64,000 bases of DNA from Salmonirosea aquatica (GTDB taxonomy: Bacteria; Bacteroidota; Bacteroidia; Cytophagales; Spirosomataceae): the NCBI RefSeq assembly GCF_009296315.1, contig NZ_WHLY01000002.1:1612001-1676000 (forward strand), in the 5' to 3' direction. Made by a program: the position numbers and the translations under genes. Below, in pieces: positions 1 through 64,000 of the stretch (the stretch's first letter is position 1; each line of letters begins with the position of its first letter). Under the pieces are notes generated by a model. The model saw only the letters and a program-made list of their open reading frames with translations. It made no database searches and was not told the DNA's origin.

Positions 1-943
1 CGTCCACGACGATTTCCGAGGTAGAAATTCCGTGAATCCCGTAGGGTAGCCATACGGCGGGAAGTTTGACGGTTTCAGGGAATTTTTCCTTCAACTTATA
101 TAGGAACATCGGATCTTTCTCGTCCGCTACATTTTCGGGCTTGATGTACCGTCCGTTTTTATCCTTCACCTGCCGATTGTCCATCACCGAGAAAAACTGT
201 TTCTCAGATAGCTTGACGGGCGAATTAGGCAGACTCGACCAGCGAAGTCCGGCAGGGTGGCCCATAAAATCGCCCTTGTCAACCTTGAATATCCCGCCCG
301 ATCCCATCCAGTCGCCCTGGTTGTCGGTGTAGAACAATTCGCCGTTCAGCATACTGATGCCGGCGGGCGAGCGTACTCCCGTGGCGTAGGGCTCGAACTT
401 GCCATCGGGCGTGATGCGAAAAATCCAGCCCCGACCCGGTACGCGGCTTTCGCCGCGCCACCATTCTTCATCGCCGAAGGCCACGTTACCACTCACGAAA
501 AAGCTGCCATCGGGCGCGATCTTGGGGCCAAACGAATACTCATGGTAGTGCCCCGACACCGGCCAGGAATATACGGTTTCGTACAGATCAGCCTTGCCAT
601 CGCCGTCTTTGTCGACCAGCTTGGTCAATTCGCCACGCTGGGCGCAGTAGAGTGCGCCATCCTTCCAGGCCAGACCCAGAATCTCGTGCAAACCCGACGC
701 GTACTTGTGAAAGTAGGGCGAGCGGCTCGTGGGATTGTCCATGATCCAGACTTCACCCCGGCGCGTGGACATGCCGATGGAGCCGTTGGGCAGCGTGGTA
801 AGTCCGCCTACTTCCAGGATGATTCCCTCGGGAATGGGCGGCGTGAGGATTTTGTAATAATCTTCTTCCTTGGGCGACTCCTGGGCCAGCAACAGCGTAC
901 AGGAAGCCAGGAATGCGAAGGTGGTTTTTAAGAATTGTTTCAT
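1..943 (-). CDS. Secreted glucose/sorbosone dehydrogenase-like beta-propeller protein (3' part outside window)
   Basis: Reading from the ATG at 943 to the window edge gives about 314 residues without a stop, so the C-terminus is missing. The N-terminus is a short signal peptide ending near LLLAQ. The rest shows propeller-type repeats: TLPNGSIGM near residue 50, the calcium-type loop DKDGDGKAD, SFGPKIAPDGSFF, and SPAGISMLNGELFYTDNQGDW. These are typical of the PQQ-like/soluble glucose dehydrogenase and sorbosone dehydrogenase superfamily found in secreted Bacteroidota proteins. Such proteins are usually periplasmic and oxidise sugars or sugar alcohols, and many carry a C-terminal cytochrome c domain, which cannot be checked here. 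It lies 48 bp upstream of, and divergent in function but co-oriented with, the DUF1080 gene at 992-2845. The substrate is unknown. Confidence 0.8.
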   Translation of the reverse strand, partial: MKQFLKTTFAFLASCTLLLAQESPKEEDYYKILTPPIPEGIILEVGGLTTLPNGSIGMSTRRGEVWIMDNPTSRSPYFHKYASGLHEILGLAWKDGALYCAQRGELTKLVDKDGDGKADLYETVYSWPVSGHYHEYSFGPKIAPDGSFFVSGNVAFGDEEWWRGESRVPGRGWIFRITPDGKFEPYATGVRSPAGISMLNGELFYTDNQGDWMGSGGIFKVDKGDFMGHPAGLRWSSLPNSPVKLSEKQFFSVMDNRQVKDKNGRYIKPENVADEKDPMFLYKLKEKFPETVKLPAVWLPYGIHGISTSEIVVD

Positions 944-952
944 GGTAAAAAA

Positions 953-990
953 AGCTAGCAGCTAGTAGCCAATGGCTATTGGCTTTATTG
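953..990. repeat. Degenerate heptad repeat (TGGC class)
   Basis: The gap between two minus-strand genes is filled by 7-bp units: TAGCAGC, TAGTAGC, CAATGGC, TATTGGC, TTTATTG. The same class recurs at 3858, 23226, 29131, 37240, 43826 and 43941. Confidence 0.6.
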
Positions 991-991
991 A

Positions 992-2845
992 TTAAAATAA
1001 TATCGAATAGTTCAGTTCGCCCTTATCGGCGGGCATCATGAGCGCCTGGCCTCCGTTGACCTTCTTGATTTCAGGTACCGGGCTGCCTGAGGGCAATTGA
1101 ATGTAGTAGCTTTTGTCATCGACTGCGTACAGGTCATTCGCCATTTTCTCGATTTTTTTTCCTTCGGCCAGGCGGGCCATAAGGCCACTGACAGGTTTGC
1201 CCGTTTTTATCTCGCGCTTGAGGTACTGACCATCGACTACCGAAGTACGGTCCGTGACGGAGGTACCAAAGGCATCGTATAGGAAGGTAGGTACATCGTT
1301 GGCATCCAGCTCATAGCCTCGCTGACGGAAGCTGCTGCCGGTAGTGTCGGTGGGCCACTGGCCCGAGGTTTTGGCCAACAGCGGTGCATCGCCCAGAAAA
1401 GTAACACTACCCCGTGGGCGAGAGGAGCCGTCGCCCCGGTTTTCCCACATGGGCGTTGCATCCAGGAATCCACCCCGCCATACCTGAAACACCGCACCTT
1501 TTTCCATATCATAGGTGTAGTGCAATCCCGCGGGGCTGCCTACCGATACGGCATGCACGATGCGCTCACGCTTGTTGGGTTCGGGGCGGATGTCCATAAA
1601 GCTACGCAATACGGTATTGTTATCGGCATTCACCAGAATCGGGTCGCTGCCGCCGCCGGCCAGGGTAGAACCCAGGCTATGGTAGGGTACCTCGCGGAAG
1701 CCCGGTCCGGCGATCCAAAGCCCTAGTACAGGCTGCAGCCAGCCGTCGCGCTTGTTGACGTACAGTTCCATTTTATGATCGCCCGCGCTGAGTTTGGTCG
1801 TAACGGTGCGGAATTCGTTGTTGTTTTTCCAGGCATCGCCGAGCACCGGTTTGCCGTCGATTTTCAGGTTGCTATTGCCCGAGGCCTGAATCCTGAACGT
1901 GTAGTCGCCGGCAGTAGGCGCATTGTAGGTACCTGTGTATACCAGCACGTAGTTGTTTTTGTCTTTCAGCACCTCCCACGACAATTCTTCTGACTTGCCC
2001 GACTCGGCTACTTTCAGCGTAGCCGGATCGATATCCTGCGAATAGCTGCCGTAGTAAGCTTTGTATTGCAAGTTGGAGAGGGTACCTGGTTTTTTGTCAA
2101 AATTGCTGATGAATATGTTCTTGATTGCCAGCGAACCATGATCACCCTGAATCCGCAGCGGCCCCATGGGTACATCCTTGGAAAGTGCGCCACGGGTAGG
2201 ACCGCTTACCTCCACATTCTCATGGATGGTGATTCCATTCAGCTCTACTTTCAGGAACACGGCGTTGGCGATTTTCTTACCAGCCTTATCGAAACGGGGG
2301 GCTTGGTAAGAAATAGCAATATGCTGCCACAGACCGGGTGCCTTGGCCACATTGACGCGGGGCGCGTAGCCTTCATAACCCTTCTGGCCTTCGGGCTTGG
2401 AATCGTCCCAGCGTTCGTAGATGCCGCCGTTGTCGTTGTATTTGGCCGCTTTCTTGCCCCAGCTATCAAAAAGCTGGACTTCATAATTTCCCTGTAGGTA
2501 AATACCCGAGTTGGAACCCTTCGCGAGCATGTAGTCCATCTCGATATCCAGATCGCCGTGCTCAAACTTGGAAAGCAATTCATAATCGGCCCCGTAGGTA
2601 CCTTGCTTATGGATGCAAGCCAACACCCCTTTACCGGGCGTCGTATTCAGTACATTGGGCTGGGAGATATCCACCGTCGCGTCACCGACGATGCTCCAGT
2701 TGCCAGCCTTGTTGGTGAAGGCGGAAAGATCATTTAGGGGAATGGGAGTTTGAGCCGCCGCCGAAAGGGTACATCCCAGTGCCAGCGCCCAGAGCGTGCC
2801 TTTCAATAAAACACTTCGCTGTGTAAGCATACAAAGTTTAATCAT
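992..2845 (-). CDS. Secreted DUF1080 (3-keto-disaccharide hydrolase family) protein with PA14-like domain
   Basis: 617 residues. After a signal peptide (cleavage near AAAQ, residues 30-33), residues about 35-250 form the concanavalin-like DUF1080 domain: GDLDIEMDYML, SNSGIYLQGNYEVQLFD, and the closing PLRIQGDHGSLAIKNIFI. Residues about 260-390 look like a PA14-type sugar-binding sandwich (YTGTYNAPTAGDYTFRI, then a gap and LKIDGKPVL). The last 200 residues are unassigned and contain tryptophan-rich repeats. DUF1080 members hydrolyse 3-keto-glycosides in some characterised systems. Its role beside propeller-type dehydrogenases suggests secreted glycoside processing; the exact substrate is inferred, not shown. 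An internal ATG at residue 6 is an alternative start. Confidence 0.85.
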   Translation of the reverse strand: MIKLCMLTQRSVLLKGTLWALALGCTLSAAAQTPIPLNDLSAFTNKAGNWSIVGDATVDISQPNVLNTTPGKGVLACIHKQGTYGADYELLSKFEHGDLDIEMDYMLAKGSNSGIYLQGNYEVQLFDSWGKKAAKYNDNGGIYERWDDSKPEGQKGYEGYAPRVNVAKAPGLWQHIAISYQAPRFDKAGKKIANAVFLKVELNGITIHENVEVSGPTRGALSKDVPMGPLRIQGDHGSLAIKNIFISNFDKKPGTLSNLQYKAYYGSYSQDIDPATLKVAESGKSEELSWEVLKDKNNYVLVYTGTYNAPTAGDYTFRIQASGNSNLKIDGKPVLGDAWKNNNEFRTVTTKLSAGDHKMELYVNKRDGWLQPVLGLWIAGPGFREVPYHSLGSTLAGGGSDPILVNADNNTVLRSFMDIRPEPNKRERIVHAVSVGSPAGLHYTYDMEKGAVFQVWRGGFLDATPMWENRGDGSSRPRGSVTFLGDAPLLAKTSGQWPTDTTGSSFRQRGYELDANDVPTFLYDAFGTSVTDRTSVVDGQYLKREIKTGKPVSGLMARLAEGKKIEKMANDLYAVDDKSYYIQLPSGSPVPEIKKVNGGQALMMPADKGELNYSILF

Positions 2846-2993
2846 AGGTGAATGAATTTTTGAGGCCCGAAAATTACGATTTTGAATCGGGAAATCGGTT
2901 GTTTGTCTGGTTAGAATCCGAATCCATCCGGCTTTTTTATAAAAGGTACCGGATCGACCCGGTACTTCTATCCTTACATTTTCAACGAATCAC

Positions 2994-3752
2994 ATGAAGA
3001 AATTATTCATTTCAGCCCTCTTCCTGACCGTCACCTGGGCAGCCCAGGCCCAGCTGCAACCCAAGAAAATGACCCCTGAATCGAGTGAAGTGTGGGACCC
3101 GGTGCCGCGCCTGGTAACGCCCGGTGCACCATCGTCGGCCGTTTCCGGTTTTACCGCTCCCTCCGATGCCATCGTCCTGTTCGACGGCAAAGACCTGGAT
3201 CAGTGGGAATCGGTCAAAGGCGGAGAAGCGCCCTGGACGGTAGCCGATAATGCCATCATCACCGCCGCCGGCAAGGGGGGCATTCAGACCAAACGCGATT
3301 TTGGCGATTACCAATTACACATCGAGTGGCGTTCGCCCGCGGAAGTGAAAGGCAATGGGCAGGGACGCGGCAACAGTGGGATATTCATGCAGGGTCGCTA
3401 CGAACTGCAGGTACTCGACAGCTATGATAACCGTACCTACTCCAACGGACAGGCGGGGTCGATCTACAAGCAGACCATGCCGCTGGTGAATGCTGCCAAG
3501 AAACCCGGCGAATGGCAGACCTACGACGTGATGTACACCGCGCCCCGCTTCAACAAGGACGGTATGATGCTGATTCCGCCCTACATTACAGTGCTGCACA
3601 ACGGCGTGCTGATTCAGAATCATACGGCCATTCAGGGCAACACAGACTACATCGGTCGGCCCACCATCAAACCCCACGGACGCGGCCCCATCATGCTGCA
3701 GGACCACGGCAATCCGACGAGCTTTCGGAATGTGTGGATTAGGGAGTTGTAA
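2994..3752 (+). CDS. Secreted DUF1080 (3-keto-disaccharide hydrolase family) protein
   Basis: 252 residues starting MKKLFISALFL with a signal peptide cleaved near WAAQAQ. A single DUF1080 domain fills the protein: IVLFDGKDLDQWE at about residue 61, GDYQLHIEWR, GNSGIFMQGRYELQVLDSY, and the C-terminal signature MLQDHGNPTSFRNVWIREL. The family is a lectin-like beta-sandwich acting on 3-keto-glycosides or related sugars in the periplasm. It is transcribed divergently from the larger DUF1080 gene at 992-2845, so the two probably share a control region at 2846-2993. It ends at a strong rho-independent terminator. Its paralogue at 7095-7778 lacks the N-terminal 40-residue extension. Confidence 0.88.
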   Translation: MKKLFISALFLTVTWAAQAQLQPKKMTPESSEVWDPVPRLVTPGAPSSAVSGFTAPSDAIVLFDGKDLDQWESVKGGEAPWTVADNAIITAAGKGGIQTKRDFGDYQLHIEWRSPAEVKGNGQGRGNSGIFMQGRYELQVLDSYDNRTYSNGQAGSIYKQTMPLVNAAKKPGEWQTYDVMYTAPRFNKDGMMLIPPYITVLHNGVLIQNHTAIQGNTDYIGRPTIKPHGRGPIMLQDHGNPTSFRNVWIREL

Positions 3753-3808
3753 GGCAGCTATTAGTTTTCGGTAGTATGCCGCCGAAAGTGTCTCTCTATA
3801 AAATTTAC

Positions 3809-3840
3809 AGCCGGGCGGGAATTCTCCGCCCGGCTTTTTT
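3809..3840 (+). terminator. Rho-independent terminator
   Basis: A perfect 10-bp GC-rich stem (AGCCGGGCGG with CCGCCCGGCT) with a 7-nt loop is followed by six T. It closes the DUF1080 gene ending at 3752. Confidence 0.88.
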
Positions 3841-3857
3841 CGTTAGCGTGAAAAAGC

Positions 3858-3890
3858 AGAAAGCTTATTGCCTATTAGCCCATCAAGCAA
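3858..3890. repeat. Degenerate heptad repeat
   Basis: Units AGCTTAT, TGCCTAT, TAGCCCA, TCAAGC run at 7-bp spacing just before the next gene. On the opposite strand they match the GGCTAAT-type units of the other TGGC-class arrays, but this copy is more degenerate. Confidence 0.4.
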
Positions 3891-3894
3891 CACC

Positions 3895-4461
3895 ATGCAA
3901 GACATTGAACCCTTTTACAATTGGGAAAAATACTACGAGGCCAACCGCGACAAGAGGTCGCCCTTTTACGGACACGAGCCTAATCTCAACCAGTATGAAA
4001 ATGACATTTATGGGTACTATATTCATCCGCTATGGGATGAAATCGGTTCTGCTACCCTGTATGTGAAGGTACTTTTCGCGGATTATGAAAAGCATTTTGT
4101 CATCATTGAATTATTTGGCGAGTGGAACGACGCCAAACACAACGACATCATGTACTTCAAGCGGCGGGTAGTGGATGAGTTTGTGGCCGAGGGCATCAAT
4201 CAATTCATTCTGATTGGTGAAAATATCATGGATTTCCACGGGGCCGAGGACGACTATTACGCCGAATGGTTCGAGGATGTCGAAGATGGATGGATTGCGG
4301 CGGTAAGTTTCCGCGACCACGTCGAACGCGAGTGGCAACGTTTCCGCCTCGATTACTACCTCAATTTCGGGGGTACCCTGCACCTCGACAACTGGCGTAC
4401 CCTACAACCCCAGGCTTTTTATGAGTTAGTGAAAAGCCTGATGATAAGGCGCCTCAACTAA
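3895..4461 (+). CDS. Conserved acidic protein of unknown function
   Basis: 188 residues from the ATG at 3895 (MQDIEPFYNWEKYY); an in-frame TTG 27 bp upstream is less likely because it lies in the heptad repeat. No signal peptide or membrane segment is visible. The protein is rich in aromatic and acidic residues, with a YYAEWFEDVEDGWIAAV stretch near residue 120 and an FGEWNDAKHNDIMYFKRRV stretch near 80. I do not recognise a characterised family; it resembles small cytosolic hypothetical proteins shared by Cytophagales. It stands alone between two terminators, so it is probably monocistronic. Confidence 0.8.
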   Translation: MQDIEPFYNWEKYYEANRDKRSPFYGHEPNLNQYENDIYGYYIHPLWDEIGSATLYVKVLFADYEKHFVIIELFGEWNDAKHNDIMYFKRRVVDEFVAEGINQFILIGENIMDFHGAEDDYYAEWFEDVEDGWIAAVSFRDHVEREWQRFRLDYYLNFGGTLHLDNWRTLQPQAFYELVKSLMIRRLN

Positions 4462-4500
4462 AACGGGGTGCGGACTTTTCAGTCCGCACCCCGTTTTAGT
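4458..4500. terminator. Bidirectional terminator with 20-bp perfect stem
   Basis: The two arms at 4458-4477 and 4481-4500 are perfect inverted copies, with a TTTC linker of 3-4 nt. A-rich and T-rich ends serve both the plus-strand gene ending at 4461 and the converging lipoprotein gene ending at 4531. Confidence 0.88.
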
Positions 4501-4530
4501 TTGTTTTATATCAGGTATCTGTCGAGTACC

Positions 4531-5031
4531 CTACGAATCTTTCAATTCCTGATCTATTGCGGCTATTAACTCCTTAATCTCTTTTTCAGCCGTCGTCCAG
4601 CGTTCTTCGGTCATGGGTTTCTGCAATTCCAGCAAATTCGCCTGTAGTTGGTCGCGCTCCTGCACTAGTTTCTGACGTTTCTCCACCCACTTATCACGGT
4701 TGGCCTGCTTGGGATCAGTTACCTTTCCATCCAGATCACTTATTTTTTCGTTAAGTGTTTTCTGGCGGGTCTGAAGCTCGGTCAGGTAGTTTTTACGAGC
4801 GGCTTCAAGTTCCTTGGCCGCGTCGGACAGTTCTTCCCGTACGTCGGCCAGGTCACTGGTATCTTCGGCCTGTTGCATTTCGGCACGGGCCTGATCGGCC
4901 TCATCGATTGCATCGGCTTGTTCTTCGGCGTACTCTTTCTGGCCATCCTTAGGGGTGGAATCGCAACTTGTCAGGAGCCAACCCATGGTGACAGCTGCGT
5001 ATATGGCGGTGATTAATACTACTTTTTTCAT
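4531..5031 (-). CDS. Coiled-coil lipoprotein of unknown function
   Basis: 166 residues. The N-terminal membrane segment ends in the lipobox LLTSC (Cys23), predicting a lipid-anchored envelope protein. The mature part is almost wholly alpha-helical and charged, with heptad-like stretches such as ELSDAAKELEAARKNYL and KRQKLVQERDQLQANLLELQ, so a long coiled coil is likely. There are no catalytic motifs. It faces the plus-strand Ala/Lys/Glu-repeat gene at 5232 across a 200-bp divergent promoter region. Both products are low-complexity helical proteins, hinting at a shared envelope- or stress-related role (inference only). Confidence 0.8.
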   Translation of the reverse strand: MKKVVLITAIYAAVTMGWLLTSCDSTPKDGQKEYAEEQADAIDEADQARAEMQQAEDTSDLADVREELSDAAKELEAARKNYLTELQTRQKTLNEKISDLDGKVTDPKQANRDKWVEKRQKLVQERDQLQANLLELQKPMTEERWTTAEKEIKELIAAIDQELKDS

Positions 5032-5173
5032 AGGTTGTGTTACAGGTTTTCGGGGTAATTAGGTACTATCGGCTGAATAAAAAATCAGTGCCACTTTCCA
5101 GATCCGGCAGTAAGACCGGACTTTTGGGTAGTATTTTCCTCAAAGCACGGGATGACACAGGATAAATCCCTGA

Positions 5174-5205
5174 TTTGCAACACATCTTGCTTGTTCGTAC
5201 ATTTC
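5174..5205 (+). promoter_or_regulatory. Candidate Bacteroidota promoter for the Ala/Lys/Glu-repeat gene
   Basis: TTTG at 5174-5177 and TACATTTC at 5198-5205 are separated by 20 bp, close to the Bacteroidota -33 TTTG / -7 TAnnTTTG consensus (last base mismatched). The start codon follows 26 bp downstream. Confidence 0.4.
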
Positions 5206-5231
5206 GACTCCAACTAACTTCCCAAACCATC

Positions 5232-6161
5232 ATGGCAGAAAATCCAAACGACACCGCTAAACAGGCGGCTGAGGCACTGGCTCGCAAAGAGGAGGCCGCC
5301 CGAAAACTTGCCGCTGAAAACATCGCCCAGGCGAAAGAATCTACCGGAGTCCTTCCCGATCAGGCAGCTTCAAGCGTGGACGATGCAAAAGCCCAAATCA
5401 CCGAAAAGGCCGATGATATGAAGGTGAAGGCCGAATCGATCGCCGAAAAAGCTGACGAAAAAGTGAACGAGGTAAAAGAAGAAGCCGCTGCCACTACAAA
5501 GGCCGCCGAAGTCAAAGCAGAAGTGCTGGCGGAGAAGGCCGATGAGAAAGTGAGCGAAGCCAAAGAAACAGCTACTGAGAAAGCCCATGAGGCTAAAGCC
5601 GCCGCGGAAGCTTTAAAAGCCAAAGCAGTAGAGGAAATCACAGATTTAAAAGAAGACGCCACTGAAAAGATCAATGAAGCCAAAACCGAGATCAAATCCC
5701 TAACCGACCAGGCTGCTGAGAAAGTAAGTGACGCCAAAAAGACGGCTACCGAAAAAGCTCCCGAAGTAAAAGGCAAACTCGAGTCACTGGCAGATAAAGC
5801 AGCCGAAGAACTGGCCGAGCTGCGGGAAGAAGCGGGAGAAAAAGCCGCTGCCGCCAAAGTAAAAATTGAAGCCCTGGCTGCAAAGGCTTCCGAAGAAGTA
5901 GATGACTTCAAAGAGGAAGCAGAGGAAAAATTTGCGGAGGTGAAAGCCAAGGCCTCGGAAATTGCTGCTAAGGCCGCCGAGGAACTGGACGAACTGAAAG
6001 AAGAAGCCGCCGAAAAAGTAGCCGAAGCCAAGGCTAAGGCTTCCGTCCTGGCCGCCAAGGCCTCGGAAGAAATCGCTGACTTGCGTGAAGATGCCACCGA
6101 AGCCGCCCAGGAAGTTTCCAAAAAAGCCAAAGGCTTTTGGGCCAGGCTCTTCGGAAGATAA
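5232..6161 (+). CDS. Ala/Lys/Glu-rich helical repeat protein (LEA/apolipoprotein-like)
   Basis: 309 residues from ATG 5232 (MAENPNDTAKQAAEAL); the longer frame upstream overlaps the promoter. There is no signal peptide. The body is a chain of degenerate amphipathic repeats built on EKADEKVxEAKEEA and ALAAKASEEVDDFKEEA patterns, roughly 22-33 residues each. It ends with the aromatic, basic tail FWARLFGR. The composition resembles group-3 LEA proteins, YtxH-like and apolipoprotein-type helices that coat membranes or protect against desiccation and stress. The C-terminal WARLF motif could anchor to membrane. No enzyme motif is present. The strongly biased repeats make the antisense strand open as well, which is not a gene. 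Confidence 0.8.
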   Translation: MAENPNDTAKQAAEALARKEEAARKLAAENIAQAKESTGVLPDQAASSVDDAKAQITEKADDMKVKAESIAEKADEKVNEVKEEAAATTKAAEVKAEVLAEKADEKVSEAKETATEKAHEAKAAAEALKAKAVEEITDLKEDATEKINEAKTEIKSLTDQAAEKVSDAKKTATEKAPEVKGKLESLADKAAEELAELREEAGEKAAAAKVKIEALAAKASEEVDDFKEEAEEKFAEVKAKASEIAAKAAEELDELKEEAAEKVAEAKAKASVLAAKASEEIADLREDATEAAQEVSKKAKGFWARLFGR

Positions 6162-6253
6162 TTTTTTATAATTTTTAAAAGTTGGGTTGAGAGAATGCCA
6201 GGCAATTTGTGTATTCTCTCATCCCATCCATTAGTCTTTTATAGTATTCTACC

Positions 6254-7012
6254 TTGACTCCTTACGTAAAAGCCTGGACCGAAAACCGCATTACCACCGT
6301 GGAATTCTTCCATCCGGCGGGCAATTCACTGCCTTCCGGACTGCTGGACCAATTGGCCCAGACCATCGATAAAGCAGGCAAATCAGTGGATTCATCTGTG
6401 CTGGTGCTCCAATCAGGTGGAGACCGTGCCTTTTGCGCCGGAGCTTCCCTGACCGAACTATCCGCCATTGCTACCATTCAGGAAGGGGAAATATTTTTCT
6501 CAAAATTCGCCCATGTCATCAATGCCATGCGGCAATGCCCCAAATTCATTCTTGCCCGGGTACAGGGCAAGGCGGTCGGGGGCGGTGTGGGACTTGTTGC
6601 CGCCGCCGATTACTGCCTGGCTACGCACGATGCCGCAGTAAAACTCAGTGAGCTTACGGTAGGTATCGGTCCTTTTGTGATCGAACCGGCGGTGCAGCGC
6701 AAAATTGGCCTGGCCGCCACCAGCCACCTCACGATTAATGCCACCGAATTCGAATCGGCACTCTGGGCCTGGCAAAAGGGCCTGTACGACGATGTGTTTG
6801 AAACCTCTGACGAACTCAACCAGCGGGTTCTCGATCTGGCCCGCAAGTTAGCGGCCTATGACCCGGAGGCGATGCGTCAGATGAAGCGGGTACTGTGGGA
6901 AGGTACTGAACACTGGGACAACTTGTTGCTACAGCGCGCTGGCATCAGTGGTACCCTGGTACTGTCTGAATTCACCCAGAAGGCTCTGACTGCCGTCCGC
7001 TCAAAGCGTTGA
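6254..7012 (+). CDS. Enoyl-CoA hydratase/isomerase family protein
   Basis: 252 residues, TTG start, no signal peptide. The crotonase fold is evident: the first oxyanion-hole segment RAFCAGASL at about residue 59, the second GKAVGGGVGLVAAADYCLA at about 107, and SELTVGIGPFVIEP with the second acid. The position of the first catalytic glutamate (GGGCEL in classical crotonase) is glycine (GGGVGL), while the later glutamate in LSELTVG is kept. This pattern occurs in hydratase/isomerase or methylglutaconyl-CoA hydratase-like members. Substrate could be a short-chain or branched acyl-CoA from leucine or fatty-acid catabolism; the sequence does not settle this. It is flanked by unrelated genes. Confidence 0.88.
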   Translation: MTPYVKAWTENRITTVEFFHPAGNSLPSGLLDQLAQTIDKAGKSVDSSVLVLQSGGDRAFCAGASLTELSAIATIQEGEIFFSKFAHVINAMRQCPKFILARVQGKAVGGGVGLVAAADYCLATHDAAVKLSELTVGIGPFVIEPAVQRKIGLAATSHLTINATEFESALWAWQKGLYDDVFETSDELNQRVLDLARKLAAYDPEAMRQMKRVLWEGTEHWDNLLLQRAGISGTLVLSEFTQKALTAVRSKR

Positions 7013-7094
7013 AAGGCCAACCCTGCCAATTACAGTATAATCCCTACGGACTTTTCTTTGGTTACCCAGTATTGTACTTCTACTGAATAAGCCT

Positions 7095-7778
7095 ATGAAA
7101 AAATTTAGCCTACTTCTCACGATTTGTCTTTTGGCCAGCCTTTCGTGGGCTCAGAAACCCGGCAAATGGGAAAAGCTGTTTGATGGTAAATCTACCAAAG
7201 GCTGGCACGCTTACCGGCCCGACAATGCCAAGAAATGGATGGTGATGAGCGGCGCCCTGATGTCACATGGCGGCAGCGGCGACCTGGTTACTGATAAAGA
7301 ATACGAAGACTTCGAACTGGAATTCGACTTCAAGATTCCGCCCAAGGCCAACAGTGGGGTCATTTACAAGGTAATCGAGGACCCCAAAAATGCCACCTAC
7401 TATTCCGGTCCAGAGTACCAGATCATCGATGACGAAGGGTACCCTCCCTTTAACGACGGTGGCAAAATGGTGAAAATCAACGACCGTCAGAAAACCGGTG
7501 CCAATTACGATATGCAAGCTCCTAACCAGTGGGTAGCCAAACCCGCCGGGCAATGGAACAAAGGGCGTATTGTGGTAAAGGACAACCATGTGGAGCATTG
7601 GCTCAATGGCGTGAAAGTGGTGGACTATATGTACGGTTCCGATGCCTGGAAAGATCAGCTCGCCAAGAGCAAGTTCAGTAAATGGGCTTACGCTACCCCC
7701 CATACCAAAGGTAAAATCGCCTTACAAGACCACGGCGACGAAGTGTGGTTCAATAACATCCGAATCCGGGAGCTCTAA
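7095..7778 (+). CDS. Secreted DUF1080 (3-keto-disaccharide hydrolase family) protein
   Basis: 227 residues with a signal peptide (MKKFSLLLTICLLASLSWAQ). DUF1080 signatures are complete: KLFDGKSTKGWHAY at about residue 28, DFELEFDFKIPPKANSGVIY, GPEYQIIDDEGY, and IALQDHGDEVWFNNIRIREL at the end. It is the third and shortest DUF1080 protein in the first 8 kb, and its periplasmic location makes it a candidate hydrolase of 3-keto-glycosides. It is followed after 55 bp by the DUF3500 gene on the same strand and may be co-transcribed with it. Confidence 0.88.
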   Translation: MKKFSLLLTICLLASLSWAQKPGKWEKLFDGKSTKGWHAYRPDNAKKWMVMSGALMSHGGSGDLVTDKEYEDFELEFDFKIPPKANSGVIYKVIEDPKNATYYSGPEYQIIDDEGYPPFNDGGKMVKINDRQKTGANYDMQAPNQWVAKPAGQWNKGRIVVKDNHVEHWLNGVKVVDYMYGSDAWKDQLAKSKFSKWAYATPHTKGKIALQDHGDEVWFNNIRIREL

Positions 7779-7833
7779 GGTACCCTTTTAGGTTAACTCA
7801 TATTGCAAACTAATTTTGCTTACATACTTACTT

Positions 7834-8922
7834 ATGAAACAGTACCGTACCCTTTTCTCCCTGCTCTTCATTGGATTGGGAGCACTTGTGACAGCACCTT
7901 CCTGGGCAAGCCTACCCTTTGAAGGCCCTGGCCCGAAAGACAAACTAGACCAGCAGATGGCACAAGCTGCCAATGCCTTCATCACGACCCTGAACGGCGA
8001 TCAGAAAACCGAAGTAATGCACCCCCTGGCCGATACCCTTCGCTACAACTGGCATTTTATTCCGCGCGAGCGACTGGGCCTCAACCTGAAACGCATGAAT
8101 GACTCCCAACGCAAGGCGGCCATGCACATGGTAGAGGTAGTACTGAGTGATAAAGGCTACCAGAAGATAAAGGATATCATAGATCTGGAAAACGTGCTGC
8201 GGGTGCTGGAAAGCCGTCCGCCCAACGATACCCGACGCGATCCCGAAAACTATGCTTTCCTAGTGTATGGTGATCCTGCTGCCAAAGAGCCCTGGGGCTG
8301 GCGCATGGAAGGCCACCATATTTCATTACACTACACGTCCGTCAATGGTCATGTATCTTTTACGCCGAGTTTTCTGGGCAGCAATCCCGGTCATGTCCTC
8401 ATTGACGTTCCCCAGAAAGGGAAGCGGGTACTGGGCCCGGAAGAAGACATGGGCTATGAACTCCTGAATTCATTCTCTGCCGATCAGAAAAAGCAGGTCA
8501 TTCTGGCCGAAAAATCACCCTACGAAATTTTCTCGGTCAACCAGCGCCGGGTGACGGGGCTAGACAAGCTGGAAGGCCTGACCATGAAAGAGATGACTCC
8601 GGCCCAAAAGCAAATTTTCAAAAAACTCATCGCTCTGTACCTTGACCGCTACCACGTGACGCTCAAGAACCAGCAGATGCAACAGTTGGAAAAAGCGGGT
8701 ATGGATAACCTGTACTTTGCCTGGATGGGTGATGCCGAACTCAAAATGGGTAAGGGTGCCGGTCATTACTACCGCATTCAGGGGCCGACAATCCTCATCG
8801 AGTTTGACAATACCCAGAACGATGCCAATCACATTCATACAGTTGTTCGCGACCTGACGGACGATTTCTCGGAAGACCTACTGAAAGAACACTACGCCAA
8901 ATCCCACAAAGGCGGCAAATAA
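7834..8922 (+). CDS. Secreted DUF3500 domain protein
   Basis: 362 residues from ATG 7834 (MKQYRTLFSLLF), with a signal peptide ending near SWAS; a TTG 18 bp upstream is possible but poorer. The family is recognised from its order of motifs: N-terminal helical ADTLRYNWHFIPRERLGL, central GDPAAKEPWGWRMEGHHISLHYTSV, and C-terminal HYYRIQGPTILIEFDNTQNDANHIHTVVRD. Histidine clusters (GHHISLH and NHIHTV) suggest a metal or heme-like site. DUF3500 has no established biochemical function that I can cite. It follows the DUF1080 gene and ends at a clear terminator. Confidence 0.85.
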   Translation: MKQYRTLFSLLFIGLGALVTAPSWASLPFEGPGPKDKLDQQMAQAANAFITTLNGDQKTEVMHPLADTLRYNWHFIPRERLGLNLKRMNDSQRKAAMHMVEVVLSDKGYQKIKDIIDLENVLRVLESRPPNDTRRDPENYAFLVYGDPAAKEPWGWRMEGHHISLHYTSVNGHVSFTPSFLGSNPGHVLIDVPQKGKRVLGPEEDMGYELLNSFSADQKKQVILAEKSPYEIFSVNQRRVTGLDKLEGLTMKEMTPAQKQIFKKLIALYLDRYHVTLKNQQMQQLEKAGMDNLYFAWMGDAELKMGKGAGHYYRIQGPTILIEFDNTQNDANHIHTVVRDLTDDFSEDLLKEHYAKSHKGGK

Positions 8923-8950
8923 GTTTTCACATTCCGTTTTTGCTCAAAAC

Positions 8951-8986
8951 AAAAAAGCCCTTTCCACTAGCTGGAAGGGCTTTTTT
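8951..8986 (+). terminator. Rho-independent terminator
   Basis: An AAAAAAGCCCTT arm pairs with AAGGGCTTTTTT around a short inner stem (TCCA/TGGA). A T run follows. It closes the DUF3500 transcript. Confidence 0.85.
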
Positions 8987-9102
8987 GTATGTGTCCGGAC
9001 CTAAAACAGGCATTGTCATCACTCCCTTTTCAGCTTTCAATTCAATAAACGGCACGGATTTTTATAGATTGGCGGCTATACCTCATTTAATCTTTACGCT
9101 TT

Positions 9103-10752
9103 ATGCAATCGAATCAACCATTCACGGTACCTTTTACTCACCCGCTGAAACCCAATAAGAAGTTCAAAAAATCCGTAGCCTACTTTTCGATGGAATTTGC
9201 CGTTGATCAGGCATTGAAAATTTATTCAGGCGGTCTGGGTTTCCTGGCAGGCTCCCACATGAAAAGCGCCTACGCCCTAAACCAAAACCTTATCGGCATC
9301 GCAATGCTTTGGAAACACGGCTACTACGATCAGGAGCGGAACGTAGACAATAGCATGAAACCGGAGTTTCGCGAAAAATTTTATCACTTTCTCGTTGACA
9401 CCCAGACCCGGGTAAGTATCGATATCGCCGGAAAACCCGTGTGGGTACATGCCTACTACCTGCCGCCCGATGTGTTCGATACGGCCCCCATGTTTCTGCT
9501 GACTACCGACACCGAGGGTAACGACGCGGAAGCCCGGTCCATTTCCTACAATCTGTACGCGGCAAATAATGCCACCAAGGTAGCCCAGTGCATGGTGCTG
9601 GGGATTGGGGGTACCAAGATGCTGGATGCCCTGCAATACGAACCGGAAGTATACCACTTCAACGAAGCCCATGCCCTGTCAGGGGCGTTTTACCTGTATC
9701 AGAAATATAAGACCGCTGCCCAATTGAAAAAGCGGCTGGTATTCACGACCCACACCCCCGAAGAAGCCGGCAATGAAAAGCATAATATTCATTTTCTGGA
9801 ATCGCTGGGTTTCTTTGCGGGGGTACCCTTGGCCACGGTTCGTAAAATCACCGGACATAAGGATGATACCTTCAATCACTCGCTGGCGGCTCTGCGCCTG
9901 GCCCGCAAGGCCAATGGCGTTTCCAAACTCCACGGAGAGGTGGCGCGGCAAATGTGGGGCGGGTATGACAAAATCTGTGCAATAGACCACATCACCAATG
10001 CTCAGAATCAGGCTTACTGGACGGACGAAACGCTGGAAAAAGCCCGTACCCAGAGCGACACCAAAACCATTATGGCCCGTAAGGAAGTGCTCAAGAAAGA
10101 GTTGTTCAAGACCGTAGCCAACCAATGCGGCAAACTCTTTGATCCCAAGGTACTGACCATCGTGTGGGCACGGCGATTTGCAGGATATAAGCGGGCTGAC
10201 ATGCTCACCTGGGATCGTGAACGTTTTCATAAGCTGATGACCAATGAGAAGTACCCTGTTCAGATCATCTGGGCCGGAAAGCCTTATCCTAAGGATATGG
10301 GAGCCATCAATACGTTCAATGGATTGGTGTATCTCAGTAATCTGTATTCTAACATGGCGGTGCTGACGGGGTACGAACTCGCGCTTTCCAAACTGCTGAA
10401 AGATGGCTCTGATGCCTGGCTCAACAATCCCGTTGTGACCCGCGAAGCCTCAGGTACCAGTGGTATGACGGCCGCCATGAATGCCTCGCTCAACCTTTCA
10501 ACCTACGATGGTTGGATCTGTGAGTTTGCCCGCGATGGAGAAAACTCGTTCATCGTCCCCGTCGCTAAGGAAGGCGATATCAACAAGCAGGACATGGATA
10601 ATCTTTTTGAGCTGATTGAGACCCAGGTACTCCCCACCTACTACGATCGTCCCGAAGAGTGGCAGAACATGGTACTCACCAGCATGAACGATGTGAATGC
10701 CTTCTTCGGCTCCGACCGCATGGCCACGGAGTACTACGAGAAGTTGTATTGA
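9103..10752 (+). CDS. Alpha-glucan phosphorylase-like GT35 protein lacking the PLP lysine
   Basis: 549 residues, cytosolic. Family features are SMEFAVDQALKIYSGGLGFLAGSHMKSA at the N-terminus, VYHFNEAHA, FTTHTPEEAGNE, TIVWARRFAGYKRADM, and the C-terminal REASGTSGM motif at 447-455. In glycogen/glucan phosphorylases the residue after that methionine is the lysine carrying pyridoxal phosphate; here it is Thr456 (codon acg at 10468). It is also shorter than the usual 700-850 residues. So it may be a synthase-like or PLP-independent relative. I recall similar MTAAMN motifs in other Bacteroidota glucan phosphorylase annotations, so this may be clade-wide. Substrate is presumably glycogen or maltodextrin. 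Confidence 0.82.
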   Translation: MQSNQPFTVPFTHPLKPNKKFKKSVAYFSMEFAVDQALKIYSGGLGFLAGSHMKSAYALNQNLIGIAMLWKHGYYDQERNVDNSMKPEFREKFYHFLVDTQTRVSIDIAGKPVWVHAYYLPPDVFDTAPMFLLTTDTEGNDAEARSISYNLYAANNATKVAQCMVLGIGGTKMLDALQYEPEVYHFNEAHALSGAFYLYQKYKTAAQLKKRLVFTTHTPEEAGNEKHNIHFLESLGFFAGVPLATVRKITGHKDDTFNHSLAALRLARKANGVSKLHGEVARQMWGGYDKICAIDHITNAQNQAYWTDETLEKARTQSDTKTIMARKEVLKKELFKTVANQCGKLFDPKVLTIVWARRFAGYKRADMLTWDRERFHKLMTNEKYPVQIIWAGKPYPKDMGAINTFNGLVYLSNLYSNMAVLTGYELALSKLLKDGSDAWLNNPVVTREASGTSGMTAAMNASLNLSTYDGWICEFARDGENSFIVPVAKEGDINKQDMDNLFELIETQVLPTYYDRPEEWQNMVLTSMNDVNAFFGSDRMATEYYEKLY

Positions 10753-10795
10753 TTGAAGTAATTTCTGGATTCCAGATTCTGGACTCACTTGAAGA

Positions 10796-10827
10796 AGGGG
10801 GCGGATTATTTCTGCCCCCTATTTTTA
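10796..10827. terminator. Terminator between converging genes
   Basis: AGGGGGC (10796-10802) pairs with GCCCCCT (10814-10820) and is followed by ATTTTTATTT. It lies between the convergent phosphorylase and Uma2 genes. Confidence 0.7.
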
Positions 10828-11421
10828 TTTGAAAAGCTTTTCCAGATCGACGTGCAGCTCAGGAAAGATCACGGATTGAGCTACTTCCACGGCAGGTTGA
10901 AGTCCAATGTACCGCTCATTTTCGTTCAGGACATAAATCTGCACGGCTTCATCGGCGGGATGCACGAGCCAGTACTCCCGTACGCCCGCTTCTTCGTACA
11001 ATTGAAATTTATCGCTCATTTCGCGCTTGGTATTGCCCGGTGAGAGTACCTCGATCACCAGATCGGGAGCCCCGTTACAACTTCGATTATCGGCGAGCTT
11101 GACCGGATCGCATACGATGCAGAGGTCGGGCTGCACTACGGAGAATACTTCCTTATCTGCTTTGAGTGATTTTTCTAGGTTGTAGAGCCGCACGTCAAAA
11201 GGAGCGGAGAAAAGTTCGCAGGGATGATCATCCAAGATTCCACCCAACCACACATGCAACCGGGATGCTATGCGCTGGTGCCGAACATTAGGCGCGGGAC
11301 TCATCTTGAAAATCTTCCCCCTTAGCAATTCTACCCGTTCCTGAAACCGCCATGTGAGGTAGTCAGCGTAGGAGTAGGTACCGTTGAGGTCGAGTTGCGA
11401 AAGATCGGTGATGGCGGGCAT
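10825..11421 (-). CDS. Uma2 family (DUF820) restriction-endonuclease-like protein
   Basis: 198 residues. The PD-(D/E)XK-like core is visible: ELLRGKIFKMSPAP near residue 33, VQPDLCIVCD near 97, APDLVIEVLSPGN near 118, and KFQLYEEAGVREYWLVHP near 137. The acidic residues and the lysine in the last helix are kept. The family is widespread in cyanobacteria and Bacteroidota and structurally related to type II restriction enzymes, but its biological substrate is not established. No partner methylase or antitoxin lies beside it; neighbours are the converging phosphorylase gene and a co-oriented enolase-superfamily gene. Confidence 0.88.
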   Translation of the reverse strand: MPAITDLSQLDLNGTYSYADYLTWRFQERVELLRGKIFKMSPAPNVRHQRIASRLHVWLGGILDDHPCELFSAPFDVRLYNLEKSLKADKEVFSVVQPDLCIVCDPVKLADNRSCNGAPDLVIEVLSPGNTKREMSDKFQLYEEAGVREYWLVHPADEAVQIYVLNENERYIGLQPAVEVAQSVIFPELHVDLEKLFK

Positions 11422-11471
11422 AGCAATGGAAATTGTTTTATACGAATTTACGAATTTTCCCTACACCAAAA

Positions 11472-12848
11472 TCACCCCTGCGCGAATACCGCTTCGTAAT
11501 GCGCCGAGGGGGCCAGGATACCACCGCTCTTCTCGTAAAAGGATTTGTCCGTGATGTACACGCCCTTCTGGGTTTCGGTCCAGCTGGCGCCAGCCATCGG
11601 ATGGTAGCTTTCGAGCTTCTCCCAGTTCTTGAAATACTGGTGGCCGTTGGTTTCCTGCAAGCCGATGCTCATACCCGGGAAGGGCGGCAGGCGGGCCGCC
11701 ACGGCCTTGTTCCAGTCCACCAGGATGGGGTTCACGGTGAGATCGGCGCAGAAACAGGGAATTTTCTTCTCGTAGGCCAGCTGCGTGATTTTCATCGTCA
11801 TGCTCATGGTTTTGGCAATGGCCTTCACGGCAATGGCCCCGTACCCCTGCTCGATGCGCCGGGCGGCGTCTTCTACCGTGTGCGCGCTTTCATCGGCCGC
11901 CACCCGCACGCCCAGGTCGCCGACGTAGGTCTCGTTCTCTTCCGCAAAGGGTTCTTCGATCACCGCAATCTGATCGAAGGCACCGATCTTTTTGGCATGA
12001 TCCAGGAAGCGCAGCAGCGTTTCCTTCTTTTCGTAACGGCCATTGGCGTCGAAGTAGTAGGGGATCTTTCCACTGGCCGTATAGGGCGTTTCGTAGTGGC
12101 CGATGGCTTTGTGCACGGCCGTCAGGAAGGCAATGTCTTTCTCGATCATTTCGGCCTGGGTACCCGCCGCGCCGGTTTTCAATTTTAGGATAAAGTACCC
12201 CTCGTCGGCAGCCTGCTTGATGCGCTCGGCGGTGGTACCCACACTGAACGACGGGATGCTGGCCACTTTGTCATGATGATACGACAGGCCGGGCCGGTAA
12301 GCTGCCGGAATCATATCGTCGAATCTGGTCAACCCATTTTCGTGGGCATACAGTAGCCAGGCAGCATTGTCCACGGCCACCAACGCGTTGAGGGCAAAAG
12401 TAGTGCGCAGATCAGGGTTACCCGTAATTTGTTTGCCGTAGGCCAGTACCTCCGGTAGGATATCGTCCACCAATTTTACCGGATTAGTAAACGAGGTACC
12501 TTTCATCATCTGCAAAGCCCGCTCGGTCATGGCGTACATCAGGGCGTTGCCTGCCGTTTCGGAGTGATTGGCAAAAACCTTGGAATCAGACCAGAGTACC
12601 CCCTGCGTACATTGCCCGATTTTGTGCACATCACCGTCGGTTTTCAGATACGCCAGCGTCTGCCAGCTTTCGGTGATCGCGCTGCCTTTGAAACGGTAGG
12701 GATTCAGCGGCTCGCGTTCAAAATTGGAACTGACGTCCTTGATGCGGATGGTTTTTTCTTGGGGCATGGCCTTCAAGGTACCCTGGCTGAGCAGGCTCGC
12801 TCCAAGCAGGGCGCTACTTCCTATAAATTCTCTTCTATTTATATTCAT
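11472..12848 (-). CDS. Enolase-superfamily enzyme (mandelate racemase/muconate lactonizing type) with Tat-like leader
   Basis: 458 residues. The leader contains twin arginine (NRREFIG), suggesting Tat export with cofactor already bound. The barrel carries the superfamily residues: LKLKTG with K222 and K224, metal ligands D267 (FDANG), E298/E299 (VIEEP) and D319/E320 (AADES), and a second-half lysine at 342 (AVKAIAK). The KxK plus opposing K arrangement is that of the muconate-lactonizing/dipeptide-epimerase subgroup rather than mandelate racemase with His-Asp. Lysines on both faces suit racemisation or syn-dehydration of a carboxylate. Residues 1-150 are an unusually long N-terminal capping region. 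It follows a frameshifted dehydrogenase gene on the same strand. Confidence 0.85.
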   Translation of the reverse strand: MNINRREFIGSSALLGASLLSQGTLKAMPQEKTIRIKDVSSNFEREPLNPYRFKGSAITESWQTLAYLKTDGDVHKIGQCTQGVLWSDSKVFANHSETAGNALMYAMTERALQMMKGTSFTNPVKLVDDILPEVLAYGKQITGNPDLRTTFALNALVAVDNAAWLLYAHENGLTRFDDMIPAAYRPGLSYHHDKVASIPSFSVGTTAERIKQAADEGYFILKLKTGAAGTQAEMIEKDIAFLTAVHKAIGHYETPYTASGKIPYYFDANGRYEKKETLLRFLDHAKKIGAFDQIAVIEEPFAEENETYVGDLGVRVAADESAHTVEDAARRIEQGYGAIAVKAIAKTMSMTMKITQLAYEKKIPCFCADLTVNPILVDWNKAVAARLPPFPGMSIGLQETNGHQYFKNWEKLESYHPMAGASWTETQKGVYITDKSFYEKSGGILAPSAHYEAVFAQG

Positions 12849-12902
12849 GTGTTTTTCTTAACCGTGGAGGTTCACACTGAGGTCACAGGGTTTTCTTTGC
12901 AA

Positions 12903-15229
12903 TTAGTTTAGTGGAATTTCATTCAAGGTGTACCAGGCTTCCGACGACCACAAGGGTTGCCCGGAAGCAGATTTCAGGTCGTTCGGTAGGCGGAAATACA
13001 CCACATTTTCCTTTTTTAGATTCGGGATTTCCAGGTACAGCCGCCTGCCGTCCTCCGAAAGCGTCATGCGGCTGGCCTTCAAATCCGTCAGGTCCATTTT
13101 GGGTCCGCCGTACTTGGGCGTGGGCTGGTACCACCACTGCTGGATCAGCAGTTCTTTCATTTGGGCGGTGGCTTCTTTGCCCAACGGCTCGGTGAACTCG
13201 ATTTCGAAACCTTTCGGCTTAGCCCGCACGGCCAGCATCTCGAAGGTACCCTTGCCGTTGTAGGTCAGTTTCTGTAAGCCGGAAGTATGATCTTGCCAGC
13301 TCCACCCGCCGGGGGCCATGCCCACCTCTCCCACGTACAGCGCGCCATCGGGGCCCCAGCGCAGGCGGTTGACGCCCGCCGCGAAACCCTGCGAAAAGCG
13401 GAACACTGCGCCCTGGTACCGGCCATTGATTTTTTCCAGAAAATCGCGCTTGATGCCGCCATGTGTCACATCCCCATGCAGAATCTGGCCTTTGTAGGTA
13501 CCTTCTTTGATCAGAACGGGTTCGGAGGGAGAATTGGCGATTTCGTTTTCGGGCAGCCAGATCGCGGGGGTACCATGCGCGGCATTGGCGCCGATTCGTC
13601 GAGCCAACCCCATCCCATGCCGTTAAATTCTCCCTCCCGAACGTGGATGAGCTTGTTGCCCGGCAGCCATTGACCCTGGTTGTCGAGCACGAACAACTCG
13701 TTGTCGACGCCCAGGCCGATGCCGTTGGGGGTTCGCAAGCCGTAGTTTACGGATTCAAAGGTACCGTCCGGACTGATTTTGATGGTACGTCCCCGGTCGG
13801 GGAGTTGTTTTTCATCGGGTTTCAGCCGCATGGCCATCGAGAGCGTGGCGTAGAAGTAGCCGTCTTTATAAACCAACCCGAACGAAAACTCGTGAAAGTC
13901 GGCCGTGGCACCCCAGCCGTTACAGATGGTGCGGTACTCATCGATGATCTGGTCGCCGTCGTGGTCGATGAGTTTGGTCAGTTCCTGTTTTTGCAACACA
14001 TAGATCTCCCCATTTACGACCTCGATACCCAACGGTTCGGCCAGTCCGGATGCGATACGCTTCACACGAATATCAGAGCCATCTTTCCTAGTGAGGCCAT
14101 CCAGCAGGTACACCCCGCCCACCGTGTCCCAGGTCGTGACCAATAGCCGTCCGTGCGGCAGAAACGCCATCGCCCCTACCTTCGGGTTAAAGCCCGGCGT
14201 GGACAATGTACTGAGGTCGTAGCTGGGGTGGACGCCTTCCAGCGCCGCGCCAAAGCCAGCCTTGGCTGGTACCTCCAGGCTGGCCGTAGCTTTGGTATCC
14301 GTTTTTTCGGCTGTTTTGGCTTTGGGTTTCAGGGTAAAAATGTAGTCGAGAATCGTTTCGATCTCGGTGGTTGCCAGAGCCGGATGCGGATTCATCATAC
14401 TGTTTCCCCATGCGCCCGTTCCACCATTCTTGACTTTGTCGGTCAGCTGGGCTACGGTCTTTTTGTCTTTGGTATAGCGCGCAGCGATTTGCTGGAAAGA
14501 CGGCCCGACGTTGGCCTCCACCTGTTCGTGGCAAGTCAGGCAGTCGCTCTTTTCCACCAATTCTTCCCCCTTGTGGCCGTATTCTTTTTTAGGAACGGGC
14601 GGGCGCTGCGCGGGCAATGGATCGAAATAATCCACATGACGCGCCCGGCCGTTGGGCACCAGCACCAGATTGCCCAGCGTGGCTTTCAGCGTCACCCTGA
14701 CATCGGCCGGCACGTGGCTGGTGACGAAGATCCTTTCCAGCCCCGGCTTGCCTTCTTTGCTTCGCACAAATTCGGGCCGCTCCTCGATCGTGATGGTGTC
14801 TTTGCCCGCAACAATGAGGGTGTGTTGCAGATAGATCTGGTTTTTCCGGAAGAGGTACCCCCGGCTTTGCAGTTGCACCTCCTGCGTTTTCCCGTTGCGC
14901 TGGGCGGTCCAGGTGAAGTGCTGGGTGCTATCAGACAGGTACTCTGTTCCCCAGGAGGTAGGCTGAATCTCTTTCTTGCTGGTATAGGGCGCGCCGTCCA
15001 TCGATATCCCACCTTTCCAGACTTTGTAGGGTTTGCAATTCGCCATGTCGTAGGCGATGTACATCGCCGTGTCCAGCGCCACGGTCAGCATCCGGGGCTT
15101 TTTGTCGAGTACCGAGCGGATGGCCCACACGTCGCGCGGACGCGGCACTGCCTCTTCTTTGGCTGGCCCCAGTCCGGTCAGGATAGTCAGGAGTAAGATG
15201 GGAAATAGTATTTTTGCGAAAATATGCAT
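12903..15229 (-). pseudogene. Cytochrome c-glucose/sorbosone dehydrogenase fusion, frameshifted
   Basis: Two minus-strand frames form one protein of about 775 residues. The first (15229 to 13511) has a signal peptide from MHIFAKILF, a c-type heme site CLTCH at residues 230-234 with the methionine ligand region GNSMMNP, then a sorbosone-dehydrogenase-type propeller. It runs out of frame after SAPMPRMVPP. The second frame (to 12903) continues the propeller with AIWLPENEIANSPSEPV and ends NEIPLN. Adding one C to the C5 run complementary to 13566-13570 joins them as MVPPAIWLPENEIANSPSEP, matching the family. It is therefore either a true inactivating deletion or a sequencing error in a homopolymer. 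An intact protein would be a periplasmic sugar dehydrogenase passing electrons to its own heme. Confidence 0.85.
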
Positions 15230-15358
15230 AGATCGATGGCAGTACAATTCAGCTTGACTTTTGTCTTAAAAGACCTTAAAGAATGGGCTTTACCCTGACG
15301 ATCATCAGAAGACTGGCCCCGGGCGTCCGCTATTTTGATTTTCAAATTAAAAGAAACC

Positions 15359-15859
15359 ATGACCGAGCCCTCCAAGAACTCCCCACTGCACGAACTGATG
15401 CAGCATTTTGTCCATCCAGGTACCGTAGAATGGATCGGCCTGCGCCCCGTAGCCCGGCAGCCGATGGTAGAGGTAGCCGAAGCCTACGCCCGCATCGGAA
15501 CCGGACTCGATGGCGACCGCTACAAGGGAAAACCGGAAAGCAAGCGGCAGGTGTCGCTGATTCAGGCAGAGCATCTGACAGCGGTGGGTTCGTTTTTGGG
15601 CCAGGAACCGATTGATCCTCTTCTGACCCGCCGCAATATTGTGATGCGCGGCATCAACCTGCTCGCTTTAAAAGACAAACGCTTTACCATCGGTGAAGCC
15701 GTACTGGAATATACCGGCGAATGCTATCCGTGCAGTCGTATGGAGAAGAACCTCGGCGAAGGTGGCTACAATGCCATGCGTCAGCATGGGGGTATCCTGG
15801 CGCGGGTGGTGAAGGAAGGTACTATTCGGGTTGGGGATCGGGTGGAGGTGGTGGCGTAA
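15359..15859 (+). CDS. MOSC domain protein
   Basis: 166 residues from ATG 15359 (MTEPSKNSPLHEL). MOSC features are GTGLDGDRYKG near residue 50, QVSLIQAEHL near 66, LLTRRNIVMRGINLLAL, and the sulfur-binding cysteine region YTGECYPCSRME. The N-terminal beta-barrel domain of some members is absent, so this is a short stand-alone MOSC protein. MOSC domains carry sulfur or bind molybdenum cofactor in molybdenum-cofactor sulfurases, YiiM and mARC. It probably takes part in cytosolic sulfur transfer or N-hydroxylated base detoxification; the partner is not encoded nearby. Confidence 0.88.
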   Translation: MTEPSKNSPLHELMQHFVHPGTVEWIGLRPVARQPMVEVAEAYARIGTGLDGDRYKGKPESKRQVSLIQAEHLTAVGSFLGQEPIDPLLTRRNIVMRGINLLALKDKRFTIGEAVLEYTGECYPCSRMEKNLGEGGYNAMRQHGGILARVVKEGTIRVGDRVEVVA

Positions 15860-16129
15860 AAAGCTATATGAGATTTTGAAATGTGGTAGGGTTGAGTATG
15901 GCGTTATAGCATTGTGCTAAATTTACCGCTTACGGATAAGTATTTGCGATGTGGCTGGTTTTGAAACCGTTCAGCCCGTAACAAATGTTGAATAAAGCTA
16001 CAAAAGTTGAGGTTAAATTACAAATGTTTAATTGAAAAACTGTCAGCCTGAACTGTTGCCCAATAGTATTCCAACTGCTCAATTACTTACGTCAGCCAGC
16101 CATATTGCAAATACTATGTTGTGTGCCGT

Positions 16130-17059
16130 TTATTTTACTCCAAACAGTTTTTTCTTATAGTCAATAATAACGATGTTATTTAAAAAATAAGCATTTCCTG
16201 TAATTCCCCAAATTTTTTCTTCGTCATAAAATTTGTCAAACTTATTAAGTCTGTCGTAAAATACAGTTGCAGGTTTAAGTTCTTTCTTCCCAAATTTTAT
16301 TTTTGAGTTGACTGTCTGACCATAAACCATGTAATACTCTCCCCAACTTGATATTTTTAATGAATCTATAATTTTTTCATTTGAAATTTGTTTCGCCCTT
16401 TCTTCTGTTGTCATTAGAGCAAATAAACTTGAACCTGTATCAAAAAGCAAGTCCTCTTGTTTGTTATTTATGAGAAATGGTATTTTTATTCTCCCATCTT
16501 TGATTTTATAAGGTCTGAAATTTGCTTTGACAAATTGCTTTGGCAGTTCAGATGTGACACATATCCTTTTGTTTGGATAATCAATTATTAGAATTTTGTC
16601 TTGAAATAAATCTGGTGCAATTGTCCCAATATGTTTTTCAGAATTTGTAATAATAGAATCTATCGGAATAATATCTCCAAAGTCTTTAAACAACCCAATA
16701 TCTCGATTTCCAAAACTAACTTTACCTAACTTAAAGTCAACATTTTTAAATTTGAAGTTCTTTCCATTGTCCATCCAAAATACAAGGCTCGTATCAATTT
16801 TTTTAGAAAGATTTTTATTGTTGTCCAAATAATTTTCAAATGATTTACCATAAATCATAGTTGATTTAGCCCCTAAATCGAACTGCATATTAAATTTGTT
16901 AGGCATATTGTCAATCGTAACAGGAATTGTAATATAAAGCTTGTCTAAATACTTTCCTGAAACACTGTCACCTTGCCAATTAAAAGGAATCCATTCGATT
17001 TTTTGTCCGAAAGTAATGTCAGAAATAAGTAGAAAAGTAAGTGTAAAAAAGAGTTTCAT
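16130..17059 (-). CDS. Retropepsin-like aspartyl protease, secreted
   Basis: 309 residues from ATG 17059 (MKLFFTLTFLL) with a signal peptide ending ITFGQ; an upstream start would add 15 basic residues. Two aspartyl-protease half motifs are visible: FDLGAKSTM near residue 58 (DLGA in place of DTGS) and the canonical LFDTGSSLFAL near 200, so it is a single chain with two retropepsin-like halves, the first degenerate. Similar secreted proteins are common in Bacteroidota and of unknown substrate. The gene is far richer in A+T and in AAA/AAT codons than its neighbours, which points to recent acquisition. Confidence 0.8.
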   Translation of the reverse strand: MKLFFTLTFLLISDITFGQKIEWIPFNWQGDSVSGKYLDKLYITIPVTIDNMPNKFNMQFDLGAKSTMIYGKSFENYLDNNKNLSKKIDTSLVFWMDNGKNFKFKNVDFKLGKVSFGNRDIGLFKDFGDIIPIDSIITNSEKHIGTIAPDLFQDKILIIDYPNKRICVTSELPKQFVKANFRPYKIKDGRIKIPFLINNKQEDLLFDTGSSLFALMTTEERAKQISNEKIIDSLKISSWGEYYMVYGQTVNSKIKFGKKELKPATVFYDRLNKFDKFYDEEKIWGITGNAYFLNNIVIIDYKKKLFGVK

Positions 17060-17311
17060 TTTTTTTGATTTTACTTTGAGTTTCAGTTTTTTTAAATGGC
17101 ACAAAACTCGTAAATATACGAAAGTTTTGCAGTACTTTTTGTATTTATTTGCACTTTATCAATTATTATTTGTACTATTAACGCCGTACTTTTTGTATTG
17201 TTACTAATATCATAGCTTTTTTAATTGAGAGCTTGCCCATCTTTTAAAAATTCAACTAGTCAAAGGGACTTTTAATGGTTTATATGGTCCGCTTACTCAT
17301 ATGGGTTTGAT

Positions 17312-17343
17312 AGCCGTGCCACGGTTCAAACCGTGGCACGGCT
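17312..17343. repeat. 15-bp perfect inverted repeat
   Basis: AGCCGTGCCACGGTT (17312-17326) and its reverse complement (17329-17343) are separated by 2 bp. This is a strong hairpin without a T tail, next to the terminator at 17352; it could be an extra terminator stem or the end of the AT-rich islet. Confidence 0.6.
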
Positions 17344-17351
17344 CGCTGGTC

Positions 17352-17391
17352 AAAAACAGGGAGGCTCCGCGAACGGAGCCTCCCTGTTTTT
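17352..17391 (-). terminator. Terminator of the ThuA-azurin fusion gene
   Basis: An 18-bp perfect stem (17352-17369 with 17374-17391) encloses CGAA; on the minus strand the loop reads TTCG and the 3' arm ends in TTTTT. Confidence 0.88.
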
Positions 17392-17411
17392 ATAATAAGG
17401 TACCTGACCTA

Positions 17412-20400
17412 CTACTTAGCGGTTTTCGCCACATCTTCCTTCACGACCTTCATCACGCCATTCATCAACCGCCAGTGACCGGGGAAGGTACACACGTAGG
17501 GATAATCACCCAGCGTGGCGGGGGCTATGAATTTCAAACGGTAGGTCTGGTCGGGGTTGACCAGCGGCGTGGAAGCAATGATCTGCGGGATATCGGGTAC
17601 GTAGTTTTTCTCTGCTCCGTCCTTGGCCGTAATTAGTTTGTCGGCGGCGGCTCCGATGATTTCCATCGTCTTGGGCTTGCCGATGACGACGTTGTGCTGC
17701 ATGGCGTCGGGATTCTCAAAGATAATCTCTACGGGCTTTCCGGCGGTTACCGTGAATTGCGTCAGATCATATTTCAACGCTTCGCGAATGGCTTTGATAC
17801 GAATCACCTGCACGTTGGGATCGGCAGCTTCCATATCCTTCATCCCGAACGATTCCATGAAGGCCGTCATGCGGCCCGACAGGTCAGAAGGTACCCCCTC
17901 TTTCAAACTGGCCAGCAATTCCCGGGCTTCGGGGGAGGCGGTTTCTTTGCGCTTAACATTCCAGCCGTTCAGAATGCCCTTGGTGATTGCAAATTTCCCG
18001 TCAGAATCCAGATTCTGCGCGGTTTTGAGCAAATCCATCACGGCACTGGCATCGGCATACGACGCATAACTACGGGCGGCGCGTTCCAGCGCGAAATCCG
18101 ACAGCAATTGCGGGCGACGTACCTCAAAGGTCTTGCTAAATACGTTGTTACGCTCGTCGGCTTCGTCCACGGCGTTGTCCTGGTCGATGGTTGCCGTCAC
18201 GGTTACTTTCCCGGCTTGTTCGGCCGTAAAACCAAAACCCGCGTTCCAGGGACCGTTGTTTCCCTCCGCCAGATCCACCTTTTCACCTGGTGCCAGTCCT
18301 TTGTCCAGTTTCCGGCTGATGTAATTCAATTCCAGTCCACTGCCGCGAATGGCTACGGTTACCACAGGTACCTTTTCTTTGGGAATGGCCACGGTACTTT
18401 GGTTGACGATCTGCAACGTAATACGAGCGTACTCCCGCACAAAAGGACTGGATGGTCCCAGGGTGATGTTGGTAATGGCCAGGTCGGGCTTGCCATCCGC
18501 CAGCTTGGTTTCTTTCATAGCATGCTGGGTGTGATCCATGCCTGCATGGTCCATCGTGGCCATGGTAGAAGCCTTGGCGCGCTGTCCCGCCGAAGCCAGT
18601 CGCTTCGCCAGGTACTTCTGCCGGATCGCACCGTCATGGGCATTCATCACTACCGCAAAGGCGTCGGGTAGCCAGCGGTCGTCGGCTTCCTTGTATTCAT
18701 CGATCCGCGCCAGCAGTGCGTTTTCTACGGCGGGGCTTAGCGGCGTTTCGGTAAAGGCCAGCAAGGAATTCAGTACCACCAGGGGCTCTTTATCGTGCAA
18801 AGCATCCACACTGAGGAGCGCCTGAGCCGTGGCGGCATTTTTGGGAAGTACCTTAATGGCATTCTTGCGCACGGCCGCACTCGGGTGACGCAGGGCAGCC
18901 GTGGCGGCTTCCAAACCGGGTCCATCATTGACCGCCCCAAGGCCGTGGAGTGTCCACAACGCGTGGATAGCCGCCGGATTCAGACCGATTTCATCTACCG
19001 AATTATCTTTTACCAAAGCGATCAATTGGGGTACCACATCTTTATTGCCGCGCTCCACCAGCAACCGCTGCGCGTGCATCCGCCACAACATATTGGTATT
19101 TTTCAACGTAGCCACCAATTGGGCAGGATTGTTTTTATCCAGCGCAATGGGCGTATAAGCCGGAGCATTTTTCCAGCCAACCCGGTATAACCGCCCGTGG
19201 GTATAATCGCGGAGATCGGTATCGTAGGCGTTTCCGCCCCCGTTGTCGAATCCTTTGGGGGTAGGGTTATGTTGAATGATAAAGCTATACCAGTCAGCTA
19301 CCCACACGGCCCCATCGGGACCTACCTCAGCGAAGACGGGCGACACCCATTCGTCGGCCCCCGCCAGCAGGTTGAAGTCGGCGGCATCCTGGTAGTCGGT
19401 ACCTTGTTTCACCATATTGTTCTGATGCAGCACGTGGCCTGTAGGTTCCGATACGAAGGCCACGCTGTTCCAGTAATGCTTCGGGAAAGCACGGGCCGTA
19501 TAGAAATTGTGACCAGCCGCCGCCGTGAAACCACCGAACACGTCTACCTGACGTACCTTGGGTGTGATGGGTTTCATATCCTTGTGCGTGTCCGTGCTGC
19601 GACCGCCGTTGTCGATCTTGCTGTCTCCAAAATACCGGCTGGGAATGGCCATGTACCAACCATGCGAATTATTGGCCGTAGAGCCGAACAGATCGCCCGC
19701 TTCATTGAAGCCCAGTCCCCAAGTATTGTTCGAGGTACGCGTCATAATTTCCATGTCGGAGCCGTCGGGGCGGAAACGGTACAGCGCCTGACCAAAGTTC
19801 AGACTGTCTTTGTCCCCAAACTTGCCTTTGTAGCCCGAGTACCCTACCGCGCCATAGACCCAGTTGTCGAAGCCATAATGCAGGTTGGAAGGCCCGGCGT
19901 GGGTGTCGAAGGTACCAAAACCCGAGAATAGGATTTTCTTCACATCGGCCTTGTCATCGCCGTCGGTATCCTGCAAAAAGAGCATGTGCGGCGCCTGCGA
20001 TACGATGAGACCACCATTGGCAAACACCATGCCCGTGGGAATACTCAGGCCTTCGGCAAAGCGGGTGAATTTATCAGCCTTGCCGTCTTTGTTCGTATCC
20101 TCACAAATCAGAATGTAATCGCTGCCGCCGGTTTCCTTACGTTCGTTGGGATAGTCTTTGGTGATCAGTACGAACATTCTTCCTTTTTCGTCCCAGGCCA
20201 GCGCGATGGGGTGCATGACGTCCGGCTCATGGGCAAAAACATCCAGCGTAAAATCCACCGGTATCTGAATGTGCTTCACCGATTCCTCGGGTGACAGTGG
20301 TAGTTGCTGCATCTGCGGGCCCGGCCGCTGCTCGTAGTTGGGCAGTTTGGCTACCCGATACTCAAACGGCTTGGGGTTGAGCGCTTCGTGGGCCTTGCGC

Positions 20401-21146
20401 GCTTCGTCACTTACTGCCCACATAATTCCTTTCTCGATCAGATTCTGGAATCCCGGCTGATTCCAGGTACGCTCATCGTGGCCATAAGCCGTGTAGAATA
20501 CCTTTCCTTTACCGTGGGTACGTACCCAGGTGTAGGGTTCCCTCGTAACGCCCGGTTTGTCCTTGGCCTGATCGGGCTGAATGATCCGCTCGGTCAGGAT
20601 GATATTATCAGGTTGCAGTTTTTCGTGCAGGTAGGTTTCGTCCCAGGTTTTGAACGGTTCGACGCCCGCCAGCGCGGGGTGGTCGGGCTTCACCCACACG
20701 GGCTGAATCGTATCCATCGTATGCCGCCAGAACTGACCGCCGATCAGCTTCACTACCTCAGGATTATTCCTGAAACAATAGGAAGCGCAGTGGATAGGCA
20801 AGAAACCTTTACCTCCCGCCACAAAGTCCAATAAGGCGTTGGCCTGCGCCGGGGCAATACTGTCCCAATTGGCGTACAGCAGCAGGGCATCGTATTTGCC
20901 CAGCGTCTGCGGATTCAGGTCCGTAAGCTTATCGGTATAGGTAAAGTTGATACCCTTGCTGCCCATAGCCTCCATGAGCTTGGGCACAAAGTCGATGGGC
21001 CGGTGGTGGCCGTTGTCACCCAGGAAGAGTACCTCCAACCGCCGCGGCTTGTTGGCTTCCTGCTTGTCGGTTTGGGTTACACCCGACGTGCGGGCGCAGG
21101 CCCCAAACAGGGACAAGGCCAGTAAGAAGAGGACAATACGTTTCAT
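17412..21146 (-). CDS. Multidomain lipoprotein: ThuA, sorbosone-dehydrogenase propeller, HEAT, CARDB and azurin-like cupredoxin
   Basis: 1244 residues from ATG 21146; lipobox LFGAC predicts outer-envelope anchoring. Residues about 35-250 are ThuA-like (LFLGDNGHHRP, LPIHCASYCF, KVFYTAYGHDERTW). About 290-640 form a glucose/sorbosone dehydrogenase-type propeller (DTNKDGKADKF, WGLGFNEAGDLFGST, PDGAVWVADWY). HEAT-like helices follow to about 840, then a Met/His stretch at 865-877, a CARDB-type sandwich (DLAITNITL to DEADERNNVF) near 890-1010, and a C-terminal cupredoxin with His1151, Cys1219, His1224 and Met1228, spaced as in azurin. It probably oxidises a sugar in the periplasm and hands electrons to its own type-1 copper. 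It heads a possible operon with the genes up to 23220. Confidence 0.88.
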   Translation of the reverse strand: MKRIVLFLLALSLFGACARTSGVTQTDKQEANKPRRLEVLFLGDNGHHRPIDFVPKLMEAMGSKGINFTYTDKLTDLNPQTLGKYDALLLYANWDSIAPAQANALLDFVAGGKGFLPIHCASYCFRNNPEVVKLIGGQFWRHTMDTIQPVWVKPDHPALAGVEPFKTWDETYLHEKLQPDNIILTERIIQPDQAKDKPGVTREPYTWVRTHGKGKVFYTAYGHDERTWNQPGFQNLIEKGIMWAVSDEARKAHEALNPKPFEYRVAKLPNYEQRPGPQMQQLPLSPEESVKHIQIPVDFTLDVFAHEPDVMHPIALAWDEKGRMFVLITKDYPNERKETGGSDYILICEDTNKDGKADKFTRFAEGLSIPTGMVFANGGLIVSQAPHMLFLQDTDGDDKADVKKILFSGFGTFDTHAGPSNLHYGFDNWVYGAVGYSGYKGKFGDKDSLNFGQALYRFRPDGSDMEIMTRTSNNTWGLGFNEAGDLFGSTANNSHGWYMAIPSRYFGDSKIDNGGRSTDTHKDMKPITPKVRQVDVFGGFTAAAGHNFYTARAFPKHYWNSVAFVSEPTGHVLHQNNMVKQGTDYQDAADFNLLAGADEWVSPVFAEVGPDGAVWVADWYSFIIQHNPTPKGFDNGGGNAYDTDLRDYTHGRLYRVGWKNAPAYTPIALDKNNPAQLVATLKNTNMLWRMHAQRLLVERGNKDVVPQLIALVKDNSVDEIGLNPAAIHALWTLHGLGAVNDGPGLEAATAALRHPSAAVRKNAIKVLPKNAATAQALLSVDALHDKEPLVVLNSLLAFTETPLSPAVENALLARIDEYKEADDRWLPDAFAVVMNAHDGAIRQKYLAKRLASAGQRAKASTMATMDHAGMDHTQHAMKETKLADGKPDLAITNITLGPSSPFVREYARITLQIVNQSTVAIPKEKVPVVTVAIRGSGLELNYISRKLDKGLAPGEKVDLAEGNNGPWNAGFGFTAEQAGKVTVTATIDQDNAVDEADERNNVFSKTFEVRRPQLLSDFALERAARSYASYADASAVMDLLKTAQNLDSDGKFAITKGILNGWNVKRKETASPEARELLASLKEGVPSDLSGRMTAFMESFGMKDMEAADPNVQVIRIKAIREALKYDLTQFTVTAGKPVEIIFENPDAMQHNVVIGKPKTMEIIGAAADKLITAKDGAEKNYVPDIPQIIASTPLVNPDQTYRLKFIAPATLGDYPYVCTFPGHWRLMNGVMKVVKEDVAKTAK

Positions 21147-21232
21147 AGTTTTTATTATTAAAATTGTTTTTGCTGTATTATTTCCTAGTTTTCGTCTGCG
21201 ACGCGAACCAGATTGTGTAAGACGGCCACATC

Positions 21233-22354
21233 TCACGGGTTCTTGAAATCCGGTACCTGGATGATCTTCCCGCCCTGCATCGCCGACTCATGTGCCAGAA
21301 TCCCCACACTGGTCCAGTTGGCCGACTGCGCCGCGTTGGGGAACGGGTCGCGATCCTCGATCAGAGCCGAGATAAACTCATGCGCCAGGTGCGGATGCGA
21401 GCCGCCGTGGCCGCCACCCTGCACAAACGAAAGGTGTGCCTTCTCACCGGCATCATATACCCCACGGCCCGTAAAGGATTGTATTTCCTCGGGCAGCAGG
21501 TGCGCATAATCAGGCGTTTCGACCCGCTCGGGAATCTCGGGCTCAGGTTTCTTGGCGGTGTGAATCACCGGATGTTCGCCTTCAATCAACGGCCACTCGA
21601 ACGATTTCTTACTACCGTATACCTCGAAGCTTTCGCGGTACTGCCGGGCGGTGTCAAACAGCGAACGGTACACATAGGCCGACAAGTCGCTATCCTTGAA
21701 TTTGATATGGGCCGATTCTACGGCAAACGGCGAATTATGGATTTTCACCAGATCCTCGCTGATGGTACCCGAGCCAAAGCAGGAAACATACTCGGCTTCC
21801 AGCCTGAGTAGTCCGGCCACGGGTCCCACGCAGTGCGTGGCGTAGTGCATCGGCGGTAAGCCGGGCCAATAGTCGGGCCAGCCTTCCATATCCTGCTGGT
21901 GGCTGGCTTTCAGGAACTGTACTTTCCCCAATTCCCCTTTTTCGTATAACTCTTTGACAAAAAGGAATTCGCGGGCGTAGACTACCGTTTCCATCATCAT
22001 ATATTTCAGGCCGGTTTCCTGACAGACCTTCACAATCTCCATGCAGTCTTCCACCGAAGTAGCCATGGGTACCGTACACGCCACATGTTTACCCGCCCGC
22101 AAAGCTTTCAACGTCTGCTCGGCGTGGTTGGGAATGGGTGAGTTGATGTGTACGGCATCCACTTTGGGATCGGCCAGCAGTTCATCGTAGCTGGTGTAAC
22201 GTACATCGATTCCAAATTCGTCGCCCACGGCGTTGAGTTTCGATTCGGTGCGCTGGCAGATAGCGTACATATTGGCGTGGGGATGCCGCTGATAGATGGG
22301 AATGAACTCGGCCCCAAATCCCAGACCGACAATGGCAATGTTAATTTGTTTCAT
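21233..22354 (-). CDS. Gfo/Idh/MocA family oxidoreductase with altered EKP motif
   Basis: 373 residues, cytosolic, no leader. The Rossmann start IAIVGLGFGAEFIPIY and the dinucleotide-domain end AVHINSPIPNHAEQTLKALRAGKHV are clear. The usual EKP motif after GKHV is ACTVP here, so the conserved lysine that contacts nicotinamide and substrate is missing. The C-terminal domain has PPMHYATHCVGPV, the usual histidine region. Family members oxidise or isomerise sugars and inositols with NAD(P). Loss of the lysine suggests either unusual chemistry or a binding role. It lies between the ThuA-azurin gene and the epimerase gene, same strand, gaps of 86 and 26 bp. Confidence 0.85.
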   Translation of the reverse strand: MKQINIAIVGLGFGAEFIPIYQRHPHANMYAICQRTESKLNAVGDEFGIDVRYTSYDELLADPKVDAVHINSPIPNHAEQTLKALRAGKHVACTVPMATSVEDCMEIVKVCQETGLKYMMMETVVYAREFLFVKELYEKGELGKVQFLKASHQQDMEGWPDYWPGLPPMHYATHCVGPVAGLLRLEAEYVSCFGSGTISEDLVKIHNSPFAVESAHIKFKDSDLSAYVYRSLFDTARQYRESFEVYGSKKSFEWPLIEGEHPVIHTAKKPEPEIPERVETPDYAHLLPEEIQSFTGRGVYDAGEKAHLSFVQGGGHGGSHPHLAHEFISALIEDRDPFPNAAQSANWTSVGILAHESAMQGGKIIQVPDFKNP

Positions 22355-22380
22355 TGGAATTAAATAGTAATCAGGTGGTT

Positions 22381-23220
22381 TTACAAAGTTGGACAGAGGG
22401 TATTGGCTTTTATGAAAGCCAACCCATCGCGCATGAGTTGTTCTTCGGAATCGAACATCTTACGCCAGATGTTGGCAGCGGGTAGCTTCGGGCTGAATGC
22501 CTCGATGCTCAGCCAGCCGTCGTACTGTATATCCTGAATGGCCTGAAATACGCCCGGCCAGGCCACGTTACCTTTACCGGGCGTGGATCGGTCATTTTCG
22601 GACAATTGGATAAATGAGATTCGGTCGCCCATGGTACGGATACAGTCGCCGATGTTTTTTTCCTCGATATTGGCATGAAAGGTGTCGAACATGATCCGGC
22701 AGGCCGGATGGTTCACCTCATCCACGAAGCGGATCAGGTCGTCACCGCAGCTGGTCAGGTAGGTTTCGAAGCGATTGAGGTACTCCATACCTAGTCCCAC
22801 ACCCTGATTCTGGGCATATTCCGACAGGTTTTGAATACCTTCTACTCCCCATTTCCATTCTTCGCTGGTGGCAGGTTGGCCCGTGAATACGCTCAGGGCT
22901 GCGTTGAAAGGTCCCATCAGGTTTTTGGCTCCCAGTACCACGGCACAATCCACGCTACGTTTCAATGTTTCCAGCGCATGGGCGCGAACGCTGGCATCGG
23001 GACTAATCAGATTGGTGTCGGCACCGCAGAACGTATCCGCTTCGCGGTGCAGGCCCATTTCGTCCAGCCGTTTACGCCAGCCGTGCCAGGCATCGGGATC
23101 GGGATTAAAGACGGGTACCTCCACTCCTTCAAACCCGATTTCCTGAATCAGATCAAGCACCGGAAAAAGGCTTTCATCCACCTGGGTCCCCCATAGAAGG
23201 AGGTTCATGCTGTATTTCAT
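22381..23220 (-). CDS. Sugar phosphate isomerase/epimerase (AP endonuclease 2-like TIM barrel)
   Basis: 279 residues, cytosolic. The TIM-barrel isomerase pattern is plain: GFEGVEVPVFNPD near residue 29, GLGMEYLNRFETY near 140 with the first metal-ligand glutamate, MFDTFHANIEE near 175, HIS region RISFIQLSENDR, and GWLSIEAFSP near 235 with the last glutamate. These match the D-psicose/D-tagatose 3-epimerase and xylose-isomerase-like group, which use one divalent metal. Beside Gfo/Idh/MocA and ThuA genes it probably processes a keto-sugar released from glycosides. It is the first gene of the minus-strand run, divergent from the AraC regulator. Confidence 0.87.
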   Translation of the reverse strand: MKYSMNLLLWGTQVDESLFPVLDLIQEIGFEGVEVPVFNPDPDAWHGWRKRLDEMGLHREADTFCGADTNLISPDASVRAHALETLKRSVDCAVVLGAKNLMGPFNAALSVFTGQPATSEEWKWGVEGIQNLSEYAQNQGVGLGMEYLNRFETYLTSCGDDLIRFVDEVNHPACRIMFDTFHANIEEKNIGDCIRTMGDRISFIQLSENDRSTPGKGNVAWPGVFQAIQDIQYDGWLSIEAFSPKLPAANIWRKMFDSEEQLMRDGLAFIKANTLCPTL

Positions 23221-23225
23221 AAGAG

Positions 23226-23257
23226 GGCTGTCAGCTAATGGCTGTTAGCCACTAACG
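23226..23257. repeat. Degenerate heptad repeat (TGGC class)
   Basis: Units GGCTGTC, AGCTAAT, GGCTGTT, AGCCACT at exact 7-bp spacing lie between the epimerase start and the AraC promoter. The rest of 23258-23426 shows only AT-rich sequence. Confidence 0.6.
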
Positions 23258-23426
23258 TTTTTTTAATACTCAATTTAGCTAAATCATCCGTTCGCGGCCA
23301 TTTCAATTAAAGCCCTGATTAGTAGTCATGGGCTATCGGCCGTTTACCTCTGCAATTTTTCAAAGTACAATTTTACAACAATAAAATGCTACATACTTTA
23401 CGAGATTTGATTAGTATTGACTTGAT

Positions 23427-23460
23427 TTTGACTTCTAATAAAAAGAATGAAATATTTTTG
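23427..23460 (+). promoter_or_regulatory. Candidate promoter of the AraC-type regulator
   Basis: TTTG at 23427-23430 and a full-consensus TATTTTTG at 23453-23460 are spaced by 22 bp. The ATG at 23478 is 17 bp downstream, giving a very short leader. Confidence 0.45.
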
Positions 23461-23477
23461 AGCAATATTTAGCTACC

Positions 23478-24353
23478 ATGAAACCTGCACTTCTCAAAAA
23501 CATCGAAAGCCCAACAGCTTCACTGACTATCCAGCAGCTTGAAGAGCCACATTTTGATCCCAATTGGCATTTTCATCCCCATTATCAGCTTTTTACGGTC
23601 CTGGAAGGTACGGGCAGCCGGTTGATCGGGGATTCCATCCGGCCCTTTGAGGCGGGCGACACGGTATTTTTGGGTCCCGACATACCGCATTTATGGCGCA
23701 GTGAGGCTACTTACTTTGAGAAGGAAAGTACCCAAAAGACCCGCGGGATTGTGCTTTATTTTCAGGAGGATTTTCTGGGAAAGGAATTCCTGGCCAAATC
23801 GGAGTTACACCCGGTAGAGCAGTTGCTCCGGGAATCGAAGCGCGGCATCGCCTACTCCGGAAAAGCCCGCACCGCCATTGTAAGCACACTGGGCAAGCTG
23901 CTGGTCAGCGATGGTTTTGAACGCATTATCGGGCTACTGAAGCTTCTCAACACCCTAGCCCATAGCACCGAAGGCCAGCCCATCACAAGCCACAATTATA
24001 CGAACACATACAAGGTATCCGAAACGGAACGCATGCAAAAGGTACATAACTACGTGTGGCAACATTTCAAAGACGATATCCGGCTGGGCGAAGCGGCGTC
24101 GCTGGCGGGTATGAGTGAGGCCGCTTTTTGTCGGTATTTCCGCGCCCGGGCCAACAAGACTTTCACCGATTACGTTAGCGAAATCCGCATTGGTCACGCC
24201 ACTAAACTTCTGTTGGATACCTCCTGGACTATCTCCCAGATCGCCTACGAAAGCGGCTTCGACACGCTCTCCAATTTCAACCGGAATTTCAAGAAGCTCA
24301 CCCGCCAGACACCGCGCGAATACCGGAGTACCTACCGAACTTCGGTGCAGTAG
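23478..24353 (+). CDS. AraC family transcriptional regulator with cupin sensor
   Basis: 291 residues. Residues about 18-100 form a cupin (HFDPNWHFHPHYQLFTVLEGTGSRLIGD, then FEAGDTVFLGPDIPHLWRS). Residues about 185-285 hold the two AraC helix-turn-helix units: RLGEAASLAGMSEAAFCRYFRA and SQIAYESGFDTLSNFNRNFKKLTRQTPREYR. Such regulators sense a sugar through the cupin and activate nearby catabolic genes. It is divergent from the epimerase-oxidoreductase-ThuA run and upstream of three further sugar oxidoreductase and transporter genes, so it is the likely local regulator of either or both (inference). Confidence 0.9.
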   Translation: MKPALLKNIESPTASLTIQQLEEPHFDPNWHFHPHYQLFTVLEGTGSRLIGDSIRPFEAGDTVFLGPDIPHLWRSEATYFEKESTQKTRGIVLYFQEDFLGKEFLAKSELHPVEQLLRESKRGIAYSGKARTAIVSTLGKLLVSDGFERIIGLLKLLNTLAHSTEGQPITSHNYTNTYKVSETERMQKVHNYVWQHFKDDIRLGEAASLAGMSEAAFCRYFRARANKTFTDYVSEIRIGHATKLLLDTSWTISQIAYESGFDTLSNFNRNFKKLTRQTPREYRSTYRTSVQ

Positions 24354-24622
24354 AGTAGGGATAAAATACTTATCATAATCCACAAGGGTTATTTCGGCAT
24401 ATAAGCATAAGCATGGTACGTAAGTTAAGAGCCATCTTACTGCGCACCTGATTCTAACCCCTTACTTGAAAAAAGATTCTTAAACTAGCCTACTTCGCCT
24501 GGTTCTCCGTACTAGTGGCAGGACCACTTTAAAGGTAGAGACGGGCCTTTGATGCCTTTGTGAGAGTATCTGCCAACTTTTATCGTCACATTTACGACTC
24601 TATTCAGTACCTTCCGAACCTT

Positions 24623-25624
24623 ATGGAAAACGCATTCTCCCGTCGGAGCTTCATGAAAACCGCCGCCGTTACGGGGCTCGGACTTTCTCAACTTAGTTTT
24701 TCTGATCCCAGGTACCTGGCGGGTAAGCGGATCGGGATTATCGGCCTGGATACTTCGCACAGCGTAGCATTCACCAAAGTACTCAATGCGGCCGAACCCG
24801 ATGCAACCTACCAGGGCTACCGTGTGGTGGCGGCCTATCCGCAGGGTAGCAAGGATATCGAGTCGAGCGTCAAGCGCATTCCTGAATATACCGAGACCGT
24901 CAAAAAGCTGGGTGTCGAGATTGTGGATTCCATTGCGGATCTGCTGACCAAAGTCGATGTGGTACTGCTGGAAACCAACGACGGACGGCGACATCTCGAA
25001 CAAGTGATTCCGGTCCTGAAAGCGGGCAAGCGCGTATTTGTGGACAAGCCCATCGCGGGTTCATTGGCCGATGCCGTTGCCATTTTTGAGGCTTCCAAAC
25101 GATATAATGTACCCTTGTTTTCGGCCTCATCGCTACGCTACATCAAAGGCGTGGAGGGGCTGGATAAAGGTACGGTCGTTGGGGCCGATACATTCAGCCC
25201 GGCTGTACTGGAGAAAACCCATCCCGATTTGTTCTGGTACGGCGTGCATGGCGTCGAAACGCTGTTTACCGTAATGGGCACGGGTTGTAAAAGTGTGGAA
25301 CGCATCCATACCGACCTAACCGACATTGTGGTAGGTACCTGGGGCGATGGCCGCGTGGGTACCTTCCGGGGTACCCGCTCGGGTAAGCACGAGTATGGCG
25401 GGACGGTATTCACCCAAAATGGCAATATCGTGCTGGGGCCCTACGCGGGCTACGAACCACTTTTGAAAGAGATCATCCAATTTTTTGAAACAGGTACCCC
25501 GCCCGTTTCGGCCGCGGAAACGTTGGAAATATTTGCCTTTATGGAAGCCGCCGACGAAAGCAAGCGGCAAAACGGGGCGGCCGTCACGCTGGAAAGTGTC
25601 ATGCAGAAAGCAAAAACCAAATAG
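24623..25624 (+). CDS. Gfo/Idh/MocA family protein with Tat-like leader
   Basis: 333 residues from ATG 24623 (MENAFSRRSFMKTAAVTG), which places the twin-arginine leader SRRSF correctly; the longer frame from 24560 would bury it. The Rossmann domain shows KRIGIIGLDTSHSVAFTK and GKRVFVDKPIAGS (DKP version of EKP). The C-terminal half is shorter than usual and contains GVHGVETLFTVMG. It is probably exported folded with NAD(P) or another cofactor bound. It sits 2 bp before the next Gfo/Idh/MocA gene, so the two are almost certainly translated as a pair. The 24354-24622 stretch before it shows no gene or clear signal. Confidence 0.86.
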   Translation: MENAFSRRSFMKTAAVTGLGLSQLSFSDPRYLAGKRIGIIGLDTSHSVAFTKVLNAAEPDATYQGYRVVAAYPQGSKDIESSVKRIPEYTETVKKLGVEIVDSIADLLTKVDVVLLETNDGRRHLEQVIPVLKAGKRVFVDKPIAGSLADAVAIFEASKRYNVPLFSASSLRYIKGVEGLDKGTVVGADTFSPAVLEKTHPDLFWYGVHGVETLFTVMGTGCKSVERIHTDLTDIVVGTWGDGRVGTFRGTRSGKHEYGGTVFTQNGNIVLGPYAGYEPLLKEIIQFFETGTPPVSAAETLEIFAFMEAADESKRQNGAAVTLESVMQKAKTK

Positions 25625-25626
25625 AT

Positions 25627-26973
25627 ATGGAACATAATTCACGTCGCGATTTTATCAAAAAAACGCTGGCTGGCACAGCTGCCTTATCGCTGGGCGGCAT
25701 GCTGCCCGGTTTTAGCCCCAAAAGTTACGCCCGCATTATTGGGGCTAATGAACGGGTCATGCTAGGCATCATGGGCGTCAATAGCCGGGGACTGGCGTTG
25801 GCCTCCAATTATGCTGTCCAGCCCAATTTTGAAATCCTGACCATTTCGGATGTAGATAGCCGGGCGGCAGCCAAGTGCATCGAGGCCGTGGGAAAACTGG
25901 CTACCCGGAAACCCGAGGCGCAGCCCGATTTCCGGAAGGCTCTGGAGAATAAGGATATGGATGCTTTGGTGATTGCCGCGCCCGACCACTGGCACGCGCC
26001 GGCGGCTATCCTGGCATCTAAAGCAGGCAAGCACGTCTACCTCGAAAAACCTTGCAGCCACAATCCCAACGAAGGAGAGATGCTGGTAGCCGTAGCAAAA
26101 AAGTACAAAAACGTGATTCAGATGGGCAATCAGCGGCGCTCGTGGCCCAACGTGGCGGCGGGTATCGCCGAAGTACAGGGGGGTACCATTGGCCGCCCGT
26201 ACTTTGCCAAGGGCTGGTACACCAATAACCGCGCTTCCATCGGCACGGGCAAGAAAGTGGCCGTACCCGAATGGCTCGATTACGAACTTTGGCAGGGTCC
26301 CGCACCGCGTCAGCCGTATCAGGACAACCTGATTCACTACAACTGGCACTGGTTCTGGAACTGGGGTACGGGCGAGGCCCTGAACAACGGCACCCACATG
26401 GTGGATCTCATGCGCTGGGGCCTCGGGGTAGAGTACCCTACCCGCGTTACCTCCTCGGGCGGGCGCTACCGCTACCAAGACGACTGGCAAACACCCGACA
26501 CGCAGGTGATTTCCATGGAATTCCCGAACAATACCGCCCTGACCTGGGAAGGCCGCAGCTGTAACGGCCGCACCGTGGAAGGCGAAAGTGTGGGTGTCAT
26601 GTTCTACGGTGAAAAAGGCTCCATACTGATCGAGAGCGGAAATTCGTACAAGGTTTACGATCTGGAAAACAAGCTGGTGAAAGAGGTCAAGAACGACCTG
26701 GTGATTGATCCGCGCAACAAGATGAATCCTTCGCAGGCGTTGGATGCCTTTCACTTCCAGAATTTCTACGATGGTATTACTAAAGGTACCCCCCTGAAAT
26801 CCGACATCGTAGGCGGACATCAAAGTACCCTACTCTGTCAGTTGGGAAATATTGCTTTGCGCTCGGGCGGTGCGCTGGATGTTGATTCGAGCAACGGCCA
26901 TATCAAGAATAATCCTCAGGCCATGAAATACTGGAAACGGGAGTATGAGAAAGGCTGGGCACCTACCGTATAA
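25627..26973 (+). CDS. Gfo/Idh/MocA family oxidoreductase with Tat leader
   Basis: 448 residues. Leader SRRDFIKKTLAGTAALSLGG is a standard twin-arginine signal. The Rossmann domain begins ERVMLGIMGVNSRG; the catalytic motif is AGKHVYLEKPCSHNPNEG near residue 145. The substrate domain has IHYNWHWFWNWGTGEALNNGTHMVDLMRWGL with the conserved histidine near 255. This is the common secreted Bacteroidota type that oxidises or, with bound NAD, acts on glycosides non-hydrolytically. It follows its partner gene by 2 bp and precedes a sugar transporter gene by 63 bp, forming a probable operon under the AraC regulator. Confidence 0.9.
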   Translation: MEHNSRRDFIKKTLAGTAALSLGGMLPGFSPKSYARIIGANERVMLGIMGVNSRGLALASNYAVQPNFEILTISDVDSRAAAKCIEAVGKLATRKPEAQPDFRKALENKDMDALVIAAPDHWHAPAAILASKAGKHVYLEKPCSHNPNEGEMLVAVAKKYKNVIQMGNQRRSWPNVAAGIAEVQGGTIGRPYFAKGWYTNNRASIGTGKKVAVPEWLDYELWQGPAPRQPYQDNLIHYNWHWFWNWGTGEALNNGTHMVDLMRWGLGVEYPTRVTSSGGRYRYQDDWQTPDTQVISMEFPNNTALTWEGRSCNGRTVEGESVGVMFYGEKGSILIESGNSYKVYDLENKLVKEVKNDLVIDPRNKMNPSQALDAFHFQNFYDGITKGTPLKSDIVGGHQSTLLCQLGNIALRSGGALDVDSSNGHIKNNPQAMKYWKREYEKGWAPTV

Positions 26974-27036
26974 ATTGACAGTCGATTTTCGGCTATTCAA
27001 AATCATCAGAACCTAACCACCCAACTACCCAACCTC

Positions 27037-28359
27037 TTGAAAACTGCCTCCCAAGTCGTAGATGCCAGTTCGTTGAGCAAGCGGGACACTGTTATCTCGA
27101 TTCTCATCATTGGCGTTTTGTTTTTTATTTTCGGCTTTGTGTCGTGGGTGAACGCCATCCTGATTCCCTATTTCAAGATTGCCTGCGAACTGACCAGTTT
27201 TCAGTCGTACCTGGTGGCCTTCGCTTTTTACATTTCCTACTTCATTATGTCGGTGCCGGCGGCCTACCTGCTCAAAGCGGCGGGTTTCAAAAAGGGCATG
27301 ATGATCGGTTTCTGGTCCATGGCACTGGGTGCGTTCATCTTTGTACCGGCGGCTTACTCCCGTACTTACGAAGTGTTTCTGCTGGGCTTGTTCATGATCG
27401 GCGTGGGACTGGCGATTTTACAAACGGCGGCTAATCCCTACATCACGATTCTGGGTCCCAAGGAGCGAGCGGCACAGCGGATCAGCATTATGGGTATCTG
27501 CAACAAGGCGGCGGGTATCCTGGCTCCGCTGCTCTTTGCCGCCGTTATTCTGCGCCCTACCGATACAGATTTATTCGCGCAATTGTCCTCGATGGGCGAG
27601 ACCGAACGCGGCGCGGCGCTGGATGAATTGATCCGCCGGGTGATCGTCCCCTACGCTACCGTGGGTACGGTACTTTTTATTTTGGGAATTCTGGTTTTTT
27701 ATTCCCCGCTCCCCGAACTCAACACCGAGCAGGAAAGCCCCGAACTGGCGCTGGCCAATGCGGGTAAGAACAGCATTTTCAAATTCCCCCATTTGATTCT
27801 GGGGGCCGTTGCCATTTTTCTGCACGTAGGTACCCAGGTCATCGCCATCGATACCATCATCGCCTACGCGGGCTCCATGGGCATTGGTCTGCTGGAAGCC
27901 AAAGTATTTCCTTCGTATACGCTTTTTCTTACCATTTGTGGGTACCTGTTGGGCATCGTACTCATTCCCAAAGTCATCCGGCAGGTCAATGCGCTGCGTA
28001 TCTGCACGTTACTGGGAACGGTCTTTACATTACTCATCATCTTTGCCAGCGGAAGGGTCAATTTTATGGGCCACGACGCCGACATCTCCATTTGGTTTGT
28101 CGTAATGCTGGGATTAGCCAATTCGCTGGTATGGGCCGGAATCTGGCCGCTGGCGCTGGACGAATTGGGTCGCTTCACGAAGCTGGGCGCGTCCATTCTA
28201 ATCATGGGATTATGCGGCAACGCACTCATGCCGCTCCTGTACGGTTATTTTGCGGATTTGTATAGCTTGCGCGATGCTTACTGGGTACTCATTCCGTGCT
28301 ATTTGTACCTGGTGTACTATGCTTTTTACGGGCATCTGGTAAGGCGGTGGAGTTTCTGA
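27037..28359 (+). CDS. MFS sugar transporter (FucP/glucose-galactose transporter type)
   Basis: 440 residues, TTG start. About 12 hydrophobic segments run through the chain. FucP-type signatures include FFIFGFVSWVNAILIPYFK near residue 31, FKKGMMIGFWSMALGAFIFVPAA, GVGLAILQTAANPYITILGP near 125, and GLANSLVWAGIWPLALDELGRFT near 360. The family are proton symporters for fucose, glucose, galactose or N-acetylglucosamine. The nagB and nagA genes directly downstream make N-acetylglucosamine or another amino sugar a reasonable cargo (inference). It is the only inner-membrane transporter in this sugar cluster. Confidence 0.9.
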   Translation: MKTASQVVDASSLSKRDTVISILIIGVLFFIFGFVSWVNAILIPYFKIACELTSFQSYLVAFAFYISYFIMSVPAAYLLKAAGFKKGMMIGFWSMALGAFIFVPAAYSRTYEVFLLGLFMIGVGLAILQTAANPYITILGPKERAAQRISIMGICNKAAGILAPLLFAAVILRPTDTDLFAQLSSMGETERGAALDELIRRVIVPYATVGTVLFILGILVFYSPLPELNTEQESPELALANAGKNSIFKFPHLILGAVAIFLHVGTQVIAIDTIIAYAGSMGIGLLEAKVFPSYTLFLTICGYLLGIVLIPKVIRQVNALRICTLLGTVFTLLIIFASGRVNFMGHDADISIWFVVMLGLANSLVWAGIWPLALDELGRFTKLGASILIMGLCGNALMPLLYGYFADLYSLRDAYWVLIPCYLYLVYYAFYGHLVRRWSF

Positions 28360-28389
28360 TTTTTTTCTAAAAACAATACATACCCTTTC

Positions 28390-29130
28390 ATGAAATTCGA
28401 CACAGATATTTCGAAAACGAAGAAGGAACTCGGCCAGAAATCAGGCGATTGGGCGGCGGCAATTATCAAGAAAGCCATTGCCGAAAAAGGCCAGGCCAAT
28501 ATTATTCTTGCCACCGGAACTAGTCAGTTCGAAACCTTGCAGCAACTGCTCACGCATACCGATATTGACTGGGGTAAAGTGGTGATGTTTCACCTGGATG
28601 AGTACATAGGACTGCCCATCACGGCTCCGGCCAGTTTCCGGAAGTACCTCAAAGAACGATTTATCGACCAGGTACCTGCCCTGAAAGCCTATTATCTTAT
28701 TAATGGTGAAGCCGATCCCCAGCAGGAATGTACCCGGTTGGGTGAACTGATCAGACAGTACCCCATCGACATGGCGCAGGTAGGTATTGGTGAAAACGGC
28801 CACCTGGCGTTCAACGACCCTCCAGCCGATTTTTCAACCGAAGATCCCTACATTGTTGTGGAACTCGACGAGGCCTGCCGTCGGCAGCAATTTAACGAAG
28901 GCTGGTTCGGGTCGATGGACGAGGTACCTCAACAGGCCATCAGTATGTCCATCCAGCAGATTCTGAAATCGAAATCCATTGTGTGTTCCGTCCCTGACGA
29001 ACGCAAGGCGCAGGCAGTCAAGGATTGCGTGGAACTCCCCATCAGCAATCTGCACCCGGCGGGTATTTTGCGCACTCACCCCGATTGTAAACTTTTTCTG
29101 GATCAGGATTCGGCATCCTTACTATCGTAA
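28390..29130 (+). CDS. nagB: Glucosamine-6-phosphate deaminase family protein
   Basis: 246 residues, cytosolic. Family motifs: ANIILATGTSQFETL (phosphate loop) near residue 36, VVMFHLDEYIGLP with Asp70 and Glu71 near 65, VGIGENGHLAFNDPP near 131 with His138, and PAGILRTHPDC near the C-terminus. It converts glucosamine-6-phosphate to fructose-6-phosphate and ammonia. Its place between the MFS transporter and nagA supports that assignment, although 6-phosphogluconolactonase-like paralogues share the fold. No sugar kinase lies in the window, so the phosphorylated substrate must come from elsewhere. A heptad repeat separates it from nagA. Confidence 0.87.
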   Translation: MKFDTDISKTKKELGQKSGDWAAAIIKKAIAEKGQANIILATGTSQFETLQQLLTHTDIDWGKVVMFHLDEYIGLPITAPASFRKYLKERFIDQVPALKAYYLINGEADPQQECTRLGELIRQYPIDMAQVGIGENGHLAFNDPPADFSTEDPYIVVELDEACRRQQFNEGWFGSMDEVPQQAISMSIQQILKSKSIVCSVPDERKAQAVKDCVELPISNLHPAGILRTHPDCKLFLDQDSASLLS

Positions 29131-29166
29131 TTGGCTGATGGCTACTGGCCAATGGCTGATAGCTCG
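29131..29166. repeat. Degenerate heptad repeat (TGGC class)
   Basis: Units TTGGCTG, ATGGCTA, CTGGCCA, ATGGCTG, ATAGCTC follow the nagB stop without a gap. This is the cleanest copy of this class. Confidence 0.65.
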
Positions 29167-29212
29167 TCTGGATAAGGAAAATGTAGTTGCCGTTTTCACA
29201 ATTGAAACCTAA

Positions 29213-30400
29213 ATGCCTCTTTACCTCAAAATAATCAACGGTACCCTCCTCACTCCCTACCGCCTGATTCGGAACGGTACCCTTGTCGTTGTGGACGGGC
29301 GCATTGCAGAAATTACCGAAGGAAATGTGGAGGTACCTGATGCTATCGAAATCGACGCGCAGGGTAGGTACGTCGCGCCCGGCTTCATTGATTTGCACGT
29401 ACACGGCGGCGGCGGACACGATTTCATGGATGGCACCGAAGAGGCTTTCCTGAAAATAGCCGAAACACACGCCCGCTTTGGTACATCCGCCCTGGTTCCT
29501 ACCACGCTCACCAGTGATCAGGCCTCGCTGTTCAGGACCTTGGAATTGTACGAAGCGACCCATAAGAAAAACGAAAACGGGGCGCAGTTTCTGGGCCTAC
29601 ACCTCGAGGGACCTTACTTCGCTATGATTCAGCGCGGCGCGCAGGACCCGCGCTATATTCGAAATCCCGATCCAACGGAGTACCGCGAAATCATCCGCCG
29701 GGCCAACGGTTCGGTCAGGCGGTGGAGTGTGGCTCCCGAGCTACCCGGCGCGTTGGAAATGGGGAGGTACCTGCGGGCGCAGGGAATCATTGCCTCCGTG
29801 GCCCATACCGAAGCCATCCACGAAGACGTGGTGCTGGCCGCCGAAAACGGTTATACGCTCATGACACATCTGTATTCCGCGATGCTGGGCGTGACCCGAC
29901 GTAATGCCTTCCGCTACGCGGGAGCCGTGGAGAGTGCTTTTCTGCTCGACGACATGGATGTCGAAATCATTACCGATGGCATCCATCTGCCGCCACCGCT
30001 GTTGCAATTGATTTACAAAATAAAAGGTCCCGACCGCACCGCCCTCATTACCGACGCCATGCGGGCCGCTTCCCTCCCACCCGGCGACAGTATTCTGGGG
30101 CCGCTTGATAACGGCCTGAAAGTACTGGTGGAAGACGGCGTGGCCAAGCTACCCGACCGCAGTTCGTTTGCCGGCAGCGTAGCTACGGCCGACCGGCTGG
30201 TACGTACGATCGTACAACAAGCCGGGGTACCTTTGCTGGACGCTATAAAAATGATGGCATCCACACCCGCCCGCATCATGGGAGTACAGGACCGGAAGGG
30301 CTCGCTAACGATTGGCAAGGATGCCGACCTGGTACTATTTGATGAAGATATCCGGGTAAGTACGACGATTATCGGGGGAAAAGTGGTTTTTGAGAATTGA
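29213..30400 (+). CDS. nagA: N-acetylglucosamine-6-phosphate deacetylase
   Basis: 395 residues, amidohydrolase fold. Metal and catalytic residues are in place: DLHVHGGGGHDF with His62 and His64, HLEGPY with Glu132, SVAHTEA with His198, MTHLYSAM with His219, and the catalytic ITDAM with Asp281. The C-terminus has the usual STPARIMGVQDRKGSLTIGKDADLVLF. It removes acetate from GlcNAc-6-phosphate, giving glucosamine-6-phosphate for the upstream NagB. It is on the same strand as nagB with an 82-bp gap that contains a heptad repeat. Confidence 0.92.
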   Translation: MPLYLKIINGTLLTPYRLIRNGTLVVVDGRIAEITEGNVEVPDAIEIDAQGRYVAPGFIDLHVHGGGGHDFMDGTEEAFLKIAETHARFGTSALVPTTLTSDQASLFRTLELYEATHKKNENGAQFLGLHLEGPYFAMIQRGAQDPRYIRNPDPTEYREIIRRANGSVRRWSVAPELPGALEMGRYLRAQGIIASVAHTEAIHEDVVLAAENGYTLMTHLYSAMLGVTRRNAFRYAGAVESAFLLDDMDVEIITDGIHLPPPLLQLIYKIKGPDRTALITDAMRAASLPPGDSILGPLDNGLKVLVEDGVAKLPDRSSFAGSVATADRLVRTIVQQAGVPLLDAIKMMASTPARIMGVQDRKGSLTIGKDADLVLFDEDIRVSTTIIGGKVVFEN

Positions 30401-30495
30401 TTAAGTGCGAACGTACGAAATAATCGTCCTATCAAGGTAGGTACCTGATTTCTGAATTGACAAATAAATATCCGATACTTTAATACCTCTTCCCT

Positions 30496-31872
30496 ATGCT
30501 CAAAAAAAGCTTGTCTGTCCTCGCCCTTGCTCCCTTACTGGTCATGAACCAAGGATGTAATACCTCTAAAGAAACCGCTACCGAAAGTACCAAGCCTCTG
30601 CATCTGATCGTGCTCGATCCCGGTCACTTTCACGCCGATTTGCTTCAAAAAACAATCTATGATCAGGTGGATTCGACCGTACACGTGTACGCGCCCGATG
30701 GACCCGAGGTGAAAGCCTACCTGGCCAAAGTGGACCAGTACAATACCCGCGCCGATTCGCCCACCAACTGGAACGAGCAGGTGTATACCGGGCCCGACTA
30801 CCTGGAAAAAATGCTGGCCGACAAGCCCGGCAACGTGGTGGTGCTGGCCGGCAATAATCAGAAAAAAACCAACTACATCAAGCAGTCGGTGGATGCGGGC
30901 CTGAACGTGCTGGCCGATAAGCCGATGGCGATCGATGCGGCTGGATTTGAATTACTGAAAGACGCCTTCGCCTCCGCTGAAAAGAACAACGTGCTGCTCT
31001 ACGACATCATGACCGAGCGGTACGAAATCACCAACACGTTGCAAAAGGAGTTAGCCAAACAGGCCGACATTTTTGGTGAATTGCAGAAAGGTACCCCCTC
31101 GCAACCCGCCATCAGCAAGGAAAGCGTCCACCATTTTTCCAAGATCGTGTCCGGTAGTCCGCTCGTGCGTCCCAGCTGGTTTTTCGACACCAAACAGCAG
31201 GGCGAAGGTATCGTAGACGTCAACACCCACTTGGTGGATCTGATCCAGTGGGCGGCGTTTCCGGAAGTAAAGCTAAGTCCCAGCGATGTGAACCTCATTT
31301 CGGCCCGCCGCTGGACCACCGATCTCACACCTTCGCAGTTCAAGCTCGTTACCAAGCAGGATACCTACCCCGATTTCCTCACTTCGTCGGTCAAGGACAG
31401 TACCCTGAGTGTATACGCTAACGGCGAGATCAATTATACGCTCAAAGGCATCCACGCCCAAGTGAAGGTACTCTGGAATTTTCAGGCGCCCGAAGGAGCC
31501 GGCGACACCCATTACTCCATCATGCGCGGCTCCAAGGCCAATCTGATCATCCGGCAGGGCAAAGAACAGAATTATAAGCCCATGCTGTATGTCGAACCCG
31601 TTGGCTCGGATGCCAATTACGCCCAGAACCTGGAAGCGGCTTTTAAAAAAGTGGAAGCCTTGTACCCCGGCATCACGCTGAAAAAAGACGCCAAAGGCTG
31701 GCAGGTAGAGATTCCCAAGAAGTACGACAACGGCCACGAAGCGCATTTCGCCCAGGTAGCCAATAAATACATGGAGTACCTAAAGGACGGAAAACTCCCC
31801 GACTGGGAAGTTCCGAATATGATTACGAAGTATTACACGACGACCAAAGCGCTGGAAATGGCGGAGAAATGA
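30496..31872 (+). CDS. Gfo/Idh/MocA-like oxidoreductase lipoprotein
   Basis: 458 residues. Lipobox MNQGC near residue 21 predicts a lipoprotein. The dinucleotide domain is atypical: it starts LHLIVLDPGHFHADLLQ rather than GxGxxG, but the later VVVLAGNNQKKTNYIKQSVDAGLNVLADKPMAI has the usual position of the DKP motif. The substrate half includes GEGIVDVNTHLVDLIQWAAF. This matches the putative-oxidoreductase lipoprotein group in Bacteroidota. The missing glycine loop casts doubt on tight NAD binding. It closes the amino-sugar run and ends at a strong terminator. Confidence 0.84.
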   Translation: MLKKSLSVLALAPLLVMNQGCNTSKETATESTKPLHLIVLDPGHFHADLLQKTIYDQVDSTVHVYAPDGPEVKAYLAKVDQYNTRADSPTNWNEQVYTGPDYLEKMLADKPGNVVVLAGNNQKKTNYIKQSVDAGLNVLADKPMAIDAAGFELLKDAFASAEKNNVLLYDIMTERYEITNTLQKELAKQADIFGELQKGTPSQPAISKESVHHFSKIVSGSPLVRPSWFFDTKQQGEGIVDVNTHLVDLIQWAAFPEVKLSPSDVNLISARRWTTDLTPSQFKLVTKQDTYPDFLTSSVKDSTLSVYANGEINYTLKGIHAQVKVLWNFQAPEGAGDTHYSIMRGSKANLIIRQGKEQNYKPMLYVEPVGSDANYAQNLEAAFKKVEALYPGITLKKDAKGWQVEIPKKYDNGHEAHFAQVANKYMEYLKDGKLPDWEVPNMITKYYTTTKALEMAEK

Positions 31873-31894
31873 CGTTGATTATTTGACATTACAT

Positions 31895-31934
31895 AAAAGA
31901 TGCCGTCTGCTTGTTGAGCAGACGGCATCTTTTT
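31895..31934 (+). terminator. Rho-independent terminator
   Basis: Arms 31895-31910 and 31918-31933 are perfect 16-bp inverted copies around a 7-nt loop, ending in TTTT. Confidence 0.88.
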
Positions 31935-31996
31935 ATCACTCATGGGAACTAAACGTTAGGCTATCGAGCGTCAAGCGTCAATTTATCCCGTCCGAG

Positions 31997-32761
31997 CTAC
32001 TTCTGCTCGTTCAACGCCCAGTTATAGTCGCGGTACGAGATATTGTCAGTTTGCAGATCGGTTTTTGAATACTTATTGATCCAATCTTTAATCGGCATTT
32101 TCTTCTTAAAATCACCACCATACCAGTCCATAATCTTCGTGACGCTGGCTTTGTCTTTAGTGACAACGTTCTGCTCGGGATTATTAAGAAACTTGCTGCC
32201 CTGGTCGTCGAGTTGCTTATCAAGTTTATCGGCCGTATAGGCCTCGTTGCGCAACGGAGGGCACGACATGGCCGCACATACCAGCGCAAAGTGAATCCTG
32301 GGTTCGTTGAACTGCTTGCGGATAATGCCGTGCTCAATGTTGTTCAAATCCATCTTCTTACCGCCAATCTCAATGAATTTTACGTCCCAGGGCGTATTCA
32401 CGAAAGGAATTTTAATGGAAGAGCCAATATTCTTGATACTTTTCAGCGGATAATGGTCCAGAATCAGTTGCACGGTATAGGCGTTGTAGGCGTTGATCCA
32501 GTAGGCTAGCTTTTCATCTTTACTCCAGGAAGACCCCGGAGCATTTTTGCTTACCAAATCAAGATATTTTTTTAACTCGGCCTGATCTTTTTTGAAGCCT
32601 TTGTAATCTACCAACCCTTTATTATTTACGTGCTCTTTGAGCAGCTTATCCCAAATCCCGTGTTCAATCGGGGCCGCGTTGGATGTAGGAGCCGAGGTAC
32701 CGCAGGAGGCCATGACCACTACGGTTAAAAGTGCGAAAATTGTATTTTTGAGTTTCATCAT
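31997..32761 (-). CDS. DUF547 lipoprotein
   Basis: 254 residues from ATG 32761 (a second ATG follows at 32758); the longer frame upstream lacks a proper leader. Lipobox VMASC predicts a lipoprotein. DUF547 motifs are ELKKYLDLVSKNAP, KLAYWINAYNAYTVQLILDHYP near residue 95, DLNNIEHGIIR and HFALVCAAMSCPPLR near 170. The Cys and His in that last motif resemble a papain-like/transglutaminase-like pair, but function is not established for the family. It converges on the preceding sugar operon across a terminator and stands alone. Confidence 0.88.
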   Translation of the reverse strand: MMKLKNTIFALLTVVVMASCGTSAPTSNAAPIEHGIWDKLLKEHVNNKGLVDYKGFKKDQAELKKYLDLVSKNAPGSSWSKDEKLAYWINAYNAYTVQLILDHYPLKSIKNIGSSIKIPFVNTPWDVKFIEIGGKKMDLNNIEHGIIRKQFNEPRIHFALVCAAMSCPPLRNEAYTADKLDKQLDDQGSKFLNNPEQNVVTKDKASVTKIMDWYGGDFKKKMPIKDWINKYSKTDLQTDNISYRDYNWALNEQK

Positions 32762-33038
32762 TTTTTTGTTAAAAGTGCCACTACCCGTCAAATAGGGTAG
32801 CGCCACAGAGGTTTTCTTTTTGGACAATCTACAATCATATACGAAAAATAGAGGATTATAGTTGCTCATCAGAAAAAGCTCCGCCCACAGGACCCAGTGC
32901 CCTTATTCTTCAAATCTGATAGATTGGTAAAAGACATCGGTGCCGGAGATCGGTCAAAAGGGAAATAAGTATTGGTACTTTCAACCAAAGGTACCCTGCT
33001 GTCGCTTGGGGTAAGCAATGCGTTTTGCTTCATGAAAT

Positions 33039-34196
33039 TCAATCGATTGTTCTGAACAGCCGATCCCAGCGGATTTTGTTCCAGAAGTTTTCCGCCACCG
33101 GATCAATGGACATCCACACAAACACGGCCTTGCCCACGATATGGTCGGCGGGTACAAAGCCCCAGTAGCGCGAGTCCTCGGAGTTGTGGCGGTTGTCGCC
33201 CATCATGAAGTAGTAATCCTGTTTGAAGGTGTAGGTCCTGATCGCCTGGCCGCCGATGCGAATCTGCTCGGGCGTCACTTCCACGTTTTCGTTTCCTTCG
33301 TAGCGCTCGATCACCGGGCCGTACACGGCGATGGTTTGTGCGTTGATTGGTACCGTTGCTCCTTTGGCAGGTACCGCCAGCGGGCCAAAATTATCGCGGT
33401 TCCAGTCGTAGGCGGCACCTCCGTAGATTCCCGGCTCAGTCTGTGCGGGCGGCGCAGTAGTTGGTTCAACACCCTTGACCCAATCCATTTTCTTAAATTC
33501 AGCCAGTATTTCCTGGGTCATATTGACCCGGTACCCTACGAGCCTGTTGACTTTTGCTTCATCATCGTACACTTCCACGGGCTGCCAATTGATGAATGGT
33601 CCTTCGGCCGATTTGAAGTCGTTGACAATGCCATACTTTCGAAAAAAGCGCTCGTTGAGTACTTCGGTGGTCTTGATAAAATAGAAGGTTTCGGCGCGGG
33701 AAGGTACCTCCATTTCTTTGTCATTTACATAGACACGTTCCTGCCGTACCTCCACCCGGTCGCCGGGGGTACCTATGCAGCGTTTGATGTAATTGGTTTT
33801 CAAGTCGGTGGGGTACTCGGGTTCGCCCGGTAGTCGGGGCGGGTAGTTGAATACCACCACATCACCGCTCTTCACGTCCGAAAAACCGGGGGTACGGTAC
33901 ACGGGTAGCTGGATAGCTTCGCTGAACGAGGGAATATCCGTTCCCCATATTTTCTGGTGCGTCAGGGGTACCTGCAGGGGCGTTTTGGGCGTGCGAATGC
34001 CGTAGTGCAGCTTGCTGACAAACAGGTAGTCACCCACCATCAGGCTATTCTCCATCGAAGGGGTAGGGATGGCAAAAGCTTCAAACGTCAGAAACCGAAT
34101 CAGCGTGGCGGCGATTACGGCAAACAGCAGCGAGTCGGACCACTCGCGGAGGAAAGATTTCTTGGGTCGGGGTACCTTGGCTTTTTTCTTGAACAT
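33039..34196 (-). CDS. lepB: Signal peptidase I
   Basis: 385 residues. One N-terminal membrane segment (residues 20-42) precedes the catalytic serine Ser47 in [10 protein letters not shown]; the lysine general base is Lys138 in [12 protein letters not shown]. The C-terminal signature [17 protein letters not shown] is complete. The protein is longer than the roughly 320-residue E. coli enzyme because of an insertion of about 100 residues between the lysine box and the C-terminal box, as is usual in Bacteroidota. It removes signal peptides at the inner membrane. It is a single gene with AT-rich flanks. Confidence 0.93.
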
Positions 34197-34323
34197 GGCC
34201 GTTTAATTAAGGGTAAAATTTCGGCCAATATATGAAAGTTTGTATAGTTTTCTTTTATATTAAAGAAAATATATCCGTTATCCCATGACGGGTGAGTTCC
34301 TGTTGGTCAGTGGTCCCAAAACA

Positions 34324-34357
34324 AAGAAAGCCAAACCGCAAATGATTTGGCTTTCTT
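34324..34357 (-). terminator. Terminator downstream of the AIM24-family gene
   Basis: AAGAAAGCCAAA (34324-34335) pairs with TTTGGCTTTCTT (34346-34357). On the minus strand the 3' arm ends TTTCTTTG, so the tail is moderate. Confidence 0.6.
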
Positions 34358-34383
34358 CTATTCCAGTAGTACTCAAGGTACCC

Positions 34384-35163
34384 CTACCCTTCAAACAAAT
34401 TCCCCAAGCCGCCTAATACTGAGCCGCTTTCTTTGTGGGCATTGCCACCGCGGGGCGACAGCCGGTCGATGAGTTTGGAGATAGGCATCGATTGCAGGTA
34501 CACCTTTCCGGTACCGCGCAGCGTGGCCAGAAACATTCCTTCGCCACCGAATACCATGGATTTCAGGCCGCCGGCGCGCTGGATATCGAAGCTGATGCTC
34601 GGCTCAAAACCTACCACACAGCCCGTGTCCACACGCAGAGTTTCGTTGTTGAGCTGGCGCTCCATCATCACCCCGCCTGCGTGTACGAAGGCCATGCCGT
34701 CGCCACGCAATTTTTGCAGAATAAAGCCTTCACCACCAAACAGACCCGAACCAATACGCTGGTTAAAGTGAATTTTCATGCTGGTACCTAACGCTGCACA
34801 GAGGAAACCGTCTTTCTGCACGATGAGCTCATTGCCGTAAATTTTACCAAGATCGATCGGCATGATCGTACCGGGGTAGGGAGCGGCGAAGGCTACCTTC
34901 CGCTTGCCATAGCCGCGGTTGGTGAAGTGCGTCATAAACAGCGACTCACCCGTAATAAGCCGGGTGCCAGCCTGGAATATCTTGCCCATGATACTCTGGT
35001 TTGCCTCCGAGCCGTCGCCCATTTTGGTCTCGAACTGAATGCCATCTTCCATGTAAAGCATGGCGCCGGCTTCGGCGATGACGGTTTCGTTGGGATCGAG
35101 CTCAACTTCCACTACCTGGATGTCTTCGCCGATAATTTTGTAGTCTATTTCGTGAGAATTCAT
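34384..35163 (-). CDS. AIM24/TIGR00266 family protein
   Basis: 259 residues from ATG 35163 ([11 protein letters not shown]); the extended frame runs into the heptad repeat. The family pattern is clear: [22 protein letters not shown] near residue 22, [11 protein letters not shown] near 82, [23 protein letters not shown] near 120, and [14 protein letters not shown] near 150, repeated as [14 protein letters not shown] near 230. The fold is a trefoil of beta-helical repeats, and yeast AIM24 is mitochondrial. Bacterial function is unknown. Seen gene order places it downstream of a small acidic-basic protein and upstream of lepB. Confidence 0.9.
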
Positions 35164-35260
35164 GTGTTGTTGTTTAATTGTGTAATTGTTGAACTGTTTG
35201 ATTTGTGTAATTGTCATTGAACAGAGAATCTTAAACAATTCAACCTTAAACAATTACACA
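35164..35260. repeat. Inverted heptad-repeat pair (TAATTGT class)
   Basis: The left arm has 7-bp units such as TTGTTGA, ACTGTTT, GATTTGT, GTAATTG. The right arm (about 35228-35260) is its rough inverse, ending CAATTACACA. The 20-mer at 35178-35197 recurs exactly at 51401-51420. Confidence 0.65.
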
Positions 35261-35270
35261 TTCCCATCCC

Positions 35271-35519
35271 CTACTCTTCCTCGTCCGTCGGCGGTTTGGG
35301 TTTCCCTTTTCGCGTTTTGCGGCCCGGGATATCTTCCCGGTCTCGGAGTTTTTTGTCGTCCACGTTTTTATTCAAAAACTCATTCACCCGGTCCATGTCG
35401 AAGCTCGTGGTGATTTCCCCGAAGGAGTTTATCTTGATATCAAATCCTTCCAGATCTTTGTGAACGCGTGGTTTTTCTTCTTCGGGCTCGTCGGGATCGA
35501 CTGGTTTTTTCTTGGCCAT
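35271..35519 (-). CDS. Small charged protein of unknown function
   Basis: 82 residues. The termini are strongly charged (MAKKKPVDPDEPEEEK and a KGKPKPPTDEEE tail), with a central ordered segment FDIKINSFGEITTSFDMDRVNEFLN. No signal peptide or membrane segment is visible. The central segment looks like a conserved short domain of Bacteroidota hypothetical proteins, probably a cytosolic or nucleic-acid-associated adaptor, but I do not recognise a characterised family. It lies 107 bp upstream of the AIM24-family gene, separated by a heptad-repeat pair. Confidence 0.75.
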   Translation of the reverse strand: MAKKKPVDPDEPEEEKPRVHKDLEGFDIKINSFGEITTSFDMDRVNEFLNKNVDDKKLRDREDIPGRKTRKGKPKPPTDEEE

Positions 35520-35600
35520 TTAGTCTTTCGTTTTATAGGTTGACAGGTCTTGGGTTTCGATGATAGCCCGCAGGCATTTAACAGGGTCACTAATGTAAAG

Positions 35601-35624
35601 AACCTTGCCGGGATTGGCAAGGTT
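35601..35624 (-). terminator. Probable terminator of gltX
   Basis: AACCTTGCC (35601-35609) pairs with GGCAAGGTT (35616-35624). On the minus strand it is followed by CTTTACATT, a weak T tail. Confidence 0.5.
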
Positions 35625-35688
35625 CGTATAGTAAACGGTACGTTTTGGCCTGTGGTTGGCGCGAAATAGAGGTCAGATGGTGAGCCGA

Positions 35689-37218
35689 TTACAACACTTC
35701 CACCGCTCGCCGTAGCCGCCGCACAACTTCTGCTTTTCCCAGAATTTCCATCGTGACCATCAGGTCAGGGCCTGCTCCTACGCCCGTTATGGCCAGGCGG
35801 AGAGCCTGCATGACTTTACCCATTTTGATGCCCGTCGCTTCCAGGGTCTGAGCCAGTACATGCTTGATGTCATCGGCCAGGAACGACCCCTCGTACCCTT
35901 GCAAAGCGTCAGCAAAGGTACCTATGCCCTGTTTGGCTTCTGCGTTCCATTTCTTAGCCACGATGTCCGCGTCGTATTGTTCAGGAGCACTGAACAAAAA
36001 AGCTGATTCGTTGACGATATCTTTGACAAAATGAACACGATCTTTCAGCAGATGCACGATCTGGATTGCCTGAGGGTCCGAAATCTGAATACCTTTTTCA
36101 GCGAAAAGCGGCTGAATCTGTGCCGCCATGGTAGCGTCGTCTTTTTCTTTCAGGTACTGCTGGTTGAACCAGTTGGCTTTCTGAATATCGAACTTGGCCC
36201 CGGCCTTGTGCACACGCTCGAAGCTGAACGCCTCAATCAGTTCCGGCATGGTGAAAAGCTCCTGCTCGGTACCGGGATTCCAGCCCAACAGGGCCAGAAA
36301 ATTGGCGGTCGCCTCGGGATAGTAGCCCTGCTCCCGGAAGCCCAACGCTTTCTCGCCGGTTTTAGGATCGGTCCATTCCAGGGGAAATATCGGAAAACCG
36401 CCCAAATCCGCATCACGCTTGGACAGCTTGCCGTTTCCGTCCGGCTTCAGCAACAAGGGTAGGTGTGCAAATTGCGGCATGGTATCGGCCCAGCCCAGGT
36501 ACTTATACAGCAATACGTGCATCGGTGCGGAAGGCAACCACTCCTCTCCCCGGATCACGTGGGTAATGCCCATCAGGTGATCGTCCACAATGTTAGCCAG
36601 GTGGTAGGTTGGCATTCCGTCGGATTTGAGGAGTACCTTGTCGTCAATTTGCGACGAATGTACCACTACCCAGCCCCGGATCAGGTCGTTGAAGCGAATG
36701 TCGTCCTTGGGTTGTACTCGCATCCGAATCACGTACGGTTCGCCGCTTTCCAGTCGGGCTTTGATTTCATCCACGGGCATGGTAAGCGAATTGGTCATTT
36801 GCATGCGGGTGATGGCATTGTATTGCGCAGCAGGTACCTTGGCTTCTTCCAGCCGCTTGCGCATGGCATCCAATTCTTCAGGTGTGTCGAAGGCATAATA
36901 TGCCTTGCCCTCAAACACTAATTTTTCCGCGTATTCGCGATAGATATCCTTTCGCTCCGACTGCCGGTAAGGGGCGTGTGGGCCACCGACGTTGGGTCCT
37001 TCATCGATGGTGATGTCTAGCCACGCCAGCGCTTCCAGAATGTACGCCTCGGCACCCGGCACGTAGCGGGCCTGATCGGTATCTTCGATGCGGAGGAGCA
37101 TCTGGCCACCATGCTTGCGGGCAAACAGGTAATTATAAAGTGCGGTGCGAACGCCCCCGCTGTGGAGTGGCCCGGTGGGGCTGGGAGCAAATCGAACGCG
37201 GACAGGTTGTTGGTTCAT
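35689..37218 (-). CDS. gltX: Glutamyl-tRNA synthetase
   Basis: 509 residues from ATG 37218 (MNQQPVRVRFAPSPTG); the frame could extend 75 bp upstream but the family start fits here. The class I signature is PSPTGPLHSGGVRTALYNYLFA, with HSGG in place of the usual HIGG, and the second is KLSKRDAD, the KMSKS equivalent. TSL-type binding elements RIEDTDQ and HVIRGEEWLPSAPMH are present. The C-terminal anticodon-binding helices end normally. It charges tRNA-Glu, and possibly tRNA-Gln, in the cytosol. It is followed by the RidA gene upstream on the same strand, 87 bp apart. Confidence 0.95.
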   Translation of the reverse strand: MNQQPVRVRFAPSPTGPLHSGGVRTALYNYLFARKHGGQMLLRIEDTDQARYVPGAEAYILEALAWLDITIDEGPNVGGPHAPYRQSERKDIYREYAEKLVFEGKAYYAFDTPEELDAMRKRLEEAKVPAAQYNAITRMQMTNSLTMPVDEIKARLESGEPYVIRMRVQPKDDIRFNDLIRGWVVVHSSQIDDKVLLKSDGMPTYHLANIVDDHLMGITHVIRGEEWLPSAPMHVLLYKYLGWADTMPQFAHLPLLLKPDGNGKLSKRDADLGGFPIFPLEWTDPKTGEKALGFREQGYYPEATANFLALLGWNPGTEQELFTMPELIEAFSFERVHKAGAKFDIQKANWFNQQYLKEKDDATMAAQIQPLFAEKGIQISDPQAIQIVHLLKDRVHFVKDIVNESAFLFSAPEQYDADIVAKKWNAEAKQGIGTFADALQGYEGSFLADDIKHVLAQTLEATGIKMGKVMQALRLAITGVGAGPDLMVTMEILGKAEVVRRLRRAVEVL

Positions 37219-37239
37219 GGTTGGGTATTGATTGATAAA

Positions 37240-37301
37240 AAGCTGATAGCTCTTTGATTCGTAGTGACGGGAAAACTTATGACCATCAGCCATCAGCTTA
37301 T
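37240..37301. repeat. Paired short heptad repeats (TGGC class)
   Basis: AGCTGATAGCT (37241-37251) and CATCAGCCATCAGCT (37284-37298) are inverted relative to each other. They fill the gap between gltX and ridA. Confidence 0.45.
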
Positions 37302-37305
37302 AAAC

Positions 37306-37674
37306 TTACTTCACTGCAATCACCGAAATCTCGACGTTGACGTCCTTGGGAAGCTTTGCTACCTGGACGGTCTCACGGGCGGGTGGGTTGCTATCAAAAT
37401 AGGAACCGTACACTTCGTTCACCAGGCCGAAATCATCCATGTTCTTCAGGAAAATACTAGACTTGACGATATTAGTATAGGTAAGCCCGGCGGCGGTCAA
37501 AATATGGCCGATGTTTTCCATGACCTGCTTGGCCTCCACTTTTATGTCGCCGGTTTCCGCCTCTTTCAGGGCTATTTGGCCCGAAACATACAAGGTGTCA
37601 TTGACCAGGACAGCCTGACTGTAGGGCCCGATGGGAGCAGGCGCCTTTTCTGAAAAAATAATCTCTTTTGCCAT
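37306..37674 (-). CDS. ridA: RidA family enamine/imine deaminase
   Basis: 122 residues, standard length for YjgF/YER057c/UK114. Motifs: APAPIGPYSQAVLVNDTLYVSGQIAL near residue 11, QVMENIGHILTAAGLTYTNIVKSSIFL near 50, and PARETVQVAKLPKDVNVEISVIAV at the end, with the conserved arginine (ARETVQ) that contacts the carboxylate of substrates. It hydrolyses reactive 2-aminoacrylate and other enamine intermediates in the cytosol, protecting PLP enzymes. It precedes gltX on the same strand and may share its promoter. Confidence 0.93.
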   Translation of the reverse strand: MAKEIIFSEKAPAPIGPYSQAVLVNDTLYVSGQIALKEAETGDIKVEAKQVMENIGHILTAAGLTYTNIVKSSIFLKNMDDFGLVNEVYGSYFDSNPPARETVQVAKLPKDVNVEISVIAVK

Positions 37675-37722
37675 TCGCTTCGTAGGTTATAACTTGTCGA
37701 TGAATTGCAAAACTACCAAAAT

Positions 37723-38337
37723 ATGCCGCTTGCCGCCCTGATTATTTTTGTAAAAAATCCCATTGAAGGTCAGGTCAAGACCCGTATTGCCAAAACCGTG
37801 GGCCACACCAAAGCCACTACGATCTACCGCGAACTTCTCCAATATACCCACACTGTTGCCGAAAAACTTCCCGCCGAAGGCTACACTAAAACCGTCTATT
37901 ATGGCGATTACATCAACAAGAACGACCTGTGGAACGGCTGGGCCAAAGCGCTTCAACCCGAGGGCAACCTGGGCGACCGCATGAAGCAGGCCTTCCGGGA
38001 ACAGTTTGCGACCGGTGCCAGCAGCGTAGTCATCATCGGCAGCGACTGCCTGACACTGCAATCCCGCCATCTGGAAGAAGCTTTTCAGCAGTTACAAACC
38101 AACGATGTGATTCTTGGCCCTTCGACCGATGGTGGGTACTACCTGTTGGGAATGAACCAATTGCATGGTCCTCTATTCGATGAAATGCCCTGGAGTCAGC
38201 CGGGACTTATGGAAAAAACCCTAGCCGTTCTTCGGGCGGCAAAACTCCGCTATTCCCTGCTGGAACCTCTCACCGATGTGGACGAATGGGAAGATTATCT
38301 GGCTACAAAAACCACCGATTCCAGTTTAAATCCATAG
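37723..38337 (+). CDS. TIGR04282/DUF2064 family glycosyltransferase-like protein
   Basis: 204 residues from ATG 37723. The nucleotide-sugar fold is visible: LIIFVKNPIEGQVKTRIAKTVG near residue 5 (basic nucleotide-binding strand), SSVVIIGSDCLTLQSRHLEEAF near 105 with the acidic metal motif SDC, and LGPSTDGGYYLLGM near 140. The family is named after arsenosugar biosynthesis neighbours and related to cofactor-F420 guanylyltransferase CofC. No arsenic genes lie here, so a generic nucleotidyl- or glycosyltransfer role is safer. It is divergent from ridA. Confidence 0.88.
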   Translation: MPLAALIIFVKNPIEGQVKTRIAKTVGHTKATTIYRELLQYTHTVAEKLPAEGYTKTVYYGDYINKNDLWNGWAKALQPEGNLGDRMKQAFREQFATGASSVVIIGSDCLTLQSRHLEEAFQQLQTNDVILGPSTDGGYYLLGMNQLHGPLFDEMPWSQPGLMEKTLAVLRAAKLRYSLLEPLTDVDEWEDYLATKTTDSSLNP

Positions 38338-38699
38338 ACAAGGCCTACCGAAGCGGCTATATCCATTCTCCAGGTTTGGGTCCTTTTTACCATGTCGTAA
38401 GGTACCCTCACCTTTTCGCAATCCTACCCCAAATTCTTGGGCTTTCACTTACTGTTTGTCGCAATTGACACCCTACTTCGTCGCTTTCAACCCCTACTGC
38501 TTTAAAAAGACGAATATATATTTGTATTGTATTATATATTCCTCTACTTTTATATCACAAAGGCAACATATTCCTATTTTGTAATATATTATTGATTATT
38601 ACGTATGGAAGGTACCGTTCAGCTATATAGAAATGGCCATTAATATCTGACATACAGGGCTTTTGGTATTTATATTATTATTTTTCCTCCAACCTACCC
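38338..38699. other. Intergenic region without recognised gene
   Basis: A 362-bp gap. The second half (about 38510-38690) is strongly AT-rich, with ATATATTTG and TATATTATTG stretches that could carry promoters for the downstream SRPBCC gene. I see no ORF, tRNA or repeat of note. Confidence 0.5.
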
Positions 38700-39164
38700 A
38701 TGGAATTATACTTCGTCATGAAAAAGGAAACCATCAGGAAGTCAATCGGTATTGGCGCATCCAAAGAAAAAGTGTGGGAGGTACTGTTTGATGAAAAATA
38801 CCTCCCCATCTGGTATGCAGAATTTAGCCTGGGCGCCTGTGCCCAGGGTACCTGGCGGGTAGGTAGCAAAATATTATTCACCGACATAAGCGGCGGAGGA
38901 CTGGTGGGTAAGGTGGTGGTGAATCGACCATGCAGAGTTTTTTCGGTTGAATATCTGGGCCTTGTGGTTACGGGTGAGGAAGATTATGAGAGTGACGAGG
39001 CCCGTGCGTTGCGGGGAGGTAGGGAAATATATAGGTTGCAGGAACAGGAAGGTTCTGTACTGCTTTCCGTTGAAACCGACATGCCCGAAGAGTCTTATAA
39101 CTCTATGGCACTGGCCTGGGAGAAGGCCTTGCTGAAAATAAGGTACCTCGCCGAAGCAGCCTGA
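38700..39164 (+). CDS. SRPBCC/START-like domain protein
   Basis: 154 residues from ATG 38700; an equally good ATG at 38718 (MKKETIRKSIGIG) would match the domain start better. The SRPBCC pattern is ASKEKVWEVLFDEKYLPIWYAEFSLGACAQGTWRVGSKILF near residue 20, followed by a central beta-sheet and a long C-terminal helix from EESYNSMALAWEKALLKIRYLAE. Such proteins bind hydrophobic ligands or activate Hsp90 (AHSA1). No ligand can be inferred. It is followed by the VOC gene on the same strand. Confidence 0.85.
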   Translation: MELYFVMKKETIRKSIGIGASKEKVWEVLFDEKYLPIWYAEFSLGACAQGTWRVGSKILFTDISGGGLVGKVVVNRPCRVFSVEYLGLVVTGEEDYESDEARALRGGREIYRLQEQEGSVLLSVETDMPEESYNSMALAWEKALLKIRYLAEAA

Positions 39165-39225
39165 AATTACCTGTTAGCCATGAAATTTCTTTTAATTTTT
39201 TATTCACCCTAAACAACCATCCCCT

Positions 39226-39654
39226 ATGCCCAAGTCCAACGTTTATCTCTACTTCGATGGCAACGCCGAGGAAGCGTTCAATTTCTACAAGTCAGTTTTT
39301 GGCGGCGAATTTGCCATGGTACAACGCTTCGGCGAAATGCCCGATGCTGACAAAATGCCCGACGAGACTAAGAACAAAATCATGCACATTGCCCTACCGC
39401 TCGCCGCTGACGATGTGCTCATGGCCTCAGATATCATGGAAGGCATGGGCGAACCGTTCAAAGTCGGCACAAACTTTTCGATTTCGCTCAGTACCGAAAG
39501 CAAGGAAGAGACCGACCGCCTTTTTGCCGGACTATCCGCCGGAGGTAAGGTTGAAATGCCGGTGCAGGACACTTTCTGGGGCGCATACTTCGGCATGCTT
39601 ATCGACCCATTCGGCGTGCAGTGGATGGTGAACTACGATAAAAATTACCAATAA
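39226..39654 (+). CDS. VOC family protein (PhnB-like)
   Basis: 142 residues. The fold is marked by NVYLYFDGNAEEAFNFYKSVFGGEF near residue 4, EMPDADKMPDETKNKIMHIALP near 36, and the C-terminal FWGAYFGMLIDPFGVQWMVNY. This is the PhnB/3-demethylubiquinone-type glyoxalase group, dimeric and usually lacking a complete metal site. Enzymatic role is unproven; many members are stress-related. It ends with a clear terminator that isolates it from the cluster starting at 39885. Confidence 0.9.
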   Translation: MPKSNVYLYFDGNAEEAFNFYKSVFGGEFAMVQRFGEMPDADKMPDETKNKIMHIALPLAADDVLMASDIMEGMGEPFKVGTNFSISLSTESKEETDRLFAGLSAGGKVEMPVQDTFWGAYFGMLIDPFGVQWMVNYDKNYQ

Positions 39655-39687
39655 CAATAAGCAGTACTTTTTTGCCTGTTTGCCCTC

Positions 39688-39721
39688 AAAGCCCGGTCAT
39701 GATATGACTGGGCTTTTTTTG
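39688..39721 (+). terminator. Rho-independent terminator
   Basis: AAAGCCCGGTCAT (39688-39700) pairs with ATGACTGGGCTTT (39704-39716), with one G-U, followed by T7. It separates the VOC gene from the 39,885-50,293 cluster. Confidence 0.85.
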
Positions 39722-39884
39722 TCATAGGCACTATAGATTTTTAGCTTGTTAGAATAACCGGGCATCCAAAACGTTTCAAATAAAGTCTTGTTTTTGCCGG
39801 TTATCCAACTTATCAGCATTCTGAACAAATAATTAAACTGAAATCTGTCATAGAACCTTACATTAGGACTTAAAAATTGGACGA

Positions 39885-41393
39885 ATGAATAAACCACCCC
39901 TCTCGCTTTTAATTTTTTTCATCCTGCTTTTCGGTACCTTCCTGCTGCAAAGTTGTGGAGAGGATCAAGCTTACACTTTTGAAAAATTTAACGAGCAAGC
40001 ACTGGATTTTGCCAAAGACGATCAGCTCATTGACCAACAGGAGTATGAAACCCTGACGCAGGGTATTCAAAGCTCCGACGACCGGAGCTTCCGTACCCTT
40101 AAAAATGAAAACGGCGAAGTGGATCACGGCAAGGTAGCCGCCTACCTGAAAAAGTATTTCGACGCCAAGGGTATCCCCGTAATCGATATTTGGAAACCCG
40201 GCACTGCTTCAGGTACCTCTGCCAATTTCAACGTCAGCGTCTATCTGGAAAACTCCGTCAGCATGGATGGCTACGTCGATGCCAACTCCACGGCTTTCAA
40301 AGCGACCCTACTCGACCTGCTGACCAACCTTGAAAACTTCGCGGCCACGGATACCCTGAACCTGAACTACATCAACTCCACGATTATTCCGGTCAAAGCG
40401 GCGGCCACCAAAGATGACATTACCGAGTTTTATCAAAATCTGAACCGGACCAATTTCAAATCGCAGGGTGGCACGCGGGGTACCTCCGACATCGGTGACG
40501 TACTCAGTAAAATCCTCAATCAGCAGAAGCCCCATGAACTTTCCGTTTTGGTTTCCGATTTCGTATTTTCGCCCGGTGGGCAAAACGCGGTGAAGTACCT
40601 CGAAGGACAGCGCTCCCAGATCCGAAGTGAGTTCGTGGCCGCCCGTGGGAAAAACCCTAACTTGTCGGTGGCTATTCTGCAAGGACAGGCGCAGTTTGAA
40701 GGTACCTATTACGACCAGAACGACAAGCCCCATGCGAAGCTCGACGCCGCGCGGCCCTACTACCTATGGCTGATCGGTACCGCCGCGCAGATTCAGCAGG
40801 TGCTGGACGCCCGGATTCTGGAGCAAACCCGGAATGGATTTTCCAACAAACTGGTGATTCAGTCGGCGAGCGAGGCCTTGCAGCCACCTTTCAAAATCAT
40901 GTACCGTCCCCGCATCGGGGAGTTCGATTCGAAATCGCTGGCACAGGGCATCATTACCGACGCGCAGGCCGCCCGAGACGACCGAAACAAAGGCATATTT
41001 GAGTTCAATGTGGCGGTGAATTTTTCCAAAGGCATGCAGGACGCAGGGTACTTTCTGGATAGCACCAATTACAAATTGAGCAACGAAAAATATAGCCTCC
41101 GAGCCAAAACCATCAATGATCGGAACGATCCGTCGCTGAGCGGCTTTACCCATTTGCTGACCCTACGCACCACCGATCTGAAGGACGAAAAACTGCGAAT
41201 CGACGTGGTAGGCAAGGTACCCGGCTGGGTGTATACCACTTCTTCCGAAGACGACACCCAGATAGAAACCAACGCCGACGAAGCCCGCAAAACCTTCGGC
41301 TTCAGCTATCTGGTGGAAGGCGTCAGCGATGCTTTTTACCCCCGTTCACAAGCCAATCCTTTGTATACCATCCCTCTCACCATCCAAAAATAA
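39885..41393 (+). CDS. vWA-like lipoprotein, first gene of tubulin-actin-MotAB cluster
   Basis: 502 residues. The leader ends in lipobox LLQSC (Cys24), so the mature protein is a lipid-anchored envelope protein. Residues about 115-300 look like a von Willebrand A/Rossmann domain: NVSVYLENSVSM at 116-127 is at the place of the MIDAS DxSxS but begins with Glu122; GTSDIGDVL near 199 could supply the MIDAS threonine; LSVLVSDFVFSP near 219 matches the third metal strand. The remaining 200 residues have beta-rich segments (FEFNVAVNFSKGM, GFTHLLTLRTTDL). No protease or kinase motif is seen. It is separated from the next gene by 5 bp. It could be a periplasmic metal- or ligand-binding sensor or adaptor; assignment rests on motif pattern only. 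Confidence 0.72.
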   Translation: MNKPPLSLLIFFILLFGTFLLQSCGEDQAYTFEKFNEQALDFAKDDQLIDQQEYETLTQGIQSSDDRSFRTLKNENGEVDHGKVAAYLKKYFDAKGIPVIDIWKPGTASGTSANFNVSVYLENSVSMDGYVDANSTAFKATLLDLLTNLENFAATDTLNLNYINSTIIPVKAAATKDDITEFYQNLNRTNFKSQGGTRGTSDIGDVLSKILNQQKPHELSVLVSDFVFSPGGQNAVKYLEGQRSQIRSEFVAARGKNPNLSVAILQGQAQFEGTYYDQNDKPHAKLDAARPYYLWLIGTAAQIQQVLDARILEQTRNGFSNKLVIQSASEALQPPFKIMYRPRIGEFDSKSLAQGIITDAQAARDDRNKGIFEFNVAVNFSKGMQDAGYFLDSTNYKLSNEKYSLRAKTINDRNDPSLSGFTHLLTLRTTDLKDEKLRIDVVGKVPGWVYTTSSEDDTQIETNADEARKTFGFSYLVEGVSDAFYPRSQANPLYTIPLTIQK

Positions 41394-41398
41394 TCCTC

Positions 41399-41860
41399 AT
41401 GCAAGAAGTATTTGCCAAGATATACGAATGGTTCGGCCTGATTCCCTTCTATTCCAAGGACATGGGCGACCACCTGCGCGGCTTCGACGTCACCTGTACC
41501 GATTTCATCGCCACGCCCTGGTACAGCTACATCGGCTGGATCATGCTCGTGACGACGGCCTTCACCTTTGCCCTGCAATACTACATCGTCGATAGCTCGC
41601 GTTACAATAAAGCCCGGCACTGGTGGTTTTTCGCGCTGGGACTGGTGTTGCTCAATTTTCTGATTGCCTTCGCCATTCCTTACAACGACATTCAGGACAA
41701 TAATTTTTGCAACCAACTCAAACTGAACGTTTCGGACTGCGTCGGCTTTGGCTTTTCCAACGCGTTGTGGAGCCTGATTTTTTTCATCATCATCAGTACC
41801 ATTCCCATTTTCCGGTCGCGTAGCACCAATTGCCGGCATACCACTTTCTGGAAACCGTGA
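41399..41860 (+). CDS. Small polytopic membrane protein of the cluster
   Basis: 153 residues. Three hydrophobic segments are visible near 42-62 (YSYIGWIMLVTTAFTFAL), 76-95 (WWFFALGLVLLNFLIAFAI) and 118-138 (SNALWSLIFFIIISTIPIF). A loop contains two cysteines (NNFCNQLKLNVSDC), which could form a disulfide if periplasmic. I do not recognise the family. Gene spacing (5 bp after the vWA-like lipoprotein) argues for coupling; it probably anchors or relays to that lipoprotein in the inner membrane (inference). Confidence 0.72.
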   Translation: MQEVFAKIYEWFGLIPFYSKDMGDHLRGFDVTCTDFIATPWYSYIGWIMLVTTAFTFALQYYIVDSSRYNKARHWWFFALGLVLLNFLIAFAIPYNDIQDNNFCNQLKLNVSDCVGFGFSNALWSLIFFIIISTIPIFRSRSTNCRHTTFWKP

Positions 41861-41863
41861 GGT

Positions 41864-41889
41864 AATGATGAGTGATGAAGGATGAATGG
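41864..41889. repeat. Left heptad arm of four-helix-bundle insert
   Basis: Units AATGATG, AGTGATG, AAGGATG, AATGG run at exact 7-bp spacing directly after the preceding stop codon. The inverse array is at 42282-42309. Confidence 0.7.
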
Positions 41890-41904
41890 TTAAAATCTTA
41901 GCCA

Positions 41905-42273
41905 ATGGAAGATAAGAACGTCATTCGTAGAAAATCGTTTGATTTTGCTGTGCGGATAGTGAAGCTATGCCAGTTTGTTAGCAAGAATCATCATGAGACT
42001 GTATTAACCAGTCAGTTACTTAAATCGGGCACTTCAATTGGTGCCAATGTCCGGGAATCCACTAATGCAGAATCTGGGGCTGATTTTATTCACAAGTTTG
42101 GAATAGCCCAAAAAGAATGTAATGAAACACTCTACTGGCTTGAACTTATGAAAGCAACAGGGTACCTCACTGAAAATGAGTTAGATTCGATAATAAAAGA
42201 TTGCAATGAACTGATGAAAATCATCAGGAGTATAATCTTGACAAGAAAAGCCAATTTAAAAAAAGAAAGGTGA
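41905..42273 (+). CDS. Four-helix-bundle protein (S23/IVP family) inserted in the cluster
   Basis: 122 residues. The family signature is evident: RRKSFDFAVRIVKLCQFV near residue 8, LTSQLLKSGTSIGANVRESTNAESGADFIHKFGIAQKECNETLYWLELM near 35-83, and NELMKIIRSIILT near the end. Homologues occur within 23S rRNA intervening sequences, beside diversity-generating retroelements (Avd-like) and as orphan genes. Here it is bounded by inverted heptad-repeat arms and is more AT-rich than its neighbours, so it looks like an inserted unit rather than a component of the machine. Its direction matches the operon and it leaves flanking genes intact. Confidence 0.85.
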   Translation: MEDKNVIRRKSFDFAVRIVKLCQFVSKNHHETVLTSQLLKSGTSIGANVRESTNAESGADFIHKFGIAQKECNETLYWLELMKATGYLTENELDSIIKDCNELMKIIRSIILTRKANLKKER

Positions 42274-42281
42274 TAAAAATC

Positions 42282-42309
42282 TGAAACTCATCACTCATAA
42301 TTCATCATT
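42282..42309. repeat. Right heptad arm of four-helix-bundle insert
   Basis: On the minus strand it reads AATGATG, AATTATG, AGTGATG, AGTTTCA, the inverse of the arm at 41864-41889. It ends 7 bp before the tubulin-like gene. Confidence 0.7.
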
Positions 42310-42315
42310 AAAAAA

Positions 42316-43821
42316 ATGGCTCGTTTATTCATATTTGCAATTGGGGGTACCGGTTCGAGGGTACTCAAATCTTTGACCATGTTGCTGGCTGCCGGCGTGA
42401 AACCGAATTCTCAGAATGAATTCGAGATCGTGCCCATCATTATCGATCCGCACAAGTCCAACGAGGATTTGAAACGGACCGCGCGGATGCTGGAAAATTA
42501 CCAGGCCATCGCCGAGCGGGCGGGGGCTGACAGCGGTTTTTTCAGTACGCGCATCACGACGCTCGACAAGCTGGTAACCTCACAAAACCGCCTTTCGGGA
42601 AGTTTTACGTTCAATTTGCAGCAGGTATCCAACACGCAGTTCAAGGACTACATCGACTTTGCGCAACTCAGCGATCCGAGCCGGGCGCTAGCCGATATTC
42701 TGTTTTCGGGCAAGTCCATCAACAAGCGCGACGAGGAAGTGAATCTGCTGGACGTGGAAATGGACATCGGTTTTGTGGGCAATCCCAACATCGGGAGCGT
42801 GGTGCTGAACCAGTTCAAGGATTCGGAAGAATTCAAGGAGGTAGCTTCCAATTTCAACGCCGACGACCGGATTTTTATCATCAGTTCCATCTTTGGTGGT
42901 ACAGGCGCGGCGGGTTTTCCGACGATCCTGAAAAATATCCGCGACGCGATGAACAACCGCAACATCGACGGCAAGGGATTTCTGCAAAATGCTAAGATTG
43001 GCGCTATTACGGTACTCCCCTACTTCAATATTGAAAAAGACCCGAACAGCCCGATCCAGAAATCGGACTTCATTGCCAAGTCCAAAGCCGCGTTGTACTA
43101 CTACAAGGACAATGTGACGGGTAATAATTCGGTGAACGCGCTCTATTACATTACCGATGACTACAGCGGCAAGCCCTATAAAAACGACGCGGGCAACGAA
43201 GGCCAGAAAAACGACGCGCATTTTGTGGAACTAGCTTCGGCGCTGGCGATTCTGGACTTCCTGGAAATGCCCGACCGAGAGTTGGAATCGGTGGATGGCA
43301 AAGCTCTGAAACCTGTCTACAAGGAATTCGGTATGAAGACCGATGCACCGGACTTCAAATTTTCCGATTTTGAGGATAATACCGAGTACAAAATCAGCCT
43401 GCGCCTATCGCAACTGGCCATGTTCCGCAAGTACCTTGACGAACGCATCGGCGACGCTATCGAAAAGCAGGCGTGGAGCAACGACGCACCTACCATTGAC
43501 CGCGCTTTCCTGAGCGATTCGTTTTATCGTACCAACCTGTCGGAATTCATGACTTCGTTCGGTGATTGGCTGAAAGAAATGTCGGGCAACCGGCGCGGTT
43601 TTACGCCTTTCAACCTGAATTCCACGCTGGATTCGCTGGTGGTAGACAAATCGGTCAAAACGGGATGGCTGGAAAAGAAAGTAGATTATCCTTTTTACGA
43701 CGATAACCTGAGCAAGCAGTCTAAAGGCAAGAATTTCCCCTCGGCGGAGCAGAAAATGATCAAGCTCTTTTTCGATACCACGGAAGACATGCTGACCGCC
43801 AAATTCGGTTTTAAGAAGTAG
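42316..43821 (+). CDS. Tubulin/FtsZ-superfamily GTPase-like protein
   Basis: 501 residues, no leader or membrane segment. The N-terminal nucleotide-binding loop is MARLFIFAIGGTGSRVLKSL (Gly10-Gly11-Thr12-Gly13), the next strand ends IIIDPHKSN, and the tubulin signature appears as IISSIFGGTGAAGFP with GGTGAAG at 194-200, matching GGGTGTG/S. This corresponds to the divergent bacterial Tubulin_2-type proteins. The C-terminal half is all-helical and lacks a clear FtsZ activation domain (NxDxxD), so its polymerisation is uncertain. It probably binds GTP and may form filaments at the inner membrane. It lies in the cluster between the membrane protein and the actin-like ATPase, which has not been reported for plasmid TubZ systems. 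Confidence 0.82.
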   Translation: MARLFIFAIGGTGSRVLKSLTMLLAAGVKPNSQNEFEIVPIIIDPHKSNEDLKRTARMLENYQAIAERAGADSGFFSTRITTLDKLVTSQNRLSGSFTFNLQQVSNTQFKDYIDFAQLSDPSRALADILFSGKSINKRDEEVNLLDVEMDIGFVGNPNIGSVVLNQFKDSEEFKEVASNFNADDRIFIISSIFGGTGAAGFPTILKNIRDAMNNRNIDGKGFLQNAKIGAITVLPYFNIEKDPNSPIQKSDFIAKSKAALYYYKDNVTGNNSVNALYYITDDYSGKPYKNDAGNEGQKNDAHFVELASALAILDFLEMPDRELESVDGKALKPVYKEFGMKTDAPDFKFSDFEDNTEYKISLRLSQLAMFRKYLDERIGDAIEKQAWSNDAPTIDRAFLSDSFYRTNLSEFMTSFGDWLKEMSGNRRGFTPFNLNSTLDSLVVDKSVKTGWLEKKVDYPFYDDNLSKQSKGKNFPSAEQKMIKLFFDTTEDMLTAKFGFKK

Positions 43822-43825
43822 ATTT

Positions 43826-43856
43826 CTGATGGCTGATCGCTATTGGCCATTAGCTC
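43826..43856. repeat. Left heptad arm between tubulin-like and actin-like genes
   Basis: Units CTGATGG, CTGATCG, CTATTGG, CCATTAG, CTC. The inverse arm is at 43941-43972; about 85 bp lie between and show no gene. Confidence 0.6.
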
Positions 43857-43940
43857 AAAAAAAGCCCTGACAATCTGTCCGTTACAGTTGTGACTTTTTA
43901 TAAAAAAGAAAATCAGGCAGTTATATTTACAATCAAAAAA

Positions 43941-43972
43941 AGCCAATAGCTATTAGCTATCAGCCAACAGCT
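43941..43972. repeat. Right heptad arm between tubulin-like and actin-like genes
   Basis: Units AGCCAAT, AGCTATT, AGCTATC, AGCCAAC, AGCT end 8 bp before the ATG of the actin-like gene. Confidence 0.6.
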
Positions 43973-43979
43973 AAAAAAT

Positions 43980-46900
43980 ATGAGCAAAATATTCGGCCAT
44001 ACCAACCGGGGCGGCAAGGATTGGTTTCTCTCTGATGCCTACTCCGACAAAGAAATCGAGTCGATCAAAGATCCCGAAGGCGGCAGCGGCGATTCGCTTT
44101 CGCCCGCTATCCCCAGTCCCTTCGCGCGCATCGACCTGGCCAAATCGGCCTTTCGCAACATCAACAAAACGCCCGACCTGAAAGCCTACACCACCAACGG
44201 CAATGTACTGGCGAGCCGGATGGACGAAAAGCTGGTATCGAACTGCCTCGACCTGGCCGAGATGCTGTTCAACAGCGACAGTTTGCGGGAGAATATGCGG
44301 ATCATCGTGTGGGACAAAAACGCCGAGATTTCAAGAATGAAAGCCTCGTCCGATGCGCACCGTCGCCTGGCCGAAACGCTGGAACTATACCTGCAGCAGG
44401 ATAAGGAATCGTATAATTTCGACTTGCTAAGGCGACTCTACCTCATCGAGTTCAACCACAAAATCATCGGTTGTTCTTCGCCCGCGACGCTCTTTTTCCC
44501 AACGGCAAACGACCTCAGCCACGCCCAGATCAAGCTAACCAAAAACGATGTTCTGTTCGACAATCACTATGTGCCATTGTACGAACGGGAAGCCGAATTT
44601 CAAAAATATTTCCATCACCTGTTCCGCGCCAATCCGTTGCTGGCCAGTAAGATGAAGGTGGTAAATGACTACCTGGCCAAGAATCTAGCGATTCTCGATC
44701 GGAGGAATCACGCGCTCTACCAGGAAATCAACAAACTTAATCCTGCCGCTTTTTTGAACAATTACTCGGAACTGGATACGGGGGCCGCGGGCGATGTGAT
44801 CGAGGTCATCGGGGTACCTTTGCGGAAGCGTAAAAAGGAAGACATCCTGGGTTCGATCGGAGAGAGTGATTTCCGCATCAATGCTTCCAAAAGTCTGGCG
44901 GGTGCGCCGCCGCTGGTATTGCAGAATAACTTTAATAAACGCCTCCGCTACGTCAACGACGACTGGGATCACACCATCGAGGTACCCTACGCCGATTCGG
45001 AAACCGTTTTGGAAAAACGCAGTCTGCCCGGTGCCCGGATTCAGTACCCTTACCTCACCGTCAGCGACTTTCTGGAACCCTACCTCATCCGGCTGGTGTA
45101 CCCCATCAACAAGGAAAAGTTTTTCGATGGCAACGTAAATCCCGAGGTAGGCGACGATTCTCAAGGATTTTTACTACCGCTCAAAAAACAGTTTTTCGAG
45201 TATTTCACTCCCAACGATCTGCTGGGTGCCGGGCCGGGAAAACCCAGTATCGAGATGACCCAGGGCGTGGCCGGGTCGGTGAAAGTGACGCTGCGTATCC
45301 CGATCATGCGGGAGGGCGAGTACATCGCCTTCGAGCGGACCTACTACCAATCGCTGGAACATCAGATTTCGAAGCCCGACGAGGCTGCCAACAAAGGCGT
45401 CGTAGTGGAGCAGCAGGTCGGTCTGACACTCTTTCCCTTCGTCAAGACCAACATCCCCGATCTGGCTTCGCCCTACCGCGTGCAGGTTATTGACCGGAAC
45501 GTGGCGGGTGTGTTCAAGAATTCCGAGTACGTGCTGCAGTTTTTCAGTCAGCGCTCCAATGTACCCATCAAGGTCATCAACGAAGAAACGGCCAACTCAG
45601 GCAAGCCTCGCAAACGTACCCGCAAGCAGGCCGCCGATGCCACGACGCAGTACTACGTGCTGAACGATGAGTTTGACTACATCTACCTCAACGACGCCGG
45701 GCAAGTGGACATGGGCGGAGTAATCATTCCCAAATGGCCGCATTTTGCGAATGGCAACACCGTTTTCACGTTCGCGCTGGACTTTGGTACCACCAATACG
45801 CATATCGAGTACAAGGCGGGCGCTTCTGCACCGAAAGCTTTCGACATCACGGTGGAAGATATGCAGATCGCCACGCTGTTCGATCCGGCCAAGACGAGCG
45901 AAGACTTTGGCGGTTCGGGGGCCATCGCTATCCGCGAATTTGTGGACTATGAGTTCCTGCCCGAGCAACTGGGGGGTACCAACCGCTTCAAATTCCCGAC
46001 CCGGACGGTTTCGGGCGAAGGCAAAGATCTGGATCTGAACAAGGAAACCAACAGTCTGGCCGATTTCAATATTCCGTTCACGTACGAGAAAACGCACGAT
46101 GGGGTCAACGAAATTAAGTCAAACCTGAAATGGGCCAAGGTAGAGCCGGGCAACACCAAGCGCATCCGGGCCTATTTCGAAACGCTACTCCTGATGATGC
46201 GCACCAAGGTACTTCGCAACGGCGGCAACCTGCACGAAACCCGGCTGGTGTGGTTTTATCCCAGCAGCATGACCAACAACCGCAAGGACAGTCTGGAAGG
46301 CCTAATCAACGATTTATTCGCGAAATACTTCAAAGGCACCAACACGCCCATCGGCATCAGCGAGTCGCTCGCGCCTTTCTATTACTATAAAAATACGGGT
46401 CAATTGCCGGGGGGTACCTACTCGCCCGTCGTGTCCATTGATATCGGGGGAGGTACCACCGATGTGGTGGTTTTCAAAGCTAACAAACCTATTCTGCTGT
46501 CATCGTTCAAGTTTGCGGCCAACGCTATTTTTGGGGATGGTTTCTACGAGTTTGGGGCTACTTCGAACGGGCTCATTAAGAAGTACACGCAGCATTACGA
46601 AATGCTGCTAAGTGCCAACAAGCAGTACGATCTGATGAAGGTACTGGATTCGATCAAGGACAAAAACAAATCCGAGGACATCATCGCCTTCCTGTTCTCG
46701 CTCGAAAACAACTACCGTATCCGCGACGCCAGCCTGTTTTCATTCAATTCGCTGCTGTCCGAAGACAAGGATTACAAGATCATTTTCCTGTATTTCTATT
46801 CGGCCATCATGTACCACGTGGCGCAGCTGATGAAAATCAAGTTGCCCGATACGGAAATGCCGAAAAATATTGTCTTCAGCGGTACGGGTTCCAAAATCCT

Positions 46901-47459
46901 GCGCATCCTGACCCGCAATCAGAAAACGCTTTCGGAACTTTCCGAACGCATTTTTGAAGCGGTTTTTGAGAAAGAATTCGGGTACGACAATCTGGTGATC
47001 AAAGCCGAAAAAGATATTCCGAAAGAACTGACTTGCAAGGGCGGGCTCATGACCAACCCCGAAGATCTGGACATCAATATCAAGAAAATAAAATCGGTGC
47101 TGACGGGCCTGGAAGACCAGTCCATCACCCAGCTCCGCTACTCCGATCTGACTAACGATGTGCAGAAGGAAATCACCGACTACGTGGCCGATTTCAATGA
47201 GTTGTTTCTCGATTTAAACAAAAAGATGAGTTTCTCGGATAACTTCGGGGTATCGTATGATTCCCTGGAAATTTTCCGCAATAACATGAACCGTCATCTG
47301 CGCGACTACCTGGCCGAGGGGCTGGATTACACCAAAAAGCTGGATGAGGTACGTTCGGACGAGAAAGAAGTGGAGGAAACGCTGTTCTTCTATCCAATTA
47401 TCGGTATCATCAACCATCTTTCGAAGCAGCTGGCCGAGTTGACGCCCGTGACCAGTTAA
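43980..47459 (+). CDS. Large actin/Hsp70-superfamily ATPase (possibly SrfB-like)
   Basis: 1159 residues, no leader. The ATPase core occupies about residues 595-1060: phosphate-1 loop FALDFGTTNTHIEY with Asp601, phosphate-2 loop SIDIGGGTTDVVVF with Asp821, and adenosine motif VFSGTGSKIL with Gly968. Thus all three actin/Hsp70/sugar-kinase signatures are present, so ATP binding is likely. The first 595 residues form an unknown extension that ends in a basic linker (KPRKRTRKQAAD). The last 100 residues are charged helices. The size and layout recall the SrfB virulence-factor family, which I cannot confirm without a profile search. It probably works with the tubulin-like protein upstream and the membrane motor downstream. 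Confidence 0.82.
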   Translation: MSKIFGHTNRGGKDWFLSDAYSDKEIESIKDPEGGSGDSLSPAIPSPFARIDLAKSAFRNINKTPDLKAYTTNGNVLASRMDEKLVSNCLDLAEMLFNSDSLRENMRIIVWDKNAEISRMKASSDAHRRLAETLELYLQQDKESYNFDLLRRLYLIEFNHKIIGCSSPATLFFPTANDLSHAQIKLTKNDVLFDNHYVPLYEREAEFQKYFHHLFRANPLLASKMKVVNDYLAKNLAILDRRNHALYQEINKLNPAAFLNNYSELDTGAAGDVIEVIGVPLRKRKKEDILGSIGESDFRINASKSLAGAPPLVLQNNFNKRLRYVNDDWDHTIEVPYADSETVLEKRSLPGARIQYPYLTVSDFLEPYLIRLVYPINKEKFFDGNVNPEVGDDSQGFLLPLKKQFFEYFTPNDLLGAGPGKPSIEMTQGVAGSVKVTLRIPIMREGEYIAFERTYYQSLEHQISKPDEAANKGVVVEQQVGLTLFPFVKTNIPDLASPYRVQVIDRNVAGVFKNSEYVLQFFSQRSNVPIKVINEETANSGKPRKRTRKQAADATTQYYVLNDEFDYIYLNDAGQVDMGGVIIPKWPHFANGNTVFTFALDFGTTNTHIEYKAGASAPKAFDITVEDMQIATLFDPAKTSEDFGGSGAIAIREFVDYEFLPEQLGGTNRFKFPTRTVSGEGKDLDLNKETNSLADFNIPFTYEKTHDGVNEIKSNLKWAKVEPGNTKRIRAYFETLLLMMRTKVLRNGGNLHETRLVWFYPSSMTNNRKDSLEGLINDLFAKYFKGTNTPIGISESLAPFYYYKNTGQLPGGTYSPVVSIDIGGGTTDVVVFKANKPILLSSFKFAANAIFGDGFYEFGATSNGLIKKYTQHYEMLLSANKQYDLMKVLDSIKDKNKSEDIIAFLFSLENNYRIRDASLFSFNSLLSEDKDYKIIFLYFYSAIMYHVAQLMKIKLPDTEMPKNIVFSGTGSKILRILTRNQKTLSELSERIFEAVFEKEFGYDNLVIKAEKDIPKELTCKGGLMTNPEDLDINIKKIKSVLTGLEDQSITQLRYSDLTNDVQKEITDYVADFNELFLDLNKKMSFSDNFGVSYDSLEIFRNNMNRHLRDYLAEGLDYTKKLDEVRSDEKEVEETLFFYPIIGIINHLSKQLAELTPVTS

Positions 47460-47520
47460 TCGCGCGCTGATTTGCGTTTTAAATGCCAACCAGCCTATTA
47501 CCATCAATCTCAACGCAATT

Positions 47521-48072
47521 ATGCCCGCTTATAGTAATTCAAGAGACAGTGAAGTTGAACGGTTGAAAAACAGAATCAATCTGTTGGAAAGCGATGTTTC
47601 CAAACTCAGGCAGGAAGTAAAAGCCCTGTCTATGAAAGTTAAAAGCGCAGAAATTCCGATGGAAATTTTTGTGGGGGGTACCCCTCCTCCGTCTGCTCCG
47701 CAGGTACCCCAGTCCACTCCCCCACCTACCCCCGAGCCAGAAAAGACGTCCCACGTTTTTTTCCTCTCCACGCCCAATTCGGACGGGAGTTTCAACAATA
47801 GTTCGGCCAATTTTTCTTACAAGGAGGGGGCTTCCATCTACAAATTTCAAAATTTCAAAGACAACAAGGCCACGTTCCGTATCGACGAGCGGGAGGCATC
47901 CGTAAAGCTGGCGCTGAGCTACCCCGACAAAAACATCGACCCTGTCTGCGATGCGCTGAACGCCTTCGATCCGCGCGCCCGAAAAATCTTTACGGTCGAA
48001 CCGGGAATAGCCGAACTCACGGGCGACAAATGGCGGGTCATCACCAAAGCCCGCATCCGGTATGAAAGTTGA
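47521..48072 (+). CDS. Coiled-coil/proline-rich adaptor protein of the cluster
   Basis: 183 residues. Residues about 10-45 form a short coiled coil (EVERLKNRINLLESDVSKL, then RQEVKALSMKV). A Pro-rich linker covers about 54-82 (GGTPPPSAPQVP, TPPPTPEPEK). Residues 84-183 look like an independent beta-rich domain (FFLSTPNSDGSFNNSSA, FRIDEREASVKLALSYPDK). No membrane segment is present. I do not recognise the domain. Its end overlaps the start of the MotA-like gene by 11 bp, implying translational coupling, so it is probably a cytosolic partner of the channel protein (inference). Confidence 0.72.
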   Translation: MPAYSNSRDSEVERLKNRINLLESDVSKLRQEVKALSMKVKSAEIPMEIFVGGTPPPSAPQVPQSTPPPTPEPEKTSHVFFLSTPNSDGSFNNSSANFSYKEGASIYKFQNFKDNKATFRIDEREASVKLALSYPDKNIDPVCDALNAFDPRARKIFTVEPGIAELTGDKWRVITKARIRYES

Positions 48073-49672
48073 AATCTTTGAAATTTTCCTGATCGGTATC
48101 ATCATTGTCATCCAGTTTACCGTTTTTTTTCGTACCCGGCGGCAAATTGGTATTTTCAGGACGATCATTCCCGAAGTGAAGGAATTGAGTGTTTCAAAGG
48201 TATTAGTCTTGTCTTTGGATCTGGACAGGCTCCCCCCGCGCATAATTCTGGAAAGTCTCGACAAGTACCGGGGTAAAGTGAAAGGCGTTCCCTCGATTTT
48301 TTTGCAGGTAGCGGATGCCGATGCTCCCAAGGATTTCCAGCACGAGGCCATCGGCCGAGAAGAATTTGAATTGGAGAGCTACCAGACATTGAATGCCCTT
48401 CCCAAAACGCAGGTCAACCTCATCGAAAGCCAAGCCGATCCCAATCCCATTTTTACCAACATTCTTTTTTCGATCAACAACTACCTCATCCGCAATCGGG
48501 GAGCTTCCTCGGATTTTAATCTGATCCGGGACATTGTGGTACGCAACACCGATGCCGTTGAGGAAGACATTAACCTGTCGGTCAGCATTCCGCTGTACCT
48601 GGGCCTGATGGGTACCATGCTGGGCATCGTGATCGGCCTGTTCAACATGCCGGACATGTCCATGGCCGTGGACGCCGTAGCCAATAACGGACTGCTGAAC
48701 GAAGGCATTTCGTCGTTGATCGGTGGAGTAAAAATCGCGATGATCGCCAGCTTTACGGGGCTGTTGCTCACGATCATCAATTCGGGGGGTACCTTCAAAG
48801 GCACTCGCACGTTGGTGGAAGCCCGCAAGAACGAGTTCTATACCTTCATTCAGGTGGAGTTGTTGCCCATTATCAACCAGGGCATGGCGGCTACCTTCGA
48901 ATCGCTGCAACGCAATCTGCTGAAATTCAACGAAGAGTTTACGGTCAACCTGACCAAAATGTCGGGGATTTTCGATGCCAACACCCGGACGATCATGGCG
49001 CAAAAAGAATTGCTCGATGCGATTGACGAAATGAAGGTATCCGAGATGTCGCAGTACAATGTGAAGGTACTGCAGCAGTTGGATGGATCGATCAAGGAAT
49101 TTGAGAAATTCAATCTTTCCCTCACGCATGTAAATGCCTTTGTGACCAACGCGCAACGCATTGTGGAGCGTACCAATGAGCTACTCAAACGTACCGAAAA
49201 CTTCCAGACCATCGCCGACAATCTGAACGGAAAGCTGACCCAAAGCCAGCAACTCATGGAGTTTTTGCAGTCGCACTTTGCCAATCTGGAACAGCATAAG
49301 GAATTCACAGCCAATGCCGTAGCCGACGTCGGGCACGCTATTTCCGATTCCTTCAAGGATCTTGAAGTGCACATCCTGAATTCCAGCGAGGCAGTGAAAC
49401 AGTTTACCGTGGACGAAACCGAATCGCTGCGCAAGGCGCTGTCGAGCAGTCATACTAGCCTGAATAACCTGCAGCATTTGACTACTCTGACGCAGGATGT
49501 TTCGCAATTCAGGGAAAATGCGGCTTCGCAGGGCGAACGTACCCGCCAACGGCTCGACGAGTTGAATTCGAAAATGACGGCACTGCTCGGTTTGCTTGCC
49601 AAAGCCGAGGAAGACCGCGCCAACCAGAAGCTCGGCGCCCGCCTGAAGCGAATTTTCGTCTCCGGAAAATAG
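48062..49672 (+). CDS. MotA/TolQ/ExbB-type channel protein with long coiled-coil tail (ZorA-like)
   Basis: 536 residues. Membrane segments lie near residues 5-24 (FEIFLIGIIIVIQFTVFF), 175-196 (SIPLYLGLMGTMLGIVIGLF) and 216-240 (SSLIGGVKIAMIASFTGLLLTI). The last two match the conserved MotA/TolQ/ExbB pair, with the Pro-x-x-x-Gly-x-x-Gly-Thr-x-x-Gly and GGVKIAMIASFTGLL motifs. The region between the first and second segments (25-170) is a cytosolic domain. Residues about 260-520 are nearly continuous coiled coil, as in ZorA of Zorya defence. It is 6 bp upstream of the MotB-like gene. Likely role: a pentameric proton or sodium channel subunit driving rotation or tail movement. Confidence 0.85.
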   Translation: MKVEIFEIFLIGIIIVIQFTVFFRTRRQIGIFRTIIPEVKELSVSKVLVLSLDLDRLPPRIILESLDKYRGKVKGVPSIFLQVADADAPKDFQHEAIGREEFELESYQTLNALPKTQVNLIESQADPNPIFTNILFSINNYLIRNRGASSDFNLIRDIVVRNTDAVEEDINLSVSIPLYLGLMGTMLGIVIGLFNMPDMSMAVDAVANNGLLNEGISSLIGGVKIAMIASFTGLLLTIINSGGTFKGTRTLVEARKNEFYTFIQVELLPIINQGMAATFESLQRNLLKFNEEFTVNLTKMSGIFDANTRTIMAQKELLDAIDEMKVSEMSQYNVKVLQQLDGSIKEFEKFNLSLTHVNAFVTNAQRIVERTNELLKRTENFQTIADNLNGKLTQSQQLMEFLQSHFANLEQHKEFTANAVADVGHAISDSFKDLEVHILNSSEAVKQFTVDETESLRKALSSSHTSLNNLQHLTTLTQDVSQFRENAASQGERTRQRLDELNSKMTALLGLLAKAEEDRANQKLGARLKRIFVSGK

Positions 49673-49678
49673 TACCGC

Positions 49679-50293
49679 ATGAAATCACAGAATTCCGGTT
49701 TTTTCTGGCCCAGTTTTGCCGACTTGATGACGAGTCTGTTTTTCATCATGCTGGTACTTTACGTACTTACCTACCTCAAGCTCACCAATCAGCAGCGCGT
49801 GACGCAGCAGCAGTTGAACAAAATCAAGGAGGTACAGGCGGCGGTAAAAGAGCTACCGCGAAAGTACTTTGCCTACGATTCGGTGTACAAGCGGTTTTCG
49901 CTGGTGCAGAACATTCAGTTTGCCCAAAAGAGCGATGAAATACGGCAGAGTGACATCCAGTACCTGACCAATGTGGGAAAATCGATCAGTAATTTGATCG
50001 ATACCCTGAAAACGAAGTACGCCGGACAGGACATTAAGTACGTCGTTATAATCGAAGGTATGGCCTCAAAGGACAACTATCCCGATAATTTCACGCTGAG
50101 CTACAAACGTGCGCTAGCCGTACAAAACCTTTGGGATGAGCGGAATATCCGGTTTGACCAGACGGTTTGTGAAGTGCAAGTGGCGGGTTCAGGCACGGGC
50201 GGCATCGGGCGATTCCCGCGCGCACAGGAGACTAAGAATCAACGAATTCTGATTCAGATTGTGCCAAAAATTGGGGAGATTAAGGTAGAGTAG
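49679..50293 (+). CDS. MotB/ZorB-like stator protein with OmpA-type peptidoglycan-binding domain
   Basis: 204 residues. The single N-terminal membrane segment begins FFWPSFADLMTSLFFIMLVL, with Asp15 at the place of the conserved ion-carrying aspartate of MotB/ZorB. Residues about 100-200 match an OmpA C-terminal-like domain: VVIIEGMASKDNYPDNFTLSYKRALAVQNLW, including the NxxLSxxRA peptidoglycan motif. It partners the MotA-like protein encoded 6 bp upstream. The pair would span the inner membrane and hold the cell wall while ion flow moves the cytoplasmic tail. It ends the cluster; no effector nuclease follows, unlike Zorya types I-II. Confidence 0.87.
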   Translation: MKSQNSGFFWPSFADLMTSLFFIMLVLYVLTYLKLTNQQRVTQQQLNKIKEVQAAVKELPRKYFAYDSVYKRFSLVQNIQFAQKSDEIRQSDIQYLTNVGKSISNLIDTLKTKYAGQDIKYVVIIEGMASKDNYPDNFTLSYKRALAVQNLWDERNIRFDQTVCEVQVAGSGTGGIGRFPRAQETKNQRILIQIVPKIGEIKVE

Positions 50294-50324
50294 GTGATGT
50301 TGTTGATTTGTTGATCCTGTTTGC

Positions 50325-50822
50325 TCAAGTAAGGCTTCGTGTATAAAGCCAGAATTTTTTACCGAGTCGAGGTTCTATTTCTTTTAAGATTGTAAAGCCC
50401 AGGCTTTCGTAGAGGTACCTTGCTTTGTGCATCATTTCGGAAGTATGCAGCGCAATGATGTGTTCACCGGTTTCTATGGCATATTCAATACATTTTTCAG
50501 TAAGTTTTCTACCGATTCCCTGTCCGCTGAAATCTAGACTCACCGTAACAAACCGTATATAACACCAGCTACTGTCGTAAATCTCCGTCGGATTCCCACT
50601 GGGAACCAGAAAACACATTCCGATGATTTCCTCTGTTTCATTCACACAAACCAAGCAAAAAGATTTTTCCAATAAGTCTCTGAATGTTTTGTCATCATTC
50701 AGATTGGCTTTGAGTTTTTGCCAATTTTCAGGTGTCAACTCCTTTTGATATTGTCCCCAGGATTTAAGAGCCAGGTTTTTCAGCCCCGGCAAGTCGTTGA
50801 TATTTCCTTGTCTATAAATCAT
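50325..50822 (-). CDS. GNAT family N-acetyltransferase
   Basis: 165 residues. GNAT motifs: IYRQGNINDLPGLKNLALKSW at the start, IGMCFLVPSG, the acetyl-CoA loop DFSGQGIGRKLTEKCIEYA near residue 105 (QxxGIG), and ARYLYESLGFTILKEI near the end. It probably acetylates a small amine or protein N-terminus; the substrate is unknown. Base composition is more AT-rich than neighbours, so it may have been acquired. It converges with the MotB-like gene (32-bp gap), and so is not part of that operon. Confidence 0.9.
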   Translation of the reverse strand: MIYRQGNINDLPGLKNLALKSWGQYQKELTPENWQKLKANLNDDKTFRDLLEKSFCLVCVNETEEIIGMCFLVPSGNPTEIYDSSWCYIRFVTVSLDFSGQGIGRKLTEKCIEYAIETGEHIIALHTSEMMHKARYLYESLGFTILKEIEPRLGKKFWLYTRSLT

Positions 50823-50876
50823 CTGCCATTCAGGTACTCATTGCATTTAAAATCCATTATAGGGTACCTTACTATA

Positions 50877-51395
50877 CTATTTCAAATCAAACAGCGCCTT
50901 TAATTCTGTCGCCTCCTCGGGTTTGATCCGACCGGCCAGTACCAGGCGTAGTTGGCGACGGCGCAAAGCGCTTTTGTACAGTTCTTTATCAGCGTCGGTT
51001 TCAGGTACCAGCTCGGGTACCTCGATGGGCCGACCGTTCTGATCCACCGCTACGAAAGTATAGAACGCGCTGTTGGTACTGATCCGGTGCCCGGCGGGAA
51101 TATCCTCGGCCCACACTTCCAGAAATACCTCCATTGACGAATTGAACGAGCGCGTCACGCGCGCTTTCATGGTCACAATATTGCCCAGTTTGATTGGTTC
51201 GGTAAACGATACATTATCCACTGAAGCCGTGACTACGATGCGGTTGGAATGCTTTTGGGCCGAAATGGCGGCGCAAATATCCATCCAATGCAGCAGCCGT
51301 CCGCCCATGAGGTTGTTGAGGGTATTGGTGTCGTTGGGTAGTACCATTTCGGTCATGGTTACGTCCGACTCGCTGGCTTTCTTGGGCTGAGGCAT
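50877..51395 (-). CDS. Acyl-CoA thioesterase, hotdog fold
   Basis: 172 residues. The hotdog signature MVLPNDTNTLNNLMGGRLLHWMDICAAISAQKH is near residue 16, followed by VTASVDNVSFTEPIKLGNIVTM and AGHRISTNSAFYTFVAVD. The NxxGG and D residues of the YciA/BFIT/ACOT group are kept. It hydrolyses acyl-CoA thioesters in the cytosol; chain length cannot be read. The C-terminal 35 residues are helical. It is preceded by a heptad-repeat pair. Confidence 0.9.
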   Translation of the reverse strand: MPQPKKASESDVTMTEMVLPNDTNTLNNLMGGRLLHWMDICAAISAQKHSNRIVVTASVDNVSFTEPIKLGNIVTMKARVTRSFNSSMEVFLEVWAEDIPAGHRISTNSAFYTFVAVDQNGRPIEVPELVPETDADKELYKSALRRRQLRLVLAGRIKPEEATELKALFDLK

Positions 51396-51400
51396 TTTTG

Positions 51401-51550
51401 TTGTGTAATTGTTGAACTGTGTAACCGTCTAATTGTAAAGGCAATAGTTGTGTTTGATTAGTGCCTGGAAAAGGCATGAATGTAACTGTCACGCCCATGA
51501 TTTTAAGTTAATTGTCAAATAATTACTGAGCAATTCTTCAACAATTACAC
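51401..51550. repeat. Inverted heptad-repeat pair (TAATTGT class)
   Basis: GTGTAATTGTTGAA (51403-51416) and its exact inverse (51537-51550) enclose 120 bp. Interior units CTGTGTA, ACCGTCT, AATTGT continue the 7-bp rhythm. The first 20 bases equal 35178-35197. Confidence 0.65.
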
Positions 51551-51555
51551 TCTCT

Positions 51556-52404
51556 TTAAAACTTCGGGCATCTCGTCTTTTTACGTTGCTGGGCAAAGTA
51601 GCGGGTTGTGAGTAGGTATTGCGCTTTGACACTGAGAAATACGTACGAATCTTTGACTTTGGGATTGCCCCGCTGGAAACCCGGCTGGTTAGGAGCTTGT
51701 CCGATTTCGGGGGCACGGTCAGAAAGCTGTCGGGCCAGGTCATTGGGTAGGGCGTCGGGTTCAGGATAAAAGCCGCTCACATCGTCGAGGTAGTCGGAAC
51801 TCAGGAAGTTGTTGCAGAGTTCCAGCCCCAACCCCCAGCGACCCGTGAGGCGGTAGGTGAAGCCGATGCCTGCTACCACCAATAACGGTGTCTGGGAATA
51901 GTTGACCCCTTCGGTGGTCAGGGGTGGCAGACTGTACCAGGTACCCCCCAGATTGGCTTTGGGATTCAGGATCGTTGTACCCAGGCCCGCGAAAAGATAA
52001 GGATTAGCGCGGACCTGTCGCGAAAAGGGAAAAAGATCGCCCTGTGCACCTATGTAGATGTCGGGATTTCGGGTACGGAAGGAAAGATTGTTTTTGGCAT
52101 TTCGGGAATACTGCTGGTCACCCTGTACCTGGTAATAACGCAGTTCACTCCGCAGGCTGACGTGCTCGGTGAGGCGATACATCCCGCCTAGCGCCAGATT
52201 CGGACCCAACCCAAGGTGGGCGAAATCCACGCCATCGACAAGGTCGCCCATGTAGTAGGCTACCCCCGCGCCGACCATCAGGGTGATAACTCCTTCGGGT
52301 GGTACGCTGCCCAACCCTTCGATCCGGGCCTGGGCATGGGTACTGGGGCGAAAAACCAACATTCCCCAGCAAAATAGGAAAACAACGAAAAATACTCTGC
52401 GCAT
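51556..52404 (-). CDS. Outer-membrane beta-barrel protein
   Basis: 282 residues. A signal peptide (MRRVFFVVFLFCWGM, cleavage near THAQA) precedes a sequence of alternating aromatic and polar residues typical of an 8-stranded barrel: VGAGVAYYMGDLVDG, NLALGGMYRLTEHVSLRSELRYYQVQ, NPDIYIGAQGDLFPF, PYLFAGLGTTIL, LVVAGIGFTYRLTGRWGLGLEL, and YVFLSVKAQYLL. It resembles DUF6089-type or PorT-like Bacteroidota barrels. The final residues are basic and not aromatic, so the usual C-terminal F is present only as KF. Function is unknown. Confidence 0.85.
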   Translation of the reverse strand: MRRVFFVVFLFCWGMLVFRPSTHAQARIEGLGSVPPEGVITLMVGAGVAYYMGDLVDGVDFAHLGLGPNLALGGMYRLTEHVSLRSELRYYQVQGDQQYSRNAKNNLSFRTRNPDIYIGAQGDLFPFSRQVRANPYLFAGLGTTILNPKANLGGTWYSLPPLTTEGVNYSQTPLLVVAGIGFTYRLTGRWGLGLELCNNFLSSDYLDDVSGFYPEPDALPNDLARQLSDRAPEIGQAPNQPGFQRGNPKVKDSYVFLSVKAQYLLTTRYFAQQRKKTRCPKF

Positions 52405-52470
52405 AAGGTGTGCGGGTTGCCTTTCTCAACAATTCATGGTGCCCTGCAAATTAGCTACAAAACTATAAAA

Positions 52471-52507
52471 AACGCCAAAAGCCGGAATAAATCCGGCTTT
52501 TGGCGTT
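52471..52507 (-). terminator. Terminator of the nucleotidyltransferase-DUF2807-PspC operon
   Basis: AACGCCAAAAGCCGGA (52471-52486) and its exact inverse (52492-52507) enclose 5 nt. A T-rich run (TTTTTTATAG) follows on the minus strand. Confidence 0.8.
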
Positions 52508-52524
52508 CATGGCTGGTCGTAAAT

Positions 52525-52836
52525 TCAGGCTATTTCGATGCCCTGCCTTTGTACTTTTTTCAGAAAGTCGGCATCGTCAAAATCACGTTCAATTAAAATG
52601 GGTTCGATCCGATCGTCGATTTGCTTGCGCAGTTTCCACAGCAGCGGGCTTACCGAAAAATAATCGCCCTTGACCCGGTTCACTACCACAACGACGTCGA
52701 TGGTGCTGTCGTCACTGTACGTACCGTTCGCATAGGAACCGTAGAGATACACATTTTCGAGCTGAAAGTGATCTTTCAGCAAAAGTCGGTAGGCCCTGAC
52801 CTTGTCGATGGCTTCTCCTCTGTCCATTCCAATCAT
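52525..52836 (-). CDS. MNT-type minimal nucleotidyltransferase with altered active site
   Basis: 103 residues. The polymerase-beta-like MNT fold is visible: VYLYGSYANGTYSDDSTIDVVVVV near residue 34. The usual GSxxxGxxxxxSDxDxxV motif reads STID, so the first catalytic aspartate is threonine; the second (Asp) and a later IEPILIERDF segment are kept. It is usually the antitoxin in MNT-HEPN modules, but no HEPN gene lies beside it. It is probably catalytically impaired, or a solo relic. It lies 11 bp downstream of the DUF2807 gene on the same strand. Confidence 0.8.
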   Translation of the reverse strand: MIGMDRGEAIDKVRAYRLLLKDHFQLENVYLYGSYANGTYSDDSTIDVVVVVNRVKGDYFSVSPLLWKLRKQIDDRIEPILIERDFDDADFLKKVQRQGIEIA

Positions 52837-52847
52837 TCATCAATCAT

Positions 52848-53555
52848 TTAGTTTTCCCGGCGGATCGAGCTGGCTCCCGAAGTACTGGAACGTACCTGGC
52901 TGGCACTCCCCGAATAACGAATGCGGCTGGCTCCACTGGCATCGGCCTGAAGTGCACTGCTGGCGACCACCGAGGCATTGCTGGCACCCGATGCTTCCAG
53001 GTTGGCTTCCTTGACGGGAAAATCCTTTCCGTCGAAAGTCGAAGCGCCCGACATTTCACCCTCCAGTATTTCCGCCTTACCCATCAACGTCAGGCGTGAA
53101 GCGCCCGAGAGGTCCACAAATACCTTGTCGGCCGAGAAATCCATTTCGACTTTAGAAGCACCGGATACGTCGATGTCCATGCCGCGCCCTCCCCGGAAGC
53201 CTTTTACTTTCGCATGGGATGCTCCTGAAAAGTCAACACCGTCGAGCGCAGGCATGGTGACCTCCACTTGTACGCTTTCGCGGTTTTTGCGCCAGCCATT
53301 ATTCTTGTAGCCAATCTGTAGGGTACCCCGGCTGACATTGTATTCCAGATCGTCTAGATCGTCCTCTTTACCTGCCACAGTTACGCGAAAGCTGCTTCCC
53401 TGTTCTACATTGATCTTAAAAGCGCTTCCCATGGACAGCTTGGTAAAGTCCGATACCTTCAGGGTACGGGTAGTTTGAGGACCCTTATCTTGTGCCACAC
53501 AGGCTATTACGGAAAATAAGACGAGCGAAAGTGCAAGTATTTTTTTCATAGTCAT
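52848..53555 (-). CDS. DUF2807 (head GIN domain) secreted protein
   Basis: 235 residues from ATG 53555 (or 53549). A signal peptide (MKKILALSLVLFSVIACVAQ) is followed by right-handed beta-helix-like repeats: LKVSDFTKLSMGSAFKINV, DGVDFSGASHAKVKGFRG, DIDVSGASKVEMDF, KVFVDLSGASRLTLMGKAEI, LEASGASNASVVASS, and ADASGASRIRYSGSA. The recurring SGAS motif every 16-20 residues is the auto-transporter adhesin/head GIN signature. It is a likely periplasmic or surface structural protein. It stands immediately downstream of a PspC protein that itself ends in a DUF2807 domain, so the two are probably functionally linked. Confidence 0.87.
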   Translation of the reverse strand: MTMKKILALSLVLFSVIACVAQDKGPQTTRTLKVSDFTKLSMGSAFKINVEQGSSFRVTVAGKEDDLDDLEYNVSRGTLQIGYKNNGWRKNRESVQVEVTMPALDGVDFSGASHAKVKGFRGGRGMDIDVSGASKVEMDFSADKVFVDLSGASRLTLMGKAEILEGEMSGASTFDGKDFPVKEANLEASGASNASVVASSALQADASGASRIRYSGSASQVRSSTSGASSIRREN

Positions 53556-53642
53556 ACGATTTTGTTTGGGTGAAAAGTCAGAAAGATGGGTTTTCAACAA
53601 GGATGCATAAAATCCCCCGAAAGTTGCTTAAGTCGATAATTT

Positions 53643-56186
53643 TTATTGTTGCGTATCGATTTTACTCGCGCCCAGGGTGGTTTTACGGATACTCCGTACC
53701 TTGCCCAATTCGGCTTTGCTGGCTCCGACTGCTTTTACATCGGCTTCATCGATAGACATGTCGGTGGCTTCCAGCTTGCAGGCTCCCGCCAATGAGATGT
53801 CTGCTGTGCGGGCCCGTCCCCGCAGTGTCACTTTCGAAGCACCCGAGGCCGCTATTTCCAGTCGGTCGGTCGTAACGTCAATTTCCGATGTAGTAGCTCC
53901 CGAAAGTCCCACGTCGAGGCGGTCGAGATTTCGGAAACCCGTAATGCGGGTTTTGTTGGCACCCGATAGCTGAACGCTACGCAGATCGGGCATGGTAATG
54001 ACAAGCCCCACGCGGCGATTCCTGTTATTGAAAAAGTTGTAATCATTTTTTCCCTTCACTTCCAGGGTACCATTATTGACCGACACATCCAGTTCTTCTA
54101 CGTCGTCGCGCTGCCCATCGGCTGCTACGGCGAATTCACTGCCCTGCCTGATTTCGATGGAATAGGCTCCGCCGACATCTACCCGCTGGAAATCCCTGGC
54201 CGAATATTGCTTTACATACTCACCCCGTTCTCCTAGATCAAGGCGTTCCGAATCGGAATCATCACCGTCGTCATAACTGTAGTCGTCATTCCCGTTCTCG
54301 GCATCTTCGTCCTGCTCGTAGTCACGGCTGTATTTGGCGGGTAGGTTCAGGCATACCAGCCCCGAATCGCGTTTTACGGCCCAGCGCAATTGCTTCCAGT
54401 CGCCGTTGTCACGTTGATCGAATACTTCACGGTACTCATCTTTGACCTGCCAGTCCGAATATTTTCCATGGAAGAAATCCGGCGTCATGACAAAGGGACG
54501 GTCATACGGTACCAGCACGCGCAACCTGATTTTCTGATCCCGGAAACGCGAGTCCGGATTGAGGGTAGGTTCCTCGTCAAAGCGCAACACCGAATCTTTC
54601 TGTGCAATCCGGTAGCTCATGCCCATGGCGTTGCGACGGGCATCCTGCGGCGAACTGCCCCGGGCACTGGTTTCTCGTTCGACTTTGATGCTGTCGCCGC
54701 TGTAGCCTTCCACCACCAGCCTGATGTCCCAGTTGAAATCATTATTGTCGTCGTTGTCGTATTCGTCCAAAATGGGGGTACCCGCCACCTGGTACAGATC
54801 CGTCTGCTGCACTTCACCCCGGCGCGAAAATTTCTGCTGGTATATGGCTCCCGAAATGGCGATCCCGATCAGTCCCACGACCCACAAGCCGGCCAGCGTA
54901 AGCCAGAGCGTTCCGCTGGCTACCCGACGATTGGCAATAAGTGTCAGCCCCAGTAACAGCACGACAATGAAAGGAATAATGACTACCAGCGCAATAGACA
55001 GAATAAGCGTGGAGGGTGCTTCCTGCAACAGCATGAGGGGAGGAATACTGCCGAAGGGTAGCATGTTCCGCATCCCGATGCCAAAGCCACCCCCAATCAG
55101 AATTCCCAGCAATGAAGCCACAGCTGCCGCGATCAGCAGCGCCCCGATTATGATGCGCAAAATAGGTCCAATACCTTTCAATAATTTGCCTAATCCACCA
55201 ATGATGATTGCAATGGCGCGGAAGGGAAAGAGCAGCAGTCGGGTTAGTGGGGGTTCCTGGCCGTCGGCTTCGTTGAGGTTCAGGCCACGCTTAATGTTGG
55301 TTTCAATGTTGGAGAGCGTGATGGGTTCGCCCTGCATTTCCATTTTTTCGGTGAGGGTATTCGCTGCGGGCGAAATGATCCACAATACGACGTAAAGCAG
55401 TAAGCCGGTACCAAAAAACAGGATGGATAGTACCCACAAGAATCGCACTACACCCACATCGATGCCGAAGTAGGACGCTACCCCGGCGGCTACCCCACCC
55501 ACAACCTTGCGGTCGGGATTACGGTAAAACTTCTTGATGCTTTTGTCTTCTTCCAGGGTAGTAGAACCCGGAAAAGCAATCCACATGGCGATATAGAGCA
55601 ATACCGTAATGCCACTCACCGAACCGGCGAAATCGTCGGGGCCGTTTGTAGCGCCCGACACGGCCGGAAAACCAATGATCAGCAATAGGAATGCCAGCCG
55701 CACCCACAGAGGGTCTACGGTGAAATAATGCGCCAGACCTGATGCTACCCCCCCGACTAGTTTGCGACGCAAATCGCGGTACAGCCTACGTGGGGCGGCC
55801 GGTGCGGCAGTGGGGTTTTCGGGAATTTGCGGAGCCGAATAGGACCGCTCCGAGGTACCCGACTGCTGGCGGGGCGAGGCCGCCTGCAACGGTTCGGTTA
55901 GTAAATCCTCGGCCTGCTCGATGGCCTCGAAGTCGGCCACGGTACCCATCGCGCCAATGAGCTGATCCACATCTTCCAGGGAAATAACCTGCTTGTTTTC
56001 GGCTTTTTGTTTGGCCAGAAAGCGCTCGGCGATGCGGCCCTCGATGTCCGACAGGATTTCCTTGCTGTCGGCAAAGGATGAGAAGTAGCGTTGGACCGAC
56101 CCCAGGTAATTTTTAAGTTTCTCGTAGCCATCTTCCTCAATATGGAAAACGACGCCGCCTATATTGATACTGATTGTCTTTTTCAT
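53643..56186 (-). CDS. Two-PspC-domain membrane protein with C-terminal DUF2807 domain
   Basis: 847 residues. Residues 1-100 form a helical cytoplasmic domain (ISINIGGVVFHIEEDGYEKL, then LSDIEGRIAERF). PspC domains lie at about 133-206 (RRLYRDLRRKLVGGVASGLAHYF) and 217-273 (KKFYRNPDRKVVGGVAAGVASYF). Several membrane segments follow at about 320-460. Residues about 500-640 are a mixed periplasmic region with an acidic run (DEDAENGNDDYSYDDGDD). From about 660 the DUF2807 repeats begin (SVQLSGANKTRITGF, GLSGATTSEIDV, IAASGASKVTLRG). PspC proteins sense envelope stress. It sits 32 bp downstream of a PadR gene. Confidence 0.88.
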   Translation of the reverse strand: MKKTISINIGGVVFHIEEDGYEKLKNYLGSVQRYFSSFADSKEILSDIEGRIAERFLAKQKAENKQVISLEDVDQLIGAMGTVADFEAIEQAEDLLTEPLQAASPRQQSGTSERSYSAPQIPENPTAAPAAPRRLYRDLRRKLVGGVASGLAHYFTVDPLWVRLAFLLLIIGFPAVSGATNGPDDFAGSVSGITVLLYIAMWIAFPGSTTLEEDKSIKKFYRNPDRKVVGGVAAGVASYFGIDVGVVRFLWVLSILFFGTGLLLYVVLWIISPAANTLTEKMEMQGEPITLSNIETNIKRGLNLNEADGQEPPLTRLLLFPFRAIAIIIGGLGKLLKGIGPILRIIIGALLIAAAVASLLGILIGGGFGIGMRNMLPFGSIPPLMLLQEAPSTLILSIALVVIIPFIVVLLLGLTLIANRRVASGTLWLTLAGLWVVGLIGIAISGAIYQQKFSRRGEVQQTDLYQVAGTPILDEYDNDDNNDFNWDIRLVVEGYSGDSIKVERETSARGSSPQDARRNAMGMSYRIAQKDSVLRFDEEPTLNPDSRFRDQKIRLRVLVPYDRPFVMTPDFFHGKYSDWQVKDEYREVFDQRDNGDWKQLRWAVKRDSGLVCLNLPAKYSRDYEQDEDAENGNDDYSYDDGDDSDSERLDLGERGEYVKQYSARDFQRVDVGGAYSIEIRQGSEFAVAADGQRDDVEELDVSVNNGTLEVKGKNDYNFFNNRNRRVGLVITMPDLRSVQLSGANKTRITGFRNLDRLDVGLSGATTSEIDVTTDRLEIAASGASKVTLRGRARTADISLAGACKLEATDMSIDEADVKAVGASKAELGKVRSIRKTTLGASKIDTQQ

Positions 56187-56218
56187 GATAAGTGTTGTCG
56201 AATGTCAGGGATAAACGG

Positions 56219-56578
56219 TCAGGATGGTCTTTGGATCTGAATGGCCTCGTTGGTCTTTCGGATGATCGTCTGCACAGAATCGGCCAGATCCAGCCAGGTT
56301 TCCTGCATTGCCTCTAAAAACTGCTTTCCGTCATCGGTCAGTACGTAGTACTTACGGGGCGGTCCCGACGATGATTCCACCCATTTGTAATCCAGAAGGC
56401 CGGCGTTCTTGAGCCGGGTCAGCAGCGGATACAGGGTACCCTCCACTACCATAATGCGGGCCGAGGTCAACTCGTCCAACATGTCGGAAGCATACACCTC
56501 GCCGCGCGAAATGACGTGCAGAATGCAGAATTCCAAAATTCCCTTCCGCATTTGCACCTGGGCGTTTTCAATATTCAT
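56219..56578 (-). CDS. PadR family transcriptional regulator
   Basis: 119 residues. The PadR winged helix is plain: QMRKGILEFCILHVISRGEVYASDMLDEL near residue 9, MVVEGTLYPLLTRLKNAGLLDYKWVESSSGPPRKYYVLTDDGKQFL near 48-93. The C-terminal helix is short, so it is a class-2 (small) member. It is the first gene of a run with the PspC-DUF2807, DUF2807 and nucleotidyltransferase genes, and probably represses that run, as PadR genes commonly do with envelope-stress PspC neighbours. No ligand is inferable. Confidence 0.92.
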   Translation of the reverse strand: MNIENAQVQMRKGILEFCILHVISRGEVYASDMLDELTSARIMVVEGTLYPLLTRLKNAGLLDYKWVESSSGPPRKYYVLTDDGKQFLEAMQETWLDLADSVQTIIRKTNEAIQIQRPS

Positions 56579-56675
56579 GGTTTTCCATTAGTTAAACTTT
56601 TGATATTCAATTTTTCGATCGTTTTGTGGAGTAGCAGAAGGTCCCGCCGAATAGGATTTTTCCGTCAATCCATCC

Positions 56676-57269
56676 TCATTTCAGGGCATATCCATTCTTG
56701 TATTTTCCCAGTTTATTGGTAATAAACAGAAGAAACATGGCTTCGAATATTAAGGTAAAGGGTATGACAGAGAGGTTCTTGAAAAATAACAGAATGGTCC
56801 ATTCCGATGACGTATCATTCAAAATCCCGTTTTCCCGTAGGGTAAGGTAAAGGCACGTTTCGTACGCCAGCTGATCAATCAGATAGTTGAGAAGCCAGGC
56901 AACGAGTGAAAACATTATAAAATTCAACAGGAGCGTAAACCACTGGGTCCTCAGATTCCGGAGCGCAATTGACCACTGTGCCCGGCGGTCTGCCTTGTGG
57001 GTAAATATTTTTTTGATCCGCACGAATCCCGCTTTTACGTTGGCTAATCCTATTACGTAGAGGAACAAAAGTACCCGGGCCGATTCCACCACTACTTCCA
57101 AAATGATAGTTACTCCGGACGATATCTCTCCAAATCCCCCTAATTGAATCACCCTACCCAGGGCCGCAATGAGCCCCAGTCCCAATACGATCAGGAAATG
57201 CTTCCTGAAAAAATTAACGGCGCTATGAAAGCAATCCAGTTTCTCGAAAAGACGTAGAGGATGATTCAT
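56676..57269 (-). CDS. Polytopic inner-membrane protein of unknown function
   Basis: 197 residues. Hydrophobic segments are visible near residues 25-45 (LIVLGLGLIAALGRVIQL), 52-78 (VTIILEVVVESARVLLFLYVIG), 110-130 (WFTLLLNFIMFSLVAWLLNYLI) and 163-185 (LSVIPFTLIFEAMFLLFI). The N-terminus is short and cytosolic, and the C-terminus is basic. No family is recognised. It is divergent from the dihydrofolate reductase gene across a 208-bp region that holds an operator-like repeat array, so it may be controlled by that element. Confidence 0.75.
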   Translation of the reverse strand: MNHPLRLFEKLDCFHSAVNFFRKHFLIVLGLGLIAALGRVIQLGGFGEISSGVTIILEVVVESARVLLFLYVIGLANVKAGFVRIKKIFTHKADRRAQWSIALRNLRTQWFTLLLNFIMFSLVAWLLNYLIDQLAYETCLYLTLRENGILNDTSSEWTILLFFKNLSVIPFTLIFEAMFLLFITNKLGKYKNGYALK

Positions 57270-57323
57270 AAGTGTACATGTTAGGTGGCTGAATGATTAT
57301 TATGATCGGAATTTGGCTAATAG

Positions 57324-57389
57324 ATGCAAAGGCTTCTTCTCCATGCAACACAACAAAGGTATGCAAAGGTACTTTGCTATGCAAGGTAC
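57324..57389. promoter_or_regulatory. Operator-like ATGCAA(A)GG repeat array
   Basis: Four ATGCAA copies begin at 57324, 57343, 57361 and 57379 (spacing 19, 18 and 18 bp). The last pair forms GTACTTTGC-TAT-GCAAGGTAC (57369-57389), an inverted repeat with one mismatch. It lies between divergent genes. Confidence 0.5.
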
Positions 57390-57477
57390 TTGGTTGAATT
57401 GATTATTGGGTTGTGATGAGTGGCTGGAATACCGGGATGAATGGCTATTTTTGCAGGATATTGATTTGCAAAACCCA

Positions 57478-57996
57478 ATGAAGCCTTCAGGTATCACCTT
57501 GACATTGAGCATCATCGTGGCCATGAGTGAAAACCGCTGCATAGGCCAAGACAACCGGCTTCCCTGGAATCTACCCGACGAATGGGCTTATTTCGGCCGT
57601 ATTTCGGAGGGCAAGCCTTTTCTGATGGGCCGCAAAAGCTACGAATCGCCCGACGGACTGTATTCCGACTACCGGAATATCGTACTCAGTCATACCCCTA
57701 ACCTACCTCTTCCTCATCCGCCTGCCGAACTGGCCCATAGCCTTAATGGAGCGCTGGATCTACTAGCCGCCGAAGAGGAGGTACTGGTGCTGGGAGGCGT
57801 CAGCCTTTTTGAGGAGTTGCTTCCCAAAATTGACAAACTCTACCTTTCGATTATTCATGCCCACATCGAAGGGGACGTGTTCTTCCCGGAAGTCGATTTT
57901 TCGGACTGGATGCTACTTCATTCCGATTACCACCCCGCCGATGCCCGCCATGCCTACGCTTTTTCCATGAATCAATATGTACGAAAGAAGGGCTGA
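57478..57996 (+). CDS. folA: Dihydrofolate reductase
   Basis: 172 residues from ATG 57478 (MKPSGITLTLSIIVAMSE); an earlier in-frame ATG at 57406 would add 24 residues overlapping a promoter-like region. Motifs: IIVAMSENRCIGQDNRLPWNLPDEWAYFGRI near residue 11, KPFLMGRKSYES near 43, VLVLGGVSLFEELLP near 102, and LYLSIIHAHIEGDVFFP near 121. The catalytic acid is Glu (PDEWAYF) in the place of E. coli Asp27, as in many non-enteric enzymes. It reduces dihydrofolate with NADPH. It is the only gene on its transcript before a gap of 85 bp. Confidence 0.92.
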   Translation: MKPSGITLTLSIIVAMSENRCIGQDNRLPWNLPDEWAYFGRISEGKPFLMGRKSYESPDGLYSDYRNIVLSHTPNLPLPHPPAELAHSLNGALDLLAAEEEVLVLGGVSLFEELLPKIDKLYLSIIHAHIEGDVFFPEVDFSDWMLLHSDYHPADARHAYAFSMNQYVRKKG

Positions 57997-58081
57997 AGCT
58001 CCGATCTTACAGAAATATCTTCCCTGCTCCGCCCCGGATCAGAAACAAAGTCCGTATTATTGATAAATTGATTGGTTGCCT

Positions 58082-61000
58082 ATGCGCTTTGGTTGGTTTT
58101 GGTTGTTGATGCTTTTTGCCCTGAACGGTCGGGCACAAACACCTTACGGGAATGAGTGGATTCGTCCTGAACAGAGCTACCTGCGTTTGGGTATAATTCG
58201 GGACGGCTGGTACCAGCTGAAAGCTGGCGATTTACAACAATACAACATCGACCCTGCCACGATCGCTCCTCAGTCTTTGCAGTTGTACCGCCGGGGCCAG
58301 GAAGTGGCCATTCGGGTGCAGGGTGAAGCTGACGGACGGCTGGACGCGGCAGATTACATCGAATTTTATGGCCAGCATAACGACGGTCTTCTGGACTCCT
58401 TACTGTATGATCCTCCGCAGGCCCAGCCACATACCTATTATAGTTTATATTCTGACACCGCCACCTATTTTTTGACCTGGCGTTCGGTAGATCAGGTTGT
58501 TGCCGGCCCGAAAGGACAAAGGATTGCTCAGGTACCTGCGCCTTCTCCAGTTGGGAAGGCATTATATCATGATGAAAAAGTCCGGCAGATATTTACAAGT
58601 GAATATCCCGCCGGTAACATTTATCCCCCTGGCGCTGGCTACGACGATGGCTACATCCTATCTCCCTACGACTATGGCGAAGGCTGGACGGGTCCGGCCC
58701 GTCAAACCAACCAATGGGAAACCCTGCGCCTGCAAACTCTGAATCCGGTAAGGGAAGCATTTGAACGATCCGAGGTTGAAATACTTTTTGTGGGACGAAA
58801 CGCAGGGACACACCGGGTAGAAGTATGGGTAGGCGATGCTTCCAAACGAAGCCGAAAACTAGGAGAAATCCAATGGAAAAACTACGGTACGCAGCTGTTC
58901 CGGGCAAACCTTACGCCGGACGATCTCTCAGCAACCAATCAGCTCAGCCTGGCCTATGTACCCCTTGAGCCCGAAGAATCTGTGTCGGCCTCTTATGTAG
59001 AGTGGACCTACCCGCAGCGCATTGAGTTTTCATCTGCCGAAAACCAAAAACTGCTGCATCCTGCCAGACAAGAGGCTATTGCGCTGAACAGACCGGACAG
59101 TTTGCTTTTTTTTGATATAACCAAGCCCTCGCACCCCCGGCAACTGGGTTTGGCAGCACGAAAAGACACCCTTTTTGTTTCCCCTGGGGTAAGTCAATCG
59201 CTGCTGGTAGTCAAAAATCCTTTATCAGTTTCCAACATACAATCGGTCCACTTTCCCAGCTTGGATTCAGCCAATATCGATTATCTCATTATCACGCACC
59301 CCCTGGTACGTACCCCCGTGACTGGCAGCGCCGATCCCGTGACTGATTACGCGGCCTACCGCGCCTCAGAGGCGGGCGGGCACTTCACCCCACTTGTGCT
59401 GAACGCCAGCGAGGTAGCCGACCACTTCAACTACGGTGAGCCCGGCCCCGTCGGTACCCGGCGCCTGATGCGGTGGCTGCATGACAAAGGGAAGCTACGC
59501 TACATGTTTCTGATGGGTCGCTCGCGCTCGCCCCAAGCCGTGCGCAAGCAGGCCAATGCCCGTAGCGAAGATATGATACCCAGCGCGGGCTGGCCCGACT
59601 CGGACATCGCGCTGGGCATGGGCCTCGATTCCATAAACCCTGACGTACCCCTGGTACCCATTGGCCGCCTGAATGCCTACAACGCCCAAAATGTGTGGGA
59701 TTATTTCCAAAAGGTAAAACAGCACGAAGCCGCCCCCGCCGCGGCACCCTGGCGCAAGAACATATTGCACCTGAGCGGCGGGCGCTCGGGCAGTGAGCTA
59801 AGTACCTTCCGGAGTTACGTAGACGACTACACTCGTCAGATCATTCCCTCCGTGGTAGGCCCGGCGCTACAAACTATTTCGAAGAAAACCGATGAGCCCG
59901 TGGAACGCTTTGCCATTGCGCCTCAGATCAACGAGGGTGTGGCTTTGATGACCTTATTCGGGCATTCCAGCCTGGACATTACGGATATCGACATTGGCTT
60001 TGCTTCCAACGATGCGCTGGGCTACCGGAACGCAGGGCGCTACCCGGCGGTACTGGTCAATGGCTGCGCGCTGGGTAATTTTTATTACGGTCCTACCCCC
60101 ATCAGTACCGACTGGGTTCTGACGCCCAACCGGGGCGCTGTGCTTTTCCTGGCCCATACCCACAACGGCCTCTCCGCCGCGATGTACCGCTACAGCCAGG
60201 GCTTTTACGACGCCCTGGCTGACCCCGTCTTTGCGAGCCGGGGGTTTGGAGACATCATGCAGGAGGGTATCCGAAGGTACCTCAAGACCAACAATACCCT
60301 TTCGGACCGCATTACGGCCCAGCAGATGAACTTACAGGGCGACCCGGCTATCAAGATTTTCCCGGCTACCCGACCCGACTACACCGGGCTACCCTCGACC
60401 TTCCACATTACAAACTCCACAGGAGGCACGCCGACGGCCTGGGACGATTCCCTGCGAGTGAGCGCCGAGATTGCTAATTATGGGCGGGTTGAAAATCAGA
60501 ACTACATCATCCAGCTTCGCCGAATCAGGGATTCCCAGACTATCGCTACCTATACCCTGAACCGGCCGGGGGTACCCCTGCGCGATTCGCTCCGGCTGAC
60601 TATCCCAAACAACAGCCGTCAGGGTGGGAACGAAACCTGGGAGCTAAGCCTGGACCCAGAAAACGTGCTCGATGAAGAAGACGAAACCAACAACCTCCTC
60701 ACTACCCAAATTCGGGTGGCGGAAGGCGGAGCCATCCCCTTGCTTCCGGCCGATCGGAGCGTAATCCCCAGGTCCCAGGTTGAACTGGTGGCACAACTAC
60801 CCCAGTTCCGGGCGAATGCCCGGGTTATTTTCGAATGGGATACCAGCCCGACTTTGGGCTCGAACCCCCAACGCGATACGGTGACTGCCCGTGGGGTTCT
60901 TGCCCGGCGAATGCTTGCCCTCAGTGGCCCGCCCCCGCAAACCCTGTACTGGCGGGTGCGGATCGTGGGAGATTCCATCCAGCCCCCCCGGTCTTTTACG

Positions 61001-62005
61001 TATGATCCGAAAGGGGGTACCTTCCCACTACCCGAGGGTGTGGCTACCGTAGAGGGTTCTTTTTCCAAACAGCTTGAAGAAGGTGAGCGGTTCTCGGCCC
61101 AAATCGCTTTTCAAAACCTGACGGAGGTACCCTTCCGGGATTCAATTCAGGTATTGGTCCGGGAATTTCAAGATACTGACGTTATTGAAAAACAGTTTTC
61201 CATTCCACCCTTAGGGGCTAATGCTACGCATGAATATACCTATGAACAGGGTACCCTGGGCCAGGCGGGACTGAACCGGGTGTTGATCCAATTCAATACC
61301 GGCCAACTCCCAGAGCAACTTTATGCGAACAATGTAGTCGAACTGGCGTACACGGTCCGGCCCGATCAGACTCCCCCGGTCCTCGATGTGCTGGTGGATG
61401 AAAGAAGACTTCGTGATGAAGAGGTAGTTTCGCCGCAACCTACCCTACAAATTCATATTCTGGATTCCAATCCCTACCTCCTCCGTGCAGACACAACGGG
61501 ACTGCGGGTTAGTATCCGACAGCTTTGTGACCAATGCCCAGAGGTACCCCTAGCTCTGGATCAGGCCCAGTGGGTACCTGCTCCCGCCGCCGATTTTGGA
61601 GTAACTCTCCCCCTTCCCCAACTCACATCGGGTACCTATCTGCTCACCGTACAAGCCCGCGATGTGAAAGGCAACGAAGCCGCTCCTTATCAAATCCGCT
61701 TCCGGGTGACCGACCAGAACAAAGTAGTTTCGGCCATGGCTTCGCCCAATCCCGCCGACCTCTGGATAAAGTTCAGTCTGGAACTGGAAGGTAAAAACGC
61801 TCCCGATCTCTGGCAGGTGTATCTGTTCGATCTGACCGGAAAAGCACTAGGTACCCTGTCGAAAAAACCGACTCTGGGCCAAAACGAACTAGTTTGGGTA
61901 CCTGCCTCGCTCGCACCCGGCCTGTACCTGTATAAAATGAAACTGGAAGGAGCCGAATGGCCCGCGTCGGTAGTGGGTCAGGGTAAAGTTCTTTATTCCC
62001 GCTAA
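58082..62005 (+). CDS. C25 (gingipain-like) cysteine peptidase family protein with type IX secretion C-terminal domain
   Basis: 1307 residues from ATG 58082 (MRFGWFWLLMLFAL), with a signal peptide to GRAQ; a TTG 6 bp upstream is possible. The peptidase-C25-like core at about 410-760 has RLMRWLHDKGKLRYMFLMG, the histidine in LFGHSSLDI (His628) and the cysteine in VLVNGCALGNFYYG (Cys662), the spacing of gingipain/PorU enzymes. Beta-sandwich CARDB-like modules follow (about 790-1240). The last 80 residues (NPADLWIKFSLELEG to GLYLYKMKLEG) match a type A T9SS sorting domain. It resembles PorU2/PorU-like proteins: either the T9SS sortase itself or an exported surface peptidase. The sorting tail favours an exported protein. 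Confidence 0.85.
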   Translation: MRFGWFWLLMLFALNGRAQTPYGNEWIRPEQSYLRLGIIRDGWYQLKAGDLQQYNIDPATIAPQSLQLYRRGQEVAIRVQGEADGRLDAADYIEFYGQHNDGLLDSLLYDPPQAQPHTYYSLYSDTATYFLTWRSVDQVVAGPKGQRIAQVPAPSPVGKALYHDEKVRQIFTSEYPAGNIYPPGAGYDDGYILSPYDYGEGWTGPARQTNQWETLRLQTLNPVREAFERSEVEILFVGRNAGTHRVEVWVGDASKRSRKLGEIQWKNYGTQLFRANLTPDDLSATNQLSLAYVPLEPEESVSASYVEWTYPQRIEFSSAENQKLLHPARQEAIALNRPDSLLFFDITKPSHPRQLGLAARKDTLFVSPGVSQSLLVVKNPLSVSNIQSVHFPSLDSANIDYLIITHPLVRTPVTGSADPVTDYAAYRASEAGGHFTPLVLNASEVADHFNYGEPGPVGTRRLMRWLHDKGKLRYMFLMGRSRSPQAVRKQANARSEDMIPSAGWPDSDIALGMGLDSINPDVPLVPIGRLNAYNAQNVWDYFQKVKQHEAAPAAAPWRKNILHLSGGRSGSELSTFRSYVDDYTRQIIPSVVGPALQTISKKTDEPVERFAIAPQINEGVALMTLFGHSSLDITDIDIGFASNDALGYRNAGRYPAVLVNGCALGNFYYGPTPISTDWVLTPNRGAVLFLAHTHNGLSAAMYRYSQGFYDALADPVFASRGFGDIMQEGIRRYLKTNNTLSDRITAQQMNLQGDPAIKIFPATRPDYTGLPSTFHITNSTGGTPTAWDDSLRVSAEIANYGRVENQNYIIQLRRIRDSQTIATYTLNRPGVPLRDSLRLTIPNNSRQGGNETWELSLDPENVLDEEDETNNLLTTQIRVAEGGAIPLLPADRSVIPRSQVELVAQLPQFRANARVIFEWDTSPTLGSNPQRDTVTARGVLARRMLALSGPPPQTLYWRVRIVGDSIQPPRSFTYDPKGGTFPLPEGVATVEGSFSKQLEEGERFSAQIAFQNLTEVPFRDSIQVLVREFQDTDVIEKQFSIPPLGANATHEYTYEQGTLGQAGLNRVLIQFNTGQLPEQLYANNVVELAYTVRPDQTPPVLDVLVDERRLRDEEVVSPQPTLQIHILDSNPYLLRADTTGLRVSIRQLCDQCPEVPLALDQAQWVPAPAADFGVTLPLPQLTSGTYLLTVQARDVKGNEAAPYQIRFRVTDQNKVVSAMASPNPADLWIKFSLELEGKNAPDLWQVYLFDLTGKALGTLSKKPTLGQNELVWVPASLAPGLYLYKMKLEGAEWPASVVGQGKVLYSR

Positions 62006-62023
62006 AAGCTACTTACCCTACCC

Positions 62024-63178
62024 GTGACCCGAAACGCGCTTTTCCTGCTTCTGATCTGGCTCGGGCAAGGTACCTTGGTATTGCTGATGGCGTACTTCAA
62101 TCCCAATCACTTCACCACCATCGACTCGGGCTACTATCTGGAATCGGCCATGCACCTCTTGCGCGGCGAAGGGCATACCTACCTGGTTAACGGTCGACTG
62201 GTATGGAACGGTATTTTCCCTGTGGGGTACCCCGCCGCCATCGCGCTGGTATCCTTGCTCTCGGGACTTAGTCCGTTGTGGGCCTCCAAAGTAGTCAATC
62301 TGCTGGCTTCGACTGTGTTTCTCTACCTTCTGCGCCACTGGTTTGGCGAGCGTAAAGCCCTAGTTACGGGCATCCTCCTACTGTTGGGCCAATTTGTGAA
62401 GCTCTGGGCGCATACCTGGTCCGAGCCGTTGTTTCTGGTGCTGCTTTTTAGCTGGGCCTACCTATTTTTTAATTCTCCGAAGTCCTATATTCTTATTTTT
62501 CTGGTGGGTACCTTGCTGATGCTGGTTCGCTACGCGGGGATTTTTATCATTCCGCTCGCTGGAATCCTGGCCGTGGTTGATTTCTGGGAAATGCAAAGGG
62601 TACAGGCCCAGTCACGGCTGCTGCTCGCGCTGGGCTGGGCGCTGGTGATGGGGGGATATTTTTATTACAATTTCTCCCAAAGCGGCGATTGGTACGGGGG
62701 AGCTCGTTTTGAAGAAAACTTGCCTTTCCTGCAAAGTATGGTTCAATTTGCCCAGGGTACCTTGAATGAATTCTTTCTTTTCCGGGATACTGATTTTACT
62801 CATTTCGATTTGCTTTTCGCAGCCGGACTTGTGCTGCAGGTAGCACTCACGCTATTGTTTTTTGCGGGCTATAAAGCTCCTGTTTTGACGCCTTTTTCAT
62901 CCGTACGCTTCGCGTGGCTGACGGCTTTCGCGTACCTGATTTTTTTATTTACTATCCGCCTGTTCAGTCCCTTCGATGCGCCGGGTTATCGGCTGTTGTC
63001 GCCTTTTTCGTTTCTCTTTTTCTGGGGGATTTTGTACAGGGTACCTGACAATACTTTTAGCTGCAAGCGCGCATTTATCGGGGGAGTAGCGGTGATAGCT
63101 TCGTGGTTGCACCTACTTCCACAAACAAACTTGGAATCTAAACTGAAGCCCTTGTGGCTTTGGTTCGGAATGACGTAA
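62024..63178 (+). CDS. Polytopic membrane protein, possible GT-C type glycosyltransferase
   Basis: 384 residues, GTG start 18 bp after the preceding stop. At least nine hydrophobic segments are spread over the chain. The first periplasmic loop carries the pattern TTIDSGYYLESAMHLLRGEGHTY near residue 31 with an acidic residue followed by glycine, reminiscent of the DxD/ExD site in the first loop of lipid-linked GT-C transferases (ArnT/PMT type). The rest shows no other motif. GT-C membership is inferred from topology and this loop only. Close spacing suggests co-expression with the T9SS-type protein, so a role in surface glycosylation or anchor modification is possible. Confidence 0.72.
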   Translation: MTRNALFLLLIWLGQGTLVLLMAYFNPNHFTTIDSGYYLESAMHLLRGEGHTYLVNGRLVWNGIFPVGYPAAIALVSLLSGLSPLWASKVVNLLASTVFLYLLRHWFGERKALVTGILLLLGQFVKLWAHTWSEPLFLVLLFSWAYLFFNSPKSYILIFLVGTLLMLVRYAGIFIIPLAGILAVVDFWEMQRVQAQSRLLLALGWALVMGGYFYYNFSQSGDWYGGARFEENLPFLQSMVQFAQGTLNEFFLFRDTDFTHFDLLFAAGLVLQVALTLLFFAGYKAPVLTPFSSVRFAWLTAFAYLIFLFTIRLFSPFDAPGYRLLSPFSFLFFWGILYRVPDNTFSCKRAFIGGVAVIASWLHLLPQTNLESKLKPLWLWFGMT

Positions 63179-63183
63179 AGAAA

Positions 63184-63846
63184 TCAATCCCAGCACTCCA
63201 TAATCAACAAATCCCCTTCCCGCGCCATGATGCGTACTAAGCCATCAGTAGCGGCTTCGTTGCTGTTGCCTGAGCGGTGGCCGAGCGTGAGCGTTTCGTC
63301 GGTGAGGTTGTATTTCAGGCCACTCGTCACGATGCCGTTTACCGCGCCGACGGGGATCAGGGAAAGGGGCGTGCCGGCGGTATACCATTTCTCGAAGGTA
63401 CCTGCGAGCGGAAATATCTTGGAATTGTTGTCGTACATCACCAGGCGGATCTGGGTTTTGTAGCGCACCAGATTCGTGATATTCGTGATGGCGTGGTCGG
63501 CACGGCGGCCCGTGGCCCACACGATGTTGGCCGCCGGAAAGCCGCGCCCGATCAGGAATTCAATGGCTTTTTCGAGATCCGTTTTGTCCTGGTCGGGGGT
63601 AGGTACGATTTCGAGCGGATGCTGGCGTTCGCGGATGGCGTCAAAATCGTGGCCGTGATCGAAGTCGCCCAGCCAAGCATCTACCTTGATACCCCGATCC
63701 AGCACGCGGTAGATGGCATGGTCCAGCACGACGACGAACGGACTCCATTCCAATAATTGACCGAGCATTTCGTCGTTGCACGCCTCGCCGTTGGCAATGA
63801 TGAGGGCGGGCTCCTGCTTTTCGCGGACAATGTGGTGCGAACTCAC
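63184..63846 (-). CDS. Thiamine pyrophosphokinase
   Basis: 220 residues, GTG start at 63846 overlapping the stop of the mazG-like gene by 4 bp (GTGA), so it is translationally coupled. TPK motifs: PALIIANGEA near residue 13, VVVLDHAIYRVLDRGIKVDAWLGDFDHG near 38 (metal aspartates), PDQDKTDLEKAIEFLI near 83, and IVWATGRRADHAITNITNL near 108. The C-terminal half is the thiamine-binding domain (NGIVTSGLKYNLTDETLTLGHRSGNSN). It pyrophosphorylates thiamine to the active cofactor with ATP. It converges on the membrane-protein gene. Confidence 0.92.
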   Translation of the reverse strand: MSSHHIVREKQEPALIIANGEACNDEMLGQLLEWSPFVVVLDHAIYRVLDRGIKVDAWLGDFDHGHDFDAIRERQHPLEIVPTPDQDKTDLEKAIEFLIGRGFPAANIVWATGRRADHAITNITNLVRYKTQIRLVMYDNNSKIFPLAGTFEKWYTAGTPLSLIPVGAVNGIVTSGLKYNLTDETLTLGHRSGNSNEAATDGLVRIMAREGDLLIMECWD

Positions 63847-64000
63847 GGCCGGACTTCGGTTTTGGCGCGGTTCCAGTACGCGTCCATTTCGGGCAGCGTC
63901 ATTTCGTGCAGTACCTTGCCGTCGGCTTTGGCGTGTTCTTCCATGAACTGGAAGCGTTTGATGAATTTCTTATTGGTGCGTTCCAGCGCGGTTTCAGGGT
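63843..64000 (-). CDS. mazG: Nucleoside triphosphate pyrophosphohydrolase MazG, C-terminal part
   Basis: Only the last 51 residues are inside the window; the start lies beyond base 64,000. The tail PETALERTNKKFIKRFQFM, EEHAKADGKVLHEMTLPEMDAYWNRAK matches the C-terminal end of MazG family enzymes (ALxxTNxKFxxRFxxxE), which hydrolyse NTPs to NMP and pyrophosphate. The stop overlaps the thiamine pyrophosphokinase start. The catalytic ExxE/ExxD region cannot be checked. Confidence 0.85.
   Translation of the reverse strand, partial: PETALERTNKKFIKRFQFMEEHAKADGKVLHEMTLPEMDAYWNRAKTEVRP

Follow-up and report, generated by a model that had tools for sequence, protein, structure and literature searches.

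The intervening sequence (IVS) in the 23S rRNA of Coxiella is described as having a 28-bp terminal stem and an S23p gene, with excision by RNase III and tandem heptamers directly upstream of the gene (PMC4990558). Leptospira is also named there for 23S rRNA IVSs bearing S23p, and what S23p does and how the rRNA IVSs arose are both called unclear in the same source (PMC4990558). Heptamer repeats with the unit TAACTGA are reported from Beggiatoaceae, cyanobacteria, and Bacteroidetes as intergenic, tandem, and patchy over phyla, and are described without an evident transfer mechanism (PMC4679880). The protein family PF05635 is stated to resemble Avd of diversity-generating retroelements (PMC10053308), and 18 genes named 23S_rRNA_IVP have been reported from cas loci (PMC3936711). 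The P6b region of the trnL intron is described as carrying heptanucleotide repeats inside a stem-loop. Cyanobacterial STRRs are short tandem heptanucleotide repeats as well, and to our knowledge neither they nor the P6b repeats are linked with the S23/IVP gene family. No title or abstract retrieved from an open-access literature collection dealt with mirrored heptads flanking S23/IVP genes; closest was the report of the direct heptamers in the Coxiella IVS (PMC4990558).

The element analyzed here lies at 41863–42310 of the window, which is the whole 64,000-nt stretch of Salmonirosea aquatica DNA under study, between two genes of an operon; the arms, the enclosed gene, and the two flanking genes are on the plus strand. 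The upstream gene (41399–41860) encodes a small membrane protein of 153 aa with a sub-threshold Pfam match to Claudin_3 (22.9 bits against 28.7), and the downstream gene (42316–43821) encodes a tubulin-like protein of 501 aa, for which the Tubulin_2 and Tubulin matches were both sub-threshold. The left arm (41863–41889) is composed of imperfect 7-nt units of the TGATGAG type (TGATGAG, TGATGAA, and GGATGAA) and starts 3 nt past the upstream stop, and the right arm (42288–42310) holds the units in inverted copy (CATCACT, CATAATT, and CATCATT) and stops 5 nt short of the start codon at 42316. Positions 41863–41885 and 42288–42310 form an inverted pair of 23 nt with 83% complementarity and a spacing of 402 nt. 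This confirmed an earlier description of the locus made from its letters and open reading frames (the sequence-only reading), in which inverted arms of 7-nt units were said to surround an S23/IVP gene between two operon genes. That gene (41905–42273) occupies the loop position and encodes a four-helix-bundle protein of 122 aa, which belongs to both PF05635 (99.1 bits; cut-off, 33.8) and TIGR02436 (109.4 bits; cut-off, 24). Its sole strong solved relative was PDB 2rld (E value, 2e-31), a single entry with five chains. The operon as a whole (39885–47459) encodes proteins of 502, 153, 501 (tubulin-like), and 1159 aa, and relatives of the 502-aa protein often sit before the tubulin-like gene across the bacterial family.

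The window element shares with the 23S rRNA IVSs its protein family and a gene-bearing loop closed by a terminal stem (PMC4990558). The terminal inverted repeats that close a stem around an S23p gene were thus found, and the location in 23S rRNA was not: the described IVSs lie in helices 9, 25, or 45 of the rRNA, whereas the window element lies between two protein genes. The Coxiella heptamers are direct repeats of strain-variable number, unlike the mirrored arms of the window element, and it is for the Coxiella IVS that RNase III excision has been demonstrated (PMC4990558). The TAACTGA repeats are likewise intergenic, tandem, and patchy, but they have one unit, are direct with one inverted case, and lie mostly ahead of start codons; no four-helix-bundle gene, S23, or intervening sequence is mentioned with them (PMC4679880). 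The element differs from an insertion sequence or transposon in that the PF05635 gene is the single gene between the arms, there is no transposase, and the arm units vary from copy to copy. With respect to retroelements, no reverse transcriptase match was obtained among the five neighboring genes tested at the window locus. Based on the recurrence of this arrangement in the gene family, the cassette anatomy, the RNA fold, the cassette replacements in the leu operon, the frequent sense orientation between co-directional genes, and the published features of the Coxiella IVS, we regard the window element, with moderate confidence, as the equivalent of a 23S rRNA IVS standing on its own between two cistrons. 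It is a cassette of approximately 450 nt in which two inverted arrays of 7-nt units enclose a gene for a four-helix-bundle protein.

On its own, the arm pair of the window is only moderately unusual, as its ungapped inverted score of 12 was also attained by 6 of 72 control ORFs. RNA folding showed that the arms close the whole window element (−116.2 kcal/mol; z, −3.09), and none of 100 shuffles was as good. The same cassette is present at the same site in the sister genome (G016), in which the arms of this copy (L073) pair over 24 nt with an inverted score of 21. The arm pair is convincing because of the sister score, the RNA fold, and the same anatomy in many members of the gene family. Between the two genomes, 26 of 26 aligned columns of the left arm (41864–41889) and 23 of 23 of the right arm were the same, the latter beside a 7-nt gap, and the sister right arm had one additional heptad. 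The upstream gene was 83% identical, the family gene 92%, and the tubulin-like gene 86–91%, so that identity rises distinctly at the left end of the cassette and without a clear step at its right end. The dN/dS of the family gene was 0.057, and its dS was 0.37 compared with 0.94, 1.36, and 1.50 for three neighbors, which suggests that the cassette either has a more recent history or is constrained at the nucleic acid level. Rfam gave no match in eight loci scanned, among them the sister copy of the region (L144). The L001 site was rejected as a further comparison point because its flanking genes are non-syntenic in the sister genome and therefore uninformative. Searches at genus level covered the window's own genome alone.

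The family gene was found in 179 of 200 genomes of the window's bacterial family, with a maximum of 13 copies. The flanks were analyzed at a first set of 100 loci (three from the window's genome, 30 from its family, and 67 from named genomes), in which the window site is counted twice (L003 and L073), using 250-nt flanks and a score of at least 12 as the threshold. Period-7 arrays were detected in 34 of 98 left flanks and 25 of 100 right flanks, and each other shift from 4 to 15 gave 0–5 flanks, except the harmonic 14. Their density fell from 2.82 per kb in the first 100 nt beside the gene to 0.46 and then 0.20 over the following two 100-nt bins, and was 0.06–0.12 per kb past 300 nt. Inverted matches between the left and right flanks of the same locus reached the threshold at 62 of 98 loci, compared with 669 of 9506 mismatched pairs (7%) and with the same 6 of 72 other ORFs from these loci, and all of 10,000 permutations fell below the observed mean inverted own-flank score. 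Direct matches of own flanks (24/98 vs. 2.9% of other pairs) were above chance and fewer than inverted ones. All three family genes of the window's genome had inverted arms, scoring 12–15, and 864 kb of this genome contained just three period-7 arrays at the threshold. Arms together with the gene were seen in Bacteroidota, Cyanobacteriota, Chloroflexota, Gammaproteobacteria, and one spirochaete plasmid, several of these records being MAGs. The association of heptad arms with S23/IVP genes is general and not restricted to a single locus.

The search for such arms around other family genes, proposed in the sequence-only reading, gave a divided answer, as the remaining 36 of 98 loci stayed below the threshold; some of these have 8-nt units or degenerate arms. 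The sister genome had 10 family matches, of which eight were inspected and four reached the inverted threshold (three of seven without the window orthologue), but mirrored units were visible by eye in all seven further copies. Among 65 loci with neighbors on both sides, 56 lay between co-directional genes, 46 in the sense of both neighbors and 10 antisense, counts that stand without a background rate.

A second set consisted of 23 of the 25 records in a plasmid collection and both phage records (n = 25, mostly cyanobacterial), including the similar pairs L235/L236, L242/L244, and L231/L232. Period-7 arrays reached the threshold in 18 of the 25 flanks on each side, with no other shift doing so except the harmonic 14, and own inverted pairs reached the threshold at 21 of 25 loci compared with 9.8% of other pairs. 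No arms were found at the two phage loci. The plasmid family genes often lay within defense loci (L231, L232, L241, L242, L244, L245, L248, and L252). As in the published cas loci, the gene lay between cas2 and cas1 in L231 and L232, antisense to both neighbors, and before cas1 in L241, which has weak heptad arms; L231 and L232 carry mirrored heptad arms, whereas the accessible text of the cas-locus report leaves flanking repeats unmentioned (PMC3936711). In the other defense loci, the gene followed a DISARM-type helicase, separated helicase from methylase genes, or lay inside a restriction-modification operon.

The repeat units vary by locus and are mirrored within a locus (TTAATGG, AATTATG, TTAGTGA, GGCTGTC, AGGGGTT, GTCGGAA, and others). 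A unit could be called at 87 of 128 loci, eight of which had period 8, that is, 8-nt units; the list holds one sister-genome locus twice (L019 and L140). Similarity of units was correlated with similarity of proteins over the 79 loci with 7-nt units (r = 0.40; 0 of 2000 permutations as high) and also in comparisons between phyla (r = 0.375; 0/1000; mean of the permutations, 0.14), the phylum labels in the latter test being taken from record titles, many of them of MAGs. Across phyla the unit follows the protein, as would be expected if arms and gene were inherited together. Inside one family, the correlation for consensus units at 14 loci was not significant (r = 0.062; 328/1000), and with raw arms it was 0.129 (6/2000), where the top bin may contain same-site orthologues. 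When own arms were compared with arms swapped between corresponding leu sites, leaving out L225 as a near copy of L224, own arms gave the best match in 2/6 and 3/6 cases; the second gene of L228 was listed in this comparison under leuA|leuB, to which it does not belong. The order of units was mirrored above the shuffled mean at 39 of 46 loci, although p was ≤ 0.2 in just 18 of 46 and the alignment had been preselected as the best.

Family genes were also present in the leu operon, whose gene names are our reading of the proteins and not annotation. G016 had them at both leuC|leuD and leuA|leuB, and of six further genomes all had one at leuC|leuD and five also had one at leuA|leuB; L228 (G027) had a second family gene between leuD and leuA, and several adjoining mirrored heptad hairpins were seen around its leuC|leuD and leuD–leuA family genes. 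L224 and L226 share one genus label, and their LeuC, LeuD, and LeuB are 98.5–99.1% identical (dS, 0.32–0.42), the leuA of L226 being split in two frames with 91–96% identity to L224. Their inserted proteins, in contrast, are only 44% and 56% identical (dS, 1.5 and 2.0). In 40-column steps, DNA identity at leuC|leuD was 0.93–0.97 outside and 0.42–0.75 inside the insert, and at leuA|leuB it was 0.80–1.00 outside and 0.33–0.65 inside with one step of 0.88; at both spacers the breaks fell a few bases from the upstream stop and the next start. The nearest relatives of the L226 leuC|leuD protein were copies of other genera, the copy of its congener ranking outside the first nine. Since the Leu flanks are near-identical while the inserts diverge with breaks close to the arms, whole cassettes, arms included, appear to have been replaced at these two fixed spacers. 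The window's genome had no family gene at leuC|leuD, where the 31-nt spacer shows no visible arms, or at leuA|leuB (152-nt spacer). The arms and the gene largely behave as one cassette, and the sequence-only proposal that the arms are the ends of a transferable unit held to that extent: cassettes appear to have been swapped with breaks near the arms, the window's genome has neither the gene nor visible arms between leuC and leuD, and the gene is lacking from the window's site in the relatives described below.

As stated, the proposal was not supported in one respect: the arms are not exclusive ends of such a unit, as heptad stem-loops were also found without the gene. At the L002 site of the sister genome, synteny is intact and the gene is missing, and a gene-free hairpin with the unit type of L002 is present. 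The closest relative of the L002 gene is the one that the sister genome carries at hemB (71% identical), with arms of a similar unit (GGTTAAAG); the hemB-site cassette is absent from the window's genome, where the 103-nt spacer contains, by eye, a hairpin with another unit. Period-7 arms without a gene-sized loop were present in 20 of the 110 inverted repeats detected across 400 kb of G154 (other shifts, 0–6), and in G000 four were at shift 7 and five at shift 8 after removal of 23 masked-N rows. The window element shares inverted arms and period 7 with such mirrored stem-loops, but its loop carries a gene, unlike the G154 hairpins. The gene-free heptad hairpins may derive from gene-bearing forms by deletion, or they may be hairpins of a more basic type. 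Elsewhere in the window, a stem-loop without a gene (35179–35260) has perfect 12-nt arms (TGTGTAATTGTT and AACAATTACACA) and falls in an array of 8-nt units (35170–35214).

Relatives of the tubulin-like gene were identified in 80 of 200 genomes of the family, and the window's site was examined in 29 of these 80. None of the 28 other operons inspected had the four-helix-bundle gene there, so the gene does not keep the same place in all related operons; most of the 28 had a small ORF in the position of 41399–41860. A strong hairpin (z ≤ −2) stood directly before the tubulin-like start in 19 of these 28, compared with 0 of 28 control windows within the gene, and five (L047, L053, L055, L062, and L069) were judged by eye to be made of heptads. 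The same spacer in L049, L051, L056, L063, L066, L067, and L070 had long hairpins of other sequences, several of the GAGACGC type. The spacer at the window's site seems to keep acquiring hairpins in relatives. The strong hairpins in 19 of 28 operons, together with those of G154 and of the sister's L002 site, speak for an explanation in which heptad stem-loops are ordinary intercistronic elements growing by slippage in many spacers, whose tolerance of insertions lets four-helix-bundle genes enter the loops. We consider this rather unlikely, as arms were exchanged along with the gene at leuC|leuD and leuA|leuB, the gene-free leuC|leuD spacer of the window's genome has no visible arms, and all three family genes of that genome are armed despite only three period-7 arrays in 864 kb.

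Some copies of the family gene keep their position through several genera, and the leu-operon proteins are 56–67% identical at corresponding places in several genera. Along with the dN/dS value given above, this would be expected of a long-resident regulatory cistron that is kept vertically in operons, with arms serving as its own transcript-processing or terminator structures and patchiness reflecting loss. The leu-operon replacements weaken this explanation, which we judge improbable: congeneric genomes with near-identical flanking proteins hold such divergent inserts at the same spacers, the L226 leuC|leuD copy is nearer to other genera than to its congener, and none of the 28 other operons inspected carries the gene at the position that it has in the window. 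That the arms are unrelated low-complexity repeats brought together by chance would agree with the modest window score and its occurrence in control ORFs, but it is very improbable given the family-wide counts in two sets and the sister score.

The reading of the window element as an rRNA-IVS counterpart faces contrary observations of its own, namely the gene-free heptad stem-loops, the 36 of 98 loci and four of eight sister copies below the threshold, the armless phage loci, the 10 of 65 antisense loci, the unsharp identity step on the right (91% for that part of the tubulin-like gene vs. 92%), and the copies kept across genera. According to this IVS-counterpart reading, the arms would pair in the operon transcript, which would keep the insert nearly neutral between two cistrons. 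The paired arms could be a target of RNase III, and the protein, a pentamer in one studied relative, might bind its own stem-loop as RNA or single-stranded DNA. Such binding would help the cassette to persist and occasionally to move; enzymes for replication, recombination, or reverse transcription would have to come from elsewhere. Arm length probably shifts by slippage of whole units, and the arms are probably kept mirrored by hairpin-templated copying.

More broadly, and only tentatively, the S23/IVP family might be the protein of widespread minimal mobile stem-loop cassettes, whose ends are lineage-specific mirrored heptad or octad arrays and whose protein recognizes its own unit; the rRNA IVSs, the heptad repeats of cyanobacteria and Bacteroidota, and the gene-free hairpins would then be forms or remnants of this class. 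Separated arrays that match each other, with a unit differing per locus, raise the question of how the arms stay in step. Mirrored, cassette-specific heptad stem-loops around this family in several phyla tie together the role of S23p, the origin of the rRNA IVSs, and the spread of heptamer repeats.
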